DNA of 64,000 nt from Akkermansiaceae bacterium. GTDB taxonomy: Bacteria; Verrucomicrobiota; Verrucomicrobiia; Verrucomicrobiales; Akkermansiaceae. The position numbers and the translations under genes are program-made. How positions within the stretch are numbered: position 1 is the stretch's first letter; each line of letters opens with the position of its first letter. The stretch covers positions 1 through 64,000 of the forward strand of contig JANYEC010000062.1 in NCBI GenBank assembly GCA_025363295.1, given 5' to 3'. The notes under the pieces are model-generated. The model searched no databases and was not told the DNA's origin. It worked only from the letters and a program-made list of their open reading frames with translations. Below, one piece after another: positions 1 to 64,000 of the stretch.

Positions 1-2
1 AT

Positions 3-2024
3 AAGGCGCTATCCAGTCTCCAAGGAACCGATACACCGGTATTCATAACCCCTAAGATTCGCAGTTTTAAGTTTAAAGGAGGGGAGCGAAAAACTGTTGA
101 TAAGTCTCTTTCAATTCATGACCTCCTGTCGAGAAACACCATTATATGCGGTCCACGAGACGCTGGAAAAACTATACTTTTGAAGACCCTGGCCTCTATG
201 GACAAGCAAGGCGGGGTGACGGGTGCCCGTTATCAAGTCGCTATTTATTTGGCAACCTCCGATATGCCGAGTGATATAGACCGAGATTCTTTTATGTCAT
301 TAGTCGAACGAAAAGCTGGATACTCATCGGATGATCTGTTGCACATTGAACTACTTGTGTGCACGGACGTCCCGGCAAGGAATCCAAGCGAATTCATTAA
401 AATATTGACGAACGTTTGTGACGAATTTGGATGGTCCTATTGTGCCGCAGTAGGAAATGTCATAGCAGACGCATTTGCACAGGATGAGAAATTTGAAAAT
501 ACTTTATTCGTTGAAGTACGCCCTTGGGGGCCAAGTCGTATCCGCGAATTCGCAAATAAGTTGTTCTCTGGAACTGAAGTCGATCCAGAATCTGCTTATA
601 AATTTGTTAGCGAATGCATACGGACAGTCGATCTTCCGGCAACGCCTACTGTTATTAGTCTTTACATGAGTATATTTCCAAAAGCCGGAGCCGGTTTCTC
701 CAGCTTGTCATTTTTAAGGCTTTTGGAAAAGATTGAGCAGGTCAGATTGGGCATAAATGAGCCGAGTAGTGTCGAGTCTCTATACAATCGCAGAAAAGTT
801 CTCGAAATTATGGCCATCAAATGCCTGGCTACTGAAGATATCAGCATTAAACAAGAGGAGCTTACGACTATTATCTCAGATTTCTTTGGTCCAAAGCGAC
901 TTGCTGTTGATCCAAAGGTGTTTGCTCAAAATCTCATGAATGCGGGTATTCTAAGGGCGGAGGAAGACGAAATTGGTTTCGCACATTTTGCCTTCTTCGA
1001 TTATTATTTGGCGCTCGCTTTTAAAGAAGGACTAGCAGACCCGTTATCGTATACAAATACAGTAGAACAGTGTGGTAGAGTTGCTCATTCCCTGTCCCTT
1101 TTTGCCGGGCTTGATCGGGAAAATCTGACACTTGCAGAAAAGCTTATGAATGCGGTGGAGGCTCGGTTTGTTGCCAGCGGAGAATTGAGGTTGAAAGATC
1201 TCGATTCGCATATTTCAGACCTATTAATGCCCGAATCGAGAAAGCCGGAAGAGGCAGATAAAGTGGCGACGGAGAATCTTGAATGTAGAGTCGATTATGA
1301 AGCCGAGGATGAAGAATATGACAAACAGAAACGTAGTATTTCCACCAATCGAAAGAAGATGATGGAAAAAGGGCGTGATAATTCGGCCGATGAGCTAACA
1401 ATGCAAATAACTGGATTGCATTCATTTTACAGCATTTTCAAGAATCTCGAAAATATTGATGGAGATTGGAAAGAGCTATACTTGGATCGCATTCTTGACT
1501 TTCATATCACCACAAATTTCACGCTAATTGATTTTTATTTTCAGTTTTCGAAAGATGAGAAATTCAGAACATTTGCGGCATATATTCTCACATGGACCGG
1601 CCACGGATTCATGTCATCTTCGTTGGGAAATCCGTCACTTTGTCAAACCATCTGTGATGTGATCAGCAACACGAATAGCGACTTTAAGCGGTTTTTGCTT
1701 TTGTTACTTTTAAGTGATTTACGCGATTCACGAGCGATTACTATGATCGAAGATTTCATCATGGCAACTGATTCTCGCGCAGCTACCGAAATTCTCTTTT
1801 TGCACACAAAAAACCGCCTAATTGATTACGAAGGACGAGAGATACCAGTATCTTTGGTCGCAACATTCAAAAAAATATTTATTCGCCGCCAGACAAAATT
1901 CGGCGGTGCGAACAGTCGGGTAAATGCCCTAAACGAATTTGACAAAACAATGAGGACAGTGAACATCGAGCATTGGAAATCTTACAGCTCCAAAAGTTTT
2001 GATTCAAAAAGCTTCGCCTCTTGA
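3..2024 (+). CDS. STAND-type (NACHT/AAA-like) NTPase, 5' truncated by window edge
   Basis: The frame is open from position 3 with no stop, so the gene begins left of the window; a TTG at 180 is not its start. About 673 residues are visible. A P-loop GPRDAGKT lies at nt 150-173, before that TTG. Further on, a stretch reading IGFAHFAFFDYYLALAF near nt 970-1020 resembles the helical segment after the NTPase core in STAND proteins. The C-terminal half is helical and unrecognised, with a charged linker near nt 1240-1380. The gene is AT-rich compared with everything to its right, which suggests recent transfer. STAND NTPases often act in anti-phage defence or signalling, but the effector domain would be N-terminal and is not in the window. 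Its role is therefore an inference from fold and from the neighbouring hsdR remnant. Confidence 0.65.
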   Translation, partial: KALSSLQGTDTPVFITPKIRSFKFKGGERKTVDKSLSIHDLLSRNTIICGPRDAGKTILLKTLASMDKQGGVTGARYQVAIYLATSDMPSDIDRDSFMSLVERKAGYSSDDLLHIELLVCTDVPARNPSEFIKILTNVCDEFGWSYCAAVGNVIADAFAQDEKFENTLFVEVRPWGPSRIREFANKLFSGTEVDPESAYKFVSECIRTVDLPATPTVISLYMSIFPKAGAGFSSLSFLRLLEKIEQVRLGINEPSSVESLYNRRKVLEIMAIKCLATEDISIKQEELTTIISDFFGPKRLAVDPKVFAQNLMNAGILRAEEDEIGFAHFAFFDYYLALAFKEGLADPLSYTNTVEQCGRVAHSLSLFAGLDRENLTLAEKLMNAVEARFVASGELRLKDLDSHISDLLMPESRKPEEADKVATENLECRVDYEAEDEEYDKQKRSISTNRKKMMEKGRDNSADELTMQITGLHSFYSIFKNLENIDGDWKELYLDRILDFHITTNFTLIDFYFQFSKDEKFRTFAAYILTWTGHGFMSSSLGNPSLCQTICDVISNTNSDFKRFLLLLLLSDLRDSRAITMIEDFIMATDSRAATEILFLHTKNRLIDYEGREIPVSLVATFKKIFIRRQTKFGGANSRVNALNEFDKTMRTVNIEHWKSYSSKSFDSKSFAS

Positions 2025-3646
2025 GATTCGCTGGTGGCCCGCGTGAAAGCAAAGGGCAAGTGGGCAAAGCTGGTGGGCGCGAAGGAACGGGTGGAGGAGA
2101 TCGTCGCGGATCTGGTGGAACACTACGAGACGAGGACGAGCGTGCTGGAAGGCAAGGCGATGGTCGTGGCGATGAGCCGGGACATTTGCGTGAGCCTCTT
2201 CGATGAGATCATCAAGCTGCGCCCGGAGTGGGCGGGCACGAAGTTGACGAAGGACGGCAAGGACATCGGCTGGAATCACGAGGACGGGGCGATCCGGATC
2301 GTGATGACGGGCACGGCGTCGGACCGGCCGGGATTGCAGGATCATGTGTATAGCAAGGGCCAGAAGAAGCGGCTGGCGAAGCGATTCAAGGATGCGAAGG
2401 ACCCGCTGAAGCTGGTGATCGTGCGGGACATGTGGTTGACAGGATTCGACGCGCCGTGCTGTCACACGATGTATGTGGACAAGCCGATGGCGGGCCACAA
2501 CCTGATGCAGGCGATCGCGCGGGTGAACCGGGTGTTCGCCGGCAAGGAAGGCGGGTTGGTGGTGGACTACATCGGGATCGCCGCGGAGCTGAAGAACGCG
2601 CTGAAGACTTACACGGATGCGAAGGGCAAGGGCTCGCCGACCTTAAAGGCGGAGAAGGCGCTGGAGGTTCTGTTGGAAAAGCTGGACGTGCTGCGCGGGC
2701 TTTTCCATGGCTTCGACTACAGCAAATTCGAAGGGACACCGACGGAGGTGCTGGCGCTTCTGCCTGCGGCGGCGAACCACATCCTCGGCCTGGGCGACAA
2801 GAACGAGATCAACGGCAATTTCAATGGTCTGCGGCGAGACGCCACAGCCACGCGGCGGCGAATGTGGCGTATTCACTGTGCTCGACGCTGGACGGCGCGA
2901 AGGAGCTGAAGAAGGAGTTGGCGTTTCTGTCGGCGATCAGCGCGGTGTTGCGGAAGTTCGATGGCGTGGACAAGAAGCGCAGCGCGGAGCAGAAGCACAG
3001 CGCGCTGAAGCAGATCCTCGACAACGCGGTGAAGGCGGAGGATGTGCAGGACATTTTCAAAATGGCCGGACTGGAGCGGCCGAACATCGGTCTGCTATCC
3101 GATGCGTTCCTGGAAGACGTGCGGCGGATGGAGAAGAAGAACCTGGCGGTGGAGTTGCTGGAACGGTTGTTGCAAGGGAAGATCAAGGCGCAGACGCGGA
3201 CGAATTTGGTTCAGGAAAAGAAATACAGCGACCGGCTGATCGAGGCGCTGCGGAAGTATCACAACCGGATGATCGAAAGCTCGCAGGTGATCGAGGAGAT
3301 GATCCAGATGGCCAAGGACATGCAGGAGGCGATGAAGCGCCACGAGGAGCTGGGCCTGAATCCGGACGAGGAGGCGTTCTACGATGCGTTGGCGGATCGG
3401 CCGGAGGTGCTGCTTTCCATGGGCGATGCGACGTTGAAGAAGCTGGCGAGCGAGCTGACAGAAAAGCTGCGGAACAGCACGACGGTGGATTGGCAGTTCG
3501 GGGAGAGTGTGCGGGCGAGGATGAGGATTTTGATCCGGCAGCTATTGAGGAAATACAAGTATCCGCCGGAGGGCCAGGAGGCAGCGATTGCTTTGGTCTT
3601 GGCCCAGGCCCATGCTCTGGCGGATGATTGGTCCGCGCGGGTTTGA
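2025..3646 (+). pseudogene. hsdR: Type I restriction endonuclease subunit R, 5'-truncated and frameshifted remnant
   Basis: This is the C-terminal part of an HsdR translocase: the second helicase domain and the C-terminal helical domain. Visible motifs include [27 protein letters not shown] near nt 2439-2456 and QAIARVNR near nt 2508-2531. The N-terminal nuclease and Walker A half is absent. The frame used from 2025 runs into junk at about nt 2830-2860, and the typical HsdR tail resumes in another frame (AAANVAYSL onward, to TGA at 3646), so at least one frameshift is present. The fragment begins right after the stop of the STAND gene and in the same frame. It differs clearly from the intact hsdR at 49354-52221, so it is a separate system, almost certainly dead. 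Confidence 0.85.
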
Positions 3647-3734
3647 TGAATGAATGAATGAAAGCCGGAATAAATTTTGCCTACGGCCAGCCGGTGAGGG
3701 CTTCGCCATTTGACTAAGCCTGCTAACGCAGGCA

Positions 3735-3880
3735 CTGAATTGGCAATTCCGCGACAGCGTGCGGGCGAGGATGCGGATTCTGATCCGGCAGCTTTTGAGG
3801 AAATACAAGTATCCGCCGGAAGGGTTTGAAGACGCGATCACGTTGGTGCGGAAGCAGCTGGAGGAACTGGCGGGTTCTTC
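3735..3880 (+). pseudogene. Second hsdR C-terminal tail fragment
   Basis: The DNA at about 3739-3822 repeats that at about 3489-3572 with a few substitutions, in direct orientation about 250 bp apart. It encodes the same RARMRILIRQLLRKYKYPPEG segment, followed by a different end (FEDAITLVRKQLEEL). It is an orphan 3' end of another hsdR-like allele, with no start and no upstream body. The roughly 90 bp between the two tails hold no gene. This points to past recombination between related hsdR alleles. Confidence 0.7.
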
Positions 3881-4005
3881 GATATTTCCTCAAATTTCAA
3901 AGCTCAACAATCGGCTGTCATCTATCAACCCCAAGACGGCGTGTCGGGGATTGACTCGTTCCAATATCCGTCGGAATACTCCCGCGCCTCATCGCTTACA
4001 CTACC

Positions 4006-4932
4006 ATGGAAAACGTCATCATCATCGGCACCGGCTGCGCGGGATACACCGCCGCTATTTACACCGCCCGCGCGAATCTAACACCGCTCTTGTTGTCAGG
4101 CACCCAGCCCGGTGGACAGCTCACGACAACGACCGAAGTGGAGAATTTCCCCGGCTACCCGGAAGGCATCATGGGGCCTGACCTAATGATAAAAATGCAG
4201 GCGCAGGCAGAGAAATTCGGCGCACGCATCGCTTGGGCCAGCGTGGAATCCATCGAACGCCGCGAGGATGGCACATTTCTCCTCAACGCCGGATCGGAAA
4301 CTTTTGAGGCAAAAACCGTCATCATCGCCACCGGTGCTGCCCCGCGCCACCTTGGGATTGATAAGGAAAAGGAACTCATCGGCCATGGCCTAACATCGTG
4401 CGCGACTTGCGATGGGGCGTTTTACCGCGATGTGCCGGTTTGTGTGATCGGCGGCGGTGATAGTGCGTGTGAGGAGGCCGGTTTTCTCACCCGTTTCGCC
4501 AGCAAAGTTTACCTCATCCACCGTCGGGAAGCATTGCGCGCATCGAAGATTATGGCCGACCGCGCCCTTGCGAACCCGAAGATCGAGCCGATTTGGAACT
4601 CGACCGTGAGTGAATATCTCACCGACGAAAAAGGCGAAATGCGCGCCGTGATGCTTGAAAATCTCATCACCGGAGAGAAAAAGGAGCTCGATGTCGCCTG
4701 CGTTTTCGTCGCCATCGGCCATGTGCCGAACAGCGGTTTCCTAGGTGATCTCGTGGACATGGACGAAAACGGCTACATCCTTCAAAACCCTGGCCGCACC
4801 TCGACTAAGACTCCCGGCCTTTTCGCTGCGGGCGATGTGGCGGACCACTACTACCGCCAAGCGATCACTGCTGCCGGGCAAGGTTGCGCCGCTGCCCTCG
4901 AAGCCGAGCGCTATTTGACGGACCTTGATTAA
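4006..4932 (+). CDS. trxB: Thioredoxin-disulfide reductase
   Basis: A cytoplasmic flavoenzyme that passes electrons from NADPH to thioredoxin. At 308 residues it has the normal length of low-molecular-weight TrxB. The FAD-binding [10 protein letters not shown] is near residue 8, the redox-active CATC is at 132-135, the NADPH-binding [10 protein letters not shown] is near 149, and the C-terminal FAD motif GLFAAGDV is near 270. The ATG at 4006 is directly followed by the Rossmann strand ([10 protein letters not shown]), so the start is secure. It stands alone, between the hsdR debris and a 270-bp spacer in which no gene was seen. Confidence 0.96.
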
Positions 4933-5205
4933 GTCTCTCTGAAGCAGTGTTGCTGCTCATTCCGATCCTAAGTCGGGATCATGAAAACCGTGTCGTCCGA
5001 AGTCGCGCGACAATCCTAAATGGCGTGTGATTGCCGTGGACGAGTGCCGTTGACGAGCTTTGGCACGCCCTGGCGAAAGCCATCTATCTCGAAGCAAACA
5101 CCAGCGGTTTTCTTAAACCTTTCTAATTTAATCAAATTTAACCTGACAATGAAGATAAATTAACTATTAAGAACATCGTCTTTTGAGTAACCCACCCCGA
5201 ACGCC

Positions 5206-6378
5206 ATGAAAATCCGAGACTTCTCATCCCTATTCATCGGTTTGTTGCCATCCAGTGTTATGGCAGCAGGCTACTATTTGCCGAACCAAGATGCCTTCGC
5301 GACAGCCCGAGGAAACGCATTTGTCGCAACTGCCGACAGTGCCGCTGCGGTTTTTTACAATGCAGCCGGGATGACCCAACTCGAAAAACCGGAGGCGCAG
5401 GTCGGCGTCTATGCGATCGTTCTTGGAAACGAAGCGAACGTCGCCGGACAATCGAGTGATGCCAAGACCGAGCTACAGGCGGCTCCTTCGCTTTTTTACG
5501 TGCAACCGTATAACGACAAACTTTCGTTCGGATTTGGTCTAAACAGTCCGTTTGGACTGGGAACGGATTGGGGGCGCGATACGAATTTCAGCACCGTGGT
5601 CACCGAAGCCCGGCTGATGTATATTAGCGGCACGGCAGCAGTGGCTTACAAGGTCACTAACGAGCTTTCAGTCGGTGCTTCACTATCCGTGAATTACGCG
5701 GATCTAACATTGGAGCAAGGGCTTGGAACGCCGGGCAGTTACCTGCGATTTTCTGGTGATGACATTGGCTACTCCGGGGCCTTAAGCGTCAGATGGCAGC
5801 CATGCGAACAACATGCATTCGGACTCGTTTATTCCAGCGAGTCCACGTTCAACCTCCAGGGGAGAACGACAACTAACAATGCGTTTCTGAAAGATGATAA
5901 ATCCGCAGAGTTAGACTTTATGGCTCCAGCCCGAATTGCGGGTGGTTATTCCTATCGCCCTGCTCCGGGTTGGAACCTGGAGGCGAATGTGGAGTGGCTG
6001 AATTGGGACAATCTCAACACGCTGACTCTGGACAATTCAACTGTCGGCTCGACTCCCGTGAAATTCGATTGGAAATCTTCCTTTATCTACGAACTAGGTG
6101 GATCCTACACCACGCCGAGCGGCTATATCTTCGCCGCCGGGTATGATTTTAATGCGAGCTCGCAACCGGACACCAATTTCACTCCGGGTGTTTCTGATGC
6201 GAATCGGCATTGGTTCAATCTTGGATTCGGACGTAAAATGGACTGGGCGTCTTGGATGCTTGCTTATCAATTTGGCTACTCTAACCGGACCGTCGATGGG
6301 GCAACAAATCCTTTGGCTAACGGAAAATACGAAGCACGTCACAATGCGCTTGTCCTTTCCTGGCAACAAAAGTTCTGA
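5206..6378 (+). CDS. FadL/OmpP1/TodX-family outer membrane transport protein
   Basis: A predicted outer-membrane beta-barrel for hydrophobic substrates. The 390-residue protein begins with a signal peptide ending near VMAAG. The mature start (AGYYLPNQDAFATARGNAF, then FYNAAGMTQL) is the typical FadL-family N-terminal hatch segment. Alternating beta-strands run to a C-terminal phenylalanine (WQQKF), as expected for a barrel handled by the BAM machinery. The stop overlaps the start of the next gene, so it heads a three-gene operon with two short-chain dehydrogenases. The context suggests uptake and oxidation or reduction of a lipid or other hydrophobic compound. The exact substrate cannot be read from the sequence. 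Confidence 0.88.
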   Translation: MKIRDFSSLFIGLLPSSVMAAGYYLPNQDAFATARGNAFVATADSAAAVFYNAAGMTQLEKPEAQVGVYAIVLGNEANVAGQSSDAKTELQAAPSLFYVQPYNDKLSFGFGLNSPFGLGTDWGRDTNFSTVVTEARLMYISGTAAVAYKVTNELSVGASLSVNYADLTLEQGLGTPGSYLRFSGDDIGYSGALSVRWQPCEQHAFGLVYSSESTFNLQGRTTTNNAFLKDDKSAELDFMAPARIAGGYSYRPAPGWNLEANVEWLNWDNLNTLTLDNSTVGSTPVKFDWKSSFIYELGGSYTTPSGYIFAAGYDFNASSQPDTNFTPGVSDANRHWFNLGFGRKMDWASWMLAYQFGYSNRTVDGATNPLANGKYEARHNALVLSWQQKF

Positions 6379-7199
6379 TGCAAGGATCGGGCTCCCAAAC
6401 AATCGTCGTGACCGGTGCCAGTTCTGGAATCGGCCGTGAAATTGCGATTCAGCTCGCGGCACCGCAGCGCGTGATTTGGCTGATCGGTCGTGATCCGCAT
6501 CGCTTGGATGAAGTTGCCAGTCAGGTCCGTGCAAAAGGTGCGATTGCGGAGATCGCAAAAATCGACCTAGCCGATCTCGATGCTGCCGATCATTTTTTAA
6601 ACGCGACTTTTCCAAGCGGAAAGCAGGTGGACACCGTGTATCTAGCGGCTGCTGTTACTCTATTTGGAGAGGTTCAAGACATGCTCCCGGAAGATTGGGA
6701 TAAAATCTATCGAACCGATCTCCTCAGTCCGGTGCAATGGGGGCGTCACTTTTATGCGAATATGGTGGAGCAAAAAGCCGGCAAAATCATCTTTGTTTCC
6801 TCGCTCGCAGGTTATGCCGGTTATCCTACGGCGACTGCCTACGCAACCATGAAGGCCGGATTGTTAGGTCTTTATCGCAGTCTTTGTCATGAAGGAAAGT
6901 CTCATGGGATTTCAATTTTCCTCGCGTCTCCCGGCTATGTTGATACCGACATTTATAAGTCTGCGATGTTTCGGAAGACGACTTACGAGAAGACTATGAA
7001 TTCCATCAAAGGGTTAGGCTTTCGCATCCTCTCTGCAGAGGAAACGGCGAGAGCTATTCTGCACGCGGTGAATTGCGATAAGCGTGAGTTTGCACTTCCG
7101 GCCTATGCATCGGTGATGAAATGGGTCGCCACGCGGATGCCGCTCGTGATTGATATCGTTCACGCAAAAATGGTCAAAAATTTCCGGCAGTCACCATGA
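6378..7199 (+). CDS. Short-chain dehydrogenase/reductase (first of pair)
   Basis: Classical SDR, 273 residues. The NAD(P)-binding TGASSGIG is at residues 12-19, the catalytic serine is at 141/142 (FVSSLAG), and Tyr155 and Lys159 form YATMK. The usual NNAG is replaced by a divergent LAAA. The start codon overlaps the porin stop (TGATG), and the gene overlaps the next SDR by four bases, which implies translational coupling. A hydrophobic C-terminal stretch resembles the membrane-associated SDRs that act on lipids. The substrate is unknown. Confidence 0.88.
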   Translation: MQGSGSQTIVVTGASSGIGREIAIQLAAPQRVIWLIGRDPHRLDEVASQVRAKGAIAEIAKIDLADLDAADHFLNATFPSGKQVDTVYLAAAVTLFGEVQDMLPEDWDKIYRTDLLSPVQWGRHFYANMVEQKAGKIIFVSSLAGYAGYPTATAYATMKAGLLGLYRSLCHEGKSHGISIFLASPGYVDTDIYKSAMFRKTTYEKTMNSIKGLGFRILSAEETARAILHAVNCDKREFALPAYASVMKWVATRMPLVIDIVHAKMVKNFRQSP

Positions 7200-8023
7200 A
7201 ACCCACCTCCTCAATGATCCGGACTTTTGAAGGTCGGACAGTGGTTCTCACCGGGGCCGCCTCAGGAATCGGCAGAGCGCTTGCAAATATTCTCTCCCGC
7301 TGCGGTGCCACAGTTCATGCATTCGACATCGATGCGAAGGGACTGGCTGATTTGGCGAAAGAGTGCGAAGGCCCTGGCACGATCCATTGCGGCACCGTTG
7401 ACGTTTGCGATATCGCTTCCTATACCTTAGCGGTCAACGAGGTAGTTAGAATTTCAAAGTCAATCGATTATCTCTTCAACAATGCTGGAGTCACCCTCTT
7501 GGGAGAGGCCCAGAATCTGCCTTTTCATCGCTGGAAGTGGTTACTTGATATTAATCTGATAGGGGTCATCAACGGGACCCATCTGATCTATCCGATCATG
7601 ATCGGCCAAGGATCGGGACATATCATCAACACGGCTTCCATCGCCGGCGCCACCGGCTACGCAACGGCCGCTGCCTATACCACTTCCAAGGCGGCGATTC
7701 TTGAATTTTCTCGCTCGCTGAGGGCCGAAGCGAAAGCCTACGGGGTGAAAGTTTCCGTGGCGTGTCCAGGTTATGTGGACAGTGGGATTTTCACTCAAGA
7801 TCGGATTGTAGGCGCGGATCGGGAGGCGATGATCCGCGATCTCCCTGTGAAAATGATGAGCCCTGAGCAAGCTGCGATGGGGTTTCTAGCAGGAGTGGTG
7901 CGGGGAGAGAAAACGATGGTTTTCCCATTGTCCGCGAAAATTCTATGGTATTTGTCACGGTGGGCACCCTCGACGACCGATCAATTTCACAAGCGATTTC
8001 TCCGAGTTTTCCAGCAGAAATAG
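7196..8023 (+). CDS. Short-chain dehydrogenase/reductase (second of pair)
   Basis: A 275-residue SDR related to its upstream neighbour. It has TGAASGIG at 19-26, NNAG at 95-98, the catalytic Ser148, and YTTSK with Tyr161 and Lys165, so all catalytic residues are present. It starts in an ATGA overlap with the previous gene and ends the operon. Two different SDRs behind a FadL-type porin suggest successive redox steps on one hydrophobic substrate. This is an inference from context. Confidence 0.88.
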   Translation: MKPTSSMIRTFEGRTVVLTGAASGIGRALANILSRCGATVHAFDIDAKGLADLAKECEGPGTIHCGTVDVCDIASYTLAVNEVVRISKSIDYLFNNAGVTLLGEAQNLPFHRWKWLLDINLIGVINGTHLIYPIMIGQGSGHIINTASIAGATGYATAAAYTTSKAAILEFSRSLRAEAKAYGVKVSVACPGYVDSGIFTQDRIVGADREAMIRDLPVKMMSPEQAAMGFLAGVVRGEKTMVFPLSAKILWYLSRWAPSTTDQFHKRFLRVFQQK

Positions 8024-8053
8024 TATCACGTTAGATCCAAGGGTGCTTGCCTT

Positions 8054-9214
8054 CTATCGGCTTGCGATGACTTCCACGGTAAAGCCCTTCAAGTAGCCTG
8101 TCTCTGGAATGGAAATTAGGATCGGGTGATCGGCGCGTTGACTGTGATTCATCACGAAGCGGGCGGATTTTTTTGCGTCCACGGAGGCATCTATCAGGTT
8201 GTCCATGAAGAGCTCGCGCGAGGCGTGGTAGGAACAACAGAAGGTGGAAAGCAGACCTCCATTTTCTAATAATTTCAGAGAGCGGAGATGAATTTCCTTA
8301 TAGCCGCGCATCGCGTCCATCAGAGTCGCCTTGTTGCGGGTAAAACTCGGAGGGTCGAGGATGATCATGTCATACTCGGGTTTTGCGTGTTTGAGGAAAT
8401 CGAAGACGTTGTGCTCAAGCACTTCGATTTCGACGTTGTTCAGCGCGGCATTTTTTCTAGCAGCTTCGCATGCGCTGGCTGAAATATCGACGGCGGTGAC
8501 GTGGGCAGCACCGGCCTTGGCGCAAGCGAGGGCGAAGCCTCCTTGGTTGGTGAAGCAATCGAGCACGCGTTTGCCTTTTGCAAGAGCAGCGACTTCGGCG
8601 TGGGCTTGGAGTTGGTCGAGGTAAAGTCCGGTTTTCTGACCATCGAAGAGATCGATTTCGAATAGGATATCGTTGGCGCGGACTTGAAATAGGCCGGGGT
8701 TTTCACCGTGTAGCATCTCGATGCCTGGCTCCATGCCCTCGGCCTTGCGGTAGGGAGAATCGTTGCGGAGGACGATGGAAGCGGGATTTAAAAGGGAAAT
8801 GAGGGCGTCTCGGATGATTTCCTTCCGCTGATCCATGGCGAGGGTGAGCGTCTGGACCGAAAGGTGGTCGCCGTAGCGATCTACAATCAGTCCCGGAAGC
8901 CCATCGGACTCCGACCAGACGAGGCGAGCGAGGGTTTCGTCAATTTGAGATTTTTTCCGGTGCTCGATGGCTTGGCCGATGCGTCGAACGAAGAAATCTA
9001 GATCCAAGTCCTGCTTGCGGCGGGAAAAGCGGCGGGCAACGATCTGCGACTGAGGATTGTAGATGGCGGTGCCAAGCGGCCGATCGCGGAAGTCCTTGAG
9101 GGTAATGACGTCCCCGGGCTGTGGGTCGCCGAAGGTTTTTTTAATCTCGGTGGCATAAATCCACTCGTGACCGTGGAAAATGCGTGCTCGGGGTGCGATA
9201 ATAATGCCTGCCAT
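8054..9214 (-). CDS. rlmI: Class I rRNA cytosine-C5 methyltransferase, RlmI-like
   Basis: A 386-residue SAM-dependent methyltransferase with an N-terminal PUA-like domain (AGIIIAPRARIFHGHEWIY) and a C-terminal Rossmann domain. The SAM-binding motif reads VLDCFTNQGGFALACAKAGA, followed by the acidic VTAVDIS and then DPPSF. These are the marks of the RlmI/RlmK family, whose E. coli member methylates C1962 of 23S rRNA. The start at 9214 places the PUA strand directly after Met. It is convergent with the SDR operon across a 30-bp gap. The family is clear; the exact target is inferred. Confidence 0.85.
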   Translation of the reverse strand: MAGIIIAPRARIFHGHEWIYATEIKKTFGDPQPGDVITLKDFRDRPLGTAIYNPQSQIVARRFSRRKQDLDLDFFVRRIGQAIEHRKKSQIDETLARLVWSESDGLPGLIVDRYGDHLSVQTLTLAMDQRKEIIRDALISLLNPASIVLRNDSPYRKAEGMEPGIEMLHGENPGLFQVRANDILFEIDLFDGQKTGLYLDQLQAHAEVAALAKGKRVLDCFTNQGGFALACAKAGAAHVTAVDISASACEAARKNAALNNVEIEVLEHNVFDFLKHAKPEYDMIILDPPSFTRNKATLMDAMRGYKEIHLRSLKLLENGGLLSTFCCSYHASRELFMDNLIDASVDAKKSARFVMNHSQRADHPILISIPETGYLKGFTVEVIASR

Positions 9215-9593
9215 GGGGCGGGAATCTGGGGCGGGTGGAGTAGCTTGTCGAATCCCAAATGGCAGGTGCAGGGCGGTATGATGACGCAGAAATTTTTATT
9301 CTAACTTTAATTTTCCCCTCACTAACGGCGGTGACAAAGTTGAACAAGGAATCATCAGGTTGTTTGATAACTTTTAAAGGTTCACTTGTTGCGCTGAAAT
9401 CACCACCAAATGCGAAACCTTTGATCCTCGCCCAAGATCATTTCGGCTTCCCGTAATGACTCACTGCCAGCCAGTTCACTCGCGTATTGCTCGAATATGC
9501 GTTTTTTGCTTGTCAAGGAAGGGTCTGGAAACACAGTTTCAGTAATCGGCTAGATCAGCTGAAAACCAAATCACAGGAGAACCAAAACATATC
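9215..9593. other. Intergenic region upstream of the autotransporter
   Basis: This 379-bp divergent spacer between the methyltransferase and the autotransporter is AT-rich and must hold both promoters. No convincing gene was seen. An AGGAG ribosome-binding site lies about 17 bases before the ATG at 9594. No promoter could be assigned with confidence. Confidence 0.5.
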
Positions 9594-12500
9594 ATGAAAC
9601 CAAAATACAATCGATTTACACGTCGTCTGCCTGCAGCCATGGTTGTGGTAGCATCACTTCAGACAGTTCACGCCGCAGTCCTAGCGGATGACTCACAAGG
9701 AAATTTCTCAATTACCGCTGCTCAAACATCGGCGGATAGCATCCTTGCCAATGGAGGTTCGGATCCGAATAACACGGTATTTGTGGGTAGTGGAGTGAAC
9801 CTCACGGGGCATGCAACGTCAGGTGCCGTGCTGACCATCAACACCGCTGGCAACTACGCTGTTAGTAATAATGGAAGTATTTCCGGCACCAACCACGATG
9901 GTATCAATTCCACTCTCGTGATCTCCGTCACGAACGGTGGCACGATCGCCGGTGGCACAACGACCGGTAGACAAGGCATCGAGACCCTTGGTGGTAGCAC
10001 CATCACGAACAACGCGAGTGCCACCATTTCCGGCACCAATGATGGCATTCGTTTCACCTCGGGTGGTAGCACCGTAACCAATTCAGGTAGCATCACCGGT
10101 ACCACTGGCACTTACTCGGACGGTATTTCGAGTAAATTCACAGGCCTCACGGTGACGAACAACAACATCATTTCCGGTAACCACAAGGGTATCAACGCAG
10201 GAAATAGCCTAAATCTCACCAATAATGTGGGTGGCAACATTACGGGTAACAATGATGCGGGTGTTTACGCAATCGACAGCGCCGTCATTAACAACTACGA
10301 CCGCATTTCGTCTTCACAGGCTGATGGAATCTTGGTAGGCGATAATGCGATCATTCACAATCGCACGACCTACCTAAATTCTGAGTCCTTTGACAGTGGT
10401 TCCATCACGGGTGGAGCCGGAGTCGAACAAAGCGGTGCCGGAGTCCACGGGGGTGATATTCTGACCCTCACTAACGACTTCCACAGCACCATCACCGGCA
10501 ACGGAAAGGGTGGCTATGGGGTGTTTGCTGGCCTCAATCTAGACCTCACCAACGATGGGCGTATTGAGAGCAATAATGACGACGGCGTCAGCACCGCCAA
10601 TTCTGCGGACATCACGAACAATTTAACAGGCGTAATCTCAGGTGACCAAAATGGCATTTCCATTTATAACAGTGAAGTCAACGAGGAGGAGAGTGGCGCA
10701 TCGACGATCACCAACCATGGAAAAATTGAAGGATTGAATGGCACCGGTATCCTTGCTGATGCCTACTCTCAAACCGTGACTAACGACGGTACTATTTCCG
10801 GTGACGGCACCGCGATCGACCTCGGTGTCGGCAGTGATACTTTAAACCTCAATTTGAAATCCCAAATCAATGGCGACATCGACCTCGGCGGTGGCCTGGT
10901 CTTGGCCACGGATATCATCAACTTCGGTGCTGGAAAAACTTCTCCCGAAGGGTTTAGCAACGTCGTTTATGGAGGCATAAGCGGTGTAGAAGTCATCAAC
11001 AAGAATGGCGAAGGAGCCGCGTTTGTCGGTGATCCCGGGGACGAATACGAAGTCTTTGCTGACCAAATCAACGTCTATCAGGGGGCATTGTATATTAACG
11101 GAAATGTTTTCAGTAACAGTGAAGTAGAGAATTCCGAGGTTAACGTCTATGGCGGTGAAATCGGCGGTGAGGGCACATGGAACGCGGATATCAATGTCCA
11201 AGGTTCAGGAATGTGGGCACCCGTTATGGCTAAGATTGTAAACCCGTTTATTGTCGCGGGCGTGCTCAGCCCAGGGGGCACTCCAATCAATGTGGCGGAT
11301 GATGTCAACGATGCCATCGGCACACTCGTGGTGAATGGTAACGTGACCCTAAATTCCGACGCGATCTATCGGGGCGAAGTGAACCCCATTTCCGCTGACG
11401 AGGATTTCCTCCGACTCACGGGCGCAAACCATACATTCACCGCAGGGGGCGCGACTCTTGAGATCTCGCCCACCAATGTGAATTCCCCAATCCATGATGG
11501 CAGCGGTGTGATCATCGAAACAGATGCTCAACTCGGCGGCAACACGAATGTCAATGCAGGTTTTGGTGACATTGCCCTGTATCACTCCACAAACACTCCT
11601 GATACGGGATTGTTCCATGCTCAATCGAATCCAAGCGCTCCAATCATCACCGACTTCCTGAAACTTACGACAAGTAATGACGGAACCGACGTGGTCGCCA
11701 CGCTCACCCATGACTATGGCCACTATGGCACCACTCCAAATCAGGTCGCTGCTGGCGCCATGCTCGACGGTCTCGTAGAGGGTGCGACTGGCGATTTGGC
11801 TGACCTGCTGGCTTCCTTGGATTACAGCGATGCAGCCACCACACAGGCTACCTTGGCTGCCTTGGACCCAGGCTCCTACTTTGCTACAGCGGCCGCTTTG
11901 GCAAACAGTAACTACGGTTTGCACCGCACGGTGGAAACTCACAACGCCGCGATCCGCTCGGACTCGGGTGCGGTGATGTCCGCTCCAGCTCCAGCCCCTT
12001 CGGCTAAGGGTGGGATGGCACCTGCACCGGTGGCGACAGGTTGCACTGGTACAAGCAATGTCTGGGGTAGCTTCTCCTATGATTGGCTGGACGTGAACGG
12101 TTCGTCTGGGCAAAGCGGAGACGTCGCCTCGTTTACGGCGGGGATCGACTTCCTCGTTGCACAAAACTTCCGCCTCGGTCTCGTGGCACAAGGTGCGTAT
12201 AGCAATTGGGATGGCGGCAATGGCAATGATTCCTCGATCGATACTTACCGCATCGCCGCATACGCCAACTGGGGAGCAGCGACTGGATGGTTTGTCGATG
12301 CGTTGATTGGATACAATAACAGCAGCGTAGATCAATCGCGGGATATCCTGATGGGCAATCTGTTAGCTAATCAATCCGGCAGCTACGATGCGGATGGATG
12401 GCAGGGCTTGCTCACGGTAGGCAACACGATTGCAACTACATCGGCAGGGAATTTTGCGCCCTTCATCGGTGTTGAAATGCAATCCCTCAGCGCGAATTCG

Positions 12501-12854
12501 TTTGACGCATCTGGCCCGCTACCTATCGAAGTCGGTTCGATCGACATCAACTCGATCCGTGGATTGGTCGGCGTGAAATGGGACATGCAAGTCGCTCAGA
12601 ATTTCAAGACCTACGCCTCTGTTGCGTATGCCTATGAGTTTGAAGACAACACACCCGACACGAAAGTTTCCTTCCGTGGCGGCAGCTACAAGGCATACGG
12701 CGCCAAGCCTGGCGATGCGATCCTAGTATCTGCCGGCTTGCGTTGGAACGTGGTCAACTGCACAACGATTGATTTCGGCTATCGTGGAGAGTTCTCTACG
12801 AATGACGGAGTTGACTCCAATGGCGTCAACCTTGGCGTGAACTACTCGTTCTAA
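9594..12854 (+). CDS. Autotransporter (type V secretion) with repetitive beta-helix passenger
   Basis: A 1086-residue surface protein. A signal peptide (charged start, hydrophobic core, VHAAV) leads into a passenger built from many degenerate repeats of the TNxGxIxG type, typical of a right-handed beta-helix, up to about residue 440. A less regular region follows, then an Ala-Pro linker (PAPAPSAKGGMAPAP) near residue 800. From about 820 to 1086 there is an autotransporter beta-barrel, starting VWGSFSYDWLD and ending in NYSF, the aromatic terminus recognised by BAM. The passenger is exported through this barrel and displayed or released. Adhesion is a common role but cannot be read here. A terminator follows, so the gene is probably monocistronic. 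Confidence 0.9.
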   Translation: MKPKYNRFTRRLPAAMVVVASLQTVHAAVLADDSQGNFSITAAQTSADSILANGGSDPNNTVFVGSGVNLTGHATSGAVLTINTAGNYAVSNNGSISGTNHDGINSTLVISVTNGGTIAGGTTTGRQGIETLGGSTITNNASATISGTNDGIRFTSGGSTVTNSGSITGTTGTYSDGISSKFTGLTVTNNNIISGNHKGINAGNSLNLTNNVGGNITGNNDAGVYAIDSAVINNYDRISSSQADGILVGDNAIIHNRTTYLNSESFDSGSITGGAGVEQSGAGVHGGDILTLTNDFHSTITGNGKGGYGVFAGLNLDLTNDGRIESNNDDGVSTANSADITNNLTGVISGDQNGISIYNSEVNEEESGASTITNHGKIEGLNGTGILADAYSQTVTNDGTISGDGTAIDLGVGSDTLNLNLKSQINGDIDLGGGLVLATDIINFGAGKTSPEGFSNVVYGGISGVEVINKNGEGAAFVGDPGDEYEVFADQINVYQGALYINGNVFSNSEVENSEVNVYGGEIGGEGTWNADINVQGSGMWAPVMAKIVNPFIVAGVLSPGGTPINVADDVNDAIGTLVVNGNVTLNSDAIYRGEVNPISADEDFLRLTGANHTFTAGGATLEISPTNVNSPIHDGSGVIIETDAQLGGNTNVNAGFGDIALYHSTNTPDTGLFHAQSNPSAPIITDFLKLTTSNDGTDVVATLTHDYGHYGTTPNQVAAGAMLDGLVEGATGDLADLLASLDYSDAATTQATLAALDPGSYFATAAALANSNYGLHRTVETHNAAIRSDSGAVMSAPAPAPSAKGGMAPAPVATGCTGTSNVWGSFSYDWLDVNGSSGQSGDVASFTAGIDFLVAQNFRLGLVAQGAYSNWDGGNGNDSSIDTYRIAAYANWGAATGWFVDALIGYNNSSVDQSRDILMGNLLANQSGSYDADGWQGLLTVGNTIATTSAGNFAPFIGVEMQSLSANSFDASGPLPIEVGSIDINSIRGLVGVKWDMQVAQNFKTYASVAYAYEFEDNTPDTKVSFRGGSYKAYGAKPGDAILVSAGLRWNVVNCTTIDFGYRGEFSTNDGVDSNGVNLGVNYSF

Positions 12855-12890
12855 GCTGTAAATTACAGGTATTGGCTTACTGCAAACTGG

Positions 12891-12924
12891 CCCCCTTCCG
12901 CACGACATGTGGGAGGGGGTTTTG
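12891..12924 (+). terminator. Rho-independent terminator after the autotransporter
   Basis: CCCCCTTCC at 12891-12899 pairs with GGGAGGGGG at 12911-12919 (nine pairs, one of them G-T), followed by TTTT. It lies 37 bases after the autotransporter stop. Confidence 0.8.
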
Positions 12925-13062
12925 TGCATTTTGGAAGAAATAGATAACGGGCACCTTCAGAGAAAAGCGGTGTTTTTAGGCGATTCTGAGGATTGGGGAA
13001 GGTGATTGATGTTTTCCTCTTGATACGCCCCGCCTTAGTCCCTACGCCAATGGCTACCAACC

Positions 13063-13338
13063 ATGGGACAACAAACGAAAAAGATCATCAAACGCCGTCG
13101 CCGCGCCGATTATGTGAAGCGCAAGGCAGCACAGGCCAAGCTCGGCGGTATCGTAAAGAAACCAGCCGTTAAGAAAGCGGAAGTTGCGAAGAAGGCCCCT
13201 GCAGCCAAGAAGGCTGCCGCAAAAAAGGCTCCTGCGAAGAAAGTCGCGAAGAAGGTAGCCCCTGAAGCTGTCGTCGACGCCCCGATCGAAGCGGTGGAAA
13301 CTGCCACTCCAGAAACGACGGAAGCTGCGGACGCTTGA
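13063..13338 (+). CDS. Small basic Lys/Ala-rich protein, histone H1-like
   Basis: A 91-residue protein with three parts: a very basic N-terminus (GQQTKKIIKRRRRADYVKRK), a repetitive middle of KKAPAAKKAAAKK type, and an acidic tail rich in Glu, Thr and Ala. The KKA/AAKK pattern is that of bacterial histone H1-like nucleic-acid-binding proteins. DNA or RNA binding in the nucleoid or ribosome is plausible but inferred. A terminator follows closely, so it is a single-gene unit. Confidence 0.75.
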   Translation: MGQQTKKIIKRRRRADYVKRKAAQAKLGGIVKKPAVKKAEVAKKAPAAKKAAAKKAPAKKVAKKVAPEAVVDAPIEAVETATPETTEAADA

Positions 13339-13368
13339 GGCCTATCGGCCCCGTCCAACCAAATTTGC

Positions 13369-13406
13369 ACGGATCACCCTGAACTGGGGTGGTCCGTTTT
13401 GTTTTC
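13369..13406 (+). terminator. Rho-independent terminator after the histone-like gene
   Basis: CGGATCACCC (from 13370) pairs with GGGTGGTCCG across a short loop, with one G-T pair, and is followed by TTTTGTTTT. It separates the basic protein from the Fe-S carrier gene. Confidence 0.8.
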
Positions 13407-13451
13407 AATCCCGCTGTTGACGCGATAGGTGAGGGGAGGCACGTTCCGGCC

Positions 13452-13814
13452 ATGCAAGCAGGGGTGAATTATAAAATCGGCAATGAAAAGCTGGTGAAAG
13501 TGCTCTGCGGAGCCTCATCCCATTTGCGCACATTGCTGGATCGGCAAGGGCGTCCTGATGGCGCGTTGCGGATCGCGGTAGTCGGTGGCGGCTGTTCCGG
13601 TTTGCAGTATAAAATGGATCTCGTCGATGGTCCGCGGGACCGCGATATTCTTATACCTAGCAACGGCGTGAATGTGGTGATCGATCCCAAGAGCGCGCTT
13701 TTCGTTAGCGGCAGTGAATTGGATTTTTCCGATGACCTCCAGCAGGGTGGTTTCAAAGTCAGCAACCCTAACGCCGTGGTCACTTGCTCATGTGGAGAAA
13801 GTTTTGCCGCTTGA
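13452..13814 (+). CDS. HesB/IscA-family A-type iron-sulfur carrier
   Basis: A 120-residue protein that accepts and delivers Fe-S clusters. It has the three conserved cysteines of the family: one in VVGGGCSGLQY and two in the C-terminal CSCGESF. The ATG at 13452 is preferred over the in-frame GTG at 13389, because the extension would run into the terminator and adds no family sequence. It has no isc or suf neighbours here. The name (IscA, ErpA or SufA type) cannot be decided from the sequence alone. Confidence 0.88.
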   Translation: MQAGVNYKIGNEKLVKVLCGASSHLRTLLDRQGRPDGALRIAVVGGGCSGLQYKMDLVDGPRDRDILIPSNGVNVVIDPKSALFVSGSELDFSDDLQQGGFKVSNPNAVVTCSCGESFAA

Positions 13815-13862
13815 TCGGATGGGCGTTGATTTTTTCTGGAAATCTCTGAACTTCAAAGCCAA

Positions 13863-16538
13863 ATGAAACTTGCGTTTGTCGCGGTGTTTGCAGGCCTCTC
13901 CACCTGCGGGTGGAGTTCGGCAGCCGCACCGCTAACGGTCGCGAAGGCGGTAGTTGAAGGACAGGGAAAGCCCGTCGAAACGTTAATTCGGGATCTCGCG
14001 AATGAGAATTTCCAAACCCGTGAGGAAGCGATGCGGAAAATTTGGGACGTCGGTGAGGCCGCGCTACCGGCATTGCAGGAAGCGGCAAATGGGGAGGATC
14101 CTGAGCAGGTATTTCGGGCCCGTGAATTGATCCGGAAAATCCAACTCTCGATCACTCCAGAGACAGATTCCGAAATCATCGGCCTCATCGAGCGCTACGC
14201 AAAGGCATCTCCTAACGAGAAGGTGAATTTGCTCAACCTCATGTCGAAAAAGCGGGCATGGCGGCAGATCCTCAAACTTTACGCAACGGATAAGAGCCCG
14301 GAACTCCGAGTTAGGTTTCAAGAGGCGGCCAAGGAAGTCGCAGTGCATGCGGCTAGGGAATGCTTGTTAGAAGGGAATTCTGCCAAAGCGCGGGAGTTCT
14401 TAGAAATGGCCCCAGCAGACGCCGCAGGACTGATAGCGCTCGCAGAGTTTCATCGTGGCCAAGGCACTTTGGGAGAGGAATTAAAACGCGCCCAAGCAGT
14501 CAAAGGGAGAAACTCAGACGCATGGCAACTCGCGCTGCATCGAGTTGCTGGTGATTTAGAAGCGGCCAAGGCATCTGCCGCGGATGCAGGTGAGGCCCGA
14601 ATCAGTGCTGCGATGTCAGCTTTGTTAGGCGATCCAATACCATGGTTGCGAGCAGATCAGGCGGACAACAAAGATGGCGCGGCGCGGAAATCCTATACGG
14701 CTCTGGCCATCAAGCGCTGGCAGGGAAAACCCATCCGGCCAGCCGATCTCGAATTTCTCACCCGGGGTGTGGGCAATCACAACGAAGCAGACAGCCAGAA
14801 TTCAATCAACGCCTTGTTTCTGCTAGGTGAAAGCAAGTTAGCGGAAGATGCCTTGGTGAAAACTTCGCCGTTTGGTGCGTTCAAGCATTTTGAGTCGTTA
14901 GAGCGAATTCCCGAAGCTTTGAAGACACTCAGTCTCGATCCAGAGACCCCCGATTTTACAGCTTGGGTGGCGAAGCGCATCGAACATCTAGCAAAAGACG
15001 ATCCAGATGGCGACCACGATGCCTCGGAAGAGACGTCACAATTGGTGTCGATGGCAAATTTCCTGGAGCGTCGCGGTCTAACTGCACAAGCAGATGCAGC
15101 ATACATCGAGCCTTTGAAAGCGCTGTCCAAAAAGAACGTCGGCGTTTTCACCGATTTTCTGAGAGCTCTTTTCGGCGATCAGGAAAGCACGAGTGGTGCT
15201 CCCTTGCTCGCGAAAAAAATCGGCCTCGCATGGGCGGGTGACGATGCCGGACGCTGGACAGACCTGGTAAGTGCTGCGTTCGGGGAAGAAGATGAACCGA
15301 CAGCCTGGTGGGCATGGCTTCCGGAGCTGAATCCCGTCGCAAGCCGTGCGGAGCGTTTTGATGCCATGCTCGCTTTGTTCGACATCGGCGCGGACCCCCA
15401 CAAGTTGCGGACCAAGTGGTTAGCTCTCGCATGGGATGCCATCGACCGAGCGCCAGCGGAGAAGCGAGTGGAGTTGATCAAACGAATCTCTTTTGTTGCC
15501 ACCCAGCTGTCCACCAAAGGCGGTAATGCCGAACAGGGTCTCAAAGCATGGGACAAGTTGCCCGAGACAGCTCGCAGCGAAATTTTCTGGGGCGGGCTCA
15601 TCCTCGATCTATCTGCCGCCGGGCGATGGAATGATGCCGCTGCAATTTTCATCAAACAGATCGCCAGAGTTACCGAACTCAAACAAGAACCTCGTCCGGA
15701 TTGTTATGCATACGTGGCAGCGTGCCTGCGCCAAGCGGGTCGGCCGGCAGAAGCCGTGGCCTATGATCAGTGGGCGGACAAACTTGCATTGGGCAGCACC
15801 GAGGCCTCCATCCAGATTGGCCATGCCTACGCCTACGGTCGCGACTACAAACGCGCCCAAGAATGGTGGACCCGAGCGATCCGCGAATGTGATCCGGAAT
15901 CGACGGAGTTTTCCGCGGGGTTACAACTGACCGTTGATGACATGTTAGAATCCGGCCAGTGGAAGCAAGCCGCCGCCATTTCCGAGGTTCTGGCCCAGAC
16001 TTATTCTTCGTCCGACTATTCTAGTCTGCCTGCTATCGGCTTGCTCAGGCAGCGCATGCAGGCAGATATGGCCCGGGCGCTCGACCAATTAAAAACAGAT
16101 CGGGCTGGGTCCATCGCACTCTTGGAAAGATGTCATCGCTTGTTCCCAGGTGATGGATCTCTGGCGGATAGTTTTTTCCCTGCCCTGCGAAAGATGGGAC
16201 TCATTGAGGAACATAACAGTTGGTTCAACATCTCATGGAATCTCATGGCCGATGTGATTAAAAAATATCCGGCCTCGGAAAATACCTACAACACTGCGGC
16301 TTGGCTTGCCGCACGTGCCCACCTCAAGCTCGATCTAGCGGAAAATTATTTACAAAAAGCATTAGCGATGAATCCGGATCAATCCGCTTATCTCGACACC
16401 ATGGCCGAACTCCAGTTCGCCAAGGGGAATCGTGCTAAAGCTCTTGAGTGGTCACAACTTGCAGTGAATTTCTCGCCTCAGGATACTCAGATCCGCCGCC
16501 AGCACGAACGTTTTCGAATCGCCCCGCTTCCTCGGTAA
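13863..16538 (+). CDS. Exported TPR/HEAT-repeat protein of unknown function
   Basis: An 891-residue protein with a signal peptide ending near SSAAA. A HEAT-like segment follows (residues about 40-110, starting [20 protein letters not shown]), then long helical repeats, with recognisable TPR units in the last 300 residues (for example [19 protein letters not shown]). Such proteins are scaffolds in the periplasm or at the outer membrane. No enzymatic motif was seen. It lies 48 bp after the Fe-S carrier and 73 bp before pgk, without an obvious terminator. Confidence 0.7.
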
Positions 16539-16611
16539 ACAGGCAATAGGAGCAGTGGGAAACAACGCATCGCTTGACACAGAGCGGCTGGTAATGCGGG
16601 ATTCCCGCCCC

Positions 16612-17856
16612 ATGGCAAAACTTTCCATCCGTGACCTCGATCTTTCCGGCAAGCGCGTTCTCATCCGCGTTGATTTCAATGTCCCTCAGGATAAAGTCAC
16701 CGGTGCTATCACTAACAACCAGCGCATTGTCGCGGCGCTTCCCACTATCAAGTTCGCCCTGGAACAAGGAGCATCCTTGGTTCTCATGTCGCACCTCGGG
16801 CGTCCGGATGGCCAGAAGATCGCAAAATTTTCCCTTCAGCCCGTCGCCGATGAACTTTCCAAGCTTCTCGGCAAACCCGTGAATTTCCTCAGCGATTGCG
16901 TCGGAGCAGAGGTGGAAGCCGCCTGTGCCGCGATCAAGCCGGGCGATGTAGTTCTATTAGAAAATCTCCGCTTCCATATCGAGGAAGAAGGCAAGGCGAA
17001 GCGCGAAGATGGAAGTTCTGTCAAGGCCGAGCCCGCGAATGTCGAGGCGTTCCGCGCCAGTCTAACCAAACTGGGTGACGTTTATGTAAACGATGCCTTT
17101 GGCACCGCCCACCGTGCGCACAGCTCGATGGTAGGCGTCAATCTCCCGCAGAAAGCTGCCGGATTTTTAATGGAGGCGGAAATCAACGCCTTCACTGCCG
17201 TGCTCGACAATCCGAAGCGCCCGTTGCTCGCCATCCTCGGCGGAGCCAAGATCGCCGATAAGATTCCACTCATCAACAACCTGCTCAACACCGCAGACAA
17301 AATCATTATCGGCGGCGGCATGGCTTACACCTTCCTCAACGTGAATCGCGGCATGGAAATCGGTTCCTCGCTATTTGATAAAGCCGGTGCAGAAATCGTG
17401 GGCGAGCTGGAAGCCAAAGCAAAGGAGCGAGGTGTGGAACTGATCTTCCCCGTTGATTTTGTCTGCGCCGACAGTTTCAGCCCAGATGCTAACACCCAAG
17501 CCGCCACCATCGAAAGCGGCATCCCCGCCGGTTGGGAAGGATTAGATGCTGGTCCTGAGTCGATCAAGCTCTACACCGCAGCGATTCTTGCCTCCAAGAC
17601 GATCGTCTGGAATGGCCCTGCGGGTGTGTTTGAATTCGAAAAATTCGCAGGTGCCACCAAGGCCATGGCAGCCGCCATCGCCACGGCCACTGAAGGCGGC
17701 GCAATCACCGTGGTAGGCGGTGGCGATACGGCCACGGCTGCTAAGAAATTCGGAGTCGATACCAAGGTTTCCCATTGTTCGACTGGCGGGGGAGCCAGCT
17801 TGGAATTCCTCGAAGGAAAGGTCCTCCCGGGCGTTGCCGCGCTCACCGAAGTTTGA
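16612..17856 (+). CDS. pgk: Phosphoglycerate kinase
   Basis: Glycolytic enzyme transferring phosphate from 1,3-bisphosphoglycerate to ADP. It has 414 residues, with the N-terminal [27 protein letters not shown], the nucleotide-site [11 protein letters not shown] and the C-terminal [10 protein letters not shown] and [14 protein letters not shown]. The ATG at 16612 fits the family start ([19 protein letters not shown]); an in-frame GTG at 16555 would add 19 unrelated residues. tpiA follows after 37 bp in the same direction, giving a pgk-tpiA glycolytic pair. Confidence 0.97.
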
Positions 17857-17893
17857 TCCCATTTTTTCACCCGCACCTACACGCCTACGACTT

Positions 17894-18682
17894 ATGAACC
17901 GCAAGCCGATCTTTGCCGCTAACTGGAAAATGAACAAGGGAGCTTCCGAGACGGAAGACTTCATCAAAAGCTTTCTTTCAAAAATCCAAGGAGAGAATTT
18001 CTCCTCGGAAATCGTGATTGCACCGCCGTTTATTTCACTGCCGAAACTCGCCGATATCATCCACAACGCGACTGCGGGCCAAAACGCGCATGCCATCCAG
18101 ATCGCCGCGCAAAACTGCTCGCAATATGACTCTGGTGCTTACACCGGAGAGATCAGCGTGTTGATGCTCCGCGAGTTTTTCGTCCACTACGTCATCCTCG
18201 GCCACAGCGAGCGGCGTGCGATCTATGGGGAGACGGATAAGATGATCAACGCGAAGATCGCGAAAGCCCGCGAGGCAAACCTGAAGCCAATTTTCTGCAT
18301 CGGTGAAACCCTCGCCGAGCGCGAAGCAGGCAAGCTTGAAAGTGTGCTGCGCACCCAAATCACCGGCGGTCTCAAGGATATTTCAGAAAAGGATCTCGGA
18401 GAAACCGTCATCGCCTATGAACCGGTATGGGCCATTGGCACCGGCGTAACCGCGACTTCTCAGCAAGCTCAAGACGCCCATGCGTTCGTTCGTTCCGTCA
18501 TCGCCGAACTCTACGGTGCCGATGCCGCAGCAAAAATCCGCATCCAATACGGCGGCAGCGTCAAACCTGGAAATGCTGCGGAACTGATGGCTTGCCCAGA
18601 CATCGATGGCGCCCTCATCGGCGGTGCCGCACTTGAACCTCAGAGTTTCCTCGAAATCATTCGCAACGGTTCGGCCGAGTGA
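17894..18682 (+). CDS. tpiA: Triosephosphate isomerase
   Basis: Interconverts dihydroxyacetone phosphate and glyceraldehyde 3-phosphate. It has 262 residues. The catalytic lysine is in NWKMN near residue 11, the catalytic histidine in GHSERR, the catalytic glutamate in AYEPVWAIGTG, and the phosphate loops are YGGSVKPGN and GGAALEP. The ATG at 17894 gives the family start MNRKPIFAANWKMN; a longer open frame upstream overlaps pgk and is not used. It forms an operon with pgk. Confidence 0.97.
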   Translation: MNRKPIFAANWKMNKGASETEDFIKSFLSKIQGENFSSEIVIAPPFISLPKLADIIHNATAGQNAHAIQIAAQNCSQYDSGAYTGEISVLMLREFFVHYVILGHSERRAIYGETDKMINAKIAKAREANLKPIFCIGETLAEREAGKLESVLRTQITGGLKDISEKDLGETVIAYEPVWAIGTGVTATSQQAQDAHAFVRSVIAELYGADAAAKIRIQYGGSVKPGNAAELMACPDIDGALIGGAALEPQSFLEIIRNGSAE

Positions 18683-18784
18683 GTGAGAAGAAGTTGAGAT
18701 TTGAGAAGCGGATTTGAAAATCAACCTCGCTCTTGGCTCGCAATTCTCAATACTCGTCCCCAGATATTCTACTTGATTCCTCCC

Positions 18785-19468
18785 ATGCCACGCACAGCCC
18801 GACTCATTGCCTTTGCATTTTTCCTGCTTGCCTCATTGAGCCCTGCAGAGCACATCATCGTCACTGGTGGCCCGGCGATGCGAAAGTGGGAAAATTTGCG
18901 CGTGCCAGATGATCAGCACGACCGTTGGTGGGCGAATTTTGTTCGCGCCTCGACCCTGCGCATGGCGGAAATCCGCAAGGCATACGGGGCCGATGCCTCG
19001 ATCGTTTGGATGATCTATCAGCCAAGCTATCAGGCGCGCGGACGTGAGGATGGCCAACCCTATACCACGTGGCTAAGCCAAGTCGCGGCTAAGAACCGTG
19101 CGACGCTTGTTTGGTTTAATGGCTCCGGAAGTTTTATCCAACAGCTCAATTCCCGCCCGCGAGGATCCGTCGAGACTTTTGATTTCTTCGGTCACTCTAA
19201 CCGCTTCTGCTTCCTGTTTGATTACAGTAATGAAATCATGGGAGCGTCTAAGGCGTGGCTTCACGAAAAAGATTTGCCGCGCATCAAGTCATCCATTTTC
19301 AGCCGCACCGCCTACTGCAAAAGCTGGGGCTGCCACACCGGTGAAAGCATGAGCGCCGCATGGAAAAGCGCCACAGGAGTTGCCCTCGAAGGCGCACGCG
19401 GCCCGACTTCCTACTCAGATGTCGGCCAAGGCACCATGCCCGTGGTCCACGGTGGCTGGGTGAGGTAA
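18785..19468 (+). CDS. Exported protein of unknown function
   Basis: A 227-residue protein. The ATG at 18785 gives a clear signal peptide (LIAFAFFLLASLSPAEH). The mature part contains HIIVTGGPAMRKWENLRVPDDQHD and a C-terminal CKSWGCHTGE with two cysteines four residues apart, in a region rich in Gly and Ser that could be a small enzyme fold. I do not recognise the family. It is alone between tpiA and htpG. Confidence 0.7.
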   Translation: MPRTARLIAFAFFLLASLSPAEHIIVTGGPAMRKWENLRVPDDQHDRWWANFVRASTLRMAEIRKAYGADASIVWMIYQPSYQARGREDGQPYTTWLSQVAAKNRATLVWFNGSGSFIQQLNSRPRGSVETFDFFGHSNRFCFLFDYSNEIMGASKAWLHEKDLPRIKSSIFSRTAYCKSWGCHTGESMSAAWKSATGVALEGARGPTSYSDVGQGTMPVVHGGWVR

Positions 19469-19523
19469 TTTCCTTGTATCTGACCGGCTTCGAGCTGTCT
19501 GGCATCATCGCCACCCATCGGCT

Positions 19524-19551
19524 TTGACAGCGGGGAATTGGCGGATATGTT
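19524..19551 (+). promoter_or_regulatory. Possible sigma70 promoter of htpG
   Basis: TTGACA at 19524-19529 and TATGTT at 19546-19551 are separated by 16 bases, 33 bases before the htpG start. A perfect -35 with an acceptable -10; not confirmed experimentally. Confidence 0.4.
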
Positions 19552-19584
19552 CACGCCCTTCTCACCTACCATCCCTATTTATTT

Positions 19585-21429
19585 ATGAGCGAAACAACCA
19601 TTGAAAAGCACACGTTCCAAGCCGAGATCCAGCAGTTGCTCGATCTTGTGGTTCACTCCCTCTACACCGACAAGGAAATTTTCCTTCGCGAGCTCATCTC
19701 GAATGCTTCGGACTCGATGGAGAAACTCCGCCACATCGAGGCGACTGAGAAAAACATCCATGAGCCAACTGTTCCGTTAGAAGTCCACATCACCACGGAT
19801 GCGGAAGCCAAAACACTCACCATTGCTGATTCTGGAATCGGCATGACGCGTGAGGAGCTTGTGAAAAATCTCGGCACCATCGCCCACTCAGGCACCAAGG
19901 CGTTCTTGAAATCAGTAAAAGACAGCGGCAGTAGCCCAGGCAACATGATCGGCCAATTTGGCGTCGGTTTTTACTCGGCGTTCATGGTCGCAGACGAAGT
20001 GAAAGTCCACGCACGCAGTTGGCGCGAAGAGGGTGAGGCACTGGTCTGGACCAGCGATGGCAAAACTAGCTACGAAATCGAAGACTCTCCCGGCCAAACA
20101 CGCGGGGTGAAAATCGTGATGCACCTAAAGGAAGAACTCAGCGAATATTCCGAGGAAATTCGCATCAAACATCTCATCGAGCGCTACAGCAATTTCGTCG
20201 GCTTCCCGATTTTTCTCAACGGCACCCGCGTCAACGAGGTGGAAGCGCTGTGGCTGAAGAATAAGTCGGAAATCTCCGAGGACGAATACAAGGCTTTCTA
20301 TCAGTTTACCTGCAAGGCTTTCGACGAGCCCGCTTACCGCCTGCATTTCAGCGCAGATGCGCCGATCGCTATCAACTCGTTAGTTTTCGCTCCAAGTGAA
20401 AATCCTGAGCGCATGGGCTTTGGGAAAGTTGAGTGCGGTGTTTCCCTTTACTCAAAAAAAGTGCTGATCGATCCCGAGCCAAAGGGCCTGCTTCCTGACT
20501 GGATGCGCTTCATGAAAGGCGTCGTCGATAGCGCAGATCTGCCGCTCAATATTTCTCGCGAAACGATGCAAGACAGCGCACTCGTTAGAAAACTCGGTGC
20601 CGTGATCAGCAAGCGCGTGATCAAAATGTTTGAAAAGGAAGCCGAGGCCGATCCAGAAAAATACCGTGGCTTTTACAAGAAATTTGACCGCTTTTTCAAG
20701 GAAGGGATCGCCACAGATTATCCGAACCGAGATGCCCTCGCAAAACTCTTGCGCTTCGAATCATCCCTCACCGAGCCCGGGGCCGTCTGCGGTTTTTCGG
20801 ATTACGTGTCTCGCGTGAAGGACGGCCAAGACTCGATTTACTACCTCGTCGGCGGCAGCCGTGAGCAAGTCGAGAGCAGCCCCTACATCGAAGCATTCAA
20901 AGCCCGCGGCCTCGAAGTCGTCTATTTCACGGATGCCGTGGACGAATACGTCGTCGAATCGCTCGGTGAGTTTGAAGGCAAGAAGCTCGTCTCTATCCGC
21001 CACGGCGGCGTGGAGCTTGAGGAAAACGCTGCGGAAGGGGAGTCTCTATCAGATGAACAAACCACGGCTCTCTGCGAATTTCTCAAATCCGAACTCGGCG
21101 ATCGCGTCACCTCCGTCGCCAGCGGCAGACGCCTCGTGGATAGCCCGATCATCGCGCTTGTCCCAACCGATGGCATGAGTCCGCAGATGCGCCAGATGAT
21201 GAAGGCAATGGATGAGAATTTCAAAGACGAGATCAAGGTAGAGCTGGAAATCAACCCGCGCCATCCTCTTGTCAAAAAACTATCAGAAGCCAAGGACAAC
21301 AACCCTGAACTGGCCAAACTCGTCGCGCTTCAACTCCTCGACAACTCTCTCATCGCCGCTGGCCTGCTAGAGGATGCCCGCGATACCGTCAAACGCATGA
21401 ACACCCTGATGGAAAAAGCGATGGGTTGA
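19585..21429 (+). CDS. htpG: Molecular chaperone HtpG (bacterial Hsp90)
   Basis: An ATP-dependent cytoplasmic chaperone of 614 residues, the usual length. The start (ETTIEKHTFQAEIQQLLDLVV) is canonical. GHKL ATPase motifs follow: ELISNASDS, ADSGIGMT, GTIAHSGTK and IGQFGVGFYSAF. The middle domain contains GVVDSADLPLNISRE, and the C-terminal dimerisation domain follows. It is monocistronic, with a possible sigma70 promoter just upstream. Confidence 0.97.
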   Translation: MSETTIEKHTFQAEIQQLLDLVVHSLYTDKEIFLRELISNASDSMEKLRHIEATEKNIHEPTVPLEVHITTDAEAKTLTIADSGIGMTREELVKNLGTIAHSGTKAFLKSVKDSGSSPGNMIGQFGVGFYSAFMVADEVKVHARSWREEGEALVWTSDGKTSYEIEDSPGQTRGVKIVMHLKEELSEYSEEIRIKHLIERYSNFVGFPIFLNGTRVNEVEALWLKNKSEISEDEYKAFYQFTCKAFDEPAYRLHFSADAPIAINSLVFAPSENPERMGFGKVECGVSLYSKKVLIDPEPKGLLPDWMRFMKGVVDSADLPLNISRETMQDSALVRKLGAVISKRVIKMFEKEAEADPEKYRGFYKKFDRFFKEGIATDYPNRDALAKLLRFESSLTEPGAVCGFSDYVSRVKDGQDSIYYLVGGSREQVESSPYIEAFKARGLEVVYFTDAVDEYVVESLGEFEGKKLVSIRHGGVELEENAAEGESLSDEQTTALCEFLKSELGDRVTSVASGRRLVDSPIIALVPTDGMSPQMRQMMKAMDENFKDEIKVELEINPRHPLVKKLSEAKDNNPELAKLVALQLLDNSLIAAGLLEDARDTVKRMNTLMEKAMG

Positions 21430-21557
21430 TGGGGTTTTCAAGTCGAAGGGAGTTCCACCGCCGAAAAGCTGTTCCTGCCTCGATTTATAAATTGCTTGGT
21501 AGTTGGACCTCCTCCGGTGCTGGGACTGTTACCGAAGCAGATCCCGAAGCACCTATC

Positions 21558-21582
21558 AAAAAGAGACCTTACGGTCCTTTCT
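21558..21582. terminator. Possible bidirectional terminator between htpG and the beta-helix gene
   Basis: AAAGAGACC and GGTCCTTT can form a stem with one bulge around a four-base loop. An A-run precedes it and a T-run follows, placed between two convergent genes. Short and imperfect. Confidence 0.35.
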
Positions 21583-21622
21583 TCTCCTGATATTGTCAGT
21601 TAAGCCTGCTAGAAAAGGTAAC

Positions 21623-23677
21623 TCACTTTTCCTCAGGAGTGGGTTCCACGATGATGGCGGCGGGAGGGGTTTCCTCTTGGATCGCGGCGGGGGTTTTGCC
21701 CTGGGTTTGGGGGAGGTCTTCGTGTTGGGAGAGATTCGCGTCTGTTAGGGTTTGGCGGGTGGTGTTTTGGGAGATGGCGTTGTCCGTGTAGGCGGCGGCT
21801 GAGAGGCCTTTTTCAAGGACTAGGCCGGGGCCTTGGTTGAGGGTGGCTTGATTGCCAGTGACGGGTAATTTCACGGCAGCCACACGTATGACGAGGCCGC
21901 CTAGCAGGTTGGCGCGGGCGATGTTTCCTGAAACTTTACCAGCGCCAGCGCTATCGAGCACAAGGCCGAACTCCCGATTGGCGATGAGCTGATTTCCTGT
22001 GAGCGTGGCAGCAGCTTGTCCGTTGTCCACGTGGATGCCGTTTCGGCTGTTTCCTTCACAGCGGTTGTTAGCGAGGGTGATGGCGGCTCCATCCCAGGAC
22101 TCGATGCCATGCTCGAAATTGTTGATAGACTCGGAATCTTTGACCTCCAAGGTGCTGCCTGCGCCGCTGACAGTAACCCCATTCCAGCCGTTGTTAGCAA
22201 AACGGCATTGCTCGGCGATGGCATGGCCATTTTCAATGACAACCAGGCCGTGACCGCTGGCGTCGTTGAAACGGCAATCCACGAATGTGGCACTGCCGCC
22301 ACGGACGAGGGCGACGGAGAAACGCTCGCTGCCGCCGGCGAAAGACTCGTGGCGGAAGGTGATGCCACTGATGCGGGAGCCCTTGGCATTGGGACCGATG
22401 GTGATGGCGCTGCCGCTCTCTGCGGTGCACTCGACGGTGGTTTTGGTGGGATCGGTGCTTTGGAGATCGACGGCGGCATCCACGCTAAGGGGGCCTTTCC
22501 AAGTTTGCGCGGCGAGAATGATGCGGTCCTGATCGTGGGCCTGCTCGAGTGCCTCCTGAGGAGTGGCGAAATCACCGGGAACGTGGAAAGTGCGGGTGTA
22601 TTTCGCAAGTTTTTCGAGTTGGGCAGAGATTTGTGGGTTTTCCGGATCGAGCGATTTCGCCTCGCGAAGCCATTCGAGCGCCGTCTGGTCGAACTGGCCT
22701 TGCGGGCGGGCGAGGGCATTGTTCAGCAGAGTGGCGGCGCGCGCTCGATAAGCGGTGGCTTTTTCGAGTGCTTCAGTGGCGTCTGCGATGATACTTTTGG
22801 CGTCGGAATCCTCGGGAGCATTGGCGAGAATGGCATTGGCTGTTTGAATGGCGTCTTGCCATTTCCGTTGATCTAGCAGAGCCCGGGCGGCGGCGAGCGC
22901 GTCGGTCCGGGATTGGCTGGCTTTGGCGGCAGCGATGCGACTGAGAATAGATGCTGCCTCTGAATTGTTAGGAAATTTATCGAGGACCTGTCGGGCAGCG
23001 CTGGTGGCCTCGGCGAGGCGGCCCGTTTCAAGTTCTGTGAGAGCCTGTCCTGTCCAGTAACCGACGAACTGGGTCTGCTCCTCTGCCATGCCTGCTTCGA
23101 TGCTGCGGCGACCTAGCAGAGCAATCGGCGAGCCGGGTGCGAGGCTTTCGATTTCCGCAAAGGCAGCGCTGGCCTCGGGCCAGCGGCGGTTCTCGATGAA
23201 GGTGGAACCATAGCCTTCTAAAAAAGCGATGCGGGTCTGGCGTTGTTCCTTTTTGGCCTGTTCGTATTGAAGATAAATCCAGCCGCTGCCCCCGATGGCG
23301 ATGAGAAGAATTAGGAGCCAAGCGAAAATGGAGAGGCTCCGACCTTTTCGCGGCGCCGGTTCCTCGTCTGGCGGGAGAGAGCTAACAGCGGAGTTCGATC
23401 GAGAGGCGGGTGAGGGTGGGGGGGGCTCGTTCGCAGCGACCTTTTTCGGCAGTGGCGGAGCTGCTAGGCCGGTGGCTTGAAGGTGTTCTTGAATGGCAGC
23501 GAGCGCCTGATCAAACTCAATGAGACCTTTCTGATAGCGGTCTGCTAGAGCGGTGTTCGGAGCAGCGCGAACAAGTTCTGCAATCCGCTCACGGGCCTGC
23601 TTGAACTCGGCGAGGTGAGGGCGCGGATCTTGTTCTGGACCGAGTCCTAGGATCTTGCGGGCGTCAAACGGCGTCAT
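21623..23677 (-). CDS. Membrane-anchored TPR and right-handed beta-helix protein
   Basis: A 684-residue protein with an unusual layout. An N-terminal helical region of about 70 residues starts TPFDARKILGLGPEQDPRP and looks like a J-like or tubulin-like helical bundle, though not with the HPD motif. A Pro/Ser linker follows, then one transmembrane helix near residues 113-135 (FAWLLILLIAIGGSGWIYL). TPR-like repeats (residues about 140-370) and a parallel beta-helix of the NosD/pectate-lyase type (about 380-650, repeats such as NGWNGVTVSGAGSTL) complete it. No catalytic residues can be assigned. It probably binds a polysaccharide or a protein outside the cytoplasm. Confidence 0.7.
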   Translation of the reverse strand: MTPFDARKILGLGPEQDPRPHLAEFKQARERIAELVRAAPNTALADRYQKGLIEFDQALAAIQEHLQATGLAAPPLPKKVAANEPPPPSPASRSNSAVSSLPPDEEPAPRKGRSLSIFAWLLILLIAIGGSGWIYLQYEQAKKEQRQTRIAFLEGYGSTFIENRRWPEASAAFAEIESLAPGSPIALLGRRSIEAGMAEEQTQFVGYWTGQALTELETGRLAEATSAARQVLDKFPNNSEAASILSRIAAAKASQSRTDALAAARALLDQRKWQDAIQTANAILANAPEDSDAKSIIADATEALEKATAYRARAATLLNNALARPQGQFDQTALEWLREAKSLDPENPQISAQLEKLAKYTRTFHVPGDFATPQEALEQAHDQDRIILAAQTWKGPLSVDAAVDLQSTDPTKTTVECTAESGSAITIGPNAKGSRISGITFRHESFAGGSERFSVALVRGGSATFVDCRFNDASGHGLVVIENGHAIAEQCRFANNGWNGVTVSGAGSTLEVKDSESINNFEHGIESWDGAAITLANNRCEGNSRNGIHVDNGQAAATLTGNQLIANREFGLVLDSAGAGKVSGNIARANLLGGLVIRVAAVKLPVTGNQATLNQGPGLVLEKGLSAAAYTDNAISQNTTRQTLTDANLSQHEDLPQTQGKTPAAIQEETPPAAIIVEPTPEEK

Positions 23678-23730
23678 GTCTGCGAGGGGAGTAGCACTCG
23701 GAAGGAATCAGGAAAAGCGGCGAATGAGGC

Positions 23731-25368
23731 TCAGCCAATGAATTTCTGGACGATTGGCATGCGGCGACCGATGCCGAATGCTTTGGAAGTCACGCGTAGA
23801 CCGGGCGCGGCCTGGTGGCGCTTCCATTCGTTTAGATCGACGCGGCGCTGGATCCAGCGGACGGTGGATTCCTCGAATCCCCGAGAAATAATTTCATCCG
23901 AGGAGAGCTGGCACTCGACGTAGAGTTCGAGAATTTTATCGAGGATCTCGTAAGGTGGGAGCGTATCTTGGTCCTTTTGGTCAGGCCGGAGCTCGGCGCT
24001 TGGGGGCTTGTCGATGGTGTCCCATGGGATGATTTCCCGGTCGCGATTGATCCAGCGGGAAACTTCGTAAACCCGGATTTTGGGAAGATCGGAAATGACG
24101 GCTAAGCCGCCGCACATGTCGCCGTAGATCGTGCAGTAGCCGACGGCGAGCTCGCTTTTATTTCCGGTCGTGAGCAGCAGGTGATTGTCTTTGTTAGATA
24201 GTGACATGAGCAAGAGCCCACGGATGCGGGCCTGCATGTTTTCCTCGGTGACGTCTTCGGGTTTTCCGACAAACAGCGGCTGCATGGTCGCTTTGATGGC
24301 TTCGAACGCTTCAAGGATCGGGACCTCGGTGCACTGAATACCCAGATTTTTCGCGAGAGCAAATGAGTCATCCACGCTGCCACGGGACGAGTAGGGGCTG
24401 GGCATCGTTAGACCAACGACATTTTCCGGGCCGAGTGCATCAGCCGCGATGGCAGCAGTGAGCGCCGAATCGATCCCGCCACTCAGACCGAGGCAGACGC
24501 TGGAAAATCCGCATTTGGTGACGTAATCGCGGACTCCCAGAACGAGGGCACAGTAAAGTTGCTCTGGGTCCGAATCGTTAGAAGGAGCCTCGGTTTCCAC
24601 GGGCAGAAAAGGGTCGATGACTTTGCTGGCCACCTCGAATCCCGGGAGCTGCGTGGCGATGCGACCGTTGGCATCGGCGACGAGCGAGTGGCCATCGAAC
24701 ACAAGTTGGTCATTGGCTCCGACGGTGTTGCAGTAAATGACCGGGACCTTTGCTTTCCGCGCGACCCCGCCGATCATTGCGCGGCGGAGGAGGGGTTTTC
24801 CGAGATGAAACGGAGAGGCACTGAGATTGAGCAGCAGATCGATGCCTTTTGCGCTGAGGTCATCGACCGGATCGCGGTCGTAGAACGGGCGTTGCAGATA
24901 GTCCTCTGTCCAAATGTCCTCACAGATCGTGATGCCGATCCGTATGCCACCCCATGTGATTGGCTCGCTCGATTCACCCGGCTCGAAATAGCGGCGCTCG
25001 TCGAATACATCGTAAGTCGGCAGTAGCGTTTTCCAGATCCGGTGTTGGATGACCCCGTGACTTAGCCAAGCAGCGGCATTGCGGAAGGGTTTCCCGGGGC
25101 GTGCGGGATGGTTGTGATCCACGTAGCCGACCAGCAAGGGGATTTCACGGATTTCCCCAGCAAGGTAGTCGAGGGCTTGCAGGCATTTCGGGACAAACTG
25201 CGATTTAAAGACGAGATCCCGTGGTGGATAGCCGACGAGTGACAGCTCCGGAGTGATCACGAGGTCGGCACCGGCTTCTAAGCACTCCCGATAGGCTGCG
25301 AGAATTCGTTTGGCGTTGCCGGGAAAGTCTCCGACGACGGGATTGATTTGGGCGATGCCAATTTTCAT
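23731..25368 (-). CDS. nadE: NAD+ synthase, glutamine-dependent
   Basis: Final step of NAD synthesis, amidating nicotinate adenine dinucleotide. At 545 residues it fuses an N-terminal nitrilase-type glutaminase (catalytic Glu41, Lys113 and Cys149 in TPELS, IWKTLLP and TICEDIW) to a C-terminal synthetase with the P-loop GLSGGIDSALTAAIA and later GNKSELAVGYCTIYGDM. Both active sites are intact. It runs 53 bp upstream of the beta-helix gene in the same direction, so they may share a transcript. Confidence 0.96.
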   Translation of the reverse strand: MKIGIAQINPVVGDFPGNAKRILAAYRECLEAGADLVITPELSLVGYPPRDLVFKSQFVPKCLQALDYLAGEIREIPLLVGYVDHNHPARPGKPFRNAAAWLSHGVIQHRIWKTLLPTYDVFDERRYFEPGESSEPITWGGIRIGITICEDIWTEDYLQRPFYDRDPVDDLSAKGIDLLLNLSASPFHLGKPLLRRAMIGGVARKAKVPVIYCNTVGANDQLVFDGHSLVADANGRIATQLPGFEVASKVIDPFLPVETEAPSNDSDPEQLYCALVLGVRDYVTKCGFSSVCLGLSGGIDSALTAAIAADALGPENVVGLTMPSPYSSRGSVDDSFALAKNLGIQCTEVPILEAFEAIKATMQPLFVGKPEDVTEENMQARIRGLLLMSLSNKDNHLLLTTGNKSELAVGYCTIYGDMCGGLAVISDLPKIRVYEVSRWINRDREIIPWDTIDKPPSAELRPDQKDQDTLPPYEILDKILELYVECQLSSDEIISRGFEESTVRWIQRRVDLNEWKRHQAAPGLRVTSKAFGIGRRMPIVQKFIG

Positions 25369-25519
25369 GATCGCGTTTAGAAAACACTCGCTGCGGACAA
25401 GGGCAAAAGGAAAAATCGAGATTCCACATCAAGATGGCGATTTGGTAACGAAAAACCGATTGAACGACGGCTTGCCGTTTGTAAACTTAGGGTCTAGTTT
25501 CCTTCCAATCAAACGCCAA

Positions 25520-26293
25520 ATGAAAGTTATTCCCCTCATCGCACTCCTCGTTTCGCTGACGCCGCTGCTGGCCCAAACCAAGCCTGCCGCGTCCGAAAAA
25601 ACGCCGGTGGCACCCAAAAAGGAACTTCTTCCGAATCAAGTGGCGTTTCTCAATCTCCCCGAAGAAAACCGCAAGGATTTCATCAAACACCTCGGCGAGG
25701 CGAACCGGCTTTTCCAACAGAAGCGCATTTTTGAAACCCTCGAAGAGTTAGACAAAGCGGAGAAGATTTTTGGAGAAAGTCCCGAGGTTTCTAACATGCG
25801 TGGCAGTTGCTTCGTCGAGATGCGTGCTTTTGATAAGGCGCTTATTGCATTTCAGAAATCCAGCGCACTCGCGAAGGACAACCCGAGCATCGAATTCAAC
25901 ATTGCTGAGGTCTATTTCTGCACCAAACAATGGCGGAAATCCCATGACTTGCTTGTGAAGATTCTAAAAATGATACCGGAGGATAATACGACTTTGGGGC
26001 GCTTGGTGGAATTCAAGATCCTCCTCTGCAAAAAGAAGCTAGGCCTCAATGAAGAGGTGACGATTCTTGCGAATAAATACGATTTTCTCGATGATTCTCC
26101 ATTCTACTATTATGCTCAAGCGGCCCTCGCTTACGATGCGAATGATTTGATTAAAGCGGAAGAATGGCTGGCAATCGCTGGACGTATTTTCCAAGACCCC
26201 AACTCGATTGCGCCGTGGCAGGATACACTTGTGGAATACGGATATATCAAGAGTTTCTACGGCAATGATGATGCGGTCGAGCCAACGAAATAG
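25520..26293 (+). CDS. Exported TPR protein of unknown function
   Basis: A 257-residue protein. The ATG at 25520 opens a signal peptide (KVIPLIALLVSLTPLLAQ); the open frame upstream of it lies in the divergent promoter region of nadE and is not used. The mature protein has TPR-like helices (GEANRLFQQKRIFETLEELDKAEKIF and similar). It is probably a periplasmic interaction protein. No motif gives a function. Confidence 0.7.
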   Translation: MKVIPLIALLVSLTPLLAQTKPAASEKTPVAPKKELLPNQVAFLNLPEENRKDFIKHLGEANRLFQQKRIFETLEELDKAEKIFGESPEVSNMRGSCFVEMRAFDKALIAFQKSSALAKDNPSIEFNIAEVYFCTKQWRKSHDLLVKILKMIPEDNTTLGRLVEFKILLCKKKLGLNEEVTILANKYDFLDDSPFYYYAQAALAYDANDLIKAEEWLAIAGRIFQDPNSIAPWQDTLVEYGYIKSFYGNDDAVEPTK

Positions 26294-26492
26294 GAGTCTT
26301 GATCCATTTTTTCAAAGGGGTTTTTGAATCCTTTCCACTTCTTTGGGCGGGAAAAACGGTTCGTTGGGAACGCCCTCTAACTGGCGGCGCGTTCGTTGGA
26401 TAGGGGCTAAACATAAGCCATGCCGCAAAATGCTCAAACGGCGCATTGAAACTCCATTGGACTCTATGTGAAAGTTACTTAAACTAAGCGTG

Positions 26493-29066
26493 ATGGGACT
26501 TGAAAAAATTACTCAAAAACTTCAGGAGGCTCTGCAATCCGCCCAAAGCATCGCCTCGAAATCCGCGCATTCGGAGCTAAAAAGCGCTCATGTCCTACTC
26601 GCCCTTCTCCAACAGGAAGGTGGCATCACTGCGCCCATCCTGCAAAAATCGGGGGTCGATGTGACTCGTCTGAAAGCTTCAGCCGCTGCTGCCCTTGCCC
26701 GCGAGCCCAGCGTGCAAGGCGCCTCCACCCAGCCGCAGATAAGCATCGGGCTGCGCTCTACGCTGGATGCAGCCGATGTCGTCCGCGAATCACTCGGCGA
26801 CGACTATCTGAGCGTCGAACATTTTCTCCTCGGCGCGTTGAAAGGGGATTCACCTGCTGGAAAACTCCTCAAGGAAGCTGGACTTGATGAGAAGAAAGCA
26901 CGCGAGGCAATTACGAGCGTCCGTGGTTCCCAAACAGTCACCGACGATTCGCCGGAGGGAAAATATCAGACTTTAGAAAAATACGGGACGGACCTAACTG
27001 CCCGTGCGCGCGCGGGTAAAATCGATCCTGTCATTGGCCGTGATCACGAAATTCGCCGAGTGCTCCAAGTCCTTTCCCGCCGTACTAAAAATAATCCGGT
27101 GCTCATCGGCGAGCCAGGAGTCGGAAAGACCGCTATCGTTGAGGGGCTCGCGCGTCGCATCGTTTCTGGGGATGTGCCGGACTCGATGAAAAACAAACGC
27201 GTGATCAGCTTGGACATTGGCGGCATGTTAGCGGGAGCGAAATATCGCGGAGAATTCGAAGAGCGGTTGAAAGCCTTTCTCAAAGAAGTCACTGATTCCC
27301 AAGGCCAGATCATTCTTTTTATCGACGAGCTTCACACCATTGTCGGTGCCGGTGCCAGTGAGGGAGCTGTCGATGCCGCAAACCTCCTCAAGCCTCAGCT
27401 CGCCCGTGGGGAACTCCATGCAATCGGTGCCACCACGTTGGACGAGTATCGCAAGCACATCGAAAAGGACGCTGCGTTAGAGCGCCGTTTCCAACCGGTC
27501 ATGGTGGGCGAGCCATCGGTGGAAGATACCGTCGCCATCCTGCGCGGACTCAAGGAACGTTATGAAGTGCATCACGGCGTCCGCATTCAGGATGGCGCAT
27601 TAGTTGCTGCTGCGGCTCTATCAGACCGTTACATTGCGGATCGTTTTCTGCCGGACAAGGCGGTCGATCTTATCGACGAGGCAGCCTCACGTTTGAAGAT
27701 CGAGCTCGACTCCATGCCAACTGAAATCGACGTATTGGAACGTCAGATTCGCCAGTTAGAGATGGAGAAGAAAGCCCTCGAAAAGGAAACCGATAAGGCA
27801 TCCGCCGCACGTCTCGATAGGGTTAGGGAAGAGCAGGCAAATCTTCGTGAGCAATCTTCCGGGCTGATGGCTCAGTGGCGGAATGAAAAAGCGATCATTG
27901 ATCGCGTTCGGGCATCTCAAGAGAAGATTGAAAATCTTAAAAATGAGATCGAGCGTGCGCAACGGATTGGCGATCTAACACGTGCCTCGCAAATTACTTA
28001 TGGCGATCTACCTGAAGCGCAACGCGAGTTAGAAGGTGCTATGGACCACCTCACGACACTTCAGAAAAACGGAGCCATGTTGAAGGAGGAAGTCACGGAA
28101 GAGGACATCGCGCGGGTCGTTTCGTCTTGGACCGGTATCCCGGTAAACCGCCTTCAGGAAGGTGAAAAACAAAAGCTCGTCAATATGGAAGCGCGGTTAG
28201 GTGATCGTGTCGTTGGCCAGAAAAAAGCCATCAAAGCCGTGGCGAATGCGGTCCGCCGCGCCCGCGCTGGATTGCAGGATGAGAACCGCCCAATCGGCTC
28301 ATTTATTTTCCTCGGCCCGACGGGTGTTGGGAAAACCGAACTGTCAAAAGCCCTCGCCGAGTTTCTTTTCGATGATGAAGGAGCGATGGTCCGTATTGAC
28401 ATGTCGGAGTATATGGAAAAACACAGCGTGGCCCGGCTGATAGGAGCGCCTCCTGGATACGTGGGCTACGAGGAAGGTGGTCAACTCAGCGAACAGGTTA
28501 GGCGGAAACCTTACGCGGTTGTCCTTTTCGATGAAATTGAAAAAGCGCACCCGGATGTTTTCAATGTTCTGCTGCAAGTCCTCGATGATGGCCGCATCAC
28601 TGATGGCCAAGGCCGGACGGTGGACTTCCGTAACACCGTGCTAATCATGACTTCTAACATTGGATCGCAATTTATCCTTCACGAGGAAAATGCCGAACAG
28701 CGGGAGGCCAAAGTTACCGAAACCCTGCGTGCGCATTTCCGTCCAGAGTTCCTGAACCGCATCGATGATATTATCATCTTTGATCGTCTTAAACGTGAAG
28801 AGCTCTCCACCATTGTAGATCTCCAACTCAGCCGAGTCCGCAAGCGTCTAGCGAAGCAAGGTCTCGGTCTCGCTCTCACGGAATCCGCAAAGGAATATTT
28901 AGGCAATCAAGGCTACGATCCAGTCTATGGGGCGCGTCCTTTAAAACGCGCCATCCAACACCTGTTGCTAGATCCATTGAGCCTTGATTTGCTCGAGGGT
29001 CGATTTATCGATGGAGATGTGATTCAAGCCGATTTTAGCGATGGCTCGATCATCTTTCACAAATGA
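26493..29066 (+). CDS. clpB: ATP-dependent disaggregase ClpB
   Basis: An Hsp100 chaperone that, with DnaK, extracts polypeptides from aggregates. It has 857 residues, with a Clp N domain (two repeats, residues 1-145), AAA1 with GEPGVGKT at 206-213, the long coiled-coil M domain (about 400-540) that separates ClpB from ClpA and ClpC, and AAA2 with GPTGVGKT near 608. The C-terminal D2 small domain ends the protein. The ATG at 26493 follows a GTG at 26490; either could be used. It is downstream of a 196-bp spacer. Confidence 0.96.
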
Positions 29067-29068
29067 AA

Positions 29069-30148
29069 TCACTTAATCTCAGCGACAAGCGCTTCTGCCG
29101 TTAGTTCAACAAATGAACCGGGAGCACCTGCGTAGTGGATCTTCCGTTCACCATCGAGCACGTAAACAAGCGGCCATGTGCCGACTCGGTATTCTGCGGA
29201 AAGCTTGTTTTCAGGATCGGAGAAGTTGCTCCACGTGACGGTGCCATCCGCTTGGAAGGCACGGAGTTTTTCGGATGAATCATGATTAACTCCGATAACC
29301 ACTAACGGCCGACCTTTGAATTTTTTTTCCATTGCAGCGGTGATCTCAATGACACGGCTAGCATCGGGATCGCTGCTGCTCCAAAAGAGCAGGATGATTA
29401 CTTTCCCCTTGTTATCTGCTAGACTTAGCGGGCGATTCGCGGAATCCACGCCTGCTAGATCTGGCGCGACGCGGCCTTTGGTGAGGTAACGGATGATGTA
29501 AAGCTCGTCCTCCGCGATTTTCGCAACCGTGGTGCCGTTGATTTCGGCATCGGAGCTTTGGATGATCGCCTTGCGCAGGTAGGTGAGGCGTTTTTTCATG
29601 AGCTCAGGGTCATCGCCGATGGTCTTGAGCTGTATAGCCGCGCCCAGTGCGGCCACGCCCTGAATTTTCTTGTCCGGGTGGCCTGCCTGGATTTTTTCAA
29701 GAATCGCGAGAGAGCGCGGATCTTGGTTCGCCGCGAGGGCCATACAAATGGGGCTGAGCTTGGAGCTGTGGAAGTGAGAGGTTTCGATGGCCTTGCGAAT
29801 GGCGTCGTTTTCCTTGGCGAAAGTGGGGGCGCTGGATCCATTAGGGCTGGTGGTGACCAGACCTTGGGTGTTGCGGAGAAACCAAGCGGCGGGCTCAATT
29901 GTCCACTCCTCCCCGAGCGAGTCGCCGATCTGCTCCCACATTTTCCGGGCGGCTGCGGCGGCGTCCGGTCGATCGCCCCATGCCTTGATTCTCTCGTCCT
30001 GGGTGGTGGCCACACGCATCTCCAGCGTCCACTTATCCACTGCGAGCTGATAGTTTTTTTGAATGAGCGTGGCATCTGCCGGAGATGCCTCGGCGCCTGA
30101 TGCGATCAGGAGTGGGAAAAGTAAAACGAGATGACTCAAGCGGTTCAT
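29069..30148 (-). CDS. Exported protein with TlpA/AhpC-like thioredoxin fold lacking active-site cysteines
   Basis: A 359-residue protein. The start at 30148 opens a signal peptide (MNRLSHLVLLFPLLIASGAEA). A helical N-terminal half is followed by a redoxin domain (residues about 225-359), which begins APDLAGVDSANRPLSLADNKGK and continues VIILLFWSSSDPDAS, then VIGVNHDS. The position of the usual WCxPC is WSSSDPDAS, so no CxxC is present and it cannot act as a standard disulfide reductase. A binding or structural role is likelier. It is convergent with clpB; the two stop codons are 3 bp apart. Confidence 0.75.
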   Translation of the reverse strand: MNRLSHLVLLFPLLIASGAEASPADATLIQKNYQLAVDKWTLEMRVATTQDERIKAWGDRPDAAAAARKMWEQIGDSLGEEWTIEPAAWFLRNTQGLVTTSPNGSSAPTFAKENDAIRKAIETSHFHSSKLSPICMALAANQDPRSLAILEKIQAGHPDKKIQGVAALGAAIQLKTIGDDPELMKKRLTYLRKAIIQSSDAEINGTTVAKIAEDELYIIRYLTKGRVAPDLAGVDSANRPLSLADNKGKVIILLFWSSSDPDASRVIEITAAMEKKFKGRPLVVIGVNHDSSEKLRAFQADGTVTWSNFSDPENKLSAEYRVGTWPLVYVLDGERKIHYAGAPGSFVELTAEALVAEIK

Positions 30149-30196
30149 GTGGGGAAGAGTAACAAGCACAAAAGGATTGAGGAAATCCGAAAAACG

Positions 30197-31372
30197 TCAT
30201 TCGCACGTCGCGCAAAACGCCGCCGCATTCTCACGTGCCCACCGGTCTGCGGCAACCACTGATTCTAGTGTGCAGGATGGGCGGACCTCGTGCTGATCCA
30301 TCGCGGCCGCGACGCATTGCCAGATACCGGGGAACGGGATTGCTCCGGCGCGAAAGGCATCGACGGCGATCTCATTCGCGGCATTGTAAACCGCCGGCAG
30401 GGTGCCACCGGTCATCCCAGCGCGGCGGGCGAGACCGAGAGCGGGAAAATCCTCGTCGCGGGGCGCCTCGAACTCCAGTTTGGCAAGAGCAGTGAAATCC
30501 AGCGGGCGCAGGCCACCTTTCACCCGCTGCGGCCAAGTGAGCGCATATTGGATGGGAAAGCACATGTCTGTCCGGCTGAGCTGCGCGAGCACCGAGCCAT
30601 CGGCGAACTCGACCATAGAATGGACGATGCTCTGCGGGTGGACGATCACGTCAATGCGTTCCATGCCGACACCGAAGAGCCAGCGCGCTTCGATCATTTC
30701 GAGGCCTTTGTTGAAAAGCGTCGCGGAGTCGATGCTGATTTTAGGCCCCATCTCCCAAGTGGGATGCTTGAGTGCCTGCACGGGCGTGACGTTTGCTAAC
30801 TGATCTGCCGGGAGCGTGCGGAAGGGGCCTCCGGAGGCAGTTAGAATGAGCCGTGAAATTTCCTTCTCCCCACCACGGTGGCCGTCGAGACATTGATAGA
30901 TAGCGTTGTGCTCGCTATCGACAGGTAACAGTCGCACGCCGCGGCGGTGCGCGGCAGTGGTGATGACTTCGCCCGCCATGACGAGGATCTCCTTGGACGC
31001 GATTGCTAGGTCCTTGCCCGCTTCGATTGCAGCGAGTGCGGGGAAAAGCCCGGCAGTGCCGACGATCGCGATGAGAACAATGTCAGCCTCCACCAATGTC
31101 GCAATCTCAGTTAGGCCCGCCGCGCCGATGTGCAGCATCACATTCTTCGGCAGCAAGGCCCGCAGCGCGGATTCCTTGGACGCATCATAAAGCGCGACGT
31201 GGCGGACACCGGTTTCGCGTGCTTGATCCGCGAGCTTTTCGATGTTTCCACATGCTGCGAGAGCGATGATCTCGATTTGTTCAGGTAGCTCGCGTGCGAC
31301 CTTGAGGGTGGATGTTCCGATGGAACCGGTGGACCCTAGCAGAACAACGCGACGTTTGCGTGGGGCACTCAT
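30197..31372 (-). CDS. dxr: 1-deoxy-D-xylulose 5-phosphate reductoisomerase
   Basis: Makes 2-C-methyl-D-erythritol 4-phosphate, the committed step of the MEP isoprenoid pathway. At 391 residues it has the NADPH motif GSTGSIGTSTL near residue 13, the ASKEILVMAG segment and the metal/substrate motif LLPVDSEHNAIYQCL. It also has the catalytic loop GGPFR and the conserved KHPTWEMGPKISIDSATLFNKGLE. Its start overlaps the cdsA stop by four bases (ATGA), the common cdsA-dxr arrangement. Confidence 0.97.
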   Translation of the reverse strand: MSAPRKRRVVLLGSTGSIGTSTLKVARELPEQIEIIALAACGNIEKLADQARETGVRHVALYDASKESALRALLPKNVMLHIGAAGLTEIATLVEADIVLIAIVGTAGLFPALAAIEAGKDLAIASKEILVMAGEVITTAAHRRGVRLLPVDSEHNAIYQCLDGHRGGEKEISRLILTASGGPFRTLPADQLANVTPVQALKHPTWEMGPKISIDSATLFNKGLEMIEARWLFGVGMERIDVIVHPQSIVHSMVEFADGSVLAQLSRTDMCFPIQYALTWPQRVKGGLRPLDFTALAKLEFEAPRDEDFPALGLARRAGMTGGTLPAVYNAANEIAVDAFRAGAIPFPGIWQCVAAAMDQHEVRPSCTLESVVAADRWARENAAAFCATCE

Positions 31373-32292
31373 GAGTTAGGAAGCAAAACCCATTTCAGAT
31401 AGAAATAAAGAGCGGGTGCGGTGAAGCAAATGCTATCGATCAAGTCTAGGGATCCGCCGATACCAGGTAGCATTTTTCCGGAGTCCTTCGCATGGAGGGC
31501 GCGTTTCACCACGCTTTCAGCGAGATCGCCAATGACCGCGAGCACGGCCAGAAGGATGCCGAGGAATGCGACATGACTCCATTTTTGGAAAAAGAAAAGC
31601 TGGGCGGGAAACAACGCGTAGAACCCGCAAGCCGCGATCTGGGAGAATACCAGCGCCCCTCCGAAACCCTCCCAAGTTTTCCCTGGACTCACATGCGGAA
31701 TCATTTTATGGCGGCCGATCATCGACCCCACGATGTAGGCTCCCATGTCGGTGAACTTCGTCACTGCCAGCAGCCAGAGCAGGAGAAAGGCCCCATGTTC
31801 GCCCACCACGCCTGCGACTCTAGCAGTGTCTGGTACGATGAAGGTGATACGCGCCGTGAAATTGAAAAGAAAGGGCATGTAAACAAAACCTAACAAAGTG
31901 GTGGCCACTCCCGTGAGTGATTCCAGCCCATGAATCGGGTGACGTAGTTGCAAGGTGAATGCCCCGGCGAGGACGATGAGCAATGCGAGCGCATCCACGG
32001 CAAATGAAACTTCATTCTCACCGCGCATGAAATTGAAGTAAAGTATTCCACTATATATCGCGCTCAGCAGAATGCCGAAGCGTGAAAAGCATTTTACTTC
32101 AGCTGCCCGCAGCATCTGAAAAAATTCGACGGTTGCCACGATGGCCAGCACGGCGATTAGAGCGAGGAAGGCCCATGTGTAACGGCTCATGAAAATGGAA
32201 GTGACCAGCGCCCAGAGAAAAAGGGTGCTGGCGCTGCGCCGGACAAAGACGATCGCTTTCGATTGAGCGGGAGGCTGCGGAAGTTCGGCCAT
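31369..32292 (-). CDS. cdsA: Phosphatidate cytidylyltransferase
   Basis: An integral membrane enzyme making CDP-diacylglycerol for phospholipid synthesis. It has 307 residues from the ATG at 32292; an in-frame upstream start at 32355 adds a non-family N-terminus. Several hydrophobic helices precede the C-terminal signature KDSGKMLPGIGGSLDLIDS, a variant of the usual LPGHGGxLDRxDS with Ile and Leu in place of His and Arg. It is translationally coupled to dxr. Confidence 0.93.
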   Translation of the reverse strand: MAELPQPPAQSKAIVFVRRSASTLFLWALVTSIFMSRYTWAFLALIAVLAIVATVEFFQMLRAAEVKCFSRFGILLSAIYSGILYFNFMRGENEVSFAVDALALLIVLAGAFTLQLRHPIHGLESLTGVATTLLGFVYMPFLFNFTARITFIVPDTARVAGVVGEHGAFLLLWLLAVTKFTDMGAYIVGSMIGRHKMIPHVSPGKTWEGFGGALVFSQIAACGFYALFPAQLFFFQKWSHVAFLGILLAVLAVIGDLAESVVKRALHAKDSGKMLPGIGGSLDLIDSICFTAPALYFYLKWVLLPNS

Positions 32293-32431
32293 TGACGGTT
32301 GAATCCAAGACGGGTCCGGCGAGCGTGGCAACTCATTCCATTCGATCTTGCGCAACCTTTTTTGAGAACGGTGGTTGCATGCTCAGACGAGACCGCAAAA
32401 TGGGCTCTAACCTCGAAAAACACAAACGATC

Positions 32432-32953
32432 ATGAAAACCACCAAATTGATTACTCTCGCCACCATTCTGGGAACCTGCGCGTTCACAGCGGCACAAGAA
32501 GAAGCAAATCGGCCGGAACGCCCAAAGCGTGAAATTCCGCCAGAGGTGCTCAAGCAGTTCGATACAGATAAGGATGGCAAACTTTCCGAAACCGAAAAAG
32601 CGGCGATGCAAGAAGCCATGAAAGCCAAAGCCGAAGAGCGGAAAGCGAAAATGTTGGAGAAATATGACGCCGACCACGATGGCAAGCTCTCAGACGCCGA
32701 GCGCGAAGTGATGCGCGCCGATAGAGAAGCGAAGCACAAGGAGATCGTTGAAAAATACGATGCTAACAAAAATGGCAAACTTGATCCTGATGAAGTCGCC
32801 GCAGCTCGCGCCGCTGGCGAAGATCTTCCTCCGATGAGGGGACGCGGCGGTCCTGGAGGCCCGGATGGCCCAGGCCATAAAGGCGGTCCAAAAGGTCACG
32901 GCGGACCGGGTGCTCCCCCCGATGGCGGCACTCCACCACCTCCAGCGGAGTAA
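32432..32953 (+). CDS. Exported EF-hand calcium-binding protein
   Basis: A 173-residue protein with a signal peptide (ITLATILGTCAFTAAQ) and three EF-hand loops: DTDKDGKLSETE, DADHDGKLSDAE and DANKNGKLDPDE. The Gly/Pro/His-rich tail is repetitive (GGPGGPDGPGHKGG). It is a calcium-binding exported protein of unknown purpose. A terminator follows directly. Confidence 0.85.
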   Translation: MKTTKLITLATILGTCAFTAAQEEANRPERPKREIPPEVLKQFDTDKDGKLSETEKAAMQEAMKAKAEERKAKMLEKYDADHDGKLSDAEREVMRADREAKHKEIVEKYDANKNGKLDPDEVAAARAAGEDLPPMRGRGGPGGPDGPGHKGGPKGHGGPGAPPDGGTPPPPAE

Positions 32954-32980
32954 TCCAAACTAGGATTAAATCTCAAAATC

Positions 32981-33016
32981 ACCGCAGGTCAGAACTCTCT
33001 GGCTTGCGGTTTTTAG
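32981..33016 (+). terminator. Rho-independent terminator after the EF-hand gene
   Basis: ACCGCAGGTCAG pairs with CTGGCTTGCGGT, with two G-T pairs, around a six-base loop, followed by TTTTTA. Confidence 0.8.
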
Positions 33017-33613
33017 TTTCATGGGAATCGCGCGCCAGAGTTGTTGAGAGGGGCAGAGTAAAAAGTTAGGTATCTTCGGGGTCAGTCTTTGTGATTCCTT
33101 GGACGTGTTCGATAATCCATCGCCCTCGGCGGCTTGGCGGGCGATAACATCTAGCAGTTTCTGTCGTTCTTGAGTGTGCGTGTCGCGCCTAAGTTCGTTT
33201 TCATTGTTAGTAAATCACTGATACGACTTGCATTTCATCGCAGGTGAAGAAGCCGGCCCAAGAAATCCTAATGCACCACGAGATCTTCCCTACATTCATA
33301 CAGATCAAGCCAAGGGTGTCCGTCTGACTGATGGCAAGATCGAAGATCAATGGGACCTTGTCTTTACCGCCAATGGTGTCCAGTATTCCAATGGTTCAAT
33401 TGCAGTATTCCTCACGAGACTCAAATGAAGATGCCTATCAAGATTAGAGGGGTAGGCAGTGACTGGCGACGCTCGAAAGGCACGCTACAATCTCACTGGC
33501 ATGAATACACCATTTCATCCATTACTGAAGCGGCCCCAGAAAATTGGGCCAGGGGGTAAGAGATGATTTTGGTGTGTGGGAGCGGCATTAAAACCGAATC
33601 GAATATACACAAA
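33017..33613. other. Gene-poor region
   Basis: About 600 bp without a supported gene. A 66-codon frame from TTG at 33228 to 33428 has no recognised family and no clear ribosome-binding site. The reverse strand near 33050-33220 holds an open stretch with no start. The region leads into a decayed transposase gene and may be debris. Confidence 0.45.
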
Positions 33614-33909
33614 ATGAAAGTCAAACGAAGAGGACACGACCCTGAATTCAAGGCCAGCGTGGCGCTTGAGGCGCTCAAGGGAGCTTAAAGCATCCAACAG
33701 ATCGCCAAGGAATTCGACATCCACCCGGTGCAGGTCTCCGAGTGGAAGAAAACGATGGTAGAAGGAGCCGCGAGCGTCTTCGGCCCCGGTGCGGGCAAGG
33801 CCGAAACCGAGGATTTCGAACGCGAACGCGCCCAACTTCACGCAAAATCGGTCAGCAGGCCATCGAACTAGGCTGGCTAACAAAAAAGTCCAAACAACTC
33901 GGTCTGTAA
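33614..33909 (+). pseudogene. IS3-family transposase OrfA, decayed
   Basis: Reading from 33614 gives MKVKRRGHDPEFKASVALEA, then a TAA at 33686-33688, then IQQIAKEFDIHPVQVSEWKK and further family sequence. A frame shift near 33849 is needed to continue into IGQQAIELGWL and KKSKQLGL, with a stop at 33907-33909. This is the typical helix-turn-helix OrfA of IS3-group elements. The catalytic OrfB is absent downstream, so only a remnant of the element remains. Confidence 0.85.
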
Positions 33910-34087
33910 AATGAATTTTGCTGGATGGCGCGTGTGCTCCCCTTGAATGCTTCGCCTTCTATCCATTTGCCATTTCGAGTTTTACGGTCCACTGGTTTTG
34001 TGAGTGATCGCATCGCGTTGGCGGAGAAGTAGCGGGTCACTTTGGTCCTACGTTGCAGCGGAAGTGGACTCACGCTTCAGAAACGTT

Positions 34088-35632
34088 CTAATATCCCACC
34101 AGTCTTCTTCGGGTCGCTTCATCCACCACTTCACAAAGTCGATAGCCATCTCCATGGCTTGGGATGGTCATCAAAAGCGCGTCGCGTTCGTATTGGGATG
34201 GGAAATCCAGCCCGATCAATGCTCTACCGATGCGTTCGCCGGATTGGCGGTAGTTAAAATAACAGAGGCTAGCATTGCCGCGGATGCGTTGGTCGAGGAA
34301 GTCATGCAGCGCACCCGGGCGCTCGTAAAAATCTAACCGAAAAAACGCCGGATTCCGTAACAAATCACCGCGAAGGGGGATTGCGCGAAAGGCGATGTCC
34401 ACCGCATCTGTTAGGTCTTCCCATGCGAAGTCGAGCCGATTGAGTTTTTCCGGCAAAGCTTCCAGCACGGTGGCATCCTTTGTATGGATCGTGAAGGCGG
34501 GCCAGGCGAATTCTGTATCGGTCTTGCCGTATTGGAAATCTGCGATGTTCAGTCCTTCGAAACAGGAATCTAACAATTCTAACATCGCTCCCGCACGCTC
34601 TGGAATCCGAACGCGCAAGGTGCGGCTGGTTTTTGCCCCATCTCCAAGGGATTGGGCGATCAATCCGAGTTGGAGAAAATCGATGTTCGCGCCGCAAAGC
34701 ACCACGAGCACCCGTTTTCCAATCAAATTCTCTCGATTTTTCAAAACCGCTGCGAGGCCCATCGCGCCGGATGGCTCGGAAATGCAGCGCAAGCCTTCCC
34801 AGAGGACGCGCATTGCAGTGCTGACTTCAGCGTTGGTCACCGTTTCGATTTGACTCAGCGTGTTCTTGCAAATTTCAAATGGCAAATTACCGGCTTTCCT
34901 AACGGCTGTTCCGTCGCAGAATAAATCGACATGTTCAAGTGCCACGGGATTTCCTACCTCGAGGGCGGCTTTCATCGATGCCTGGCCCACTCCTTCCACG
35001 CCGATGCATTTGATGTCTGGCCAGTAGGTTTTTAACCAGGTGGAAACTCCCGCCGCCATACCTCCGCCGCCGATTTGTAGATAGGCGGCGTCGAACGGGC
35101 CACGTCCTGATAGAACAACTTCGTCGGCGAGCGTGCCTTGGCCCGCCATCACTTTCAGATCGTCATAGGCATGAATGTAAACTGCGCCGCTAGCGGTTTC
35201 ATCGGCCCGGGCGGCAGCAACCGCATCGTCATAACTATCACCTGCTAGATAGATTTCCACGAACTCACTGCCATGGTGGGAGACTGCAGCTTGTTTTACT
35301 TTCGGCGTTGAGCGCGGCATATAGATGCGTGCCTTGATGCCAAGCGTGCGGGCAGCGAGTGCCACGCCCTGCGCGTGATTTCCGGCGGACGCAGTGACCA
35401 CGCCACGCTTTATTTCGGCAGGCGTTAGGATGGCCATTCGGTTGCAGGCACCCCGCCATTTATAGGCTTTGATTGGCGAAAGGTCCTCACGCTTGATCCA
35501 AACTTCTGGACCGGGTCCGGGCAGCTCCAGCCGCTCCAGTGGCGTCGACTTTCCGAAGCGATAAACCCGTTCCCGTGCAAAAAGAATTTCTTGTCTGAGC
35601 TGTCGGTCCAGTGGCAAATCCTCACGGTGCAT
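34088..35632 (-). CDS. ilvA: Threonine ammonia-lyase, biosynthetic type
   Basis: Converts threonine to 2-oxobutanoate, the entry to isoleucine synthesis. It has 514 residues from the ATG at 35632. The PLP domain carries the Schiff-base lysine in SPIKAYKWRGA, the SAGNHAQGVA loop and the glycine-rich phosphate cup IGGGGMAAG. The last 170 residues form two ACT-like regulatory domains, the type that gives feedback inhibition by isoleucine. Regulation is inferred from those domains. Confidence 0.95.
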   Translation of the reverse strand: MHREDLPLDRQLRQEILFARERVYRFGKSTPLERLELPGPGPEVWIKREDLSPIKAYKWRGACNRMAILTPAEIKRGVVTASAGNHAQGVALAARTLGIKARIYMPRSTPKVKQAAVSHHGSEFVEIYLAGDSYDDAVAAARADETASGAVYIHAYDDLKVMAGQGTLADEVVLSGRGPFDAAYLQIGGGGMAAGVSTWLKTYWPDIKCIGVEGVGQASMKAALEVGNPVALEHVDLFCDGTAVRKAGNLPFEICKNTLSQIETVTNAEVSTAMRVLWEGLRCISEPSGAMGLAAVLKNRENLIGKRVLVVLCGANIDFLQLGLIAQSLGDGAKTSRTLRVRIPERAGAMLELLDSCFEGLNIADFQYGKTDTEFAWPAFTIHTKDATVLEALPEKLNRLDFAWEDLTDAVDIAFRAIPLRGDLLRNPAFFRLDFYERPGALHDFLDQRIRGNASLCYFNYRQSGERIGRALIGLDFPSQYERDALLMTIPSHGDGYRLCEVVDEATRRRLVGY

Positions 35633-35801
35633 GCACGATGGTTGCTGGGATACTCGACTCGTGCAAGGTAACAAGGAGAGTGCAGGATTTTGGTTTTAGA
35701 AAAATCTTTGGAATAAATGGAGAGTGGGACACTCCCATTCAACACGGAGCCACAATTATTTAGCCCCGTTTTTCACACATTAAACAAGAAAACATTATAT
35801 C

Positions 35802-36188
35802 ATGAAAACACTATTAAACACCATCCGCGTCCTGTCCTCTATCATTGCGTTCGGCGCCTTCGCGTCCATCGCCAGTGCCGGTCCCGGTCCGCAGCATTGG
35901 GAGACACTTGGCAAGCAGTCCCAATTCACGGAGCTCAAGCCGGGGATGAGCATCGGCTACGTTTGTAATACCTGCAAGTCGATCTCGGTAGTTTCTATCA
36001 AGTCAGAGGAACAAGCGATGGCGATGTGCAAGGAAGGCGGTTCTGTCACTTGTCCATCTTGCAAGCAGGTGAGTAAAGTAGTGATCAAGCGGGCACGCAA
36101 CGATGCGCCCACCCACACCGAAGTCACTTATGTGGATGACAAAGGCAAAGACTGCGCGTTCATGGTCGCGATGCCAAAGAAAATGTAA
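35802..36188 (+). CDS. Small exported protein with two CxxC pairs
   Basis: A 128-residue protein with a signal peptide (SSIIAFGAFASIASAGP). The mature part has CNTCKS and, about 36 residues later, CPSCKQ, spaced as in a zinc ribbon or rubredoxin-like knuckle. Metal binding is plausible but unproven. It is monocistronic and ends at a terminator. Family unknown. Confidence 0.7.
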   Translation: MKTLLNTIRVLSSIIAFGAFASIASAGPGPQHWETLGKQSQFTELKPGMSIGYVCNTCKSISVVSIKSEEQAMAMCKEGGSVTCPSCKQVSKVVIKRARNDAPTHTEVTYVDDKGKDCAFMVAMPKKM

Positions 36189-36214
36189 TCTGCCCGAGCC
36201 GGATTGCGAATCAT

Positions 36215-36247
36215 GAAGCTGAGGTATCTATGCCTCGGCTTCTTTTG
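36215..36247 (+). terminator. Rho-independent terminator after the CxxC protein gene
   Basis: GAAGCTGAGG and CCTCGGCTTC form a ten-pair stem with one G-T around an eight-base loop, followed by TTTT. It lies before the real start of the next gene. Confidence 0.78.
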
Positions 36248-36302
36248 CGTGACACTTGATTGTCTCGACTCATCAACCAGAAATCGCCAACTTTCCACCC
36301 AC

Positions 36303-36545
36303 GTGACACAGCCTTCCTCACATCCGAATGATCCCCTGCACGGCATTACTTTGGAATTGGTACTCCGCGCGGTCGTGGACCGCCATGGCTGGGAGGAAAT
36401 GAGCAGGCAAATTCCGATCCGCTGTTTCATGTTTGATCCCTCAATCAAATCCAGTCTAACATTCTTACGAAAAACCCCATGGGCGCGCAAAAAACTCGAG
36501 GACTGGTACGTTTATGATATTACCCGCGGTTGGATTCAGCGGTGA
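36303..36545 (+). CDS. VF530-family DNA-binding protein (DUF2132)
   Basis: An 80-residue protein from a GTG at 36303. The core (DPLHGITLELVLRAVVDRHG, WEEMSRQIPIRCFMFDPS and KSSLTFLRKTPWARKKLEDWY) is a strong match to the VF530 family, small double-helix proteins thought to bind DNA. A longer frame from 36204 would run through the terminator stem and add an unrelated tail, so the GTG is preferred. Its 3' end overlaps the convergent HD gene. Confidence 0.82.
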   Translation: MTQPSSHPNDPLHGITLELVLRAVVDRHGWEEMSRQIPIRCFMFDPSIKSSLTFLRKTPWARKKLEDWYVYDITRGWIQR

Positions 36546-37176
36546 CCTCTCGTTCCATTTGTTCGAGAAATTGGCGGAGAAAGACCGTCCGCTGCTTTGC
36601 CTCGTTTCTACCAGATTCCGTCTGCATCGTTTCTTCCAGTTTGAGAAGCTTGCAATAGAGATGATCGAGAGTGTAGACGGAGTCATCGGCCCTGCGAGTG
36701 TGACAGAAGGGATCATTCACATCGTAAAAATCCCGCTTCATTTCTGCCCCTAACATCAGCGTTCGCGCCAAGCCAACCGCGCCTAACGCATCCAACCGAT
36801 CTGCATCCTGAAGCACTCGCGCCTCTAACGAGCAGGGCGTGATCCCTGCGGAGAAACTGTGCGCTTCGATGGCATGTGCGATTTCATCCAATTTGCCATG
36901 CGGCCAATTATTGTCTGCAAGCCAAGTCACCGCCTGAGCCGCAGCAAGCTGCGATGCGCGGGCGCGATCTGGGGAGGATTTCGGCACGATGACACAATCG
37001 TGCAGCCACGCAGCAGGCATCACGATCGTCCAGTCCGCGCCTTCTTCATGAGTGAGCCGCCGGGCGTTGGTCACTACCCGGCGTAAATGTTCCAAATCGT
37101 GAGCCGCATCGAATCCGGTATGTTCACGAAGGAGTTTGAGAAAAATGGGTTTCCATGTTAGGTCTAGGATATTCAT
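36520..37176 (-). CDS. HD-domain phosphohydrolase
   Basis: A 218-residue protein of the YedJ type. Metal ligands are visible as HDLEH near residue 26, WLHDC near 57 and QDADRLDALG near 124. Metal-dependent phosphohydrolases of this family act on nucleotides or related phosphate esters; the substrate is unknown. It overlaps the end of the VF530 gene tail to tail. Confidence 0.85.
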   Translation of the reverse strand: MNILDLTWKPIFLKLLREHTGFDAAHDLEHLRRVVTNARRLTHEEGADWTIVMPAAWLHDCVIVPKSSPDRARASQLAAAQAVTWLADNNWPHGKLDEIAHAIEAHSFSAGITPCSLEARVLQDADRLDALGAVGLARTLMLGAEMKRDFYDVNDPFCHTRRADDSVYTLDHLYCKLLKLEETMQTESGRNEAKQRTVFLRQFLEQMEREVTAESNRG

Positions 37177-37210
37177 CGTGTTTTTCAGAGAAATTCAGAT
37201 CCGGATTCCG

Positions 37211-39406
37211 TTAGAAAAGCGTGTGGAGTTCAGCCCAAGTTTGGAAGGTGAAATCCGGAGAACAAGTGCCCGGCCGCAGCGAATCCGGGTGGCCGGTAAA
37301 GAGCGCGGTGTGGAATCCCGCATTCGCAGCGGGAACAATGTCGTGAAGGGGATCGTTCCCGACAAAGAGAGTTTCCGCAGGGCTTATCTTTCTGCCTGCG
37401 AGGCGGTCGGTTAGAACCTGGAAAAGCTCTGGCGCGGGCTTGGCGATGCCGTGCTGATAGGAAAGGAGGCTGAGCTCCGGCGCAAAAAGGTGGGAGATGC
37501 TGCCAAGGGAAGAGAGGGTGTTGCACTGAGCGTTAGAGAGAAGTCCCAACGAAATGCCGGTGCGTGCGATTCTTTGAATGAATTTTTCCGCACCGGGCAT
37601 GGGTCGGGCAGGGTGCCATGCGGCTTCGAGCTCTTCAACAAGTGGAACGATTTCGGCATCTGCTTCAAGTGATAGAATTGTGCGCCAAAGAGCGCAGAGA
37701 TCAACCTCAGGAAACGCCACTTGGGCGGCAGCATGGTGGCGAACGATGGCGGCGTGAAGTGAAGTGCTAGGAGATGACGGCGGCTCGTGACCGAAACTTC
37801 GCAGGATTTCGCGTAGAATTGGATCGTTGAGGGGATCGGGTTTTACTCCACCGGCTGGTGCGATGAGGAGGGTGCCGTAGATATCGAAAATGACCGCGCG
37901 AAACTTTACGGGTATCCGGGCAGGTTCTAGCGCGGAGAGTAGGAAATGGAAAGACTGCGGGGTGAGATGGGCCGTGAGGATCTCAGCAGCGGGGAGGTAG
38001 ATGACGGGGGAGGCGGGCTGGATTGAAAGATTTTGATAGAGGGTGGTCAGATTTTTTTCATATTCACCCAGAGAATAGGGGGTAAGTAGGTTTGGCGTGG
38101 CCGTGGGAGTGTTTTTTGCGATGACTTGGGCGAGCCATTCTTCCAGAGGGAGGGTGATGCCGTTCGCTTCGACGAGGGGAATTTGCCGATTGGTTTTTTC
38201 TATCAGTCTCTCGATGACGCCTTGTTGGAGTGGTTCGGGGAGATTTCCGAAATCCAGATAGCTGTCGTAAACGAGAGCGTTATACGTGGCGGTTATAATA
38301 TCGTTAGAAAGCGGTCGTTGATAGAAGCGGTAGTTTCGCTCAAGCGTGGTAGTGAGGTAGCCAGCAAAAATCGAGGAATCAATCCAATCGATAGGAATGA
38401 GAATCTGCTCATAAAGCCGACCGCATCGAATGCCATTTTGGGCATGTTCGGCTGCTAGATGGAAGAGGTTTCTGCCGATAAGAGGTTTACCGTGAGCGAC
38501 CGATTCGAGGAAAGTTAAACCAAATCCTTCGGCTACGGACGTGCTAACGAAATGAGTGGCGTGTTCAACCCAATCCTCGAAAGCTGAGGAGGCACCGACG
38601 GCGGGAGAGAAGTGATCGACCACATCAAACTCGATAGGCAGTTGATGTTTTCTAGCAAACTTTCGCCAGTGATCGTGAATGGGCAGCGCATCGGGATTCT
38701 GCGGTGCACGGCTGATAGCGAACCGCGCGCCGACAGGTGCCAACGAGGAAAGGAGGACCAATTCCCCAAGATTCTTGCGGCGGATACCACGGATCGGGGC
38801 GAAGAGGATGGGTCGCTCAGGTGAAACTTTATTTCGCGCGTGTTCGGCGGTCAAAGGGACCGGGTTTGCTAGGATGCTAGCGTTTTTCTGAGGGAGTCCG
38901 GCAGTGGTGAAAATCTCTAGATCGCGGGCGTTGAGCAACGCATAATGAATGCGGGCGGCAAAGGGGTAGATTTTTTGGCTGTGCGCGATGAGCGGATAGT
39001 TCTGCGGGCGTCCGCTTTCCACGAGGTCGTGGATTTGAAGGACGATCCGTTCCTGTTCCTCTGCTAGGCGGGCGACGACGTCCGCGATCAGGCAATTTTT
39101 TCCGAGCGAGTGATTGTGAAAATGCCAGAGATCAGGTGGTGCGCCGAGGGCCGCAGTGGCGGCAGCGCGGAGGGATGTTAGGAGTGAATCTGCCGTGAAA
39201 TTGCCGGGTTTTTTAAGATATCCCAAGCCTTCAACCTGACGGTGCTTCGGGCGAGACGCGAGAGCAACGGACTGGGGCGAGACACTACAGTCACCCGTTA
39301 GAATAACTAACTGAACCCCGGCTGAGGACAGTGCTTGTGAGGCAGCCTCGATCACCGAGGTCACACCGCCTGGCGCGAGGTGATAGTGAACGATGGCGAT
39401 TCGCAT
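37211..39406 (-). CDS. Glycosyltransferase fused to a HAD-family hydrolase
   Basis: A 731-residue two-enzyme protein. The N-terminal part starts IAIVHYHLAPGGVTSVIEAA like a GT-B (GT4) glycosyltransferase and carries the GT4 motif EGFGLTFLESVAHGKPL. From about residue 505 a HAD domain begins with FDIYGTLL (nucleophile Asp), and ends with the acidic motif FVGNDPLHDIVPAANAG. GT4 enzymes use sugar nucleotides; the HAD part could be a sugar phosphatase acting on the same pathway. It is a single open frame with no internal stop. Confidence 0.8.
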   Translation of the reverse strand: MRIAIVHYHLAPGGVTSVIEAASQALSSAGVQLVILTGDCSVSPQSVALASRPKHRQVEGLGYLKKPGNFTADSLLTSLRAAATAALGAPPDLWHFHNHSLGKNCLIADVVARLAEEQERIVLQIHDLVESGRPQNYPLIAHSQKIYPFAARIHYALLNARDLEIFTTAGLPQKNASILANPVPLTAEHARNKVSPERPILFAPIRGIRRKNLGELVLLSSLAPVGARFAISRAPQNPDALPIHDHWRKFARKHQLPIEFDVVDHFSPAVGASSAFEDWVEHATHFVSTSVAEGFGLTFLESVAHGKPLIGRNLFHLAAEHAQNGIRCGRLYEQILIPIDWIDSSIFAGYLTTTLERNYRFYQRPLSNDIITATYNALVYDSYLDFGNLPEPLQQGVIERLIEKTNRQIPLVEANGITLPLEEWLAQVIAKNTPTATPNLLTPYSLGEYEKNLTTLYQNLSIQPASPVIYLPAAEILTAHLTPQSFHFLLSALEPARIPVKFRAVIFDIYGTLLIAPAGGVKPDPLNDPILREILRSFGHEPPSSPSTSLHAAIVRHHAAAQVAFPEVDLCALWRTILSLEADAEIVPLVEELEAAWHPARPMPGAEKFIQRIARTGISLGLLSNAQCNTLSSLGSISHLFAPELSLLSYQHGIAKPAPELFQVLTDRLAGRKISPAETLFVGNDPLHDIVPAANAGFHTALFTGHPDSLRPGTCSPDFTFQTWAELHTLF

Positions 39407-39451
39407 GGGGAAATGAGGAGAATCCCAAATGATCGCGAGCTCCGGACCGAT

Positions 39452-42394
39452 TCAGTTCACGGGTTTTATCGAAATAAGCAGGGCGTTTTCGGCGACCATA
39501 TACTTTTTTGCGAGGGCGTTAATTTCTTCCAGAGTGATCGAGTGGTAGTCGGCGTCGCGGGTGCGAGCGAGATCGAGGCGCTTGGGATCAAGTTGGCATT
39601 GGCTCATGACCGTGGTGAGCCAATATTTGTTATCCCGCAGGGATTTGGTGAGTTGACCAAAGGTGGGCTCGAGGGCTCGGTCAAGTTCATCCGCAGTGGC
39701 TCCTGTTTTGGCGAATTCATCAGCGAGGTCGCGCATGGTTTTGAGGAGAAGTGCCAGATCCTCGGGTTTGCCGACGCTCTCGCCTATGACATAGCCGATG
39801 CCCTCAAATGCATCAGAACCAGCGGCGCCGGCATTCGGACTGTAAGACGCGCCGAGCTTCTCGCGGATTTCCTCACGAAGGCGGTCACCATAGATATCAG
39901 CGAGGATATTGAATCTGCGGAAGAGTTTCTGATTTCCGCGAACACTAGGCGCCTTCCAAATAGCGACGGCACTGGCTTGAGCGATTTTCGAGTCGTAGGT
40001 GAAGGTCTTCTCAGCGGGTGGTTCAGGAAATTGAATCTTGCGGGCGGTGGTTAGAACCGGTGGTGCGAGCAACCGCGGTGGCAAAGCGCCGAAGGTAGAT
40101 AATAGATTCGGAAGGATGGCTTCAATTTCAAAATCGCCGACGATAGTGAGTTCCATGTAGCCCCTCGCCAATTCAGGTGTGAGCCATTTTTTCGCATCCG
40201 CGATGGTGTAGGATGAGAGTTTTTCGATAGGTGCGATGGTGAATCGGGAATCGCCACCATAGAGCCAAGCTTCCATTTCCTGCTGGGGACCTGCCGGCGT
40301 GTGCTGGAGCTGCTGATACATCATTGGCACAGCCTTTCGAAACTGCCAGAGCCCTTCCTCTCGGTAACCCGGGTCCGTTAGAGTGGCGCACATGAGCTGG
40401 GTCTGGAGCAAAAAGTCAGCCGGGGTGGTGGCACCGCTGAGTGTAAAAGCGTCTTCGCCAATGGTGAGTGTGGCGCTAACGTTTTTACCAGCTAGCAGTT
40501 GTTGGAGATCGTCGTTAGAGTGTTTACCGATACCGCCGCCTTCGAAGACCGCAGTGGCGAATGCATCGAGCATTGGCTTATCCTTGGGCTCGCTGAGTTT
40601 ACCGGAGCCGATGCGGGCGCTCATTCGAATTTTGCCTTTTTCAAAGTCGGTTGCTTTGAGATTGAGGTGGACGTGGTTAGATAGGACCAACTGGGTGATA
40701 CCGAGGTCGGTGATTTCTTTGCGGGAAGCGACACTGCCGGGTTTGCCAAAATTTGAGTAATCGAACACTTGGAGTGCGCGGGTGGTAGGTGGCTCGACCG
40801 GTTTCCCGCGCGAGTCTTCAAACAGGGCGGCGAGGTCGCCTTCCGCGTTGTCCGGCTTTTCCTTGGTGGTAAGGATTAGATGAAAACCGGGTGCATCCCA
40901 GAAGGATTTGAACGTCTTATGGCAGGACTCGAGGGTAATGGAGGCGAGGGCTTTTTGGGCAATTTCGAGATCCGTGGCGGGATCGGAAAAGACGGACTGC
41001 TCGTTGCAGGCGTCGGCAAGCGCGGTGGCGATGACTTCGGACTTTCGTGTGGCCTTTTGTTTAAACTGCTGCTCATAGGCGTTGAGCTGGTTAGATTTTG
41101 CCTCGGCGAGTTCGGCCTCGGAAAAGCCATGCTCGATGGCGCGCCGAAACTCTTGTTCGAGGACTGGCACCACTTCCTTCCACCGATCGTCGGCAGCGGT
41201 AATATCAATGGATCCGAGTTCGAGGTAGTTAAAGAGCTCGTTTTTCGATGCGGAACCCCCAGCGATCGCGGAACCTTCCACTTTTGAAAGCCGCTCCAAG
41301 CGACGACTCAGGATGGAATTTGCCATGTCCAACGTCATGTTTTCGAGGCGGGTCGCCACGGTGTCTGGCTTCTCCTTGAGGGGGCGGACGAGAGTGAGAG
41401 AAACCTCGGTGGAGGATAATTCCTTGTCGGCGAAGACGGAGGTTTCGAGGCCCTCGGGTTGTTTGATAGGCCCTAGGTCGGGGTTCGTGACTGGCTGAGT
41501 CTGGCTGGTCATCGAGGCGAAATATTTCTCGATCTGCCCTTGGATATTCTTGGAATCGATGTCTCCCACCACGATGAACGTCATCCGCTGGGGCGTGTAG
41601 AAATGGTTATAATAATCGACAAAACGTTCACGTTGGGCGGTCTTAATGACATCTTCTTTACCAATCGGGAAACGTCGCGGGAGTAGAGAGCCCGGCACGA
41701 TTTTTGCAAACTGCTGCTCCATAATGCGGCTGCCCACGGTATCGCGGCTAACTTTTTCTGAGAGGATGACCCCGCGTTCTTTATCGATTTCCGAGGCGGC
41801 AAGTAACGCTCCGTCGGCATAGTCCCGCATCACGGTGAATCCGAGTTTCATCGCATCTTCGGAGAGGTCTGGGATGTCTAACATGTAAGCGGTTTCATCA
41901 AACGATGTGTGGGCATTCACATCCGCGCCAAATGCGATTTGCATGCGCTGCATAATGGGGACGAGTTCGTCGGCTTTGAAATTTTTCGTGCCGTTGAAAA
42001 CCATGTGTTCAATAAAATGGGCGAGGCCTTGTTGGTCATCGGCTTCCATGAGAGAACCGGTGGCAATGTGGAGCCGCAATGACACCCGCTTCGGGGGCTC
42101 GCTATTCGGATAGATGATGTAGCGGAGACCGTTGTCCAAAGTGCCGAAAGTCGCCTTCGCGTCCGGAGGGATGTCGGAGGATGCTTGGGGCCATGGGCGA
42201 GGGGTGACTTTTACAGTGGGGCGGGCGATTTCAACCAAAGGCGCGGGTTTTTCCGGCCCCTGGGCTTTGGCAATTACGACTGGTTTCGTGACGGGTAGCT
42301 CAGCGGGGAGGGGATTCCGCTTGGAGCGCACGGAAAAAAGGGTCGCTGTTGCCGCGAGAATGAGGACGAGAATCACCGGTGTAGCCTTCTGCAT
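39452..42394 (-). CDS. M16-family zinc metallopeptidase
   Basis: A 980-residue protein from the ATG at 42394, which opens a membrane anchor or signal segment (ATPVILVLILAATATLFS). The zinc motif HxxEH reads HFIEH near residue 120, followed by the downstream glutamate in NAHTSFDETAY, as in pitrilysin-like peptidases. The C-terminal half is a second M16-type pair lacking HxxEH. This is the single-chain, two-half layout of bacterial M16 proteases acting in the periplasm on peptides. Confidence 0.9.
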   Translation of the reverse strand: MQKATPVILVLILAATATLFSVRSKRNPLPAELPVTKPVVIAKAQGPEKPAPLVEIARPTVKVTPRPWPQASSDIPPDAKATFGTLDNGLRYIIYPNSEPPKRVSLRLHIATGSLMEADDQQGLAHFIEHMVFNGTKNFKADELVPIMQRMQIAFGADVNAHTSFDETAYMLDIPDLSEDAMKLGFTVMRDYADGALLAASEIDKERGVILSEKVSRDTVGSRIMEQQFAKIVPGSLLPRRFPIGKEDVIKTAQRERFVDYYNHFYTPQRMTFIVVGDIDSKNIQGQIEKYFASMTSQTQPVTNPDLGPIKQPEGLETSVFADKELSSTEVSLTLVRPLKEKPDTVATRLENMTLDMANSILSRRLERLSKVEGSAIAGGSASKNELFNYLELGSIDITAADDRWKEVVPVLEQEFRRAIEHGFSEAELAEAKSNQLNAYEQQFKQKATRKSEVIATALADACNEQSVFSDPATDLEIAQKALASITLESCHKTFKSFWDAPGFHLILTTKEKPDNAEGDLAALFEDSRGKPVEPPTTRALQVFDYSNFGKPGSVASRKEITDLGITQLVLSNHVHLNLKATDFEKGKIRMSARIGSGKLSEPKDKPMLDAFATAVFEGGGIGKHSNDDLQQLLAGKNVSATLTIGEDAFTLSGATTPADFLLQTQLMCATLTDPGYREEGLWQFRKAVPMMYQQLQHTPAGPQQEMEAWLYGGDSRFTIAPIEKLSSYTIADAKKWLTPELARGYMELTIVGDFEIEAILPNLLSTFGALPPRLLAPPVLTTARKIQFPEPPAEKTFTYDSKIAQASAVAIWKAPSVRGNQKLFRRFNILADIYGDRLREEIREKLGASYSPNAGAAGSDAFEGIGYVIGESVGKPEDLALLLKTMRDLADEFAKTGATADELDRALEPTFGQLTKSLRDNKYWLTTVMSQCQLDPKRLDLARTRDADYHSITLEEINALAKKYMVAENALLISIKPVN

Positions 42395-42548
42395 GGGTTG
42401 AGGTTGGTTGAGTGGAAGCCCATTTGGCAACGCCGAAAACGGGCCGATCGTCTCCCAGCGGCGCGGCACGCTAAAACTTTATGAAAACGAGATTGCAATC
42501 CTCCAGGCTGCATGCTGTTTTGCCGCCCGGCTGCAAGGTCGTTTCAGT

Positions 42549-42635
42549 GCGCGCGTGGCGGAATTGGTAGACGCGCTAGATTCAGGTTCTAGTGGGGGCA
42601 ACCCTGTTCAGGTTCGAGTCCTGTCGTGCGCACCA
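42549..42635 (+). tRNA. tRNA-Leu (CAG anticodon)
   Basis: A 7-bp acceptor stem GCGCGCG/CGTGCGC (one G-T), a D-arm, the anticodon stem CTAGA/TCTAG with the loop TTCAGGT (anticodon CAG at 42583-42585), a long variable arm typical of type II tRNAs (leucine, serine), the T-loop GTTCGAGTC and an encoded CCA at 42633-42635. It reads CUG codons. Confidence 0.95.
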
Positions 42636-42950
42636 TATTGGTTGTCAACATTTTAGGGATTTGCTAAGCTCTCCTTTTTTGTGTCCTTAAGTGGAGGCTC
42701 CCCCTTATTTGCGACCGGCGGCACCCCACGCACGCAAAGACAGGGTGGTAAATGCCGTAGTGACGACAAGGATTCCAAGCAGCAGTTTCATCGGTTCTGC
42801 GCTGGGTTGTCGCTTGAAAACATTCAACCAAAGCGGTTACAGTGCAACGTCGGTCCCGGTGGCAGATTTTTTTCACAAATCTGGAGAGTGTCCCCCCATT
42901 TGACCTACCCCTCGTGTTACCAAAATTTTTGATCATCCGTTAAAATCACC
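42636..42950. other. Spacer between tRNA-Leu and the HD-like gene
   Basis: About 315 bp. On the reverse strand, 42705-42791 encodes a 28-residue peptide (KLLLGILVVTTAFTTLSLRA) that looks like a bare signal peptide, without a good ribosome-binding site. A T-run with a hairpin-poor sequence follows the tRNA. No other gene was seen. Confidence 0.4.
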
Positions 42951-43421
42951 ATGCATCCTCCTCCTTCACCTCGCGGCATCAATTTTGAACGCCTGTGGAC
43001 CATCGTCCCTCAAGGCTTTTCCCTCGGCGCTGATTCGGTGCACGGCCCGTCTCACTGGAAGCGCGTCGAAGCTTTCGCCTTGGAAATTGCCTCGCTGACG
43101 CCTGGAGTGGATACCGACGTAATCCGGCTCTTTGCCCTGTTCCACGATTCCCGCCGGGAAAACGAATACGGCGACCCTGGGCATGGTGCACGTGGAGCTG
43201 CGTTGGCTTTCGACCTCCACCAACGCGAATTCCCTGAACTTGAAACGGCCGCTCTTGAACAGCTCGTCACTGCCTGCTGCTGGCACACCCACCGCACCCA
43301 CATCGATGACCCGACCATCGGCACCTGCTTTGATTCAGATCGCCTTGATCTTGGGCGGGTGGGTATCACCCCGGATGCCCGCTTTCTGAACACCACTGCC
43401 GCGATGGCGCTGATCCTCTGA
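42951..43421 (+). CDS. HD-like metal-dependent protein of unknown substrate
   Basis: A 156-residue protein with HD-superfamily features: SHWKRVE near residue 35, LFALFHDSRR near 60, a histidine cluster HGARG, and DSDRLDLGRVGITPD near 128. It lies between tRNA-Leu and the defence genes. The substrate and biological role are unknown. Confidence 0.7.
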   Translation: MHPPPSPRGINFERLWTIVPQGFSLGADSVHGPSHWKRVEAFALEIASLTPGVDTDVIRLFALFHDSRRENEYGDPGHGARGAALAFDLHQREFPELETAALEQLVTACCWHTHRTHIDDPTIGTCFDSDRLDLGRVGITPDARFLNTTAAMALIL

Positions 43422-43635
43422 TGCCCCGCAGCCTCAGAGATGGAGGAGTTTCAGAGGTGCAGGCGTGGACTCTGGCGATGCCGGGTCTGCTGAGGGCAAC
43501 TCACTCTGTTTCCGCAACCCGTGACAGTAGCAGATATTCACTCTTTCTCCTTCCCGCCTAGCGGACATCCCGCTTTTCTAGCCGTAGCCGATTCGATTCT
43601 GATCTATTGACCCAAATGCTGGCACTGCACCTCAG

Positions 43636-43764
43636 ATGACGCCTTATCACGCGAAGTATTACGCCTACGAGCTGAGTCGCTCCGGCGGAGAGGGCGTGGA
43701 TCGTCTTGGGCGGGCATTGTTTGACGCCACGGTCGATCTGAATCCACATCAGATCGAGGCTGAC
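43636..43764 (+). pseudogene. 5' end of an SNF2-like DEAD/DEAH helicase gene
   Basis: The first about 43 codons read TPYHAKYYAYELSRSGGEGV and then ALFDATVDLNPHQIEA. This closely matches the N-terminus of a family of SNF2-type helicases often found in defence islands, which normally continue with ADEVGLGKT-type motifs. Here the homology stops at once, before the P-loop, and the open frame runs on into unrelated sequence. The gene is a truncated remnant. Confidence 0.6.
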
Positions 43765-44020
43765 GTGATAGGCAATCTGATGGCCGTGGATTACGAAACT
43801 ATGCGGTGCGAACTCCGCTCCATCGACCATTGTGAGATTCGTTCTGTGAGGTGCCAGTATGGTGCCGAGCACGAGCAAATTGCGAAATCACACGTGAAAA
43901 AGAGAGTTCAGGTCCATGGCCGCCCGGATTTTGACCTAAACGGCCACCCGCGGTTCATCGTGGTAGAAAAAATCACCCCGATTTCAGAGGGACACCCCGC
44001 ATTTGCCCCAACCTATTTCG
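43765..44020 (+). pseudogene. Fragment of a small protein fused in frame to the helicase remnant
   Basis: From about 43770 the same frame encodes GNLMAVDYETMRCELRS and later HVKKRVQVHGRPDFDLNGHP, a pattern seen in small antitoxin-like or accessory proteins of defence loci. It has no start of its own and runs into the hsdM start, so it is probably a leftover joined by deletion. Identity is uncertain. Confidence 0.3.
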
Positions 44021-44059
44021 TAAGATCCTGCCATATTTTTCGCCCTTATCTCCCAACGC

Positions 44060-45628
44060 ATGTCCGACGACACCAAGAAACAACTCCAAGCCCAGCTCTG
44101 GAACATCGCCAACACCCTACGCGGCAAGATGGGCGCGGATGAGTTCCGCGATTACATCCTCGGCTTCATCTTCTACAAATACCTCTCCGAGCGAATGCAC
44201 CTGTTCGCCGACGAGATCCTGAAGCACGACGGCATCCAGTTCGACTTCATCGATGAAACCACGAAAAAGGGCCGGGAATTGCTCGCCGCCATCCAAGAGG
44301 AAGCCATCGAGCGCCTCGGCTATTTCCTAAAGCCGTCCGAGCTCTTCCATAAGATCGCGGAAAAGGGCGCGCGTAAGACGGACAATTTCATCCTCGAAGA
44401 CCTCACCGCCGTGCTCAAGCACATCGAGGCCAGCACCATGGGGCACGCCAGCGAAGACGACTTCGAGGGCCTGTTCGAGGATCTCGATCTCGGCTCGTCC
44501 AAGCTCGGGAAAACCGAGAGCCAGAAAAACGAACTCATCGCCAAGGTGCTCGCCCACCTCGACAAGATCGACTTCCGCCTCGCCGATACCGAGACCGACG
44601 TGCTGGGCGATGCCTATGAATACCTCATCGGCCAGTTCGCCAGCGGCGCGGGGAAAAAGGCGGGCGAGTTCTACACCCCACAGGAAGTCAGCACCATCCT
44701 CGCCAAGATCGTCACCACCGGGAAAAAGAAGCTCAAAAGCGTGTATGATCCCACCTGCGGCTCCGGCTCCTTGCTGCTGCGCGTGGCAAAGGAGGTGGAC
44801 GACGTCGGCAGCTTCTACGGGCAGGAAATGAACCCCACCACCTACAACCTCGCCCGCATGAACATGATCCTGCACGGCGTCCACTACCAGCGCTTCGACC
44901 TGAAAAACGAGGACACCCTCGAGCATCCCGCGCCCGAGCATGCCGACCTGCGCTTCGAGGCCATCGTCGCCAATCCGCCCTTCTCCGCCAACTGGTCCGC
45001 CAGTCCCATCCTAGAAAACGACGACCGCTTCTCGCCCTACGGCCGGCTCGCGCCGAAAACCAAGGCCGACTTCGCCTTCGTCCAACACATGGTCCATCAC
45101 CTGGCCCCCGGTGCCACCATGGCCTGCGTCCTGCCGCACGGCGTCTTGTTCCGTGGCGGCGCGGAAGGTCACATCCGGAAATACCTCATCGAGGATTGCA
45201 ACTACCTCGACGCCGTCATCGGCCTCCCGGCCAACATCTTCTTCGGCACCGGCATCCCCACCTGCATCCTCGTGCTGAAAAAGCAGCGCAAGAACCCCGA
45301 CGATATCCTCTTCATCGACGCCAGTCAGGGCTTTGAAAAAGTGGGCAATCAAAACTATCTCCGCCCCGAGGACATCGAGCGCATCGTCAGCACCTATCGG
45401 AAACGCGAGAGCATCGCCAAGTTCAGCCATGTCGCCGACCGCAGCGAGGTCATGGAAAACGACTACAACCTTAACATCCCGCGCTACGTCGATACCTTCG
45501 ATGCCGAGGAATCTGTGGATTTGGATGAAGTCGCGGAAAAGCTCACAGCCGTGGAAAAAGAAATGGGCGACACTGACAAAGTAATCGCGGGGTTTTGTGA
45601 GGAATTGGGAATCAAAGCACCGTTTTGA
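44060..45628 (+). CDS. hsdM: Type I restriction-modification DNA methyltransferase subunit M
   Basis: Modifies adenine in the recognition site defined by HsdS and forms the M2S methyltransferase. It has 522 residues: a helical N-terminal domain, then the SAM-binding DPTCGSGSL at 230-238 and the catalytic NPPF at 305-308, the N6-adenine motif. It starts with the canonical SDDTKKQLQAQLWNIANTLRGK. It is the first gene of the hsd cluster; hsdS should follow directly, but 943 bp carrying a transposase unit lie between. Confidence 0.96.
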   Translation: MSDDTKKQLQAQLWNIANTLRGKMGADEFRDYILGFIFYKYLSERMHLFADEILKHDGIQFDFIDETTKKGRELLAAIQEEAIERLGYFLKPSELFHKIAEKGARKTDNFILEDLTAVLKHIEASTMGHASEDDFEGLFEDLDLGSSKLGKTESQKNELIAKVLAHLDKIDFRLADTETDVLGDAYEYLIGQFASGAGKKAGEFYTPQEVSTILAKIVTTGKKKLKSVYDPTCGSGSLLLRVAKEVDDVGSFYGQEMNPTTYNLARMNMILHGVHYQRFDLKNEDTLEHPAPEHADLRFEAIVANPPFSANWSASPILENDDRFSPYGRLAPKTKADFAFVQHMVHHLAPGATMACVLPHGVLFRGGAEGHIRKYLIEDCNYLDAVIGLPANIFFGTGIPTCILVLKKQRKNPDDILFIDASQGFEKVGNQNYLRPEDIERIVSTYRKRESIAKFSHVADRSEVMENDYNLNIPRYVDTFDAEESVDLDEVAEKLTAVEKEMGDTDKVIAGFCEELGIKAPF

Positions 45629-45630
45629 CC

Positions 45631-45720
45631 ATGAAAGACGACCTTGCTATCATCCAAAGCCCCGCCGAAGTCACCGCCGACGTCCTGATTTCAGCGGATC
45701 ATTCCTCTCATAGACGTGCT
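45631..45720 (+). pseudogene. Interrupted short ORF after hsdM
   Basis: An ATG two bases after the hsdM stop begins MKDDLAIIQSPAEVTADVLIS. After about 30 codons the frame runs into the palindromic repeat unit of the transposase and ends at 45810. It looks like the start of a former hsd-operon gene cut by the insertion. I do not recognise it. Confidence 0.35.
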
Positions 45721-45761
45721 CCAGTGCGACTTCTACGCACCAAAGGTGCAGTCTATCGTAG

Positions 45762-45816
45762 CCCAGGGCGTCGCCCTGGGAATCATCCAACATCCAATCC
45801 AAAGCCCTGAAAGGGC
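45762..45816 (+). repeat. Paired palindrome unit A-B, left of the transposase
   Basis: A: CCCAGGGCGTCGCCCTGGG (45762-45780, a 9+1+9 palindrome). B: GCCCTGAAAGGGC (45804-45816). They are 23 bases apart. The sequence CTATCGTAG before A is also conserved in the other copies. Confidence 0.85.
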
Positions 45817-45827
45817 GGCCTAAATCC

Positions 45828-46280
45828 ATGCCGCAATCCCTCGCTAACATCTATATCCATCTGATTTTCAGCACGAAGGAACGTTTCCCATTTCTGGTAA
45901 AAGAGGTCCGCCCTGACCTCCACGCCTATATGGCTACGGTGCTGGCAAATTTGAACTCCCCAGCAGTTCTCATCAACTCGGTGGAAGACCATGTGCATAT
46001 CCTGTTCAACATGGGCCGCACCGTGACGCTGGCACAGGTGGTGGAGGACGTGAAAAAATCGTCCTCCAAGTGGATCAAAACACAGGGCGCATCATTTTCA
46101 AAATTCTCCTGGCAGGCGGGATACGGCGGGTTTTCCGTGAGCGAATCCAACGTGCCCAAGGTGGCGAATTATATCCAAAACCAGGAGGAGCATCACCGCG
46201 TGAAGACCTTCCAGGAGGAATACCGGGGATTTTTGGAGAAACACAAAATTCAATATGATGAACGTTATGTGTGGGATTGA
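45828..46280 (+). mobile_element. IS200-like Y1 transposase gene, RAYT type
   Basis: A 150-residue HUH single-strand transposase. It has the HUH motif H55-V-H57 in EDHVHILF and the candidate nucleophile Tyr115 in NYIQNQEEHH, in the normal order for the family. The start SLANIYIHLIFSTKERFPFL is typical of REP-associated tyrosine transposases. Paired palindromes flank it on both sides in inverted orientation, which fits a RAYT and its REP-like partners. It sits inside the hsd cluster between hsdM and hsdS. The active-site residues are intact, so it may still work. Confidence 0.85.
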
Positions 46281-46312
46281 ATTCGGGGCGTTGCTCATCG
46301 CTACAATAGGTC

Positions 46313-46367
46313 GCCCTTTCAGGGCTTTGGCATCGGGGGCGGAGCAAACCCAGGGCGATGCCCTGGG
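46313..46367 (-). repeat. Paired palindrome unit B-A, right of the transposase, inverted
   Basis: B at 46313-46325 (GCCCTTTCAGGGC) and A at 46349-46367 (CCCAGGGCGATGCCCTGGG), again 23 bases apart. It is the inverted copy of the left unit, including the CTACCGTAG-like flank. Confidence 0.85.
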
Positions 46368-46409
46368 CTACGGTAGTTTGCCCCCATGGGGCGGAAGAGT
46401 CACGGCCAC

Positions 46410-46471
46410 AAACGTCAACGGCATCTTGGTTTTTAGCGCCAACGGCGAGACGGCTCTTAGCGCCAACGGCG
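46410..46471 (+). repeat. Degenerate 24-bp tandem repeat, about 2.5 copies
   Basis: CAACGG recurs at 46416, 46440 and 46464, exactly 24 bases apart. The last two copies share TTAGCGCCAACGGCG (46433-46447 and 46457-46471). In one frame this gives eight-residue repeats ending in ANG. Confidence 0.6.
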
Positions 46472-46484
46472 CGCCCTATCGCAG

Positions 46485-46540
46485 CCCAGGGCAACGCCCT
46501 GGGATCAACACCCACCCGAAACCCCAAGCCCTGAAAGGGC
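46485..46540 (+). repeat. Paired palindrome unit A-B, just before hsdS
   Basis: A at 46485-46503 (CCCAGGGCAACGCCCTGGG) and B at 46528-46540 (GCCCTGAAAGGGC), 24 bases apart, in the same orientation as the left unit. It is the third copy in 800 bp, ending 31 bases before the hsdS start. Confidence 0.85.
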
Positions 46541-46571
46541 GGCCTAACTCCCAACGCCTGGAGGTGGCCCC

Positions 46572-47774
46572 ATGACGACCAAACCGAAAACAGCGCCGGA
46601 ACTAAGGTTTCCAGGGTTTGATGGAGATTGGTGGAAGAAGCCGCTACAAGACTTGACCGAGAAATCCGTTACATACGGAATTGTTCAGACAGGCGAATCT
46701 ATTTTGGGTGGCGTGAAATGTGTCCGTGTCGTCGACCTGACGAAGCCTAAAATCATTATATCAGAGCTAATAACGACCACAGAAGAAATTAGTAGGTCTT
46801 ATAGGCGGACAATCCTCGTTGAAGGTGAAATCATGATCGCCTTGAGAGGTGAAATCGGTCTCTTAGCACTTGTTCCCAAGAGCCTTGAGGGGTCAAACCT
46901 CACCAGAGGAATTGCTAGAGTTGCACCGAAAGGTTCTGTCGTTGACTCAGTATTTATGGTTTGGGCATTGCGCTCCGACGACGGAAAGATGGAGTTCCTC
47001 AAGCAAGTCAACGGCTCCGCGCTCAAAGAAATCCCAATCAATGGCCTGAACAAAATTCAGGTCCAACTTACGACGCTCCCCGAGCAACAGAAGATCGCGG
47101 AATTCCTGACGGCGGTGGATGGGCGGATTGGGCAACTGAGCCAAAAGAAAGCCCTGCTGGAGGACTACAAGAAGGGCGTGATGCAACAACTCTTCACCCA
47201 AGCCCTCCGCTTCAAAGACGACCACGGCAATGACTTTCCCGGATGGGAGGAGCAGACGGTCGATGAGGTAGCTCAATGCTTAGACAACCTTCGTCGTCCT
47301 GTGAACGGTGCGGAACGCGAGAAGATGAAAGGCGACATCCCATACTACGGGGCAAACGGAATTCAGGGCTATGTGAATGACTTTATCTTCGACGAAAATT
47401 TAACGCTTCTAGCTGAAGATGGTGGCAATTTCGATAAGTTCGCTACGCGGCCCATCGCACAGCGGATATGTGGCAAAGCATGGGTCAACAATCATGCGCA
47501 CATTCTTCGAGCTAAGCGGAAGATGATGACGCCCGACTTCCTTTTCTATTCGCTCGTTCACAAAGACATTCGCCAATACATCAACGGTTCGTCTCGTGCG
47601 AAGCTGAACAAAGGCGACATGCTCACAATTGAGATGTTGGTTCCGAGTGTCCCAGAACAAACCAAGATCGCCAATTTCCTCACCGCGCTGGACCGCAAGA
47701 TCGAAAGCGTTTCTTCCCAGATCCGCCACACCCAAGCCTTCAAGAAAGGGCTGCTCCAGCAGATGTTTGTATGA
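46572..47774 (+). CDS. hsdS: Type I restriction-modification specificity subunit S
   Basis: Sets the recognition sequence of the complex. The 400 residues contain two target-recognition domains separated by conserved helical spacers: TRD1 about 1-170, spacer PEQQKIAEFLTAVDGRIGQL near 174, TRD2 about 215-365, and a second spacer PEQTKIANFLTALDRKIESV. The two spacers are copies of each other, as usual. TRD1 DNA is more AT-rich than the spacers, a sign of domain exchange. GGAGG at 46559-46563 is the ribosome-binding site. It overlaps the next gene by four bases. Confidence 0.95.
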   Translation: MTTKPKTAPELRFPGFDGDWWKKPLQDLTEKSVTYGIVQTGESILGGVKCVRVVDLTKPKIIISELITTTEEISRSYRRTILVEGEIMIALRGEIGLLALVPKSLEGSNLTRGIARVAPKGSVVDSVFMVWALRSDDGKMEFLKQVNGSALKEIPINGLNKIQVQLTTLPEQQKIAEFLTAVDGRIGQLSQKKALLEDYKKGVMQQLFTQALRFKDDHGNDFPGWEEQTVDEVAQCLDNLRRPVNGAEREKMKGDIPYYGANGIQGYVNDFIFDENLTLLAEDGGNFDKFATRPIAQRICGKAWVNNHAHILRAKRKMMTPDFLFYSLVHKDIRQYINGSSRAKLNKGDMLTIEMLVPSVPEQTKIANFLTALDRKIESVSSQIRHTQAFKKGLLQQMFV

Positions 47775-49225
47775 GTGCGTTCTCCATTCACAACTCCAGT
47801 CTCACGCTCGAAGGCATCCGCAAGGGCGTGGAGAATCAATACTTCGAGCGCAAGGGCCGTGACACCAAGGCCTCGAAGCTGGCGAATGAGATCATCGGCA
47901 TGCTCAATGCCAGCGGCGGCGTGATCGCATTCGGTTTCGCCGAATCTGGCGAAGCGGAAGATCTGGCCCAGCTCGGCCCGGAGAAGCTGGATGCCTATCG
48001 CAAGATCATCAACGATTTCATCCACCCGCCGGCGAACGTGCTGCTGGAGGAAATCACGCTGCCGGACGGCGAGCTGATCTTTCTCTATCACGTGGAGCAG
48101 GATCACGAGCGCTTGTTTCACCGGAAGGACAATGAGGATGTGTTCCTGCGGGTGGCGGACAGCAACAAGGGGCCGCTCAGCCGCGAGGAAGTCCGGAAAC
48201 TGGAATACCACAAGCCAATCCGCGCGTTTGAAGACGAGTTGCGCCCGGACTTCGATCCTGCGGACCTGAGGAAGTCGGTGTGTGAATACTATCGGGAGCA
48301 AATGCGCTTCGAGGGCAGTTTCGAGGATCTCGCCATCCGCCGTAATCTCGCAGTGAGGAAGCATGACGGAGTGATTTACAAGAATGCGGCGATTCTCCTG
48401 TTTGCCGAAGATCCGAGCAAATACATCCCGAATGCCCTCGTGCGCTACGTGCGCTACACCGGAAGCGAACGCAGATCCGGCCAGGATTTCAACGTGATCA
48501 AGGACGAGCGATTCGAGGAATGCCTACCGCGCCTCATCGAGTTGCTGGACCGCTTCGTCCACGCCACACTGCGCGACTATTACTATCTGGACATGAAGGA
48601 AGGCAAATTCCAACGCATCCCGGAATATCCGAAAGAGGCCTGGCTGGAGGGCATCGTGAACGCCATTTGTCACCGCTCCTACAACCTGCAAGGGAACTCG
48701 ATCTACATCAAACACTTCGATGACCGGTTGGAAATTTCCAACAGTGGCCCGCTGCCGGCGCAGGTCACGGTGGAAACGATCATGAAGGAGCGCTATTCAC
48801 GGAACCCGCGCATCGCCCGCGTGCTTTCGGAGATGGGCTACGTCCGTGAGCTCAACGAGGGCGTCCCCCGGATTTTCAGCGCCATGCACCAGTCGATGCT
48901 GGCGGACCCGGTTTACACCGATGTCAACGACACCGTCACGCTGACGCTGCAAAATAAGGTGACGAACCACAAGGAGACGATTCATGCGGACGTGCTTCGT
49001 GCAATTGAAGACCATTGGAAGGACTTCACTCCCACACAGAAGTCGCTGGTCGATCATCTTTTCGAGAATTTCGAGGCGACGTTGGATTCACTCGCTGCCG
49101 TCGTTGCCGTAGGCGAGAAGTCCATCAAGAATAACCTGAAAGGCCTAGAAAAGCTCGATATTGTCGAGCGGGTGAGTGAGCGCTTGCGCGATAAGAACGC
49201 CATCTACCGATTTAAGAACAAATGA
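47771..49225 (+). CDS. AlbA_2/Schlafen-like ATP-binding protein with C-terminal winged helix
   Basis: A 484-residue protein. The N-terminus (NQYFERKGRDTKASKLANEI and MLNASGGVIAFGF) is the AlbA_2/Schlafen nucleic-acid-binding domain. The middle contains WLEGIVNAICHRSYNLQG and LEISNSGPLP, a GHKL-type ATPase pattern, and the C-terminus is a winged helix (NNLKGLEKLDIVERV). It is translationally coupled to hsdS and precedes hsdR, so it is co-expressed with the type I system. Such genes are seen between hsdS and hsdR in other type I loci. The function is unknown; control of restriction is a guess. Confidence 0.85.
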   Translation: MSAFSIHNSSLTLEGIRKGVENQYFERKGRDTKASKLANEIIGMLNASGGVIAFGFAESGEAEDLAQLGPEKLDAYRKIINDFIHPPANVLLEEITLPDGELIFLYHVEQDHERLFHRKDNEDVFLRVADSNKGPLSREEVRKLEYHKPIRAFEDELRPDFDPADLRKSVCEYYREQMRFEGSFEDLAIRRNLAVRKHDGVIYKNAAILLFAEDPSKYIPNALVRYVRYTGSERRSGQDFNVIKDERFEECLPRLIELLDRFVHATLRDYYYLDMKEGKFQRIPEYPKEAWLEGIVNAICHRSYNLQGNSIYIKHFDDRLEISNSGPLPAQVTVETIMKERYSRNPRIARVLSEMGYVRELNEGVPRIFSAMHQSMLADPVYTDVNDTVTLTLQNKVTNHKETIHADVLRAIEDHWKDFTPTQKSLVDHLFENFEATLDSLAAVVAVGEKSIKNNLKGLEKLDIVERVSERLRDKNAIYRFKNK

Positions 49226-49353
49226 ACCTCGATTAAGGGAACTTCAAAACTTATTGAAAACCATCTGGTTAGGAGATAGGCCGCCCCCAAATCACCCGCT
49301 AAGGGAAATTCAGACCCATTAAGGGAAATCAACACCAAATAAGACCCCCTCGA
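49226..49353 (+). promoter_or_regulatory. hsdR upstream region with three TAAGGGAA motifs
   Basis: TTAAGGGAA (49233-49241), CTAAGGGAA (49299-49307) and TTAAGGGAA (49319-49327) in direct orientation. The last two are 20 bp apart, about two helical turns. They lie in the only real gap between the clustered hsd genes and hsdR and may bind a regulator. Confidence 0.4.
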
Positions 49354-52221
49354 ATGCAATTCCACCCCATGACCCAGCCGGAGCAAGTGCTGGAAGACCA
49401 GTTGGTGGCTCAGCTCATTGGGCTGGGTTACACCCGGGCGGCGGTGACGGATGAGGCGACGATGCTGGCGAACCTGAAGGCGCAGCTGGAAGCCTTCAAC
49501 GGCTTGACGCTGACGGCGGCGGAGTTCACCAAGGTGCTGAACCATTTGACCAAAAGCTCCGGGGTCTTCGAAAAAGCCAAAATCCTGCGAGACCGGATGA
49601 AACTAACAAAGGAGGATGGAACCACGGTCTATCTGGAGTTCTTCGACTCGGTGAACCCGCTGCGGAACCGCTATCAGGTGACGCAGCAGGTGGCCATGGA
49701 TGGCGGCACCTACAAGAACCGCTACGACGTGACCATCCTCGTCAACGGCCTGCCGCTGGTGCAGATCGAGCTAAAGCGGCGCGGGCTGGAGATGAAAGAG
49801 GCTTTTAACCAGATCCAGCGATACCAGAAGCATAGTTACTGGAGCGCGCAGGGGCTGTTCCACTTCGTCCAGCTCTTCGTGATCTCCAACGGGGTGAACA
49901 CGAAGTATTACGCCAACGCCCGGAAACAATCCTTCAAGCAGACATTTTACTGGGCAAGCGAGGATAACAAGACGATCCGCGAGCTGCCCGCCTTCACCAC
50001 AGCCTTTCTGAACCGGGTGCATCTCGGCGGGATGATCGGCAAATACACGGTGCTCAACGAGACGGACAAGATCCTGATGGTGCTGCGGCCGTATCAGTTC
50101 TACGCCGCCGTGGAGATCGTGGAACGGGTGATCCATCCGCCGGAGGTCGATCCTAACGGCTACGTCTGGCACACCACCGGCAGCGGCAAGACGCTCACCT
50201 CCTTCAAAGCGGCGCAGATCATCACCGGCCTGCCGAGCGTGTATAAGGTGGTGTTTTGCGTGGACCGGAAGGATCTGGATTACCAGACGATCAAAGAGTT
50301 CAACGGCTTCAGCAAAGGCAGCGTGGACAGCACCAACGACACGAAGAAGCTCGTCCAGCAGTTCACCGACGACACCAAGCTGATCGTCACCACCCTGCAA
50401 AAGCTCAACACCGCTATCAGTAAGCCGCAGTATCTGGCGCAGATGGAAAAGCTGCGGGACGAACGGATCATTTTCATCTTCGACGAGTGCCACCGTAGCC
50501 AGTTCGGCGACACGCACCGACGCATTACGGAGTTTTTCCGCAATCACCAGATGTTCGGTTTCACCGGCACGCCGATTTTCGCCGAGAACGCGTCGAGCAA
50601 GGACGGCAAAAAGCACACGACCAAGGATCTCTTTCACAAAAAGCTCCACAGCTATGTGATCACGGATGCGATCAAGGACGAGAACGTGCTGAAATTCGCG
50701 GTCGAATACGTGGGCCGCTACCGGCGCAAGGCGGGCACTGCCACGGAGGTGGACATCGAGGTGGAGGGGATTGACACCAAGGAGCTGATGGAGTCGCCGG
50801 CGCGGTTAGAGAAGATCACCGATTACATCATCGAGCACCATCCGGTGAAGACCAGGAACAAGGAGTTCACCGCGATGATGTGTGTCAGCTCGGTGGATGT
50901 GCTGATCAAGTATTATGAGCTATTCGCCAAGCGGAAGGCGCAGGGAGCGCACAAGCTGAAGGTGGCGACCATTTTCAGCTACACCAGCAACGAGGAGGAC
51001 AAGGACGCCGACGGCATCCTGGACGAAGGCGGCGAGATCATCGGCGGCGAGGGCGGCAACCCGCACACGCGGGAGAAGCTCGACGGCTTCATTTCCGACT
51101 ACAACGGGATGTTTGCCACGAACTTCTCCACCAAGGACACACAGAGTTTTTACAACTACTATCAGGACATCGCCAAAAAGGTGAAGGAGCGGAAGGTGGA
51201 CATCCTGCTGGTGGTGAACATGTTTCTCACCGGCTTCGACTGCAAGACGCTGAACACGCTCTACGTGGACAAGAACCTACGCTACCACGGTCTGGTGCAG
51301 GCCTACAGCCGCACGAACCGCATCATCAACGAGGTGAAGAGCCAAGGGAACATCGTGGTCTTCCGCAACCTAAAGAAGCGCACGGACGAGGCGATCTCGC
51401 TGTTCTCCAACGTCCATGCGAAGGAGGAAATCTTCGTGCCGCCGTATGACGAACACGTCAAAGCATTCAACGCCGTGGTTCTGGAATTGCTCCAACTCAC
51501 ACCGACCGTTAGGAGCGTCAAGGATCTGCCGGACGAGGAGGCAGAGTTGAAGTTCGTCAAAATCTTCCGCGAGCTGATGCGCCTGCGGAACATCCTCGAA
51601 TCATTCTCCGAGTTCGACGACGGGGATTTGACCCTACCCGCCCAACGCTTTGCCGACTACCGCAGCGCCTATCTGGACCTCTACGACAAGGTCAAGACCG
51701 CCAACACAAAGGAGAAAGCTTCCATCCTCGCCGACGTGGACTTCGAACTGGAGCTGATCCACCGCGACGTTATCAACGTCCAATACATCCTCACCCTGCT
51801 CGCCCGTCTCTACGACGCCGACGAGGCGGAACAGGCCGGCATCCGCAAGCTCATTCTCGACAGCGTGGCCAGCGACATCGAACTCCGCAGCAAGCGCGAG
51901 CTGATTCAGAAGTTCATCGACAACAATTTGCCGAAGCTGGATTCCTCTGCAGAGATCCCCGATAGCTTCGAGGACTTCTGGGAAAAGGAGCGCGTAGTCG
52001 CCTTCGACCTACTGGTAAAGGAAGAACAACTCGACCCGGACAAGCTGAAGCAGGTCATCGACCGCTACGTTTACACGGGCCAGGAGCCGCTCCCAGATCC
52101 CGACATCATCGACCTGATCCAGAAGCCCCTCGGCATCCTCGAACGGGGCCCCACCCGCAGGCGCGTGCTTGAGAGGGTGGTGGATTTCGTGGCGACGTTC
52201 ATCCGGGGCGTGGCGGCATAG
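49354..52221 (+). CDS. hsdR: Type I restriction endonuclease subunit R
   Basis: ATP-dependent translocase and nuclease that cuts unmodified DNA with M and S. It is complete at 955 residues. The nuclease motif is D125 with E139-L-K141 (YDVTILVNG and QIELK); Walker A TGSGKT is at 275-280, DECH and GFTGTPIF follow, and the second helicase domain has TGFDCKTLN and QAYSRTNRI. A C-terminal helical domain completes it. A second ATG lies at codon 6. It differs from the remnant at 2025-3646. All catalytic motifs are intact. Confidence 0.96.
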   Translation: MQFHPMTQPEQVLEDQLVAQLIGLGYTRAAVTDEATMLANLKAQLEAFNGLTLTAAEFTKVLNHLTKSSGVFEKAKILRDRMKLTKEDGTTVYLEFFDSVNPLRNRYQVTQQVAMDGGTYKNRYDVTILVNGLPLVQIELKRRGLEMKEAFNQIQRYQKHSYWSAQGLFHFVQLFVISNGVNTKYYANARKQSFKQTFYWASEDNKTIRELPAFTTAFLNRVHLGGMIGKYTVLNETDKILMVLRPYQFYAAVEIVERVIHPPEVDPNGYVWHTTGSGKTLTSFKAAQIITGLPSVYKVVFCVDRKDLDYQTIKEFNGFSKGSVDSTNDTKKLVQQFTDDTKLIVTTLQKLNTAISKPQYLAQMEKLRDERIIFIFDECHRSQFGDTHRRITEFFRNHQMFGFTGTPIFAENASSKDGKKHTTKDLFHKKLHSYVITDAIKDENVLKFAVEYVGRYRRKAGTATEVDIEVEGIDTKELMESPARLEKITDYIIEHHPVKTRNKEFTAMMCVSSVDVLIKYYELFAKRKAQGAHKLKVATIFSYTSNEEDKDADGILDEGGEIIGGEGGNPHTREKLDGFISDYNGMFATNFSTKDTQSFYNYYQDIAKKVKERKVDILLVVNMFLTGFDCKTLNTLYVDKNLRYHGLVQAYSRTNRIINEVKSQGNIVVFRNLKKRTDEAISLFSNVHAKEEIFVPPYDEHVKAFNAVVLELLQLTPTVRSVKDLPDEEAELKFVKIFRELMRLRNILESFSEFDDGDLTLPAQRFADYRSAYLDLYDKVKTANTKEKASILADVDFELELIHRDVINVQYILTLLARLYDADEAEQAGIRKLILDSVASDIELRSKRELIQKFIDNNLPKLDSSAEIPDSFEDFWEKERVVAFDLLVKEEQLDPDKLKQVIDRYVYTGQEPLPDPDIIDLIQKPLGILERGPTRRRVLERVVDFVATFIRGVAA

Positions 52222-52228
52222 TCTGCGG

Positions 52229-52498
52229 TCATCCAATCCGCATCCGCTCAATCGCCGCTGCCACATCCGCCACCCGGAAGTGAACGGCCTTGCCCATTTT
52301 GAAGTAGGGGATCAGGCCACCCACCCGCCAGTTGTAGAGCTGACGGCGGCAGATTTTCAATTGACGGGCGAGCTCCTGTTCGGTGATCAGTTCGAGTTCG
52401 CCCAAAGCGTTCCCCGTTTTCCTCAATCGGCTGAAATCACACTCAGTGGCCGTTGATACGAAAACAGCTCGGAGCGAGGCGGATGTATCACTTTGCAT
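52229..52498 (-). CDS. Small helix-turn-helix DNA-binding protein (excisionase/MerR-like HTH_17)
   Basis: An 89-residue protein. The C-terminal 50 residues (LITEQELARQLKICRRQLYN, then PYFKMGKAVHFRVADVAAAI) are a typical HTH_17 winged helix, as in excisionases and small regulators. It is convergent with hsdR with a 7-bp gap and marks the end of the defence region. It may regulate the locus or be a leftover of integration. Confidence 0.75.
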   Translation of the reverse strand: MQSDTSASLRAVFVSTATECDFSRLRKTGNALGELELITEQELARQLKICRRQLYNWRVGGLIPYFKMGKAVHFRVADVAAAIERMRIG

Positions 52499-52542
52499 GG
52501 TTCGTTCTGGCTCTATGAATCAAAAAGAAATAGCCTCATGCC

Positions 52543-53586
52543 ATGGACGCCTTGATTCATCACCTTGAAATGAAACAGGAACTCTCACCGCGCGAGGTGG
52601 AGGTGGCTGCGGCCCTTCTGCTCGACCCAGCGGTGGCAGACGGAAAAAAGGCGCGTCTGCTAGAGGCTCTCTCGATCAAGGGCGAGACTCCTGCCGAAAT
52701 CGCTGGCTTTGTTGAAGCATTTCTTGAGCACTCCATCGATCCCCATCTCGGTCTTCTTGATCTCGAAGGGCCAACGCTGGACGTCTGTGGCACGGGTGGG
52801 GATCAACTCGATTTGTTCAACGTTTCCACCACTGCCATGTTCATCGCTGCCGCTGCGGGAGCCGTGGTGGTAAAGCACGGGAACCGCGGCATCACCTCGA
52901 AAAGTGGCGGTGCGGATGTCCTCGAGGCACTTGGAATTCGCATCGATCTCCCAGCGGATGACTTCCGACGCTGTGTTGAAAAAGCAGGTCTGGGCTTCAT
53001 GTTCGCGCCGGTCTATCACCCGGCATTCAAGGCGGTCGCCAATGTTAGAAAAGCCCTCGCGGGTCGCGGGGTGAAAACGATTTTTAATCTCATCGGCCCC
53101 TTGTTGAATCCGGCTCGTCCGCAATGCCAGCTCGTCGGCGTTTTTAATCGCGATCTTTGTCCGGCCTTTGCGGAAATTCTCCAGCGCCTAGGACGCGACA
53201 GTGCATGGGTCGTCCACGGCACGACCGGTGATGGCCGGTCAGTGGATGAGGTCAGCCTGATGGGTTCTACACGTATTTTCAAATCGGGTATCTATCAGGA
53301 CATGGAGGACGAGGAAGTCCGCCCACGTGATTTCGGATTAAAACATGCCGAAGTCTCAGAGCTCCAAGGCGGAGATGCCAAAGTGAATGCCGCGATTCTC
53401 GAAGCCATTCTAGCAGGTAAGGAAACCGGGCCGAAGCGAGACATGGTCACCATGAATGCCGGAGCTGCGATTGCCTGTGCCGGTCTCGCCGATAACATGG
53501 GCGATGGCATGGAAATCGCCCTCGAAATGATCGCTAGCGGCCAGGCTCTTGAAAAACTCCGCTTACTGCAAAAAGCCGCCGTGTGA
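52543..53586 (+). CDS. trpD: Anthranilate phosphoribosyltransferase
   Basis: Joins anthranilate and PRPP in tryptophan synthesis. It has 347 residues with the PRPP loop VCGTGGDQLDLFNVST near residue 82, KHGNRGITSKSGGADVLEALG near 108 and a later conserved GPLLNPARP. It is not next to other trp genes here. An in-frame Met ten codons in (MKQELSP) is an alternative start. Confidence 0.95.
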   Translation: MDALIHHLEMKQELSPREVEVAAALLLDPAVADGKKARLLEALSIKGETPAEIAGFVEAFLEHSIDPHLGLLDLEGPTLDVCGTGGDQLDLFNVSTTAMFIAAAAGAVVVKHGNRGITSKSGGADVLEALGIRIDLPADDFRRCVEKAGLGFMFAPVYHPAFKAVANVRKALAGRGVKTIFNLIGPLLNPARPQCQLVGVFNRDLCPAFAEILQRLGRDSAWVVHGTTGDGRSVDEVSLMGSTRIFKSGIYQDMEDEEVRPRDFGLKHAEVSELQGGDAKVNAAILEAILAGKETGPKRDMVTMNAGAAIACAGLADNMGDGMEIALEMIASGQALEKLRLLQKAAV

Positions 53587-53690
53587 CCTCGCATGGTGCG
53601 CCAATGCTAAAATGGCAGGGGAGGGGGCGTAAAGCTGTGGCAATAGAACCTTGAAATGCTGGGAACGGCGTGCATTCTCGCCGCCCGCCC

Positions 53691-54986
53691 ATGGCAGGAC
53701 CTACTTTCCAAGCACTCCCAGGTTTCCGCGACTTCACTCCCCGTGAATGTGCGGTTCGCAATTATTTGTTCGATACTTGGCGCGGCGTCGCCCGGCGCTG
53801 CGGCTATGTGGAATATGAAACGCCCATTTTAGAGGACACGGGTCTGTATTTGAAAAAATCGGGTGGCGAGCTCTCCGCGCAGCTTTTCCGCTTCGAGGAT
53901 CAGGGCGGGCGCGATGTAACCCTACGGCCGGAAGTCACCGCATCGCTGGCGCGGATCGTGGCGCAGCATCAGCGGGATTTCCCGAAGCCGCTGAAATGGT
54001 TCGAAATCGGCCAATGTTTTCGCTACGAAAAGCCTCAAAAGGGCAGAGGACGGGAGTTCCATCAGTTCAACGTGGATATTCTCGGCGAGGGCGGACCGGC
54101 AGCGGACGCGGAGCTGATCGCTCTGGCGATCGAGACGATGTTAGCCTTCGGTTTTGTTGCGGGGGATTTTGTGGTGCGCGTGTCGGACCGCAAGGCGTGG
54201 ATTGATTTTGCGGAGGCGAACAAAATTTCCGAAGATCGCATCCCTGATTTTCTCAGCATCATTGATAAGATTGAGCGCGAGAAACCCGACGTGTTAGAGC
54301 AAAAACTCGCTGCGTTTTCACTCACCCCCGACGGCGTCCGAGCATTCATCGCCGATCCCGCGAACGCTTCCGCCGCCTATCTTGCGATTCGCGAAGATCT
54401 CACCGCCCGTGGCTTTGCGGAATTTGTCGAGCTGGATCTCTCTATTGTGCGTGGATTGGCTTATTACACCGGCGTGGTTTTCGAAGTGTTTGATGCGAAA
54501 AAATCCATGCGTGCCGTCGCTGGTGGTGGTCGCTATGATACTCTTATTTCCACCATTTCTGATGGAGCGGTAGATATGCCCGCCACGGGATTTGCGATGG
54601 GCGATTATGTGATTCGCAACCTGATCGAGGAAACGACGCACACGGCGATGCAATTGGAAGTTTGGCTTCAACGCAACGCTGCTGCCTGCGATATTTATGT
54701 GGTCATTGCGGATGAAACGAAACGCGCGGAATCACTTCGGCTCGTCACGAACCTTCGCCGCGCCGGCATCTCCGCTGACCTTCCGTTAGGTTTGTCTAAA
54801 GTCGCGAAGCAATTCCAAAGCGCCGAGAAATGTGGTGCCCGCTTCGCCCTCGTCGTCGGTCCGGAGTATCCCGAGCTCAAGCTCAAAGTCCTCTCCAGCC
54901 GCACCGAAGAGTCTTGCAACGCCGCCACCGCCATCGCCTGGCTAACCGATCGCCTGCTCCAGCCGGATGGGCCGCTGCTTGCCTGA
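53691..54986 (+). CDS. hisS: Histidyl-tRNA synthetase
   Basis: Class II aminoacyl-tRNA synthetase. It has 431 residues from the ATG at 53691; a GTG at 53670 would add seven residues. The start PGFRDFTPREC and motif 2 (WFEIGQCFRYEKPQKGRGREF) are clear, as are the histidine-specific RGLAYYTGVVFEVF and the C-terminal anticodon-binding domain (VVIADETKRAESLRLVTNLR). It is followed immediately by the left arm of the GxxExxY repeat. Confidence 0.96.
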   Translation: MAGPTFQALPGFRDFTPRECAVRNYLFDTWRGVARRCGYVEYETPILEDTGLYLKKSGGELSAQLFRFEDQGGRDVTLRPEVTASLARIVAQHQRDFPKPLKWFEIGQCFRYEKPQKGRGREFHQFNVDILGEGGPAADAELIALAIETMLAFGFVAGDFVVRVSDRKAWIDFAEANKISEDRIPDFLSIIDKIEREKPDVLEQKLAAFSLTPDGVRAFIADPANASAAYLAIREDLTARGFAEFVELDLSIVRGLAYYTGVVFEVFDAKKSMRAVAGGGRYDTLISTISDGAVDMPATGFAMGDYVIRNLIEETTHTAMQLEVWLQRNAAACDIYVVIADETKRAESLRLVTNLRRAGISADLPLGLSKVAKQFQSAEKCGARFALVVGPEYPELKLKVLSSRTEESCNAATAIAWLTDRLLQPDGPLLA

Positions 54987-54991
54987 AGAAA

Positions 54992-55040
54992 TTCAACCAC
55001 AGATTAACAGGATGGACGCAGATGGAAGAGATGGGATTCA
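54992..55040. repeat. Left arm of a 49-bp inverted repeat
   Basis: Begins TTCAACCACAGAT and ends GATGGAAGAGATGGGATTCA. Compared with the reverse complement of the right arm it has only about four mismatches. It contains the start codon of the GxxExxY gene. Confidence 0.92.
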
Positions 55041-55425
55041 TGTGGTGGAGACCGAGCGAATCATCGGCTGTGCGTTTGCCATTCTAAATACTCTGGGGCA
55101 TGGATACCATGAAAAGCCCTATGAGGAGGCTCTGGTCGTCGATTTCAGGTATCATGATATTCCTTTCACTCAGCAAGCCCGCTACCCAATCGTTTATCGA
55201 GATGCCAAAGTCGGAGAATACATTCCTGATCTTATTGTTTTCGGAAAGGTTGTGGTTGATACGAAAACCATTGACCGTATCACGGATCACGAAGTCGGAC
55301 GCATGTTGAACTACCTTCGTGCCTCGGGTCTTCAGGTTGGGTTGATCCTTAATTTCAAATACGCCAAATTGCAGTTTCGCCGGGTCACACTGACCCCTCG
55401 ATCAGCTCCTCCTCTCAATTCTTAA
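55012..55425 (+). CDS. GxxExxY-family protein
   Basis: A 137-residue protein from the ATG at 55012. The family motif reads GYHEKPYEEAL near residue 35, after ERIIGCAFAILNTLGHG, and is followed by the conserved PIVYRDAKVGEYIPDLIV and LNYLRASGLQVGLILNF. The fold is of the PD-(D/E)xK nuclease type and the family's role is unknown. Both its start and its stop lie within the 49-bp repeat arms, so it forms a self-contained unit between hisS and aspS. The first residues (MDADGRDGIH) are encoded by the repeat. Confidence 0.88.
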   Translation: MDADGRDGIHVVETERIIGCAFAILNTLGHGYHEKPYEEALVVDFRYHDIPFTQQARYPIVYRDAKVGEYIPDLIVFGKVVVDTKTIDRITDHEVGRMLNYLRASGLQVGLILNFKYAKLQFRRVTLTPRSAPPLNS

Positions 55426-55470
55426 TCCCATCTCTTCCATCTGCGTTCATCCTGTCCATCTGTGGTTGAA
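55422..55470. repeat. Right arm of the 49-bp inverted repeat
   Basis: Reverse complement of the left arm with about four mismatches, beginning TTAATCCCATCTCTTCCATC and ending GGTTGAA. It contains the stop codon of the GxxExxY gene and ends 20 bases before aspS. Confidence 0.92.
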
Positions 55471-55490
55471 ACTCTTAAAATCTTTCCAAC

Positions 55491-57287
55491 ATGCGCACTC
55501 ATCATTGCAACGAACTCCGCGAATCCCACATCGACCAAACCGTTACGCTCATCGGCTGGGTCAATTCCGCCCGTGACCACGGCGGTGTCATTTTCATCGA
55601 CCTCCGCGATCGCGAGGGGCTGACCCAATGCGTGTTCCATCCGGAGGAAAATCCTGAGGTTTCGGCCTTGTCTCACACGCTGCGCGAAGAAGATGTGGTG
55701 CAAGTGATGGGGCGCGTTTCCAAGCGTCTTGAAGGATCGGAGAATGCAAAAATCGATACCGGCGCGATCGAAATTGTCGCGACAAAACTGACGATCGTGA
55801 ACAAGGCGGACGTGCTGCCGTTCCAGTTAGATAAAGAACTTTCTAACGAAGATATGCGGATGAAATACCGCTACCTCGATCTGCGCCGGGCACGCATGAG
55901 CAAGAATATCCGCCAACGCAGCGTGATCACATCTGCCGCCCGCCGGTATTTGGATGACTCCGGTTTTTTTGAAATCGAAACACCGATTCTGTCGAACCCG
56001 ACTCCCGAAGGCGCGCGCGATTTCCTCGTGCCATCCCGTCTCAACCCAGGCCGTTTCTACGCGCTGCCGCAAGCGCCGCAGCAATACAAGCAATTGCTGA
56101 TGGTGGCTGGGATGGAGAAGTATTTCCAAATCGCCCGCTGCTTTCGCGACGAGGACCTGCGCGCGGACCGCCAGCCAGAGTTCACCCAGATCGATATCGA
56201 AGCCAGCTTCGTGGATCAGGACGATATCATCAAACTCGTCGAGGGGTTGTTAGCTAACATGTTCAAGGCAGGCCTCGGCGTGGATGTGCCCCAGACATTC
56301 CCCCGGATGACTTATGCGGATGCGATGGACATCTACGGCTCTGACAAACCGGACACCCGTTTCGAGATGAAAATCACCGACCTCGCAGACGTGTTCGCGG
56401 CGACGGAATTTAAGATCTTCCGCAGCATCCTCGATGGCGGCGGTGTCGTGCGTGCGATCAATGCGAAGGGCTTCGCCACCATCACGACCGGTCAAATGAA
56501 TCGACTCAATGAGATCGCTGTGCAGGCCGGACTGCCGGTGAAAAACCTCGCATTCATCAAACTCGAAAACGGCGAATATAAGAGCCCGCTTTGGAAAATT
56601 TTCACCGATGCGGAAAAAGTAAACGTGGCGTCTAAACTCGACCTCGCAGAAGGCGACATTGTCTTCTTCGCGGCAGGATCGCGTGAAAGTGTTAGCACCA
56701 TCCTTGGCCGGGTCCGCTCCGAATGCGCCGTGATGATGGAGCTGAACAAGGATTCCACGAAATTCAATTTCCTCTGGGTGGTGGATTTCCCACTGCTCGC
56801 GCATGACGAGGAAACTGGCCACTGGGCTGCCGTCCATCATCCATTCACCCGTCCCCATCCCGATGATATCGCAAAGCTGGATGCCGGTGATTATGCTAAT
56901 GTTAGAGCAGTTGCCTATGACGTCGTGCTCAACGGCTACGAACTCGGTGGTGGCTCGATCCGGATTCACGAAAAGGATCTTCAATCGAAAATGTTCAGCG
57001 TGTTAGGCGTCGGCCCAGAAGAACAGCAGATCAAATTTGGTCACCTTCTTGATGCTTTTCGCTTCGGTGCTCCGCCGCATGGTGGTCTTGCTCTCGGCCT
57101 TGATCGCATCGCAATGTTAGTCGCGGGTGAAGACAGCATTCGGGAAGTCATCGCTTTCCCGAAAAACAACAAGGGTGCCGATCTTATGGCTCAAAGCCCC
57201 TGCCAGATCGAACACAAGTTGTTGCGTGAAGTTTACATCCAGTCCACCTACAAGGACCCGAAGCTCTCCGCAGAGGCTAAGGTGTGA
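55491..57287 (+). CDS. aspS: Aspartyl-tRNA synthetase
   Basis: Class II synthetase of 598 residues, the bacterial long form. An OB-fold anticodon domain starts MRTHHCNELRESHIDQTVTL. Motif 1 and the catalytic domain follow (LDLRRARMSKNIRQRS, FRDEDLRADRQPEFTQID), then the GAD insertion domain, and the C-terminal motif 3 (GLALGLDRIAMLVAG). It may charge tRNA-Asn too in organisms lacking AsnRS; this cannot be judged here. Confidence 0.96.
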   Translation: MRTHHCNELRESHIDQTVTLIGWVNSARDHGGVIFIDLRDREGLTQCVFHPEENPEVSALSHTLREEDVVQVMGRVSKRLEGSENAKIDTGAIEIVATKLTIVNKADVLPFQLDKELSNEDMRMKYRYLDLRRARMSKNIRQRSVITSAARRYLDDSGFFEIETPILSNPTPEGARDFLVPSRLNPGRFYALPQAPQQYKQLLMVAGMEKYFQIARCFRDEDLRADRQPEFTQIDIEASFVDQDDIIKLVEGLLANMFKAGLGVDVPQTFPRMTYADAMDIYGSDKPDTRFEMKITDLADVFAATEFKIFRSILDGGGVVRAINAKGFATITTGQMNRLNEIAVQAGLPVKNLAFIKLENGEYKSPLWKIFTDAEKVNVASKLDLAEGDIVFFAAGSRESVSTILGRVRSECAVMMELNKDSTKFNFLWVVDFPLLAHDEETGHWAAVHHPFTRPHPDDIAKLDAGDYANVRAVAYDVVLNGYELGGGSIRIHEKDLQSKMFSVLGVGPEEQQIKFGHLLDAFRFGAPPHGGLALGLDRIAMLVAGEDSIREVIAFPKNNKGADLMAQSPCQIEHKLLREVYIQSTYKDPKLSAEAKV

Positions 57288-57663
57288 TTTGGGGCGAAAA
57301 CTAACCGTATTCGACGATCCGGGCACTTTGAATCTCGCTCATCGATCTAAAAACAAAAGCGGCCCGATCGATAGTCCCCGGGAAAAACCCAAAACCCAAA
57401 GGGAAACTCAATCGGGCCGCCTAATAATGTCGCGACGCGCGGAACGAAGCACGGTGCCGACGGCGGGTCAATCGGTTTTCGAATTTTTTTCTCAACTTTC
57501 TGAGCGACGGATGAACGGCGCAATGGGTGCGCAGCAAATCAGAGAAATCCTCCGAGAATCCGAATTTTTCTTCTAGCCCCTGCGACAAACAGAACTATTC
57601 TCGAGACGCGACGCAGACGGGCAATCAAGGCCACGATGATTTTTAACACGCATCATATTTCTT
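57288..57663. other. Spacer between aspS and sdhB
   Basis: A 376-bp region with no recognised gene. It contains the long hairpin at 57359-57420 and, after it, a 49-codon frame (57427-57576) of low-complexity basic sequence, probably not a gene. The rest shows nothing distinctive. The sdhB promoter is presumably here. Confidence 0.5.
57359..57420 (+). ncRNA. Candidate structured RNA or terminator-like hairpin
   Basis: GCGGCCCGAT at 57359-57368 is the perfect reverse complement of ATCGGGCCGC at 57411-57420. The 42-base loop contains further pairing (CCCGGG and CCC/GGG runs). A 10-bp GC-rich stem with a large structured loop between aspS and sdhB could be a terminator, an attenuator or an RNA element. 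No T-run follows, which argues against a simple terminator. Confidence 0.35.
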
Positions 57664-58416
57664 ATGAACCTGACACTCAAAGTTTGGCGGCAATCCGGGC
57701 CGAAAGCCCAAGGTAAAATCGAAACCTACGATGCGAAAGGCATCCCCGCCGAGGCGTCGTTCCTTGAAATGCTCGATATCGTCAATGAAGGCATGATCGA
57801 AAAGGGCAAGGCACCGATCCAATTCGACCACGACTGCCGGGAAGGAATTTGCGGCAGTTGCTCGCTGACGATCAATGGGGTGCCGCACAGCAAAGAGCGG
57901 GGGATTACGACTTGCCAAGTGCACATGCGGAAATTCAAGGAGGGCGATACGATTTGGATCGAACCGTTTCGTGCGAATTCATTTCCGGTGATCAACGACT
58001 TGATTGTGGATCGCGAGGCGTTTGATCGAATCGTTGCAGCCGGCGGCTACGTCGATGTGCGGACCGGTTCCAGCGTCGACGCGAATTCGATCCCAATTTC
58101 CAAACAAAACGCGGATTCCGCTTTCGATGCCGCCGCCTGCATCGGTTGTGGTGCCTGTGTGGCTGCCTGCAAAAATTCATCTGCCATGCTGTTCGTTTCC
58201 GCAAAAGTTTCTCACTTAGGTCATCTGCCGCAAGGCCAGCCAGAGCGGCATAAGCGCGTGTTGGCCATGGTGCGCCAGATGGATTCCGAAGGTTTCGGGA
58301 ATTGCACAAATCAATACGAGTGCGAAGCCGCCTGTCCGAAGGAAATCAGCGTGGATCACATTGCCCGCATGAACCGGGATTACGCGGTGGCCGTGCTGCA
58401 TGAGCAGTTGGCGTGA
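57664..58416 (+). CDS. sdhB: Succinate dehydrogenase/fumarate reductase iron-sulfur subunit
   Basis: Carries electrons from the flavoprotein SdhA to quinone. The 250 residues hold all cluster ligands: [2Fe-2S] in CREGICGSC and a later Cys; [4Fe-4S] in [11 protein letters not shown]; [3Fe-4S] in [13 protein letters not shown]. The start [10 protein letters not shown] is typical of the longer Bacteroidetes/Chlamydiae-type SdhB. sdhC and sdhA, normally just upstream, are not here: the previous gene is aspS. Confidence 0.94.
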
Positions 58417-58424
58417 CCGGGCGG

Positions 58425-59099
58425 CTACGCTTTTCCCGACTTCGCTTCGAATTCAGCCTTGGCGGCTTTGCGACACTCGGCGACGAAGTGGTTGCAGGCC
58501 TCGCGGCAGAGCAGGGGAATCGCCTCTTGTTCCGGTAAATTTCCGGGAATGCCGTTAAAGCGGCTTGCCTCGCTGTCATCGAGTGGAATTCCCGCATCGA
58601 GCTGCCAGAGAATTTTTTTAGCGCATTGGTGGGCCGGGCCGCAGACTTCTTGGATGAGTTTCTGAGCACCCGCGTCGCTGATCGAGCGAGCGAAGCGATA
58701 CATGCCGGTTTGACGGTTCAGCTTATCTCGGAGAGTTTCGATCTCCAAAGTGCCCCCTTGCTGGGCAAGAAATAGTCCAACACAAGCTGGGTAAAATTGA
58801 TCCAGTGCGAGCCGTAAATCCTCTTCGTTTTCAAGCGTCATCACCCAACCCCGTTTTAAGTTCACCTGGCCTTTAGTAAAACGATAGCTGCCGTCTTCTG
58901 CGTAAGTGGAGAGTTCCCGAGCATCTGTGGGACCCTCGTGGTGCTCCAAGCCACCGAACGCGGGCTCGGTGGATAGTTCTGCATCAGCCGTGTGGCAAAT
59001 CAGGTAAGGATAGCCATAAACATCTGTTTGAAGCTTTAGTTCGCCTATGCGGTGAATGCCGGATCGGAGGAGATTGCGGAGTTGAATGGCGATGGACAT
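58425..59099 (-). CDS. DR2241-like iron-sulfur domain protein
   Basis: A 224-residue protein resembling the C-terminal domains of D. radiodurans DR2241. The cysteines lie in a pattern for one [4Fe-4S] cluster: YPACVGLF, CGPAHQCAKK, LLCREACNHF and EC near the C-terminus. It lies 42 bp downstream of the CbiX-like gene on the same strand. In DR2241 these two parts are in one polypeptide, so here the pair is split. Confidence 0.7.
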   Translation of the reverse strand: MSIAIQLRNLLRSGIHRIGELKLQTDVYGYPYLICHTADAELSTEPAFGGLEHHEGPTDARELSTYAEDGSYRFTKGQVNLKRGWVMTLENEEDLRLALDQFYPACVGLFLAQQGGTLEIETLRDKLNRQTGMYRFARSISDAGAQKLIQEVCGPAHQCAKKILWQLDAGIPLDDSEASRFNGIPGNLPEQEAIPLLCREACNHFVAECRKAAKAEFEAKSGKA

Positions 59100-59141
59100 T
59101 TGTAACTGAAAATAGTATAAAAATGGTGATAAGTGATTGGA

Positions 59142-59960
59142 TCAAAGTATTTTGTGAAGTTGATCAAAATCGTGAACTAGGTCGAGGATGACATCTGCCA
59201 ACAGTCGTTCAGTACCAATCGCAGAGGTGTAATAAAGTGTCTTTCCTCGGACGTAGTGCGGATTGTGGCGGAAGACTTCGCGGTGGCTGGCGGCGGCTCC
59301 CACTGCGTTTTCAATGCCGATGAGAACCGGGATGTCTTGGTAGGAATGCAGACCATCCGAGATGAAAAATGGCACAATCACGACATTGGGGGTATGCGAC
59401 AACTTGTCCCACTCGGCAATGAACGGCGGCTCTTCCATGTAGGCGTCGATGACTGACGCGTACCCGGCTCCCGAAGCGATGATTTGGTCCACTTGGTCGC
59501 GGATCGCCTTGGTTGAATTTTGATTCAGGCCGGTGCCATGGCCGGTAATGATCAGGGTGGTCGTCGCGGGATCGATGTCCGGGGCCACTTCTTTTGCACG
59601 GCGGAGGATCAGATCGGTCATCGAGGAGTGGACGCCGACGGGTAGGCAGTAGTGGAAGGTTTTTCCCCGCACTTCGGTGCTTGGGCCGGTGAGCCCGAGT
59701 TCGCGCGGAATCACTTCTTGGGTGAAATAGCCTTCGCTGATGAAATCGGGAACGACGTAAACATCGTCCGAGTCCAGCAAGTAAAACGCCTCACGCATCG
59801 ATGGTTCCTCTTTCCAGAAGCAGCAATGGACCTCTGCAAACAGGCCGCGGCGGCGGATCTCGTCGGCATGGTCAAAATAGGGCGTTGAGGAATCCGGATT
59901 CTCGGTCGATCCGTGGCCGACGATGAGCAGGGCACTGGTTGGCTTCGGTGCGATGGACAT
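59142..59960 (-). CDS. CbiX/SirB-like tetrapyrrole chelatase
   Basis: A 272-residue protein from the ATG at 59960; a longer frame to 60041 adds no family sequence. It has two chelatase half-domains, each with its motif: LLIVGHGSTEN near residue 12 and LIITGHGTGLN near 139. The histidines of these motifs place metal in sirohydrochlorin or a related tetrapyrrole. Together with the Fe-S gene downstream it forms the split DR2241 pair. The metal and final product (siroheme or cobalamin) are unknown. Confidence 0.82.
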   Translation of the reverse strand: MSIAPKPTSALLIVGHGSTENPDSSTPYFDHADEIRRRGLFAEVHCCFWKEEPSMREAFYLLDSDDVYVVPDFISEGYFTQEVIPRELGLTGPSTEVRGKTFHYCLPVGVHSSMTDLILRRAKEVAPDIDPATTTLIITGHGTGLNQNSTKAIRDQVDQIIASGAGYASVIDAYMEEPPFIAEWDKLSHTPNVVIVPFFISDGLHSYQDIPVLIGIENAVGAAASHREVFRHNPHYVRGKTLYYTSAIGTERLLADVILDLVHDFDQLHKIL

Positions 59961-60050
59961 GCGAGGAAAGTGGCGGGCTGGTGGCGGAATGCAAGGGCGA
60001 GCGAGTTTTCGATTTCCAGTTTTCAGTTTTCTCAGTGACAATCGCGGTGG

Positions 60051-60725
60051 ATGGAAATTTTCCGGAAATTACGGTGGTGGGTCGATCCAGTGGCTCGCGA
60101 TGGTCCCGAGGCAATGGCCGTGGACGAGTGGCTTCTGGAAAATGCCACTCTGCCGATATTGCGCGTGTATCGCTGGGCGGGAGATTGGGCGAGCGTGGGT
60201 TACTTCGGAAAAATCGCCGAGGCGCGCGCGAAAATCACTGGCGTGCAGTGGGTCCGCCGGTGGACGGGTGGGGGAATGGTCGATCATCGGACGGATTGGA
60301 CTTATACCCTGACCGTCCCACAGGCGGAGCCGCTCGCGACCGCACGAGGATCGGAAAGCTACCGCAGGATTCACACTGCCTTGGCGAAAGCGCTGGCGGA
60401 AGAAGGTCTAACGGCGCACCTCAGCGGCGGCGAGTCGGAAACGGGTGTGGCTCTTTGTTTTGATAACCCGGTCAGCCATGATCTCATCGATGCGGATGGC
60501 CGCAAGTTGGCGGGTGCCGGTCAACGGCGAACCCGGCTTGGGCTTTTACATCAAGGTTCGGTGGCGGGAGTGTGTGAAGGACGGGTCTCCGAAAAACGGG
60601 CGGAATGCCTAGCAGGTTACTTGTCGGTGTCCCCAGAAAGTTTTCAGTTCCAGCCGGAAGAGGAGTGTCTAGCAGCTTTGGTGGCCTCCCGCTATTCACA
60701 GCCGCGATGGACGGAGAAGCGTTAG
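60051..60725 (+). CDS. Biotin/lipoate A/B protein ligase family protein
   Basis: A 224-residue protein of the LplA/LipB/BPL fold. It has RRWTGGGMVDH near residue 68 (the RRxTGGGxVxH motif that binds the acyl adenylate) and the catalytic-type lysine in DGRKLAGAGQRR. The length is that of a LipM-like octanoyltransferase or a lipoate ligase lacking the C-terminal domain. It is divergent from the chelatase gene across 90 bp. Which acyl group it uses cannot be decided. Confidence 0.85.
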   Translation: MEIFRKLRWWVDPVARDGPEAMAVDEWLLENATLPILRVYRWAGDWASVGYFGKIAEARAKITGVQWVRRWTGGGMVDHRTDWTYTLTVPQAEPLATARGSESYRRIHTALAKALAEEGLTAHLSGGESETGVALCFDNPVSHDLIDADGRKLAGAGQRRTRLGLLHQGSVAGVCEGRVSEKRAECLAGYLSVSPESFQFQPEEECLAALVASRYSQPRWTEKR

Positions 60726-60727
60726 TT

Positions 60728-61963
60728 TTACTTTAAGGATTTCAGATAGGCGACGAGTTGCTCGATCTGTTTTTCCGACAGGTGGGCGAACGGTGGCATC
60801 GCGGGTGGGTAGCCTTTCACGATTTCGAGAACGGGTTGTTTGATAGAGCGGCGAAGGTAAGCCTCATCCACGATGATTTTGGAATTATCTGCTAGAATTT
60901 GGGTGGAGTTGAAAATGCCTTGGAGATTCGGGCCGAGTTGAGCAGAGCCAGCTTGGTGGCAGGCGGCGCAACCTTGGCTGAGAAAGAGTTTTGCCCCTTC
61001 TTGAATGGCGGGATCTACCCTAGCGGCTCCCGGCGTGGGTTGGGTGGGAGTGGATAGAAGGCAGGCAATCGCGGCACATGCGGCGATCAAAGTGCCGAAC
61101 AGCGCGACAAGCCACTGGCGGAAATAATAGCGCGAGTTCATCAGGTATTTCACCATGACCAGCGAGACAATGATGACTCCGAGAATGGGAACGTTCCGCG
61201 TGGCACTTGTGAGCTGTGGAAAATGGGCGCTGAGCATCAGAAACAGCACCGGGAAGGTGATGTAATGATTGTGCATGGAGCGGAGTTTCGCTTGCTTGCC
61301 ATAACTCGGGTCGTGCGGCAGTCCGGCGCGGAGGGATGCCATGAACTTTTTCTGATTTCGGATGATGTGGGAAAAAACGTTCGCAGTCATGCACGAGCCC
61401 ATCATCGCGCCGATTTGCAGATAGACGGCGCGGCCATTGAAATACTGATTGTAAAACCATGCGGCCGATAGGATCAAAGCGAGGCTGAGCGGAACGGCGA
61501 TCGCTTTGTGCTCCTTGAGTTTTGTCCGCCAGAGGGCGTCATAGATCAACCACCCCCCGATGATCCCGCCCACACTGAGGCCGATGGGATAAAATCCGCC
61601 AAGCGGAGATTTCGTCCCATCCATCAGAGAGCTTCCTCCATGCAGATAGAAAACGGAAATCAGCAGCAAGCTGCCGCTAATCCAAGTGGTGTAAGATTGC
61701 CACATGAACCAATGGAGCGGAACCGGAATCGCCTGCGGATTGATGATGCGCTTTTCCAGGTGGAAGACGCCGCCACCGTGAAGCATGTCGAGGTGGCCGA
61801 GCAGATCGGGATTCGGATTTTTCTCATCCTTGTCATCCGGAGGCTGGATCAGATTGAGCTCCATCCAAGTGAACAGAATGGAATTTCCAATCCACATGAT
61901 CCCAGCAATCACGTGGACCAAACGAAAAATCACGCTCAACCAGCCAGCAATTTCAGATTCCAT
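60728..61963 (-). CDS. PuuD-like membrane protein with C-terminal cytochrome c domain
   Basis: A 411-residue protein from the ATG at 61963. About eight transmembrane helices form the PuuD (urate hydroxylase-type) domain, beginning SEIAGWLSVIFRLVHVIAGI with conserved WIGNS and HxxEKR-like features. A C-terminal cytochrome c domain has the heme motif CAACH and a distal methionine in PPAMPPF. The family is often annotated as urate hydroxylase, but no purine genes are adjacent, so a role in electron transfer is equally likely. Confidence 0.85.
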   Translation of the reverse strand: MESEIAGWLSVIFRLVHVIAGIMWIGNSILFTWMELNLIQPPDDKDEKNPNPDLLGHLDMLHGGGVFHLEKRIINPQAIPVPLHWFMWQSYTTWISGSLLLISVFYLHGGSSLMDGTKSPLGGFYPIGLSVGGIIGGWLIYDALWRTKLKEHKAIAVPLSLALILSAAWFYNQYFNGRAVYLQIGAMMGSCMTANVFSHIIRNQKKFMASLRAGLPHDPSYGKQAKLRSMHNHYITFPVLFLMLSAHFPQLTSATRNVPILGVIIVSLVMVKYLMNSRYYFRQWLVALFGTLIAACAAIACLLSTPTQPTPGAARVDPAIQEGAKLFLSQGCAACHQAGSAQLGPNLQGIFNSTQILADNSKIIVDEAYLRRSIKQPVLEIVKGYPPAMPPFAHLSEKQIEQLVAYLKSLK

Positions 61964-62353
61964 AAGAAGTAGCCCATTAAGCACTCAACATACCGGGAAC
62001 AAAACAATAAACGCCCGGCAAATCGAGCGATCCGCCAATCGTACGGGCAAAGATGGCCGCTAGCCCGGCGGTTAGCCTCGTCGTATTTTTACTTTCTGCC
62101 CAGCCGTCGCCCGGCTCTTTATGCGTCGCTTTCTTGTTGGGGTAGATTAATCTCTGCCTATCAAAACGTCACCGATAAATAGCTTCAGGAGCATGCTGAT
62201 CTGGCTCGTATCCGCCACCATGCTCGCCACTGCGGTTTGGCAAACGCAGGTTGCACCTCGCTGAATTTAAAATCTTCATTCTGCAATATCCGGAAATGAC
62301 TGCATGGATACAAAGAGAACTCGATTTTAACAGAACTTAATAATCCTTTCATC
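61964..62353. other. Gene-poor region upstream of a small exported ORF
   Basis: A 390-bp region with no supported gene. Near 62192-62263 there is a 23-codon hydrophobic peptide right after AGGAG, with too short a spacing to convince. The rest is AT-rich and may hold promoters for the flanking genes. Confidence 0.4.
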
Positions 62354-62527
62354 ATGCCCATTCGGCTATCCATCATTTTCGCGGCATTTCTATCAATTCA
62401 GCTTTTGTTTGCGGGAAATACCGACAAGCTGATTTCTGCTCGTTCCTCTGCGGATATCAACACCCGCCCCGGCGTTTTGATTTCCTACGACACCAAAACC
62501 AAGGAGCTGGCTCGGGTGAGGCAATAA
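62354..62527 (+). CDS. Small exported protein
   Basis: A 57-residue ORF with a signal peptide (RLSIIFAAFLSIQLLFAG) and a short mature part ending ISYDTKTKELARVRQ. No family was recognised. It is followed directly by a hairpin-rich segment and could be the start of a longer, truncated gene. Confidence 0.4.
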   Translation: MPIRLSIIFAAFLSIQLLFAGNTDKLISARSSADINTRPGVLISYDTKTKELARVRQ

Positions 62528-62546
62528 CCGGTACTCCAGTCGGCGC

Positions 62547-62588
62547 GAGTGGAGCTTTGCCCACTCCAGGACGCTTAGCGCTGAGCGT
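62547..62588. repeat. Two adjacent small hairpins, repeat-like element
   Basis: GAGTGG/CCACTC (62547-62566, eight-base loop) is followed by CGCTTAGCGCTGAGCG, an imperfect palindrome at about 62572-62587. The structure resembles a short interspersed palindromic element. Confidence 0.4.
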
Positions 62589-62741
62589 TCAGCACATTTC
62601 CCGCCAAATTTTTCCCAGTGAATGGATAGTGTTAGTTCGCTCAAAATGTCGGCGGAGTCGGTCCCAAATAACAGACATTTGGAGTGTTTTCGGAGACTTC
62701 GCCAGGATGGATGGAGTGTGCGTTTTCATGACGTGCCGCGC

Positions 62742-63149
62742 TCATCCTCCATCGCTTTCCCAATCCTCCACCCGCAGGCCGCTCACGCATTTGAACTCCC
62801 GGGTGTTGTGGGTGACGAGGATCAGGTCCAGCGAGAGAGCTTGGCCGCTTAGTTGCAAATCATCGGGGCCGATCTTCATGCCGGCTTTCTCAAGCGAGTA
62901 ACGGATTTCCGCCGTTTTGATGGCGGCATCCCAATCGAATGGCAACAGGTGGAATGGCTCCAGAAAGGTGGCGACTTTCCGCCCCTCCCGCTCAGGGTCG
63001 TTGCAACGGAAAACCCCCGCATACAACTCGAAGATGCTCACCATCGACACGGCGCAATCCTCAGGACTGCGGGCGTCAAGAGCCTGAACAACCTGCGGAT
63101 TTCCGCGCATGGCGGCAATGCAGACGTTGGTATCGAGAAGGTAGGTCAT
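62742..63149 (-). CDS. vapC: Type II toxin VapC (PIN-domain ribonuclease)
   Basis: A 135-residue PIN protein. The acidic metal ligands lie at the LLDTN start, in IFELYAG, in GPDDLQL and near the THNTREF end, all as in active VapC RNases that cut tRNA or rRNA. It overlaps vapB by four bases (ATGA). Toxicity is held in check by VapB. Confidence 0.92.
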
Positions 63150-63379
63150 TCAGTGAAGTGCACGATGGGTGGGAGTTCGCCTTGATCGGGCCGTGCGAAA
63201 TTGGGGTCATCGATGCGAATGTTGTCGAAGAATCCTTCGGGCCAGGTGGTAGCTTTGACCGGTACCAGAAGCACGCCGTCTCCGAGACGACGGATCGAGA
63301 CTTCCTTGCCTTCGAATCGGAGTTCCTTGGGGATTCTCACCGCCTGCGAGCGTCCATTCGTAAATAAAGTCGTTGTCAT
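63146..63379 (-). CDS. vapB: Type II antitoxin VapB (AbrB/SpoVT fold)
   Basis: A 77-residue protein from the ATG at 63379. The N-terminal swapped-hairpin domain ([20 protein letters not shown]) binds the operator; the acidic C-terminus ([18 protein letters not shown]) neutralises VapC. An in-frame start at 63400 would run into the operator and is less likely. It is coupled to vapC. Confidence 0.9.
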
Positions 63380-63398
63380 AGCTGGTATATATCCAATC

Positions 63399-63411
63399 AC
63401 CGATGATCGGT
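63399..63411. promoter_or_regulatory. Putative vapBC operator palindrome
   Basis: ACCGATGATCGGT is a perfect 6+1+6 palindrome, 20 bases upstream of the vapB start. VapB-VapC complexes usually repress by binding such sites. Confidence 0.5.
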
Positions 63412-63439
63412 CAACGAAAGATCTACAGGTGCGGAACTC

Positions 63440-64000
63440 TCAACGCCCGCCGAAGAATGCGATTTCTTGGGCGGTGAGGCAGCGGGACTGGCCGGGTGCT
63501 AGATCAGGATCAAGCACCAGCAGGCCGATGCTTTCGCGGTGCAGGCTGAGCACTTTATTCCCCACGGCGTGGAACATCCGCTTCACCTGATGGTAGCGGC
63601 CTTCGTGAATCCTGAGCAGTGCCTCATGAGAGCCGAGGATTTCTAACTGCGCCGGGCGTGTGGTGAGATCTTCGTAGGCGAAATAGATGCCCTGCTCGAA
63701 AATCGTTGCGGTGTCCTCCGAAATCGGGTCGCGGAGGGTGACCCGATAGGTTTTGGTAATTTCCTCGTCGGGTTGGGTGACCTTGCGCGACCATTTTCCG
63801 TCATTGGTTAGAAGAAGCAGGCCGGTGCTGGCGCGATCGAGGCGACCGGCGAGGTGAAGTTCGCTGCGGAGTGGGTGATCGATCAGGTCGATAACTGTCG
63901 GGTGCTGCGCATCATGGGTGGCGCTGAGGTGTCCGCTAGGTTTATGTAACATCAGATAGATGGCCACGCGCTGTTGGAGGATATCTCCATCCAACGCCAC
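63440..64000 (-). CDS. RsuA/RluB-family rRNA pseudouridine synthase, N-terminus beyond the window
   Basis: The visible 186 residues contain the catalytic aspartate in GRLDRASTGLLLLTNDG, KTYRVTLRD and the C-terminal GRYHQVKRMFHAVGNKV. The frame continues past the right edge, where the S4 RNA-binding domain should lie. The family modifies uridines in 16S (RsuA) or 23S (RluB, RluE, RluF) rRNA. Which site it modifies cannot be told from this part. Confidence 0.92.
   Translation of the reverse strand: MALDGDILQQRVAIYLMLHKPSGHLSATHDAQHPTVIDLIDHPLRSELHLAGRLDRASTGLLLLTNDGKWSRKVTQPDEEITKTYRVTLRDPISEDTATIFEQGIYFAYEDLTTRPAQLEILGSHEALLRIHEGRYHQVKRMFHAVGNKVLSLHRESIGLLVLDPDLAPGQSRCLTAQEIAFFGGR

Follow-up and report, generated by a model that had tools for sequence, protein, structure and literature searches.

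A GxxExxY gene lies between hisS and aspS in the genome of an Akkermansiaceae bacterium, bounded at both ends by a long inverted repeat. We consider it, with a probability of roughly 60%, to have long been resident at this site as one copy of a miniature mobile element with a single gene. In this family of elements, a nuclease and its cognate hairpin repeats would work in a manner resembling the RAYT-REPIN system. Elements of this kind are about 0.45–0.55 kb long, with the GxxExxY gene between two inverted arms that each consist of approximately three tandem 7-mer words.

Structure of the unit between hisS and aspS

The window, namely the whole 64,000 nt stretch of DNA that was analysed, contains the following features in this region:

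53670–54986, + strand, hisS, upstream of the GxxExxY gene and in the same direction
54986–55038, + strand, left inverted-repeat arm, made up of TTCAACC and then tandem degenerate words (CACAGAT-TAA-CAGGAT-GGA-CGCAGAT-GGA), with the start codon inside
55012–55425, + strand, GxxExxY gene, 137 aa, predicted PD-(D/E)XK nuclease (E34, D73, D83, K85)
55424–55476, − strand, right arm of the inverted repeat, non-coding
55491–57287, + strand, aspS, downstream of the GxxExxY gene and in the same direction

The repeat search returned arms of 53 nt each, paired at 48 of the 53 positions (91% complementary) and separated by 385 nt, and the 49 bp repeat with about four mismatches described in the earlier note is a trimmed version of this. 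The left arm adjoins the stop codon of hisS. The start and stop codons had been placed in the left and right arms, respectively, and the ATG at 55012 is within the left arm while the TAA (55423–55425) is at the right arm's inner edge. A second possible in-frame start, at 54967, is inside hisS. The local alignment score for the two flanks was 81, which is higher than that of any cross-locus pairing, and none of 200 shuffles scored above 27. When the unit was folded as RNA (z = −11), a stem of approximately 50 bp was formed around the open reading frame (ORF), with the start codon in the stem. The hairpin in mRNA suggested in the earlier note is plausible in view of this fold. A sigma-70 and terminator scan found no promoter-like sites or terminators in the hisS–aspS spacer, and no Rfam family corresponded to the unit. 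It has the terminal inverted repeats of a DDE insertion sequence or MITE and no DDE transposase, the GxxExxY gene being the sole ORF. It also has terminal repeats that form a stem around one ORF, as found in the intervening sequences (IVS) of 23S rRNA.

Most of the genomes used are draft assemblies, which might favour an assembly artefact. However, the repeat is kept in five species at the hisS–aspS position and also occurs in cultured isolates of several phyla, including a perfect 52 nt repeat in Hymenobacter daecheongensis. A chance palindrome or an assembly artefact has a negligible probability and is already refuted.

The GxxExxY protein is a predicted nuclease

The identification of the gene as GxxExxY was confirmed, as the 137 aa protein matched both TIGR04256 (118 bits, cut-off 35) and PF13366, PDDEXK_3 (109 bits, cut-off 22). 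An AlphaFold2 model with a pLDDT of 90.7 was used for structure comparisons (Foldseek and VIA-align), which retrieved PD-(D/E)XK nucleases. The best match was Cas4 SSO0001 (Z 9.4 over 98 residues). Nucleases of the Hjc and lambda-exonuclease types ranked below it, and LHK-Exo, MGME1 and Hjc were among the matches. The catalytic D...(D/E)xK residues and the helical E are all present (D73, D83-T-K85 and E34, the last being the E of the GxxExxY motif), and no variation at E34, D73 or K85 was seen across 78 sequences. The protein can therefore be confidently predicted to be a PD-(D/E)XK nuclease whose catalytic residues are intact. The stretch coded by the left arm has low model confidence and is probably disordered.

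The fold and catalytic residues are common to the Cas4/lambda-exonuclease/Hjc branch. In contrast to Cas4, the GxxExxY protein does not have the four iron-sulphur cysteines, as it includes only one cysteine (C20); no CRISPR context was seen, and the gene has its own arms. A search of PDB sequences found no relative of the protein, and the copy in the window had no match in the defence library. The Q of the QxxxY motif (residue 97) is conserved in the family, and is R or K in the orthologues found between hisS and aspS. This is perhaps a change in the handling of DNA ends.

Rpn (YhgA-like, recombination-promoting) nucleases are also PD-(D/E)XK proteins tied to DNA mobility, as is proposed here for GxxExxY. 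They belong to a different family, and we know of no bracketing repeats associated with them.

Inverted repeats bracket GxxExxY genes in many phyla

The unit had been expected to recur elsewhere, and the same architecture was found around further GxxExxY genes in the source genome, the order and many phyla. In the source genome, each of the six GxxExxY genes is bounded on both sides by inverted repeats, which are strong for three genes and marginal for three relative to the shuffle maximum. Most of 80 loci examined across the order were bracketed by inverted repeats (median flank score 47), and the same was true of most of 80 loci from many phyla, cultured isolates included (Bacteroidota, Cyanobacteria, Proteobacteria, Acidobacteria, Chloroflexota, Planctomycetota and others). 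The median flank score in the cross-phylum set was 36, and was 19 for other ORFs of the same contigs (p = 4e-14), a control set that is itself contaminated, as several of its high scores belong to GxxExxY cassettes nearby, to a gene for a four-helix bundle or to the window's Y1 transposase gene.

The arms follow a simple grammar of approximately three tandem 7-mer words of the form CRCNRAK, spaced by 2–4 nt and often starting with AACC. Each element repeats its own word in both arms (CGCCAAG, CGCAGAG, CGCGAAT, CACAGAT, CACTGA and CACGGAT, amongst others), and the two arms of one element resemble each other more closely than the arms of orthologues do. Hairpin-templated copying would produce such homogeneity, and so would joint selection of the two arms as binding sites. 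Among non-syntenic loci, arm similarity tracked protein similarity to a modest extent (p = 0.01), and the arms of two elements from the same genome were no more alike than background. At the level of sequence, the type of arm therefore follows the GxxExxY protein and not the genome, with an exception among gene-less arms (G026, described below).

The same inverted layout was found around intergenic TIGR02436 genes (L159–L184 in relatives, and L141:236–607), which encode four-helix-bundle proteins of the 23S-IVS type that are not nucleases. In this case the arms are built from other words (TTTTCAG, AAAGTCT, GATTTTG, AGTGAGA), and 23 of 26 loci were above the 95% cross-locus level. In one further instance (L129:321–1511), an ORF like a restriction specificity subunit is found between perfect 32 nt arms with the word CGCGGAG and adjoins a GxxExxY gene.

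Gene-less arm pairs

The earlier note had left it to be seen whether the arms occur elsewhere, and both gene-less arms and the arms of other GxxExxY genes proved to be abundant. A search with the motif AACCRCNRAK-N0-4-CRCNRAK-N0-4-CRCNRAK found eight matches in the source genome and up to 190 in others. Across 145 genomes of the phylum there were 1642 matches, compared to four for the reversed motif. Gene-less inverted pairs of 80–165 bp are common among the matches, and several are found directly after stop codons.

When the arms were scored as present in any genome with at least three motif matches, 49 of the 145 genomes had both arms and gene, three had arms only, 20 had the gene only and 73 had neither (odds ratio 60, p = 1.6e-18, uncorrected for kinship). 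The Spearman coefficient for motif and gene over the same genomes was 0.66, likewise uncorrected for kinship. In 15 of the 20 genomes with the gene and fewer than three matches there were no matches at all, though the count of 20 is an upper bound because the strict motif misses arms that start with TCAC or are without AACC. The three genomes where arms were found and the GxxExxY gene was not (G143, G170 and G099) contain 18, 14 and 4 motifs, respectively. The gene-less arms resemble those of the GxxExxY genes resident in the same genome, the true assignment being the best of 5040 label permutations. An exception was G026, in which the gene-less arms are unlike those of its resident genes.

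In the source genome, a gene-less pair with CGCAGAT arms is located between pheS and pheT (L251/L015, around position 12,650 of contig C25). This pair encloses the remnant of another repeat, and a nested pair was also seen at L250. In G018, a gene-less repeat of approximately 165 bp with CGCGAAT arms and CCTRGA ends is present in at least 12 copies (L229–L247). A convincing duplication of 5–6 bp (CTGAC, TTCAGC) was found at only two of its four complete copies, too small a number to establish a target duplication.

The earlier note reasoned that a unit with no transposase must borrow its machinery. The arms would then resemble the ends of a MITE and be mobilised by an unlinked transposase, with the nuclease gene a passenger or a selfish helper. 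The number of gene-less arm pairs, which exceeds that of the genes, and the hint of 5–6 bp duplications in G018 are consistent with this, as are the presence of a Y1 transposase in the window and the four-helix-bundle genes bracketed by other tandem words, which make a common outside machine possible. However, motif and gene co-occur strongly, the arm type tracks the GxxExxY protein and not the genome, and the REP-like repeats of the Y1 gene in the window are unlike the arms, so that we regard movement by borrowed machinery as unlikely. Nor is borrowing required, as the gene itself encodes a predicted nuclease with an intact active site and arms of matching type. By analogy with RAYT-REPIN, where the same pairing is seen, the GxxExxY nuclease may be its own mobility factor.

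Gene and arms move as a unit

The mobility proposed in the earlier note was borne out by a related unit found at two sites in another genus of the phylum. Loci L269 and L283 have 500 nt in common at 88% identity. The common stretch runs from AACCACCC to GGGTGGT, and the sequences on either side are unrelated. At L269, the unit is between rsxA and rsxB, and this spacer is short and without the unit in four other genomes (G058, G158, G109 and G032). At L283, it is in the spacer between the genes for ferredoxin-NADP reductase and the glutamate synthase small subunit (before a glutamate-synthase-like gene), and this spacer is without the unit in G032, G158, G061 and G109. The two sites are thus reciprocally empty, each being unoccupied in the genome that carries the other copy as well as in three further genomes. 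The element proteins are 92% alike and the rsxB proteins of the two hosts 77%. As the flanks are unrelated and the sites reciprocally empty, these sequence comparisons show that the GxxExxY gene and its arms move as one unit that ends at the arms, either by transposition or by transfer. No target duplication was visible at L269 or L283.

Within the genus of the source genome, most GxxExxY copies are orthologous and old, and movement therefore appears to be slow and rare. Carriage by phages was considered and rejected, as GxxExxY units were found in none of the phage records, one viral contig and five plasmids (distant).

Among the 141 loci with readable neighbours, 95 were in the sense orientation between two co-directional genes and 10 were antisense in such a position, and the upstream gene was co-directional in 119. 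Together with the lack of any promoter-like site in the hisS–aspS spacer, this bias suggests that the host operon drives expression of the gene.

A sense bias of 95 to 10 in operon spacers would also suit an element that acts at the RNA level like the 23S rRNA IVS, where cleavage of the mRNA stem by RNase III makes insertion into an operon harmless and copies arise via RNA or a transcription-coupled route. The approximately 50 bp stem enclosing the ORF (z −11), the likeness to the IVS of Coxiella (PMC4990558) and the four-helix-bundle genes with the same layout all point in this direction. However, selection for expression explains the sense bias equally well, the hisS–aspS group has kept its words without strict left-right pairing, and the protein fold is that of a DNA nuclease. 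We therefore consider an RNA-level element to be improbable.

An old insertion in the hisS–aspS spacer

The hisS–aspS spacer was compared in 15 genomes of the genus, including the source genome, and relatives with and without the cassette were both found. It is present in the same orientation in five (the source genome, G003, G014, G005 and G010), and G006 retains the right arm in what is left of a decayed cassette. Seven genomes (G001, G007, G009, G013, G015, G016 and G017) have a short, empty spacer. In the remaining two (G004 and G018; loci L026 and L030), the spacer contains different, unrelated gene-less repeats, and the same spacers have therefore been struck repeatedly. Wherever a relative has kept the gene at this position, the repeat accompanies it. 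Neither of the two outcomes that would have spoken against the earlier note, a gene without the repeat in all relatives or arms that occur nowhere else, was observed.

The five cassettes group in a single clade (92/96) whose branching is star-like, and the aspS tree places their hosts in scattered positions. This phylogeny is explained by one old insertion near the base of the genus, retained in some lineages and lost in several, which we favour over recurrent insertion of the cassette at this position. Between the five, dN is 0.11–0.16, synonymous sites are at or near saturation and pN/pS is 0.12–0.22, values that place the gene under purifying selection. The cassette is thus not a recent arrival. 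The flanks of the hisS–aspS cassettes are too diverged to place a junction, and no exact junction or target duplication was resolved at any gene-bearing unit.

Over all pairs of the five species, the right arm is 87% identical (335/384), and identity falls to 60% in the coding tail before the stop codon and to 54% just outside the arm. The right arm is therefore a part of the unit that is selected or homogenised, and its edge is sharp. In this group the words of the arms are kept and the pairing of left with right is not strictly kept.

Long purifying selection at one site, the conserved arms and the start codon within the stem could also indicate a domesticated gene, namely a nuclease with a host function in repair or defence whose arms are regulatory hairpins or autoregulatory binding sites, and whose movement is incidental. 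This sits poorly with the loss of the gene from many congeners with no visible replacement, with gene-less arm pairs far from the gene and with reciprocal filled and empty sites, and the protein in the window is without a match in the defence library. We give domestication marginally less credence even than an RNA-level element.

Proposed mechanism and relationship to known systems

The GxxExxY gene seems to belong to a kind of miniature mobile element that had not been recognised before, and we infer that the nuclease is the agent that moves the unit. The arms, as a cruciform or as single-stranded hairpin DNA, would be the cognate substrate of the nuclease, which would recognise its own word-built arms and cut or process them, releasing or copying the unit. 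Replication or repair would then insert this product, or a gene-less arm pair, into the spacer of another operon, where the gene would come to be expressed from the host operon. At hisS–aspS, this would have occurred once near the base of the genus, followed by retention in some lineages and loss in several. A broader proposal, that GxxExxY proteins in general are the mobility enzymes of unrecognised minimal elements found across phyla, is more tentative, and we place it a little short of even odds. In each such element, one PD-(D/E)XK nuclease of approximately 120 aa would act on hairpin ends built from tandem words of its own. A large population of gene-less hairpins would depend on these enzymes, and the elements encoding four-helix-bundle (S23-like) proteins would be a sister class.

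In open-access full text, GxxExxY was nowhere described together with repeats of this kind, and the arm words appeared in no bacterial paper. No function for GxxExxY was described in the open-access literature searched, and the annotation refers only to a sequence motif. With its own terminal repeats and a unit that moves, GxxExxY goes from a family without an assigned function to a mobile-element system that can be tested. This accounts for a large class of hairpins found between genes in Verrucomicrobiota, and probably also for those of other phyla. Should the nuclease be what drives mobility, the GxxExxY units would rank with the smallest known elements that move themselves.

As in insertion sequences and MITEs, there are terminal inverted repeats and gene-less, non-autonomous derivatives, but the GxxExxY unit has neither a DDE nor a HUH transposase and no established target duplication. 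The IVS of 23S rRNA with an S23 four-helix-bundle protein resemble it in size (0.4–0.5 kb), in having one ORF of approximately 120 aa and in the long stem formed by the terminal inverted repeat (PMC4990558). That of Coxiella, a 428 nt element with terminal repeats and one ORF, is excised by RNase III, and these IVS are considered selfish (PMC4990558). In contrast, the GxxExxY unit is found in the spacer of an mRNA operon (hisS–aspS) and not in a 23S rRNA helix, and it encodes a predicted nuclease and not a four-helix bundle.

There is also a close likeness to RAYT-REPIN (PMC3116915, PMC8266576). In both, inverted hairpin repeats flank a short gene, the genome also contains inverted pairs of that type without a gene, inheritance is mostly vertical and the gene copy number is low. 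Each type of gene also has its own type of repeat, a correspondence that is modest for GxxExxY (p = 0.01) and has G026 as an exception. The RAYT enzyme is a Y1 HUH transposase, whereas GxxExxY is a predicted PD-(D/E)XK nuclease, and it is because the enzyme is not a Y1 transposase that the unit works like RAYT-REPIN without being a member. The repeats also differ, being short palindromes with a GTAG tag in RAYT-REPIN and tandem 7-mer words beginning with AACC in the GxxExxY arms. In addition, it is the gene-bearing unit itself that moved in the GxxExxY case. GxxExxY would represent a second, enzymatically independent case of this organisation.

A unit of the RAYT-REP type is also present in the window and serves here as a comparator outside the finding:

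45758–46371, + strand, IS200-like Y1 unit, with the Y1 gene (PF01797) at 45828–46280

The Y1 gene is bracketed by inverted GTAGCCCAGGGC and GCCCTGGG repeats, and a third copy of the repeat is found at 46481 (region 45758–46503).
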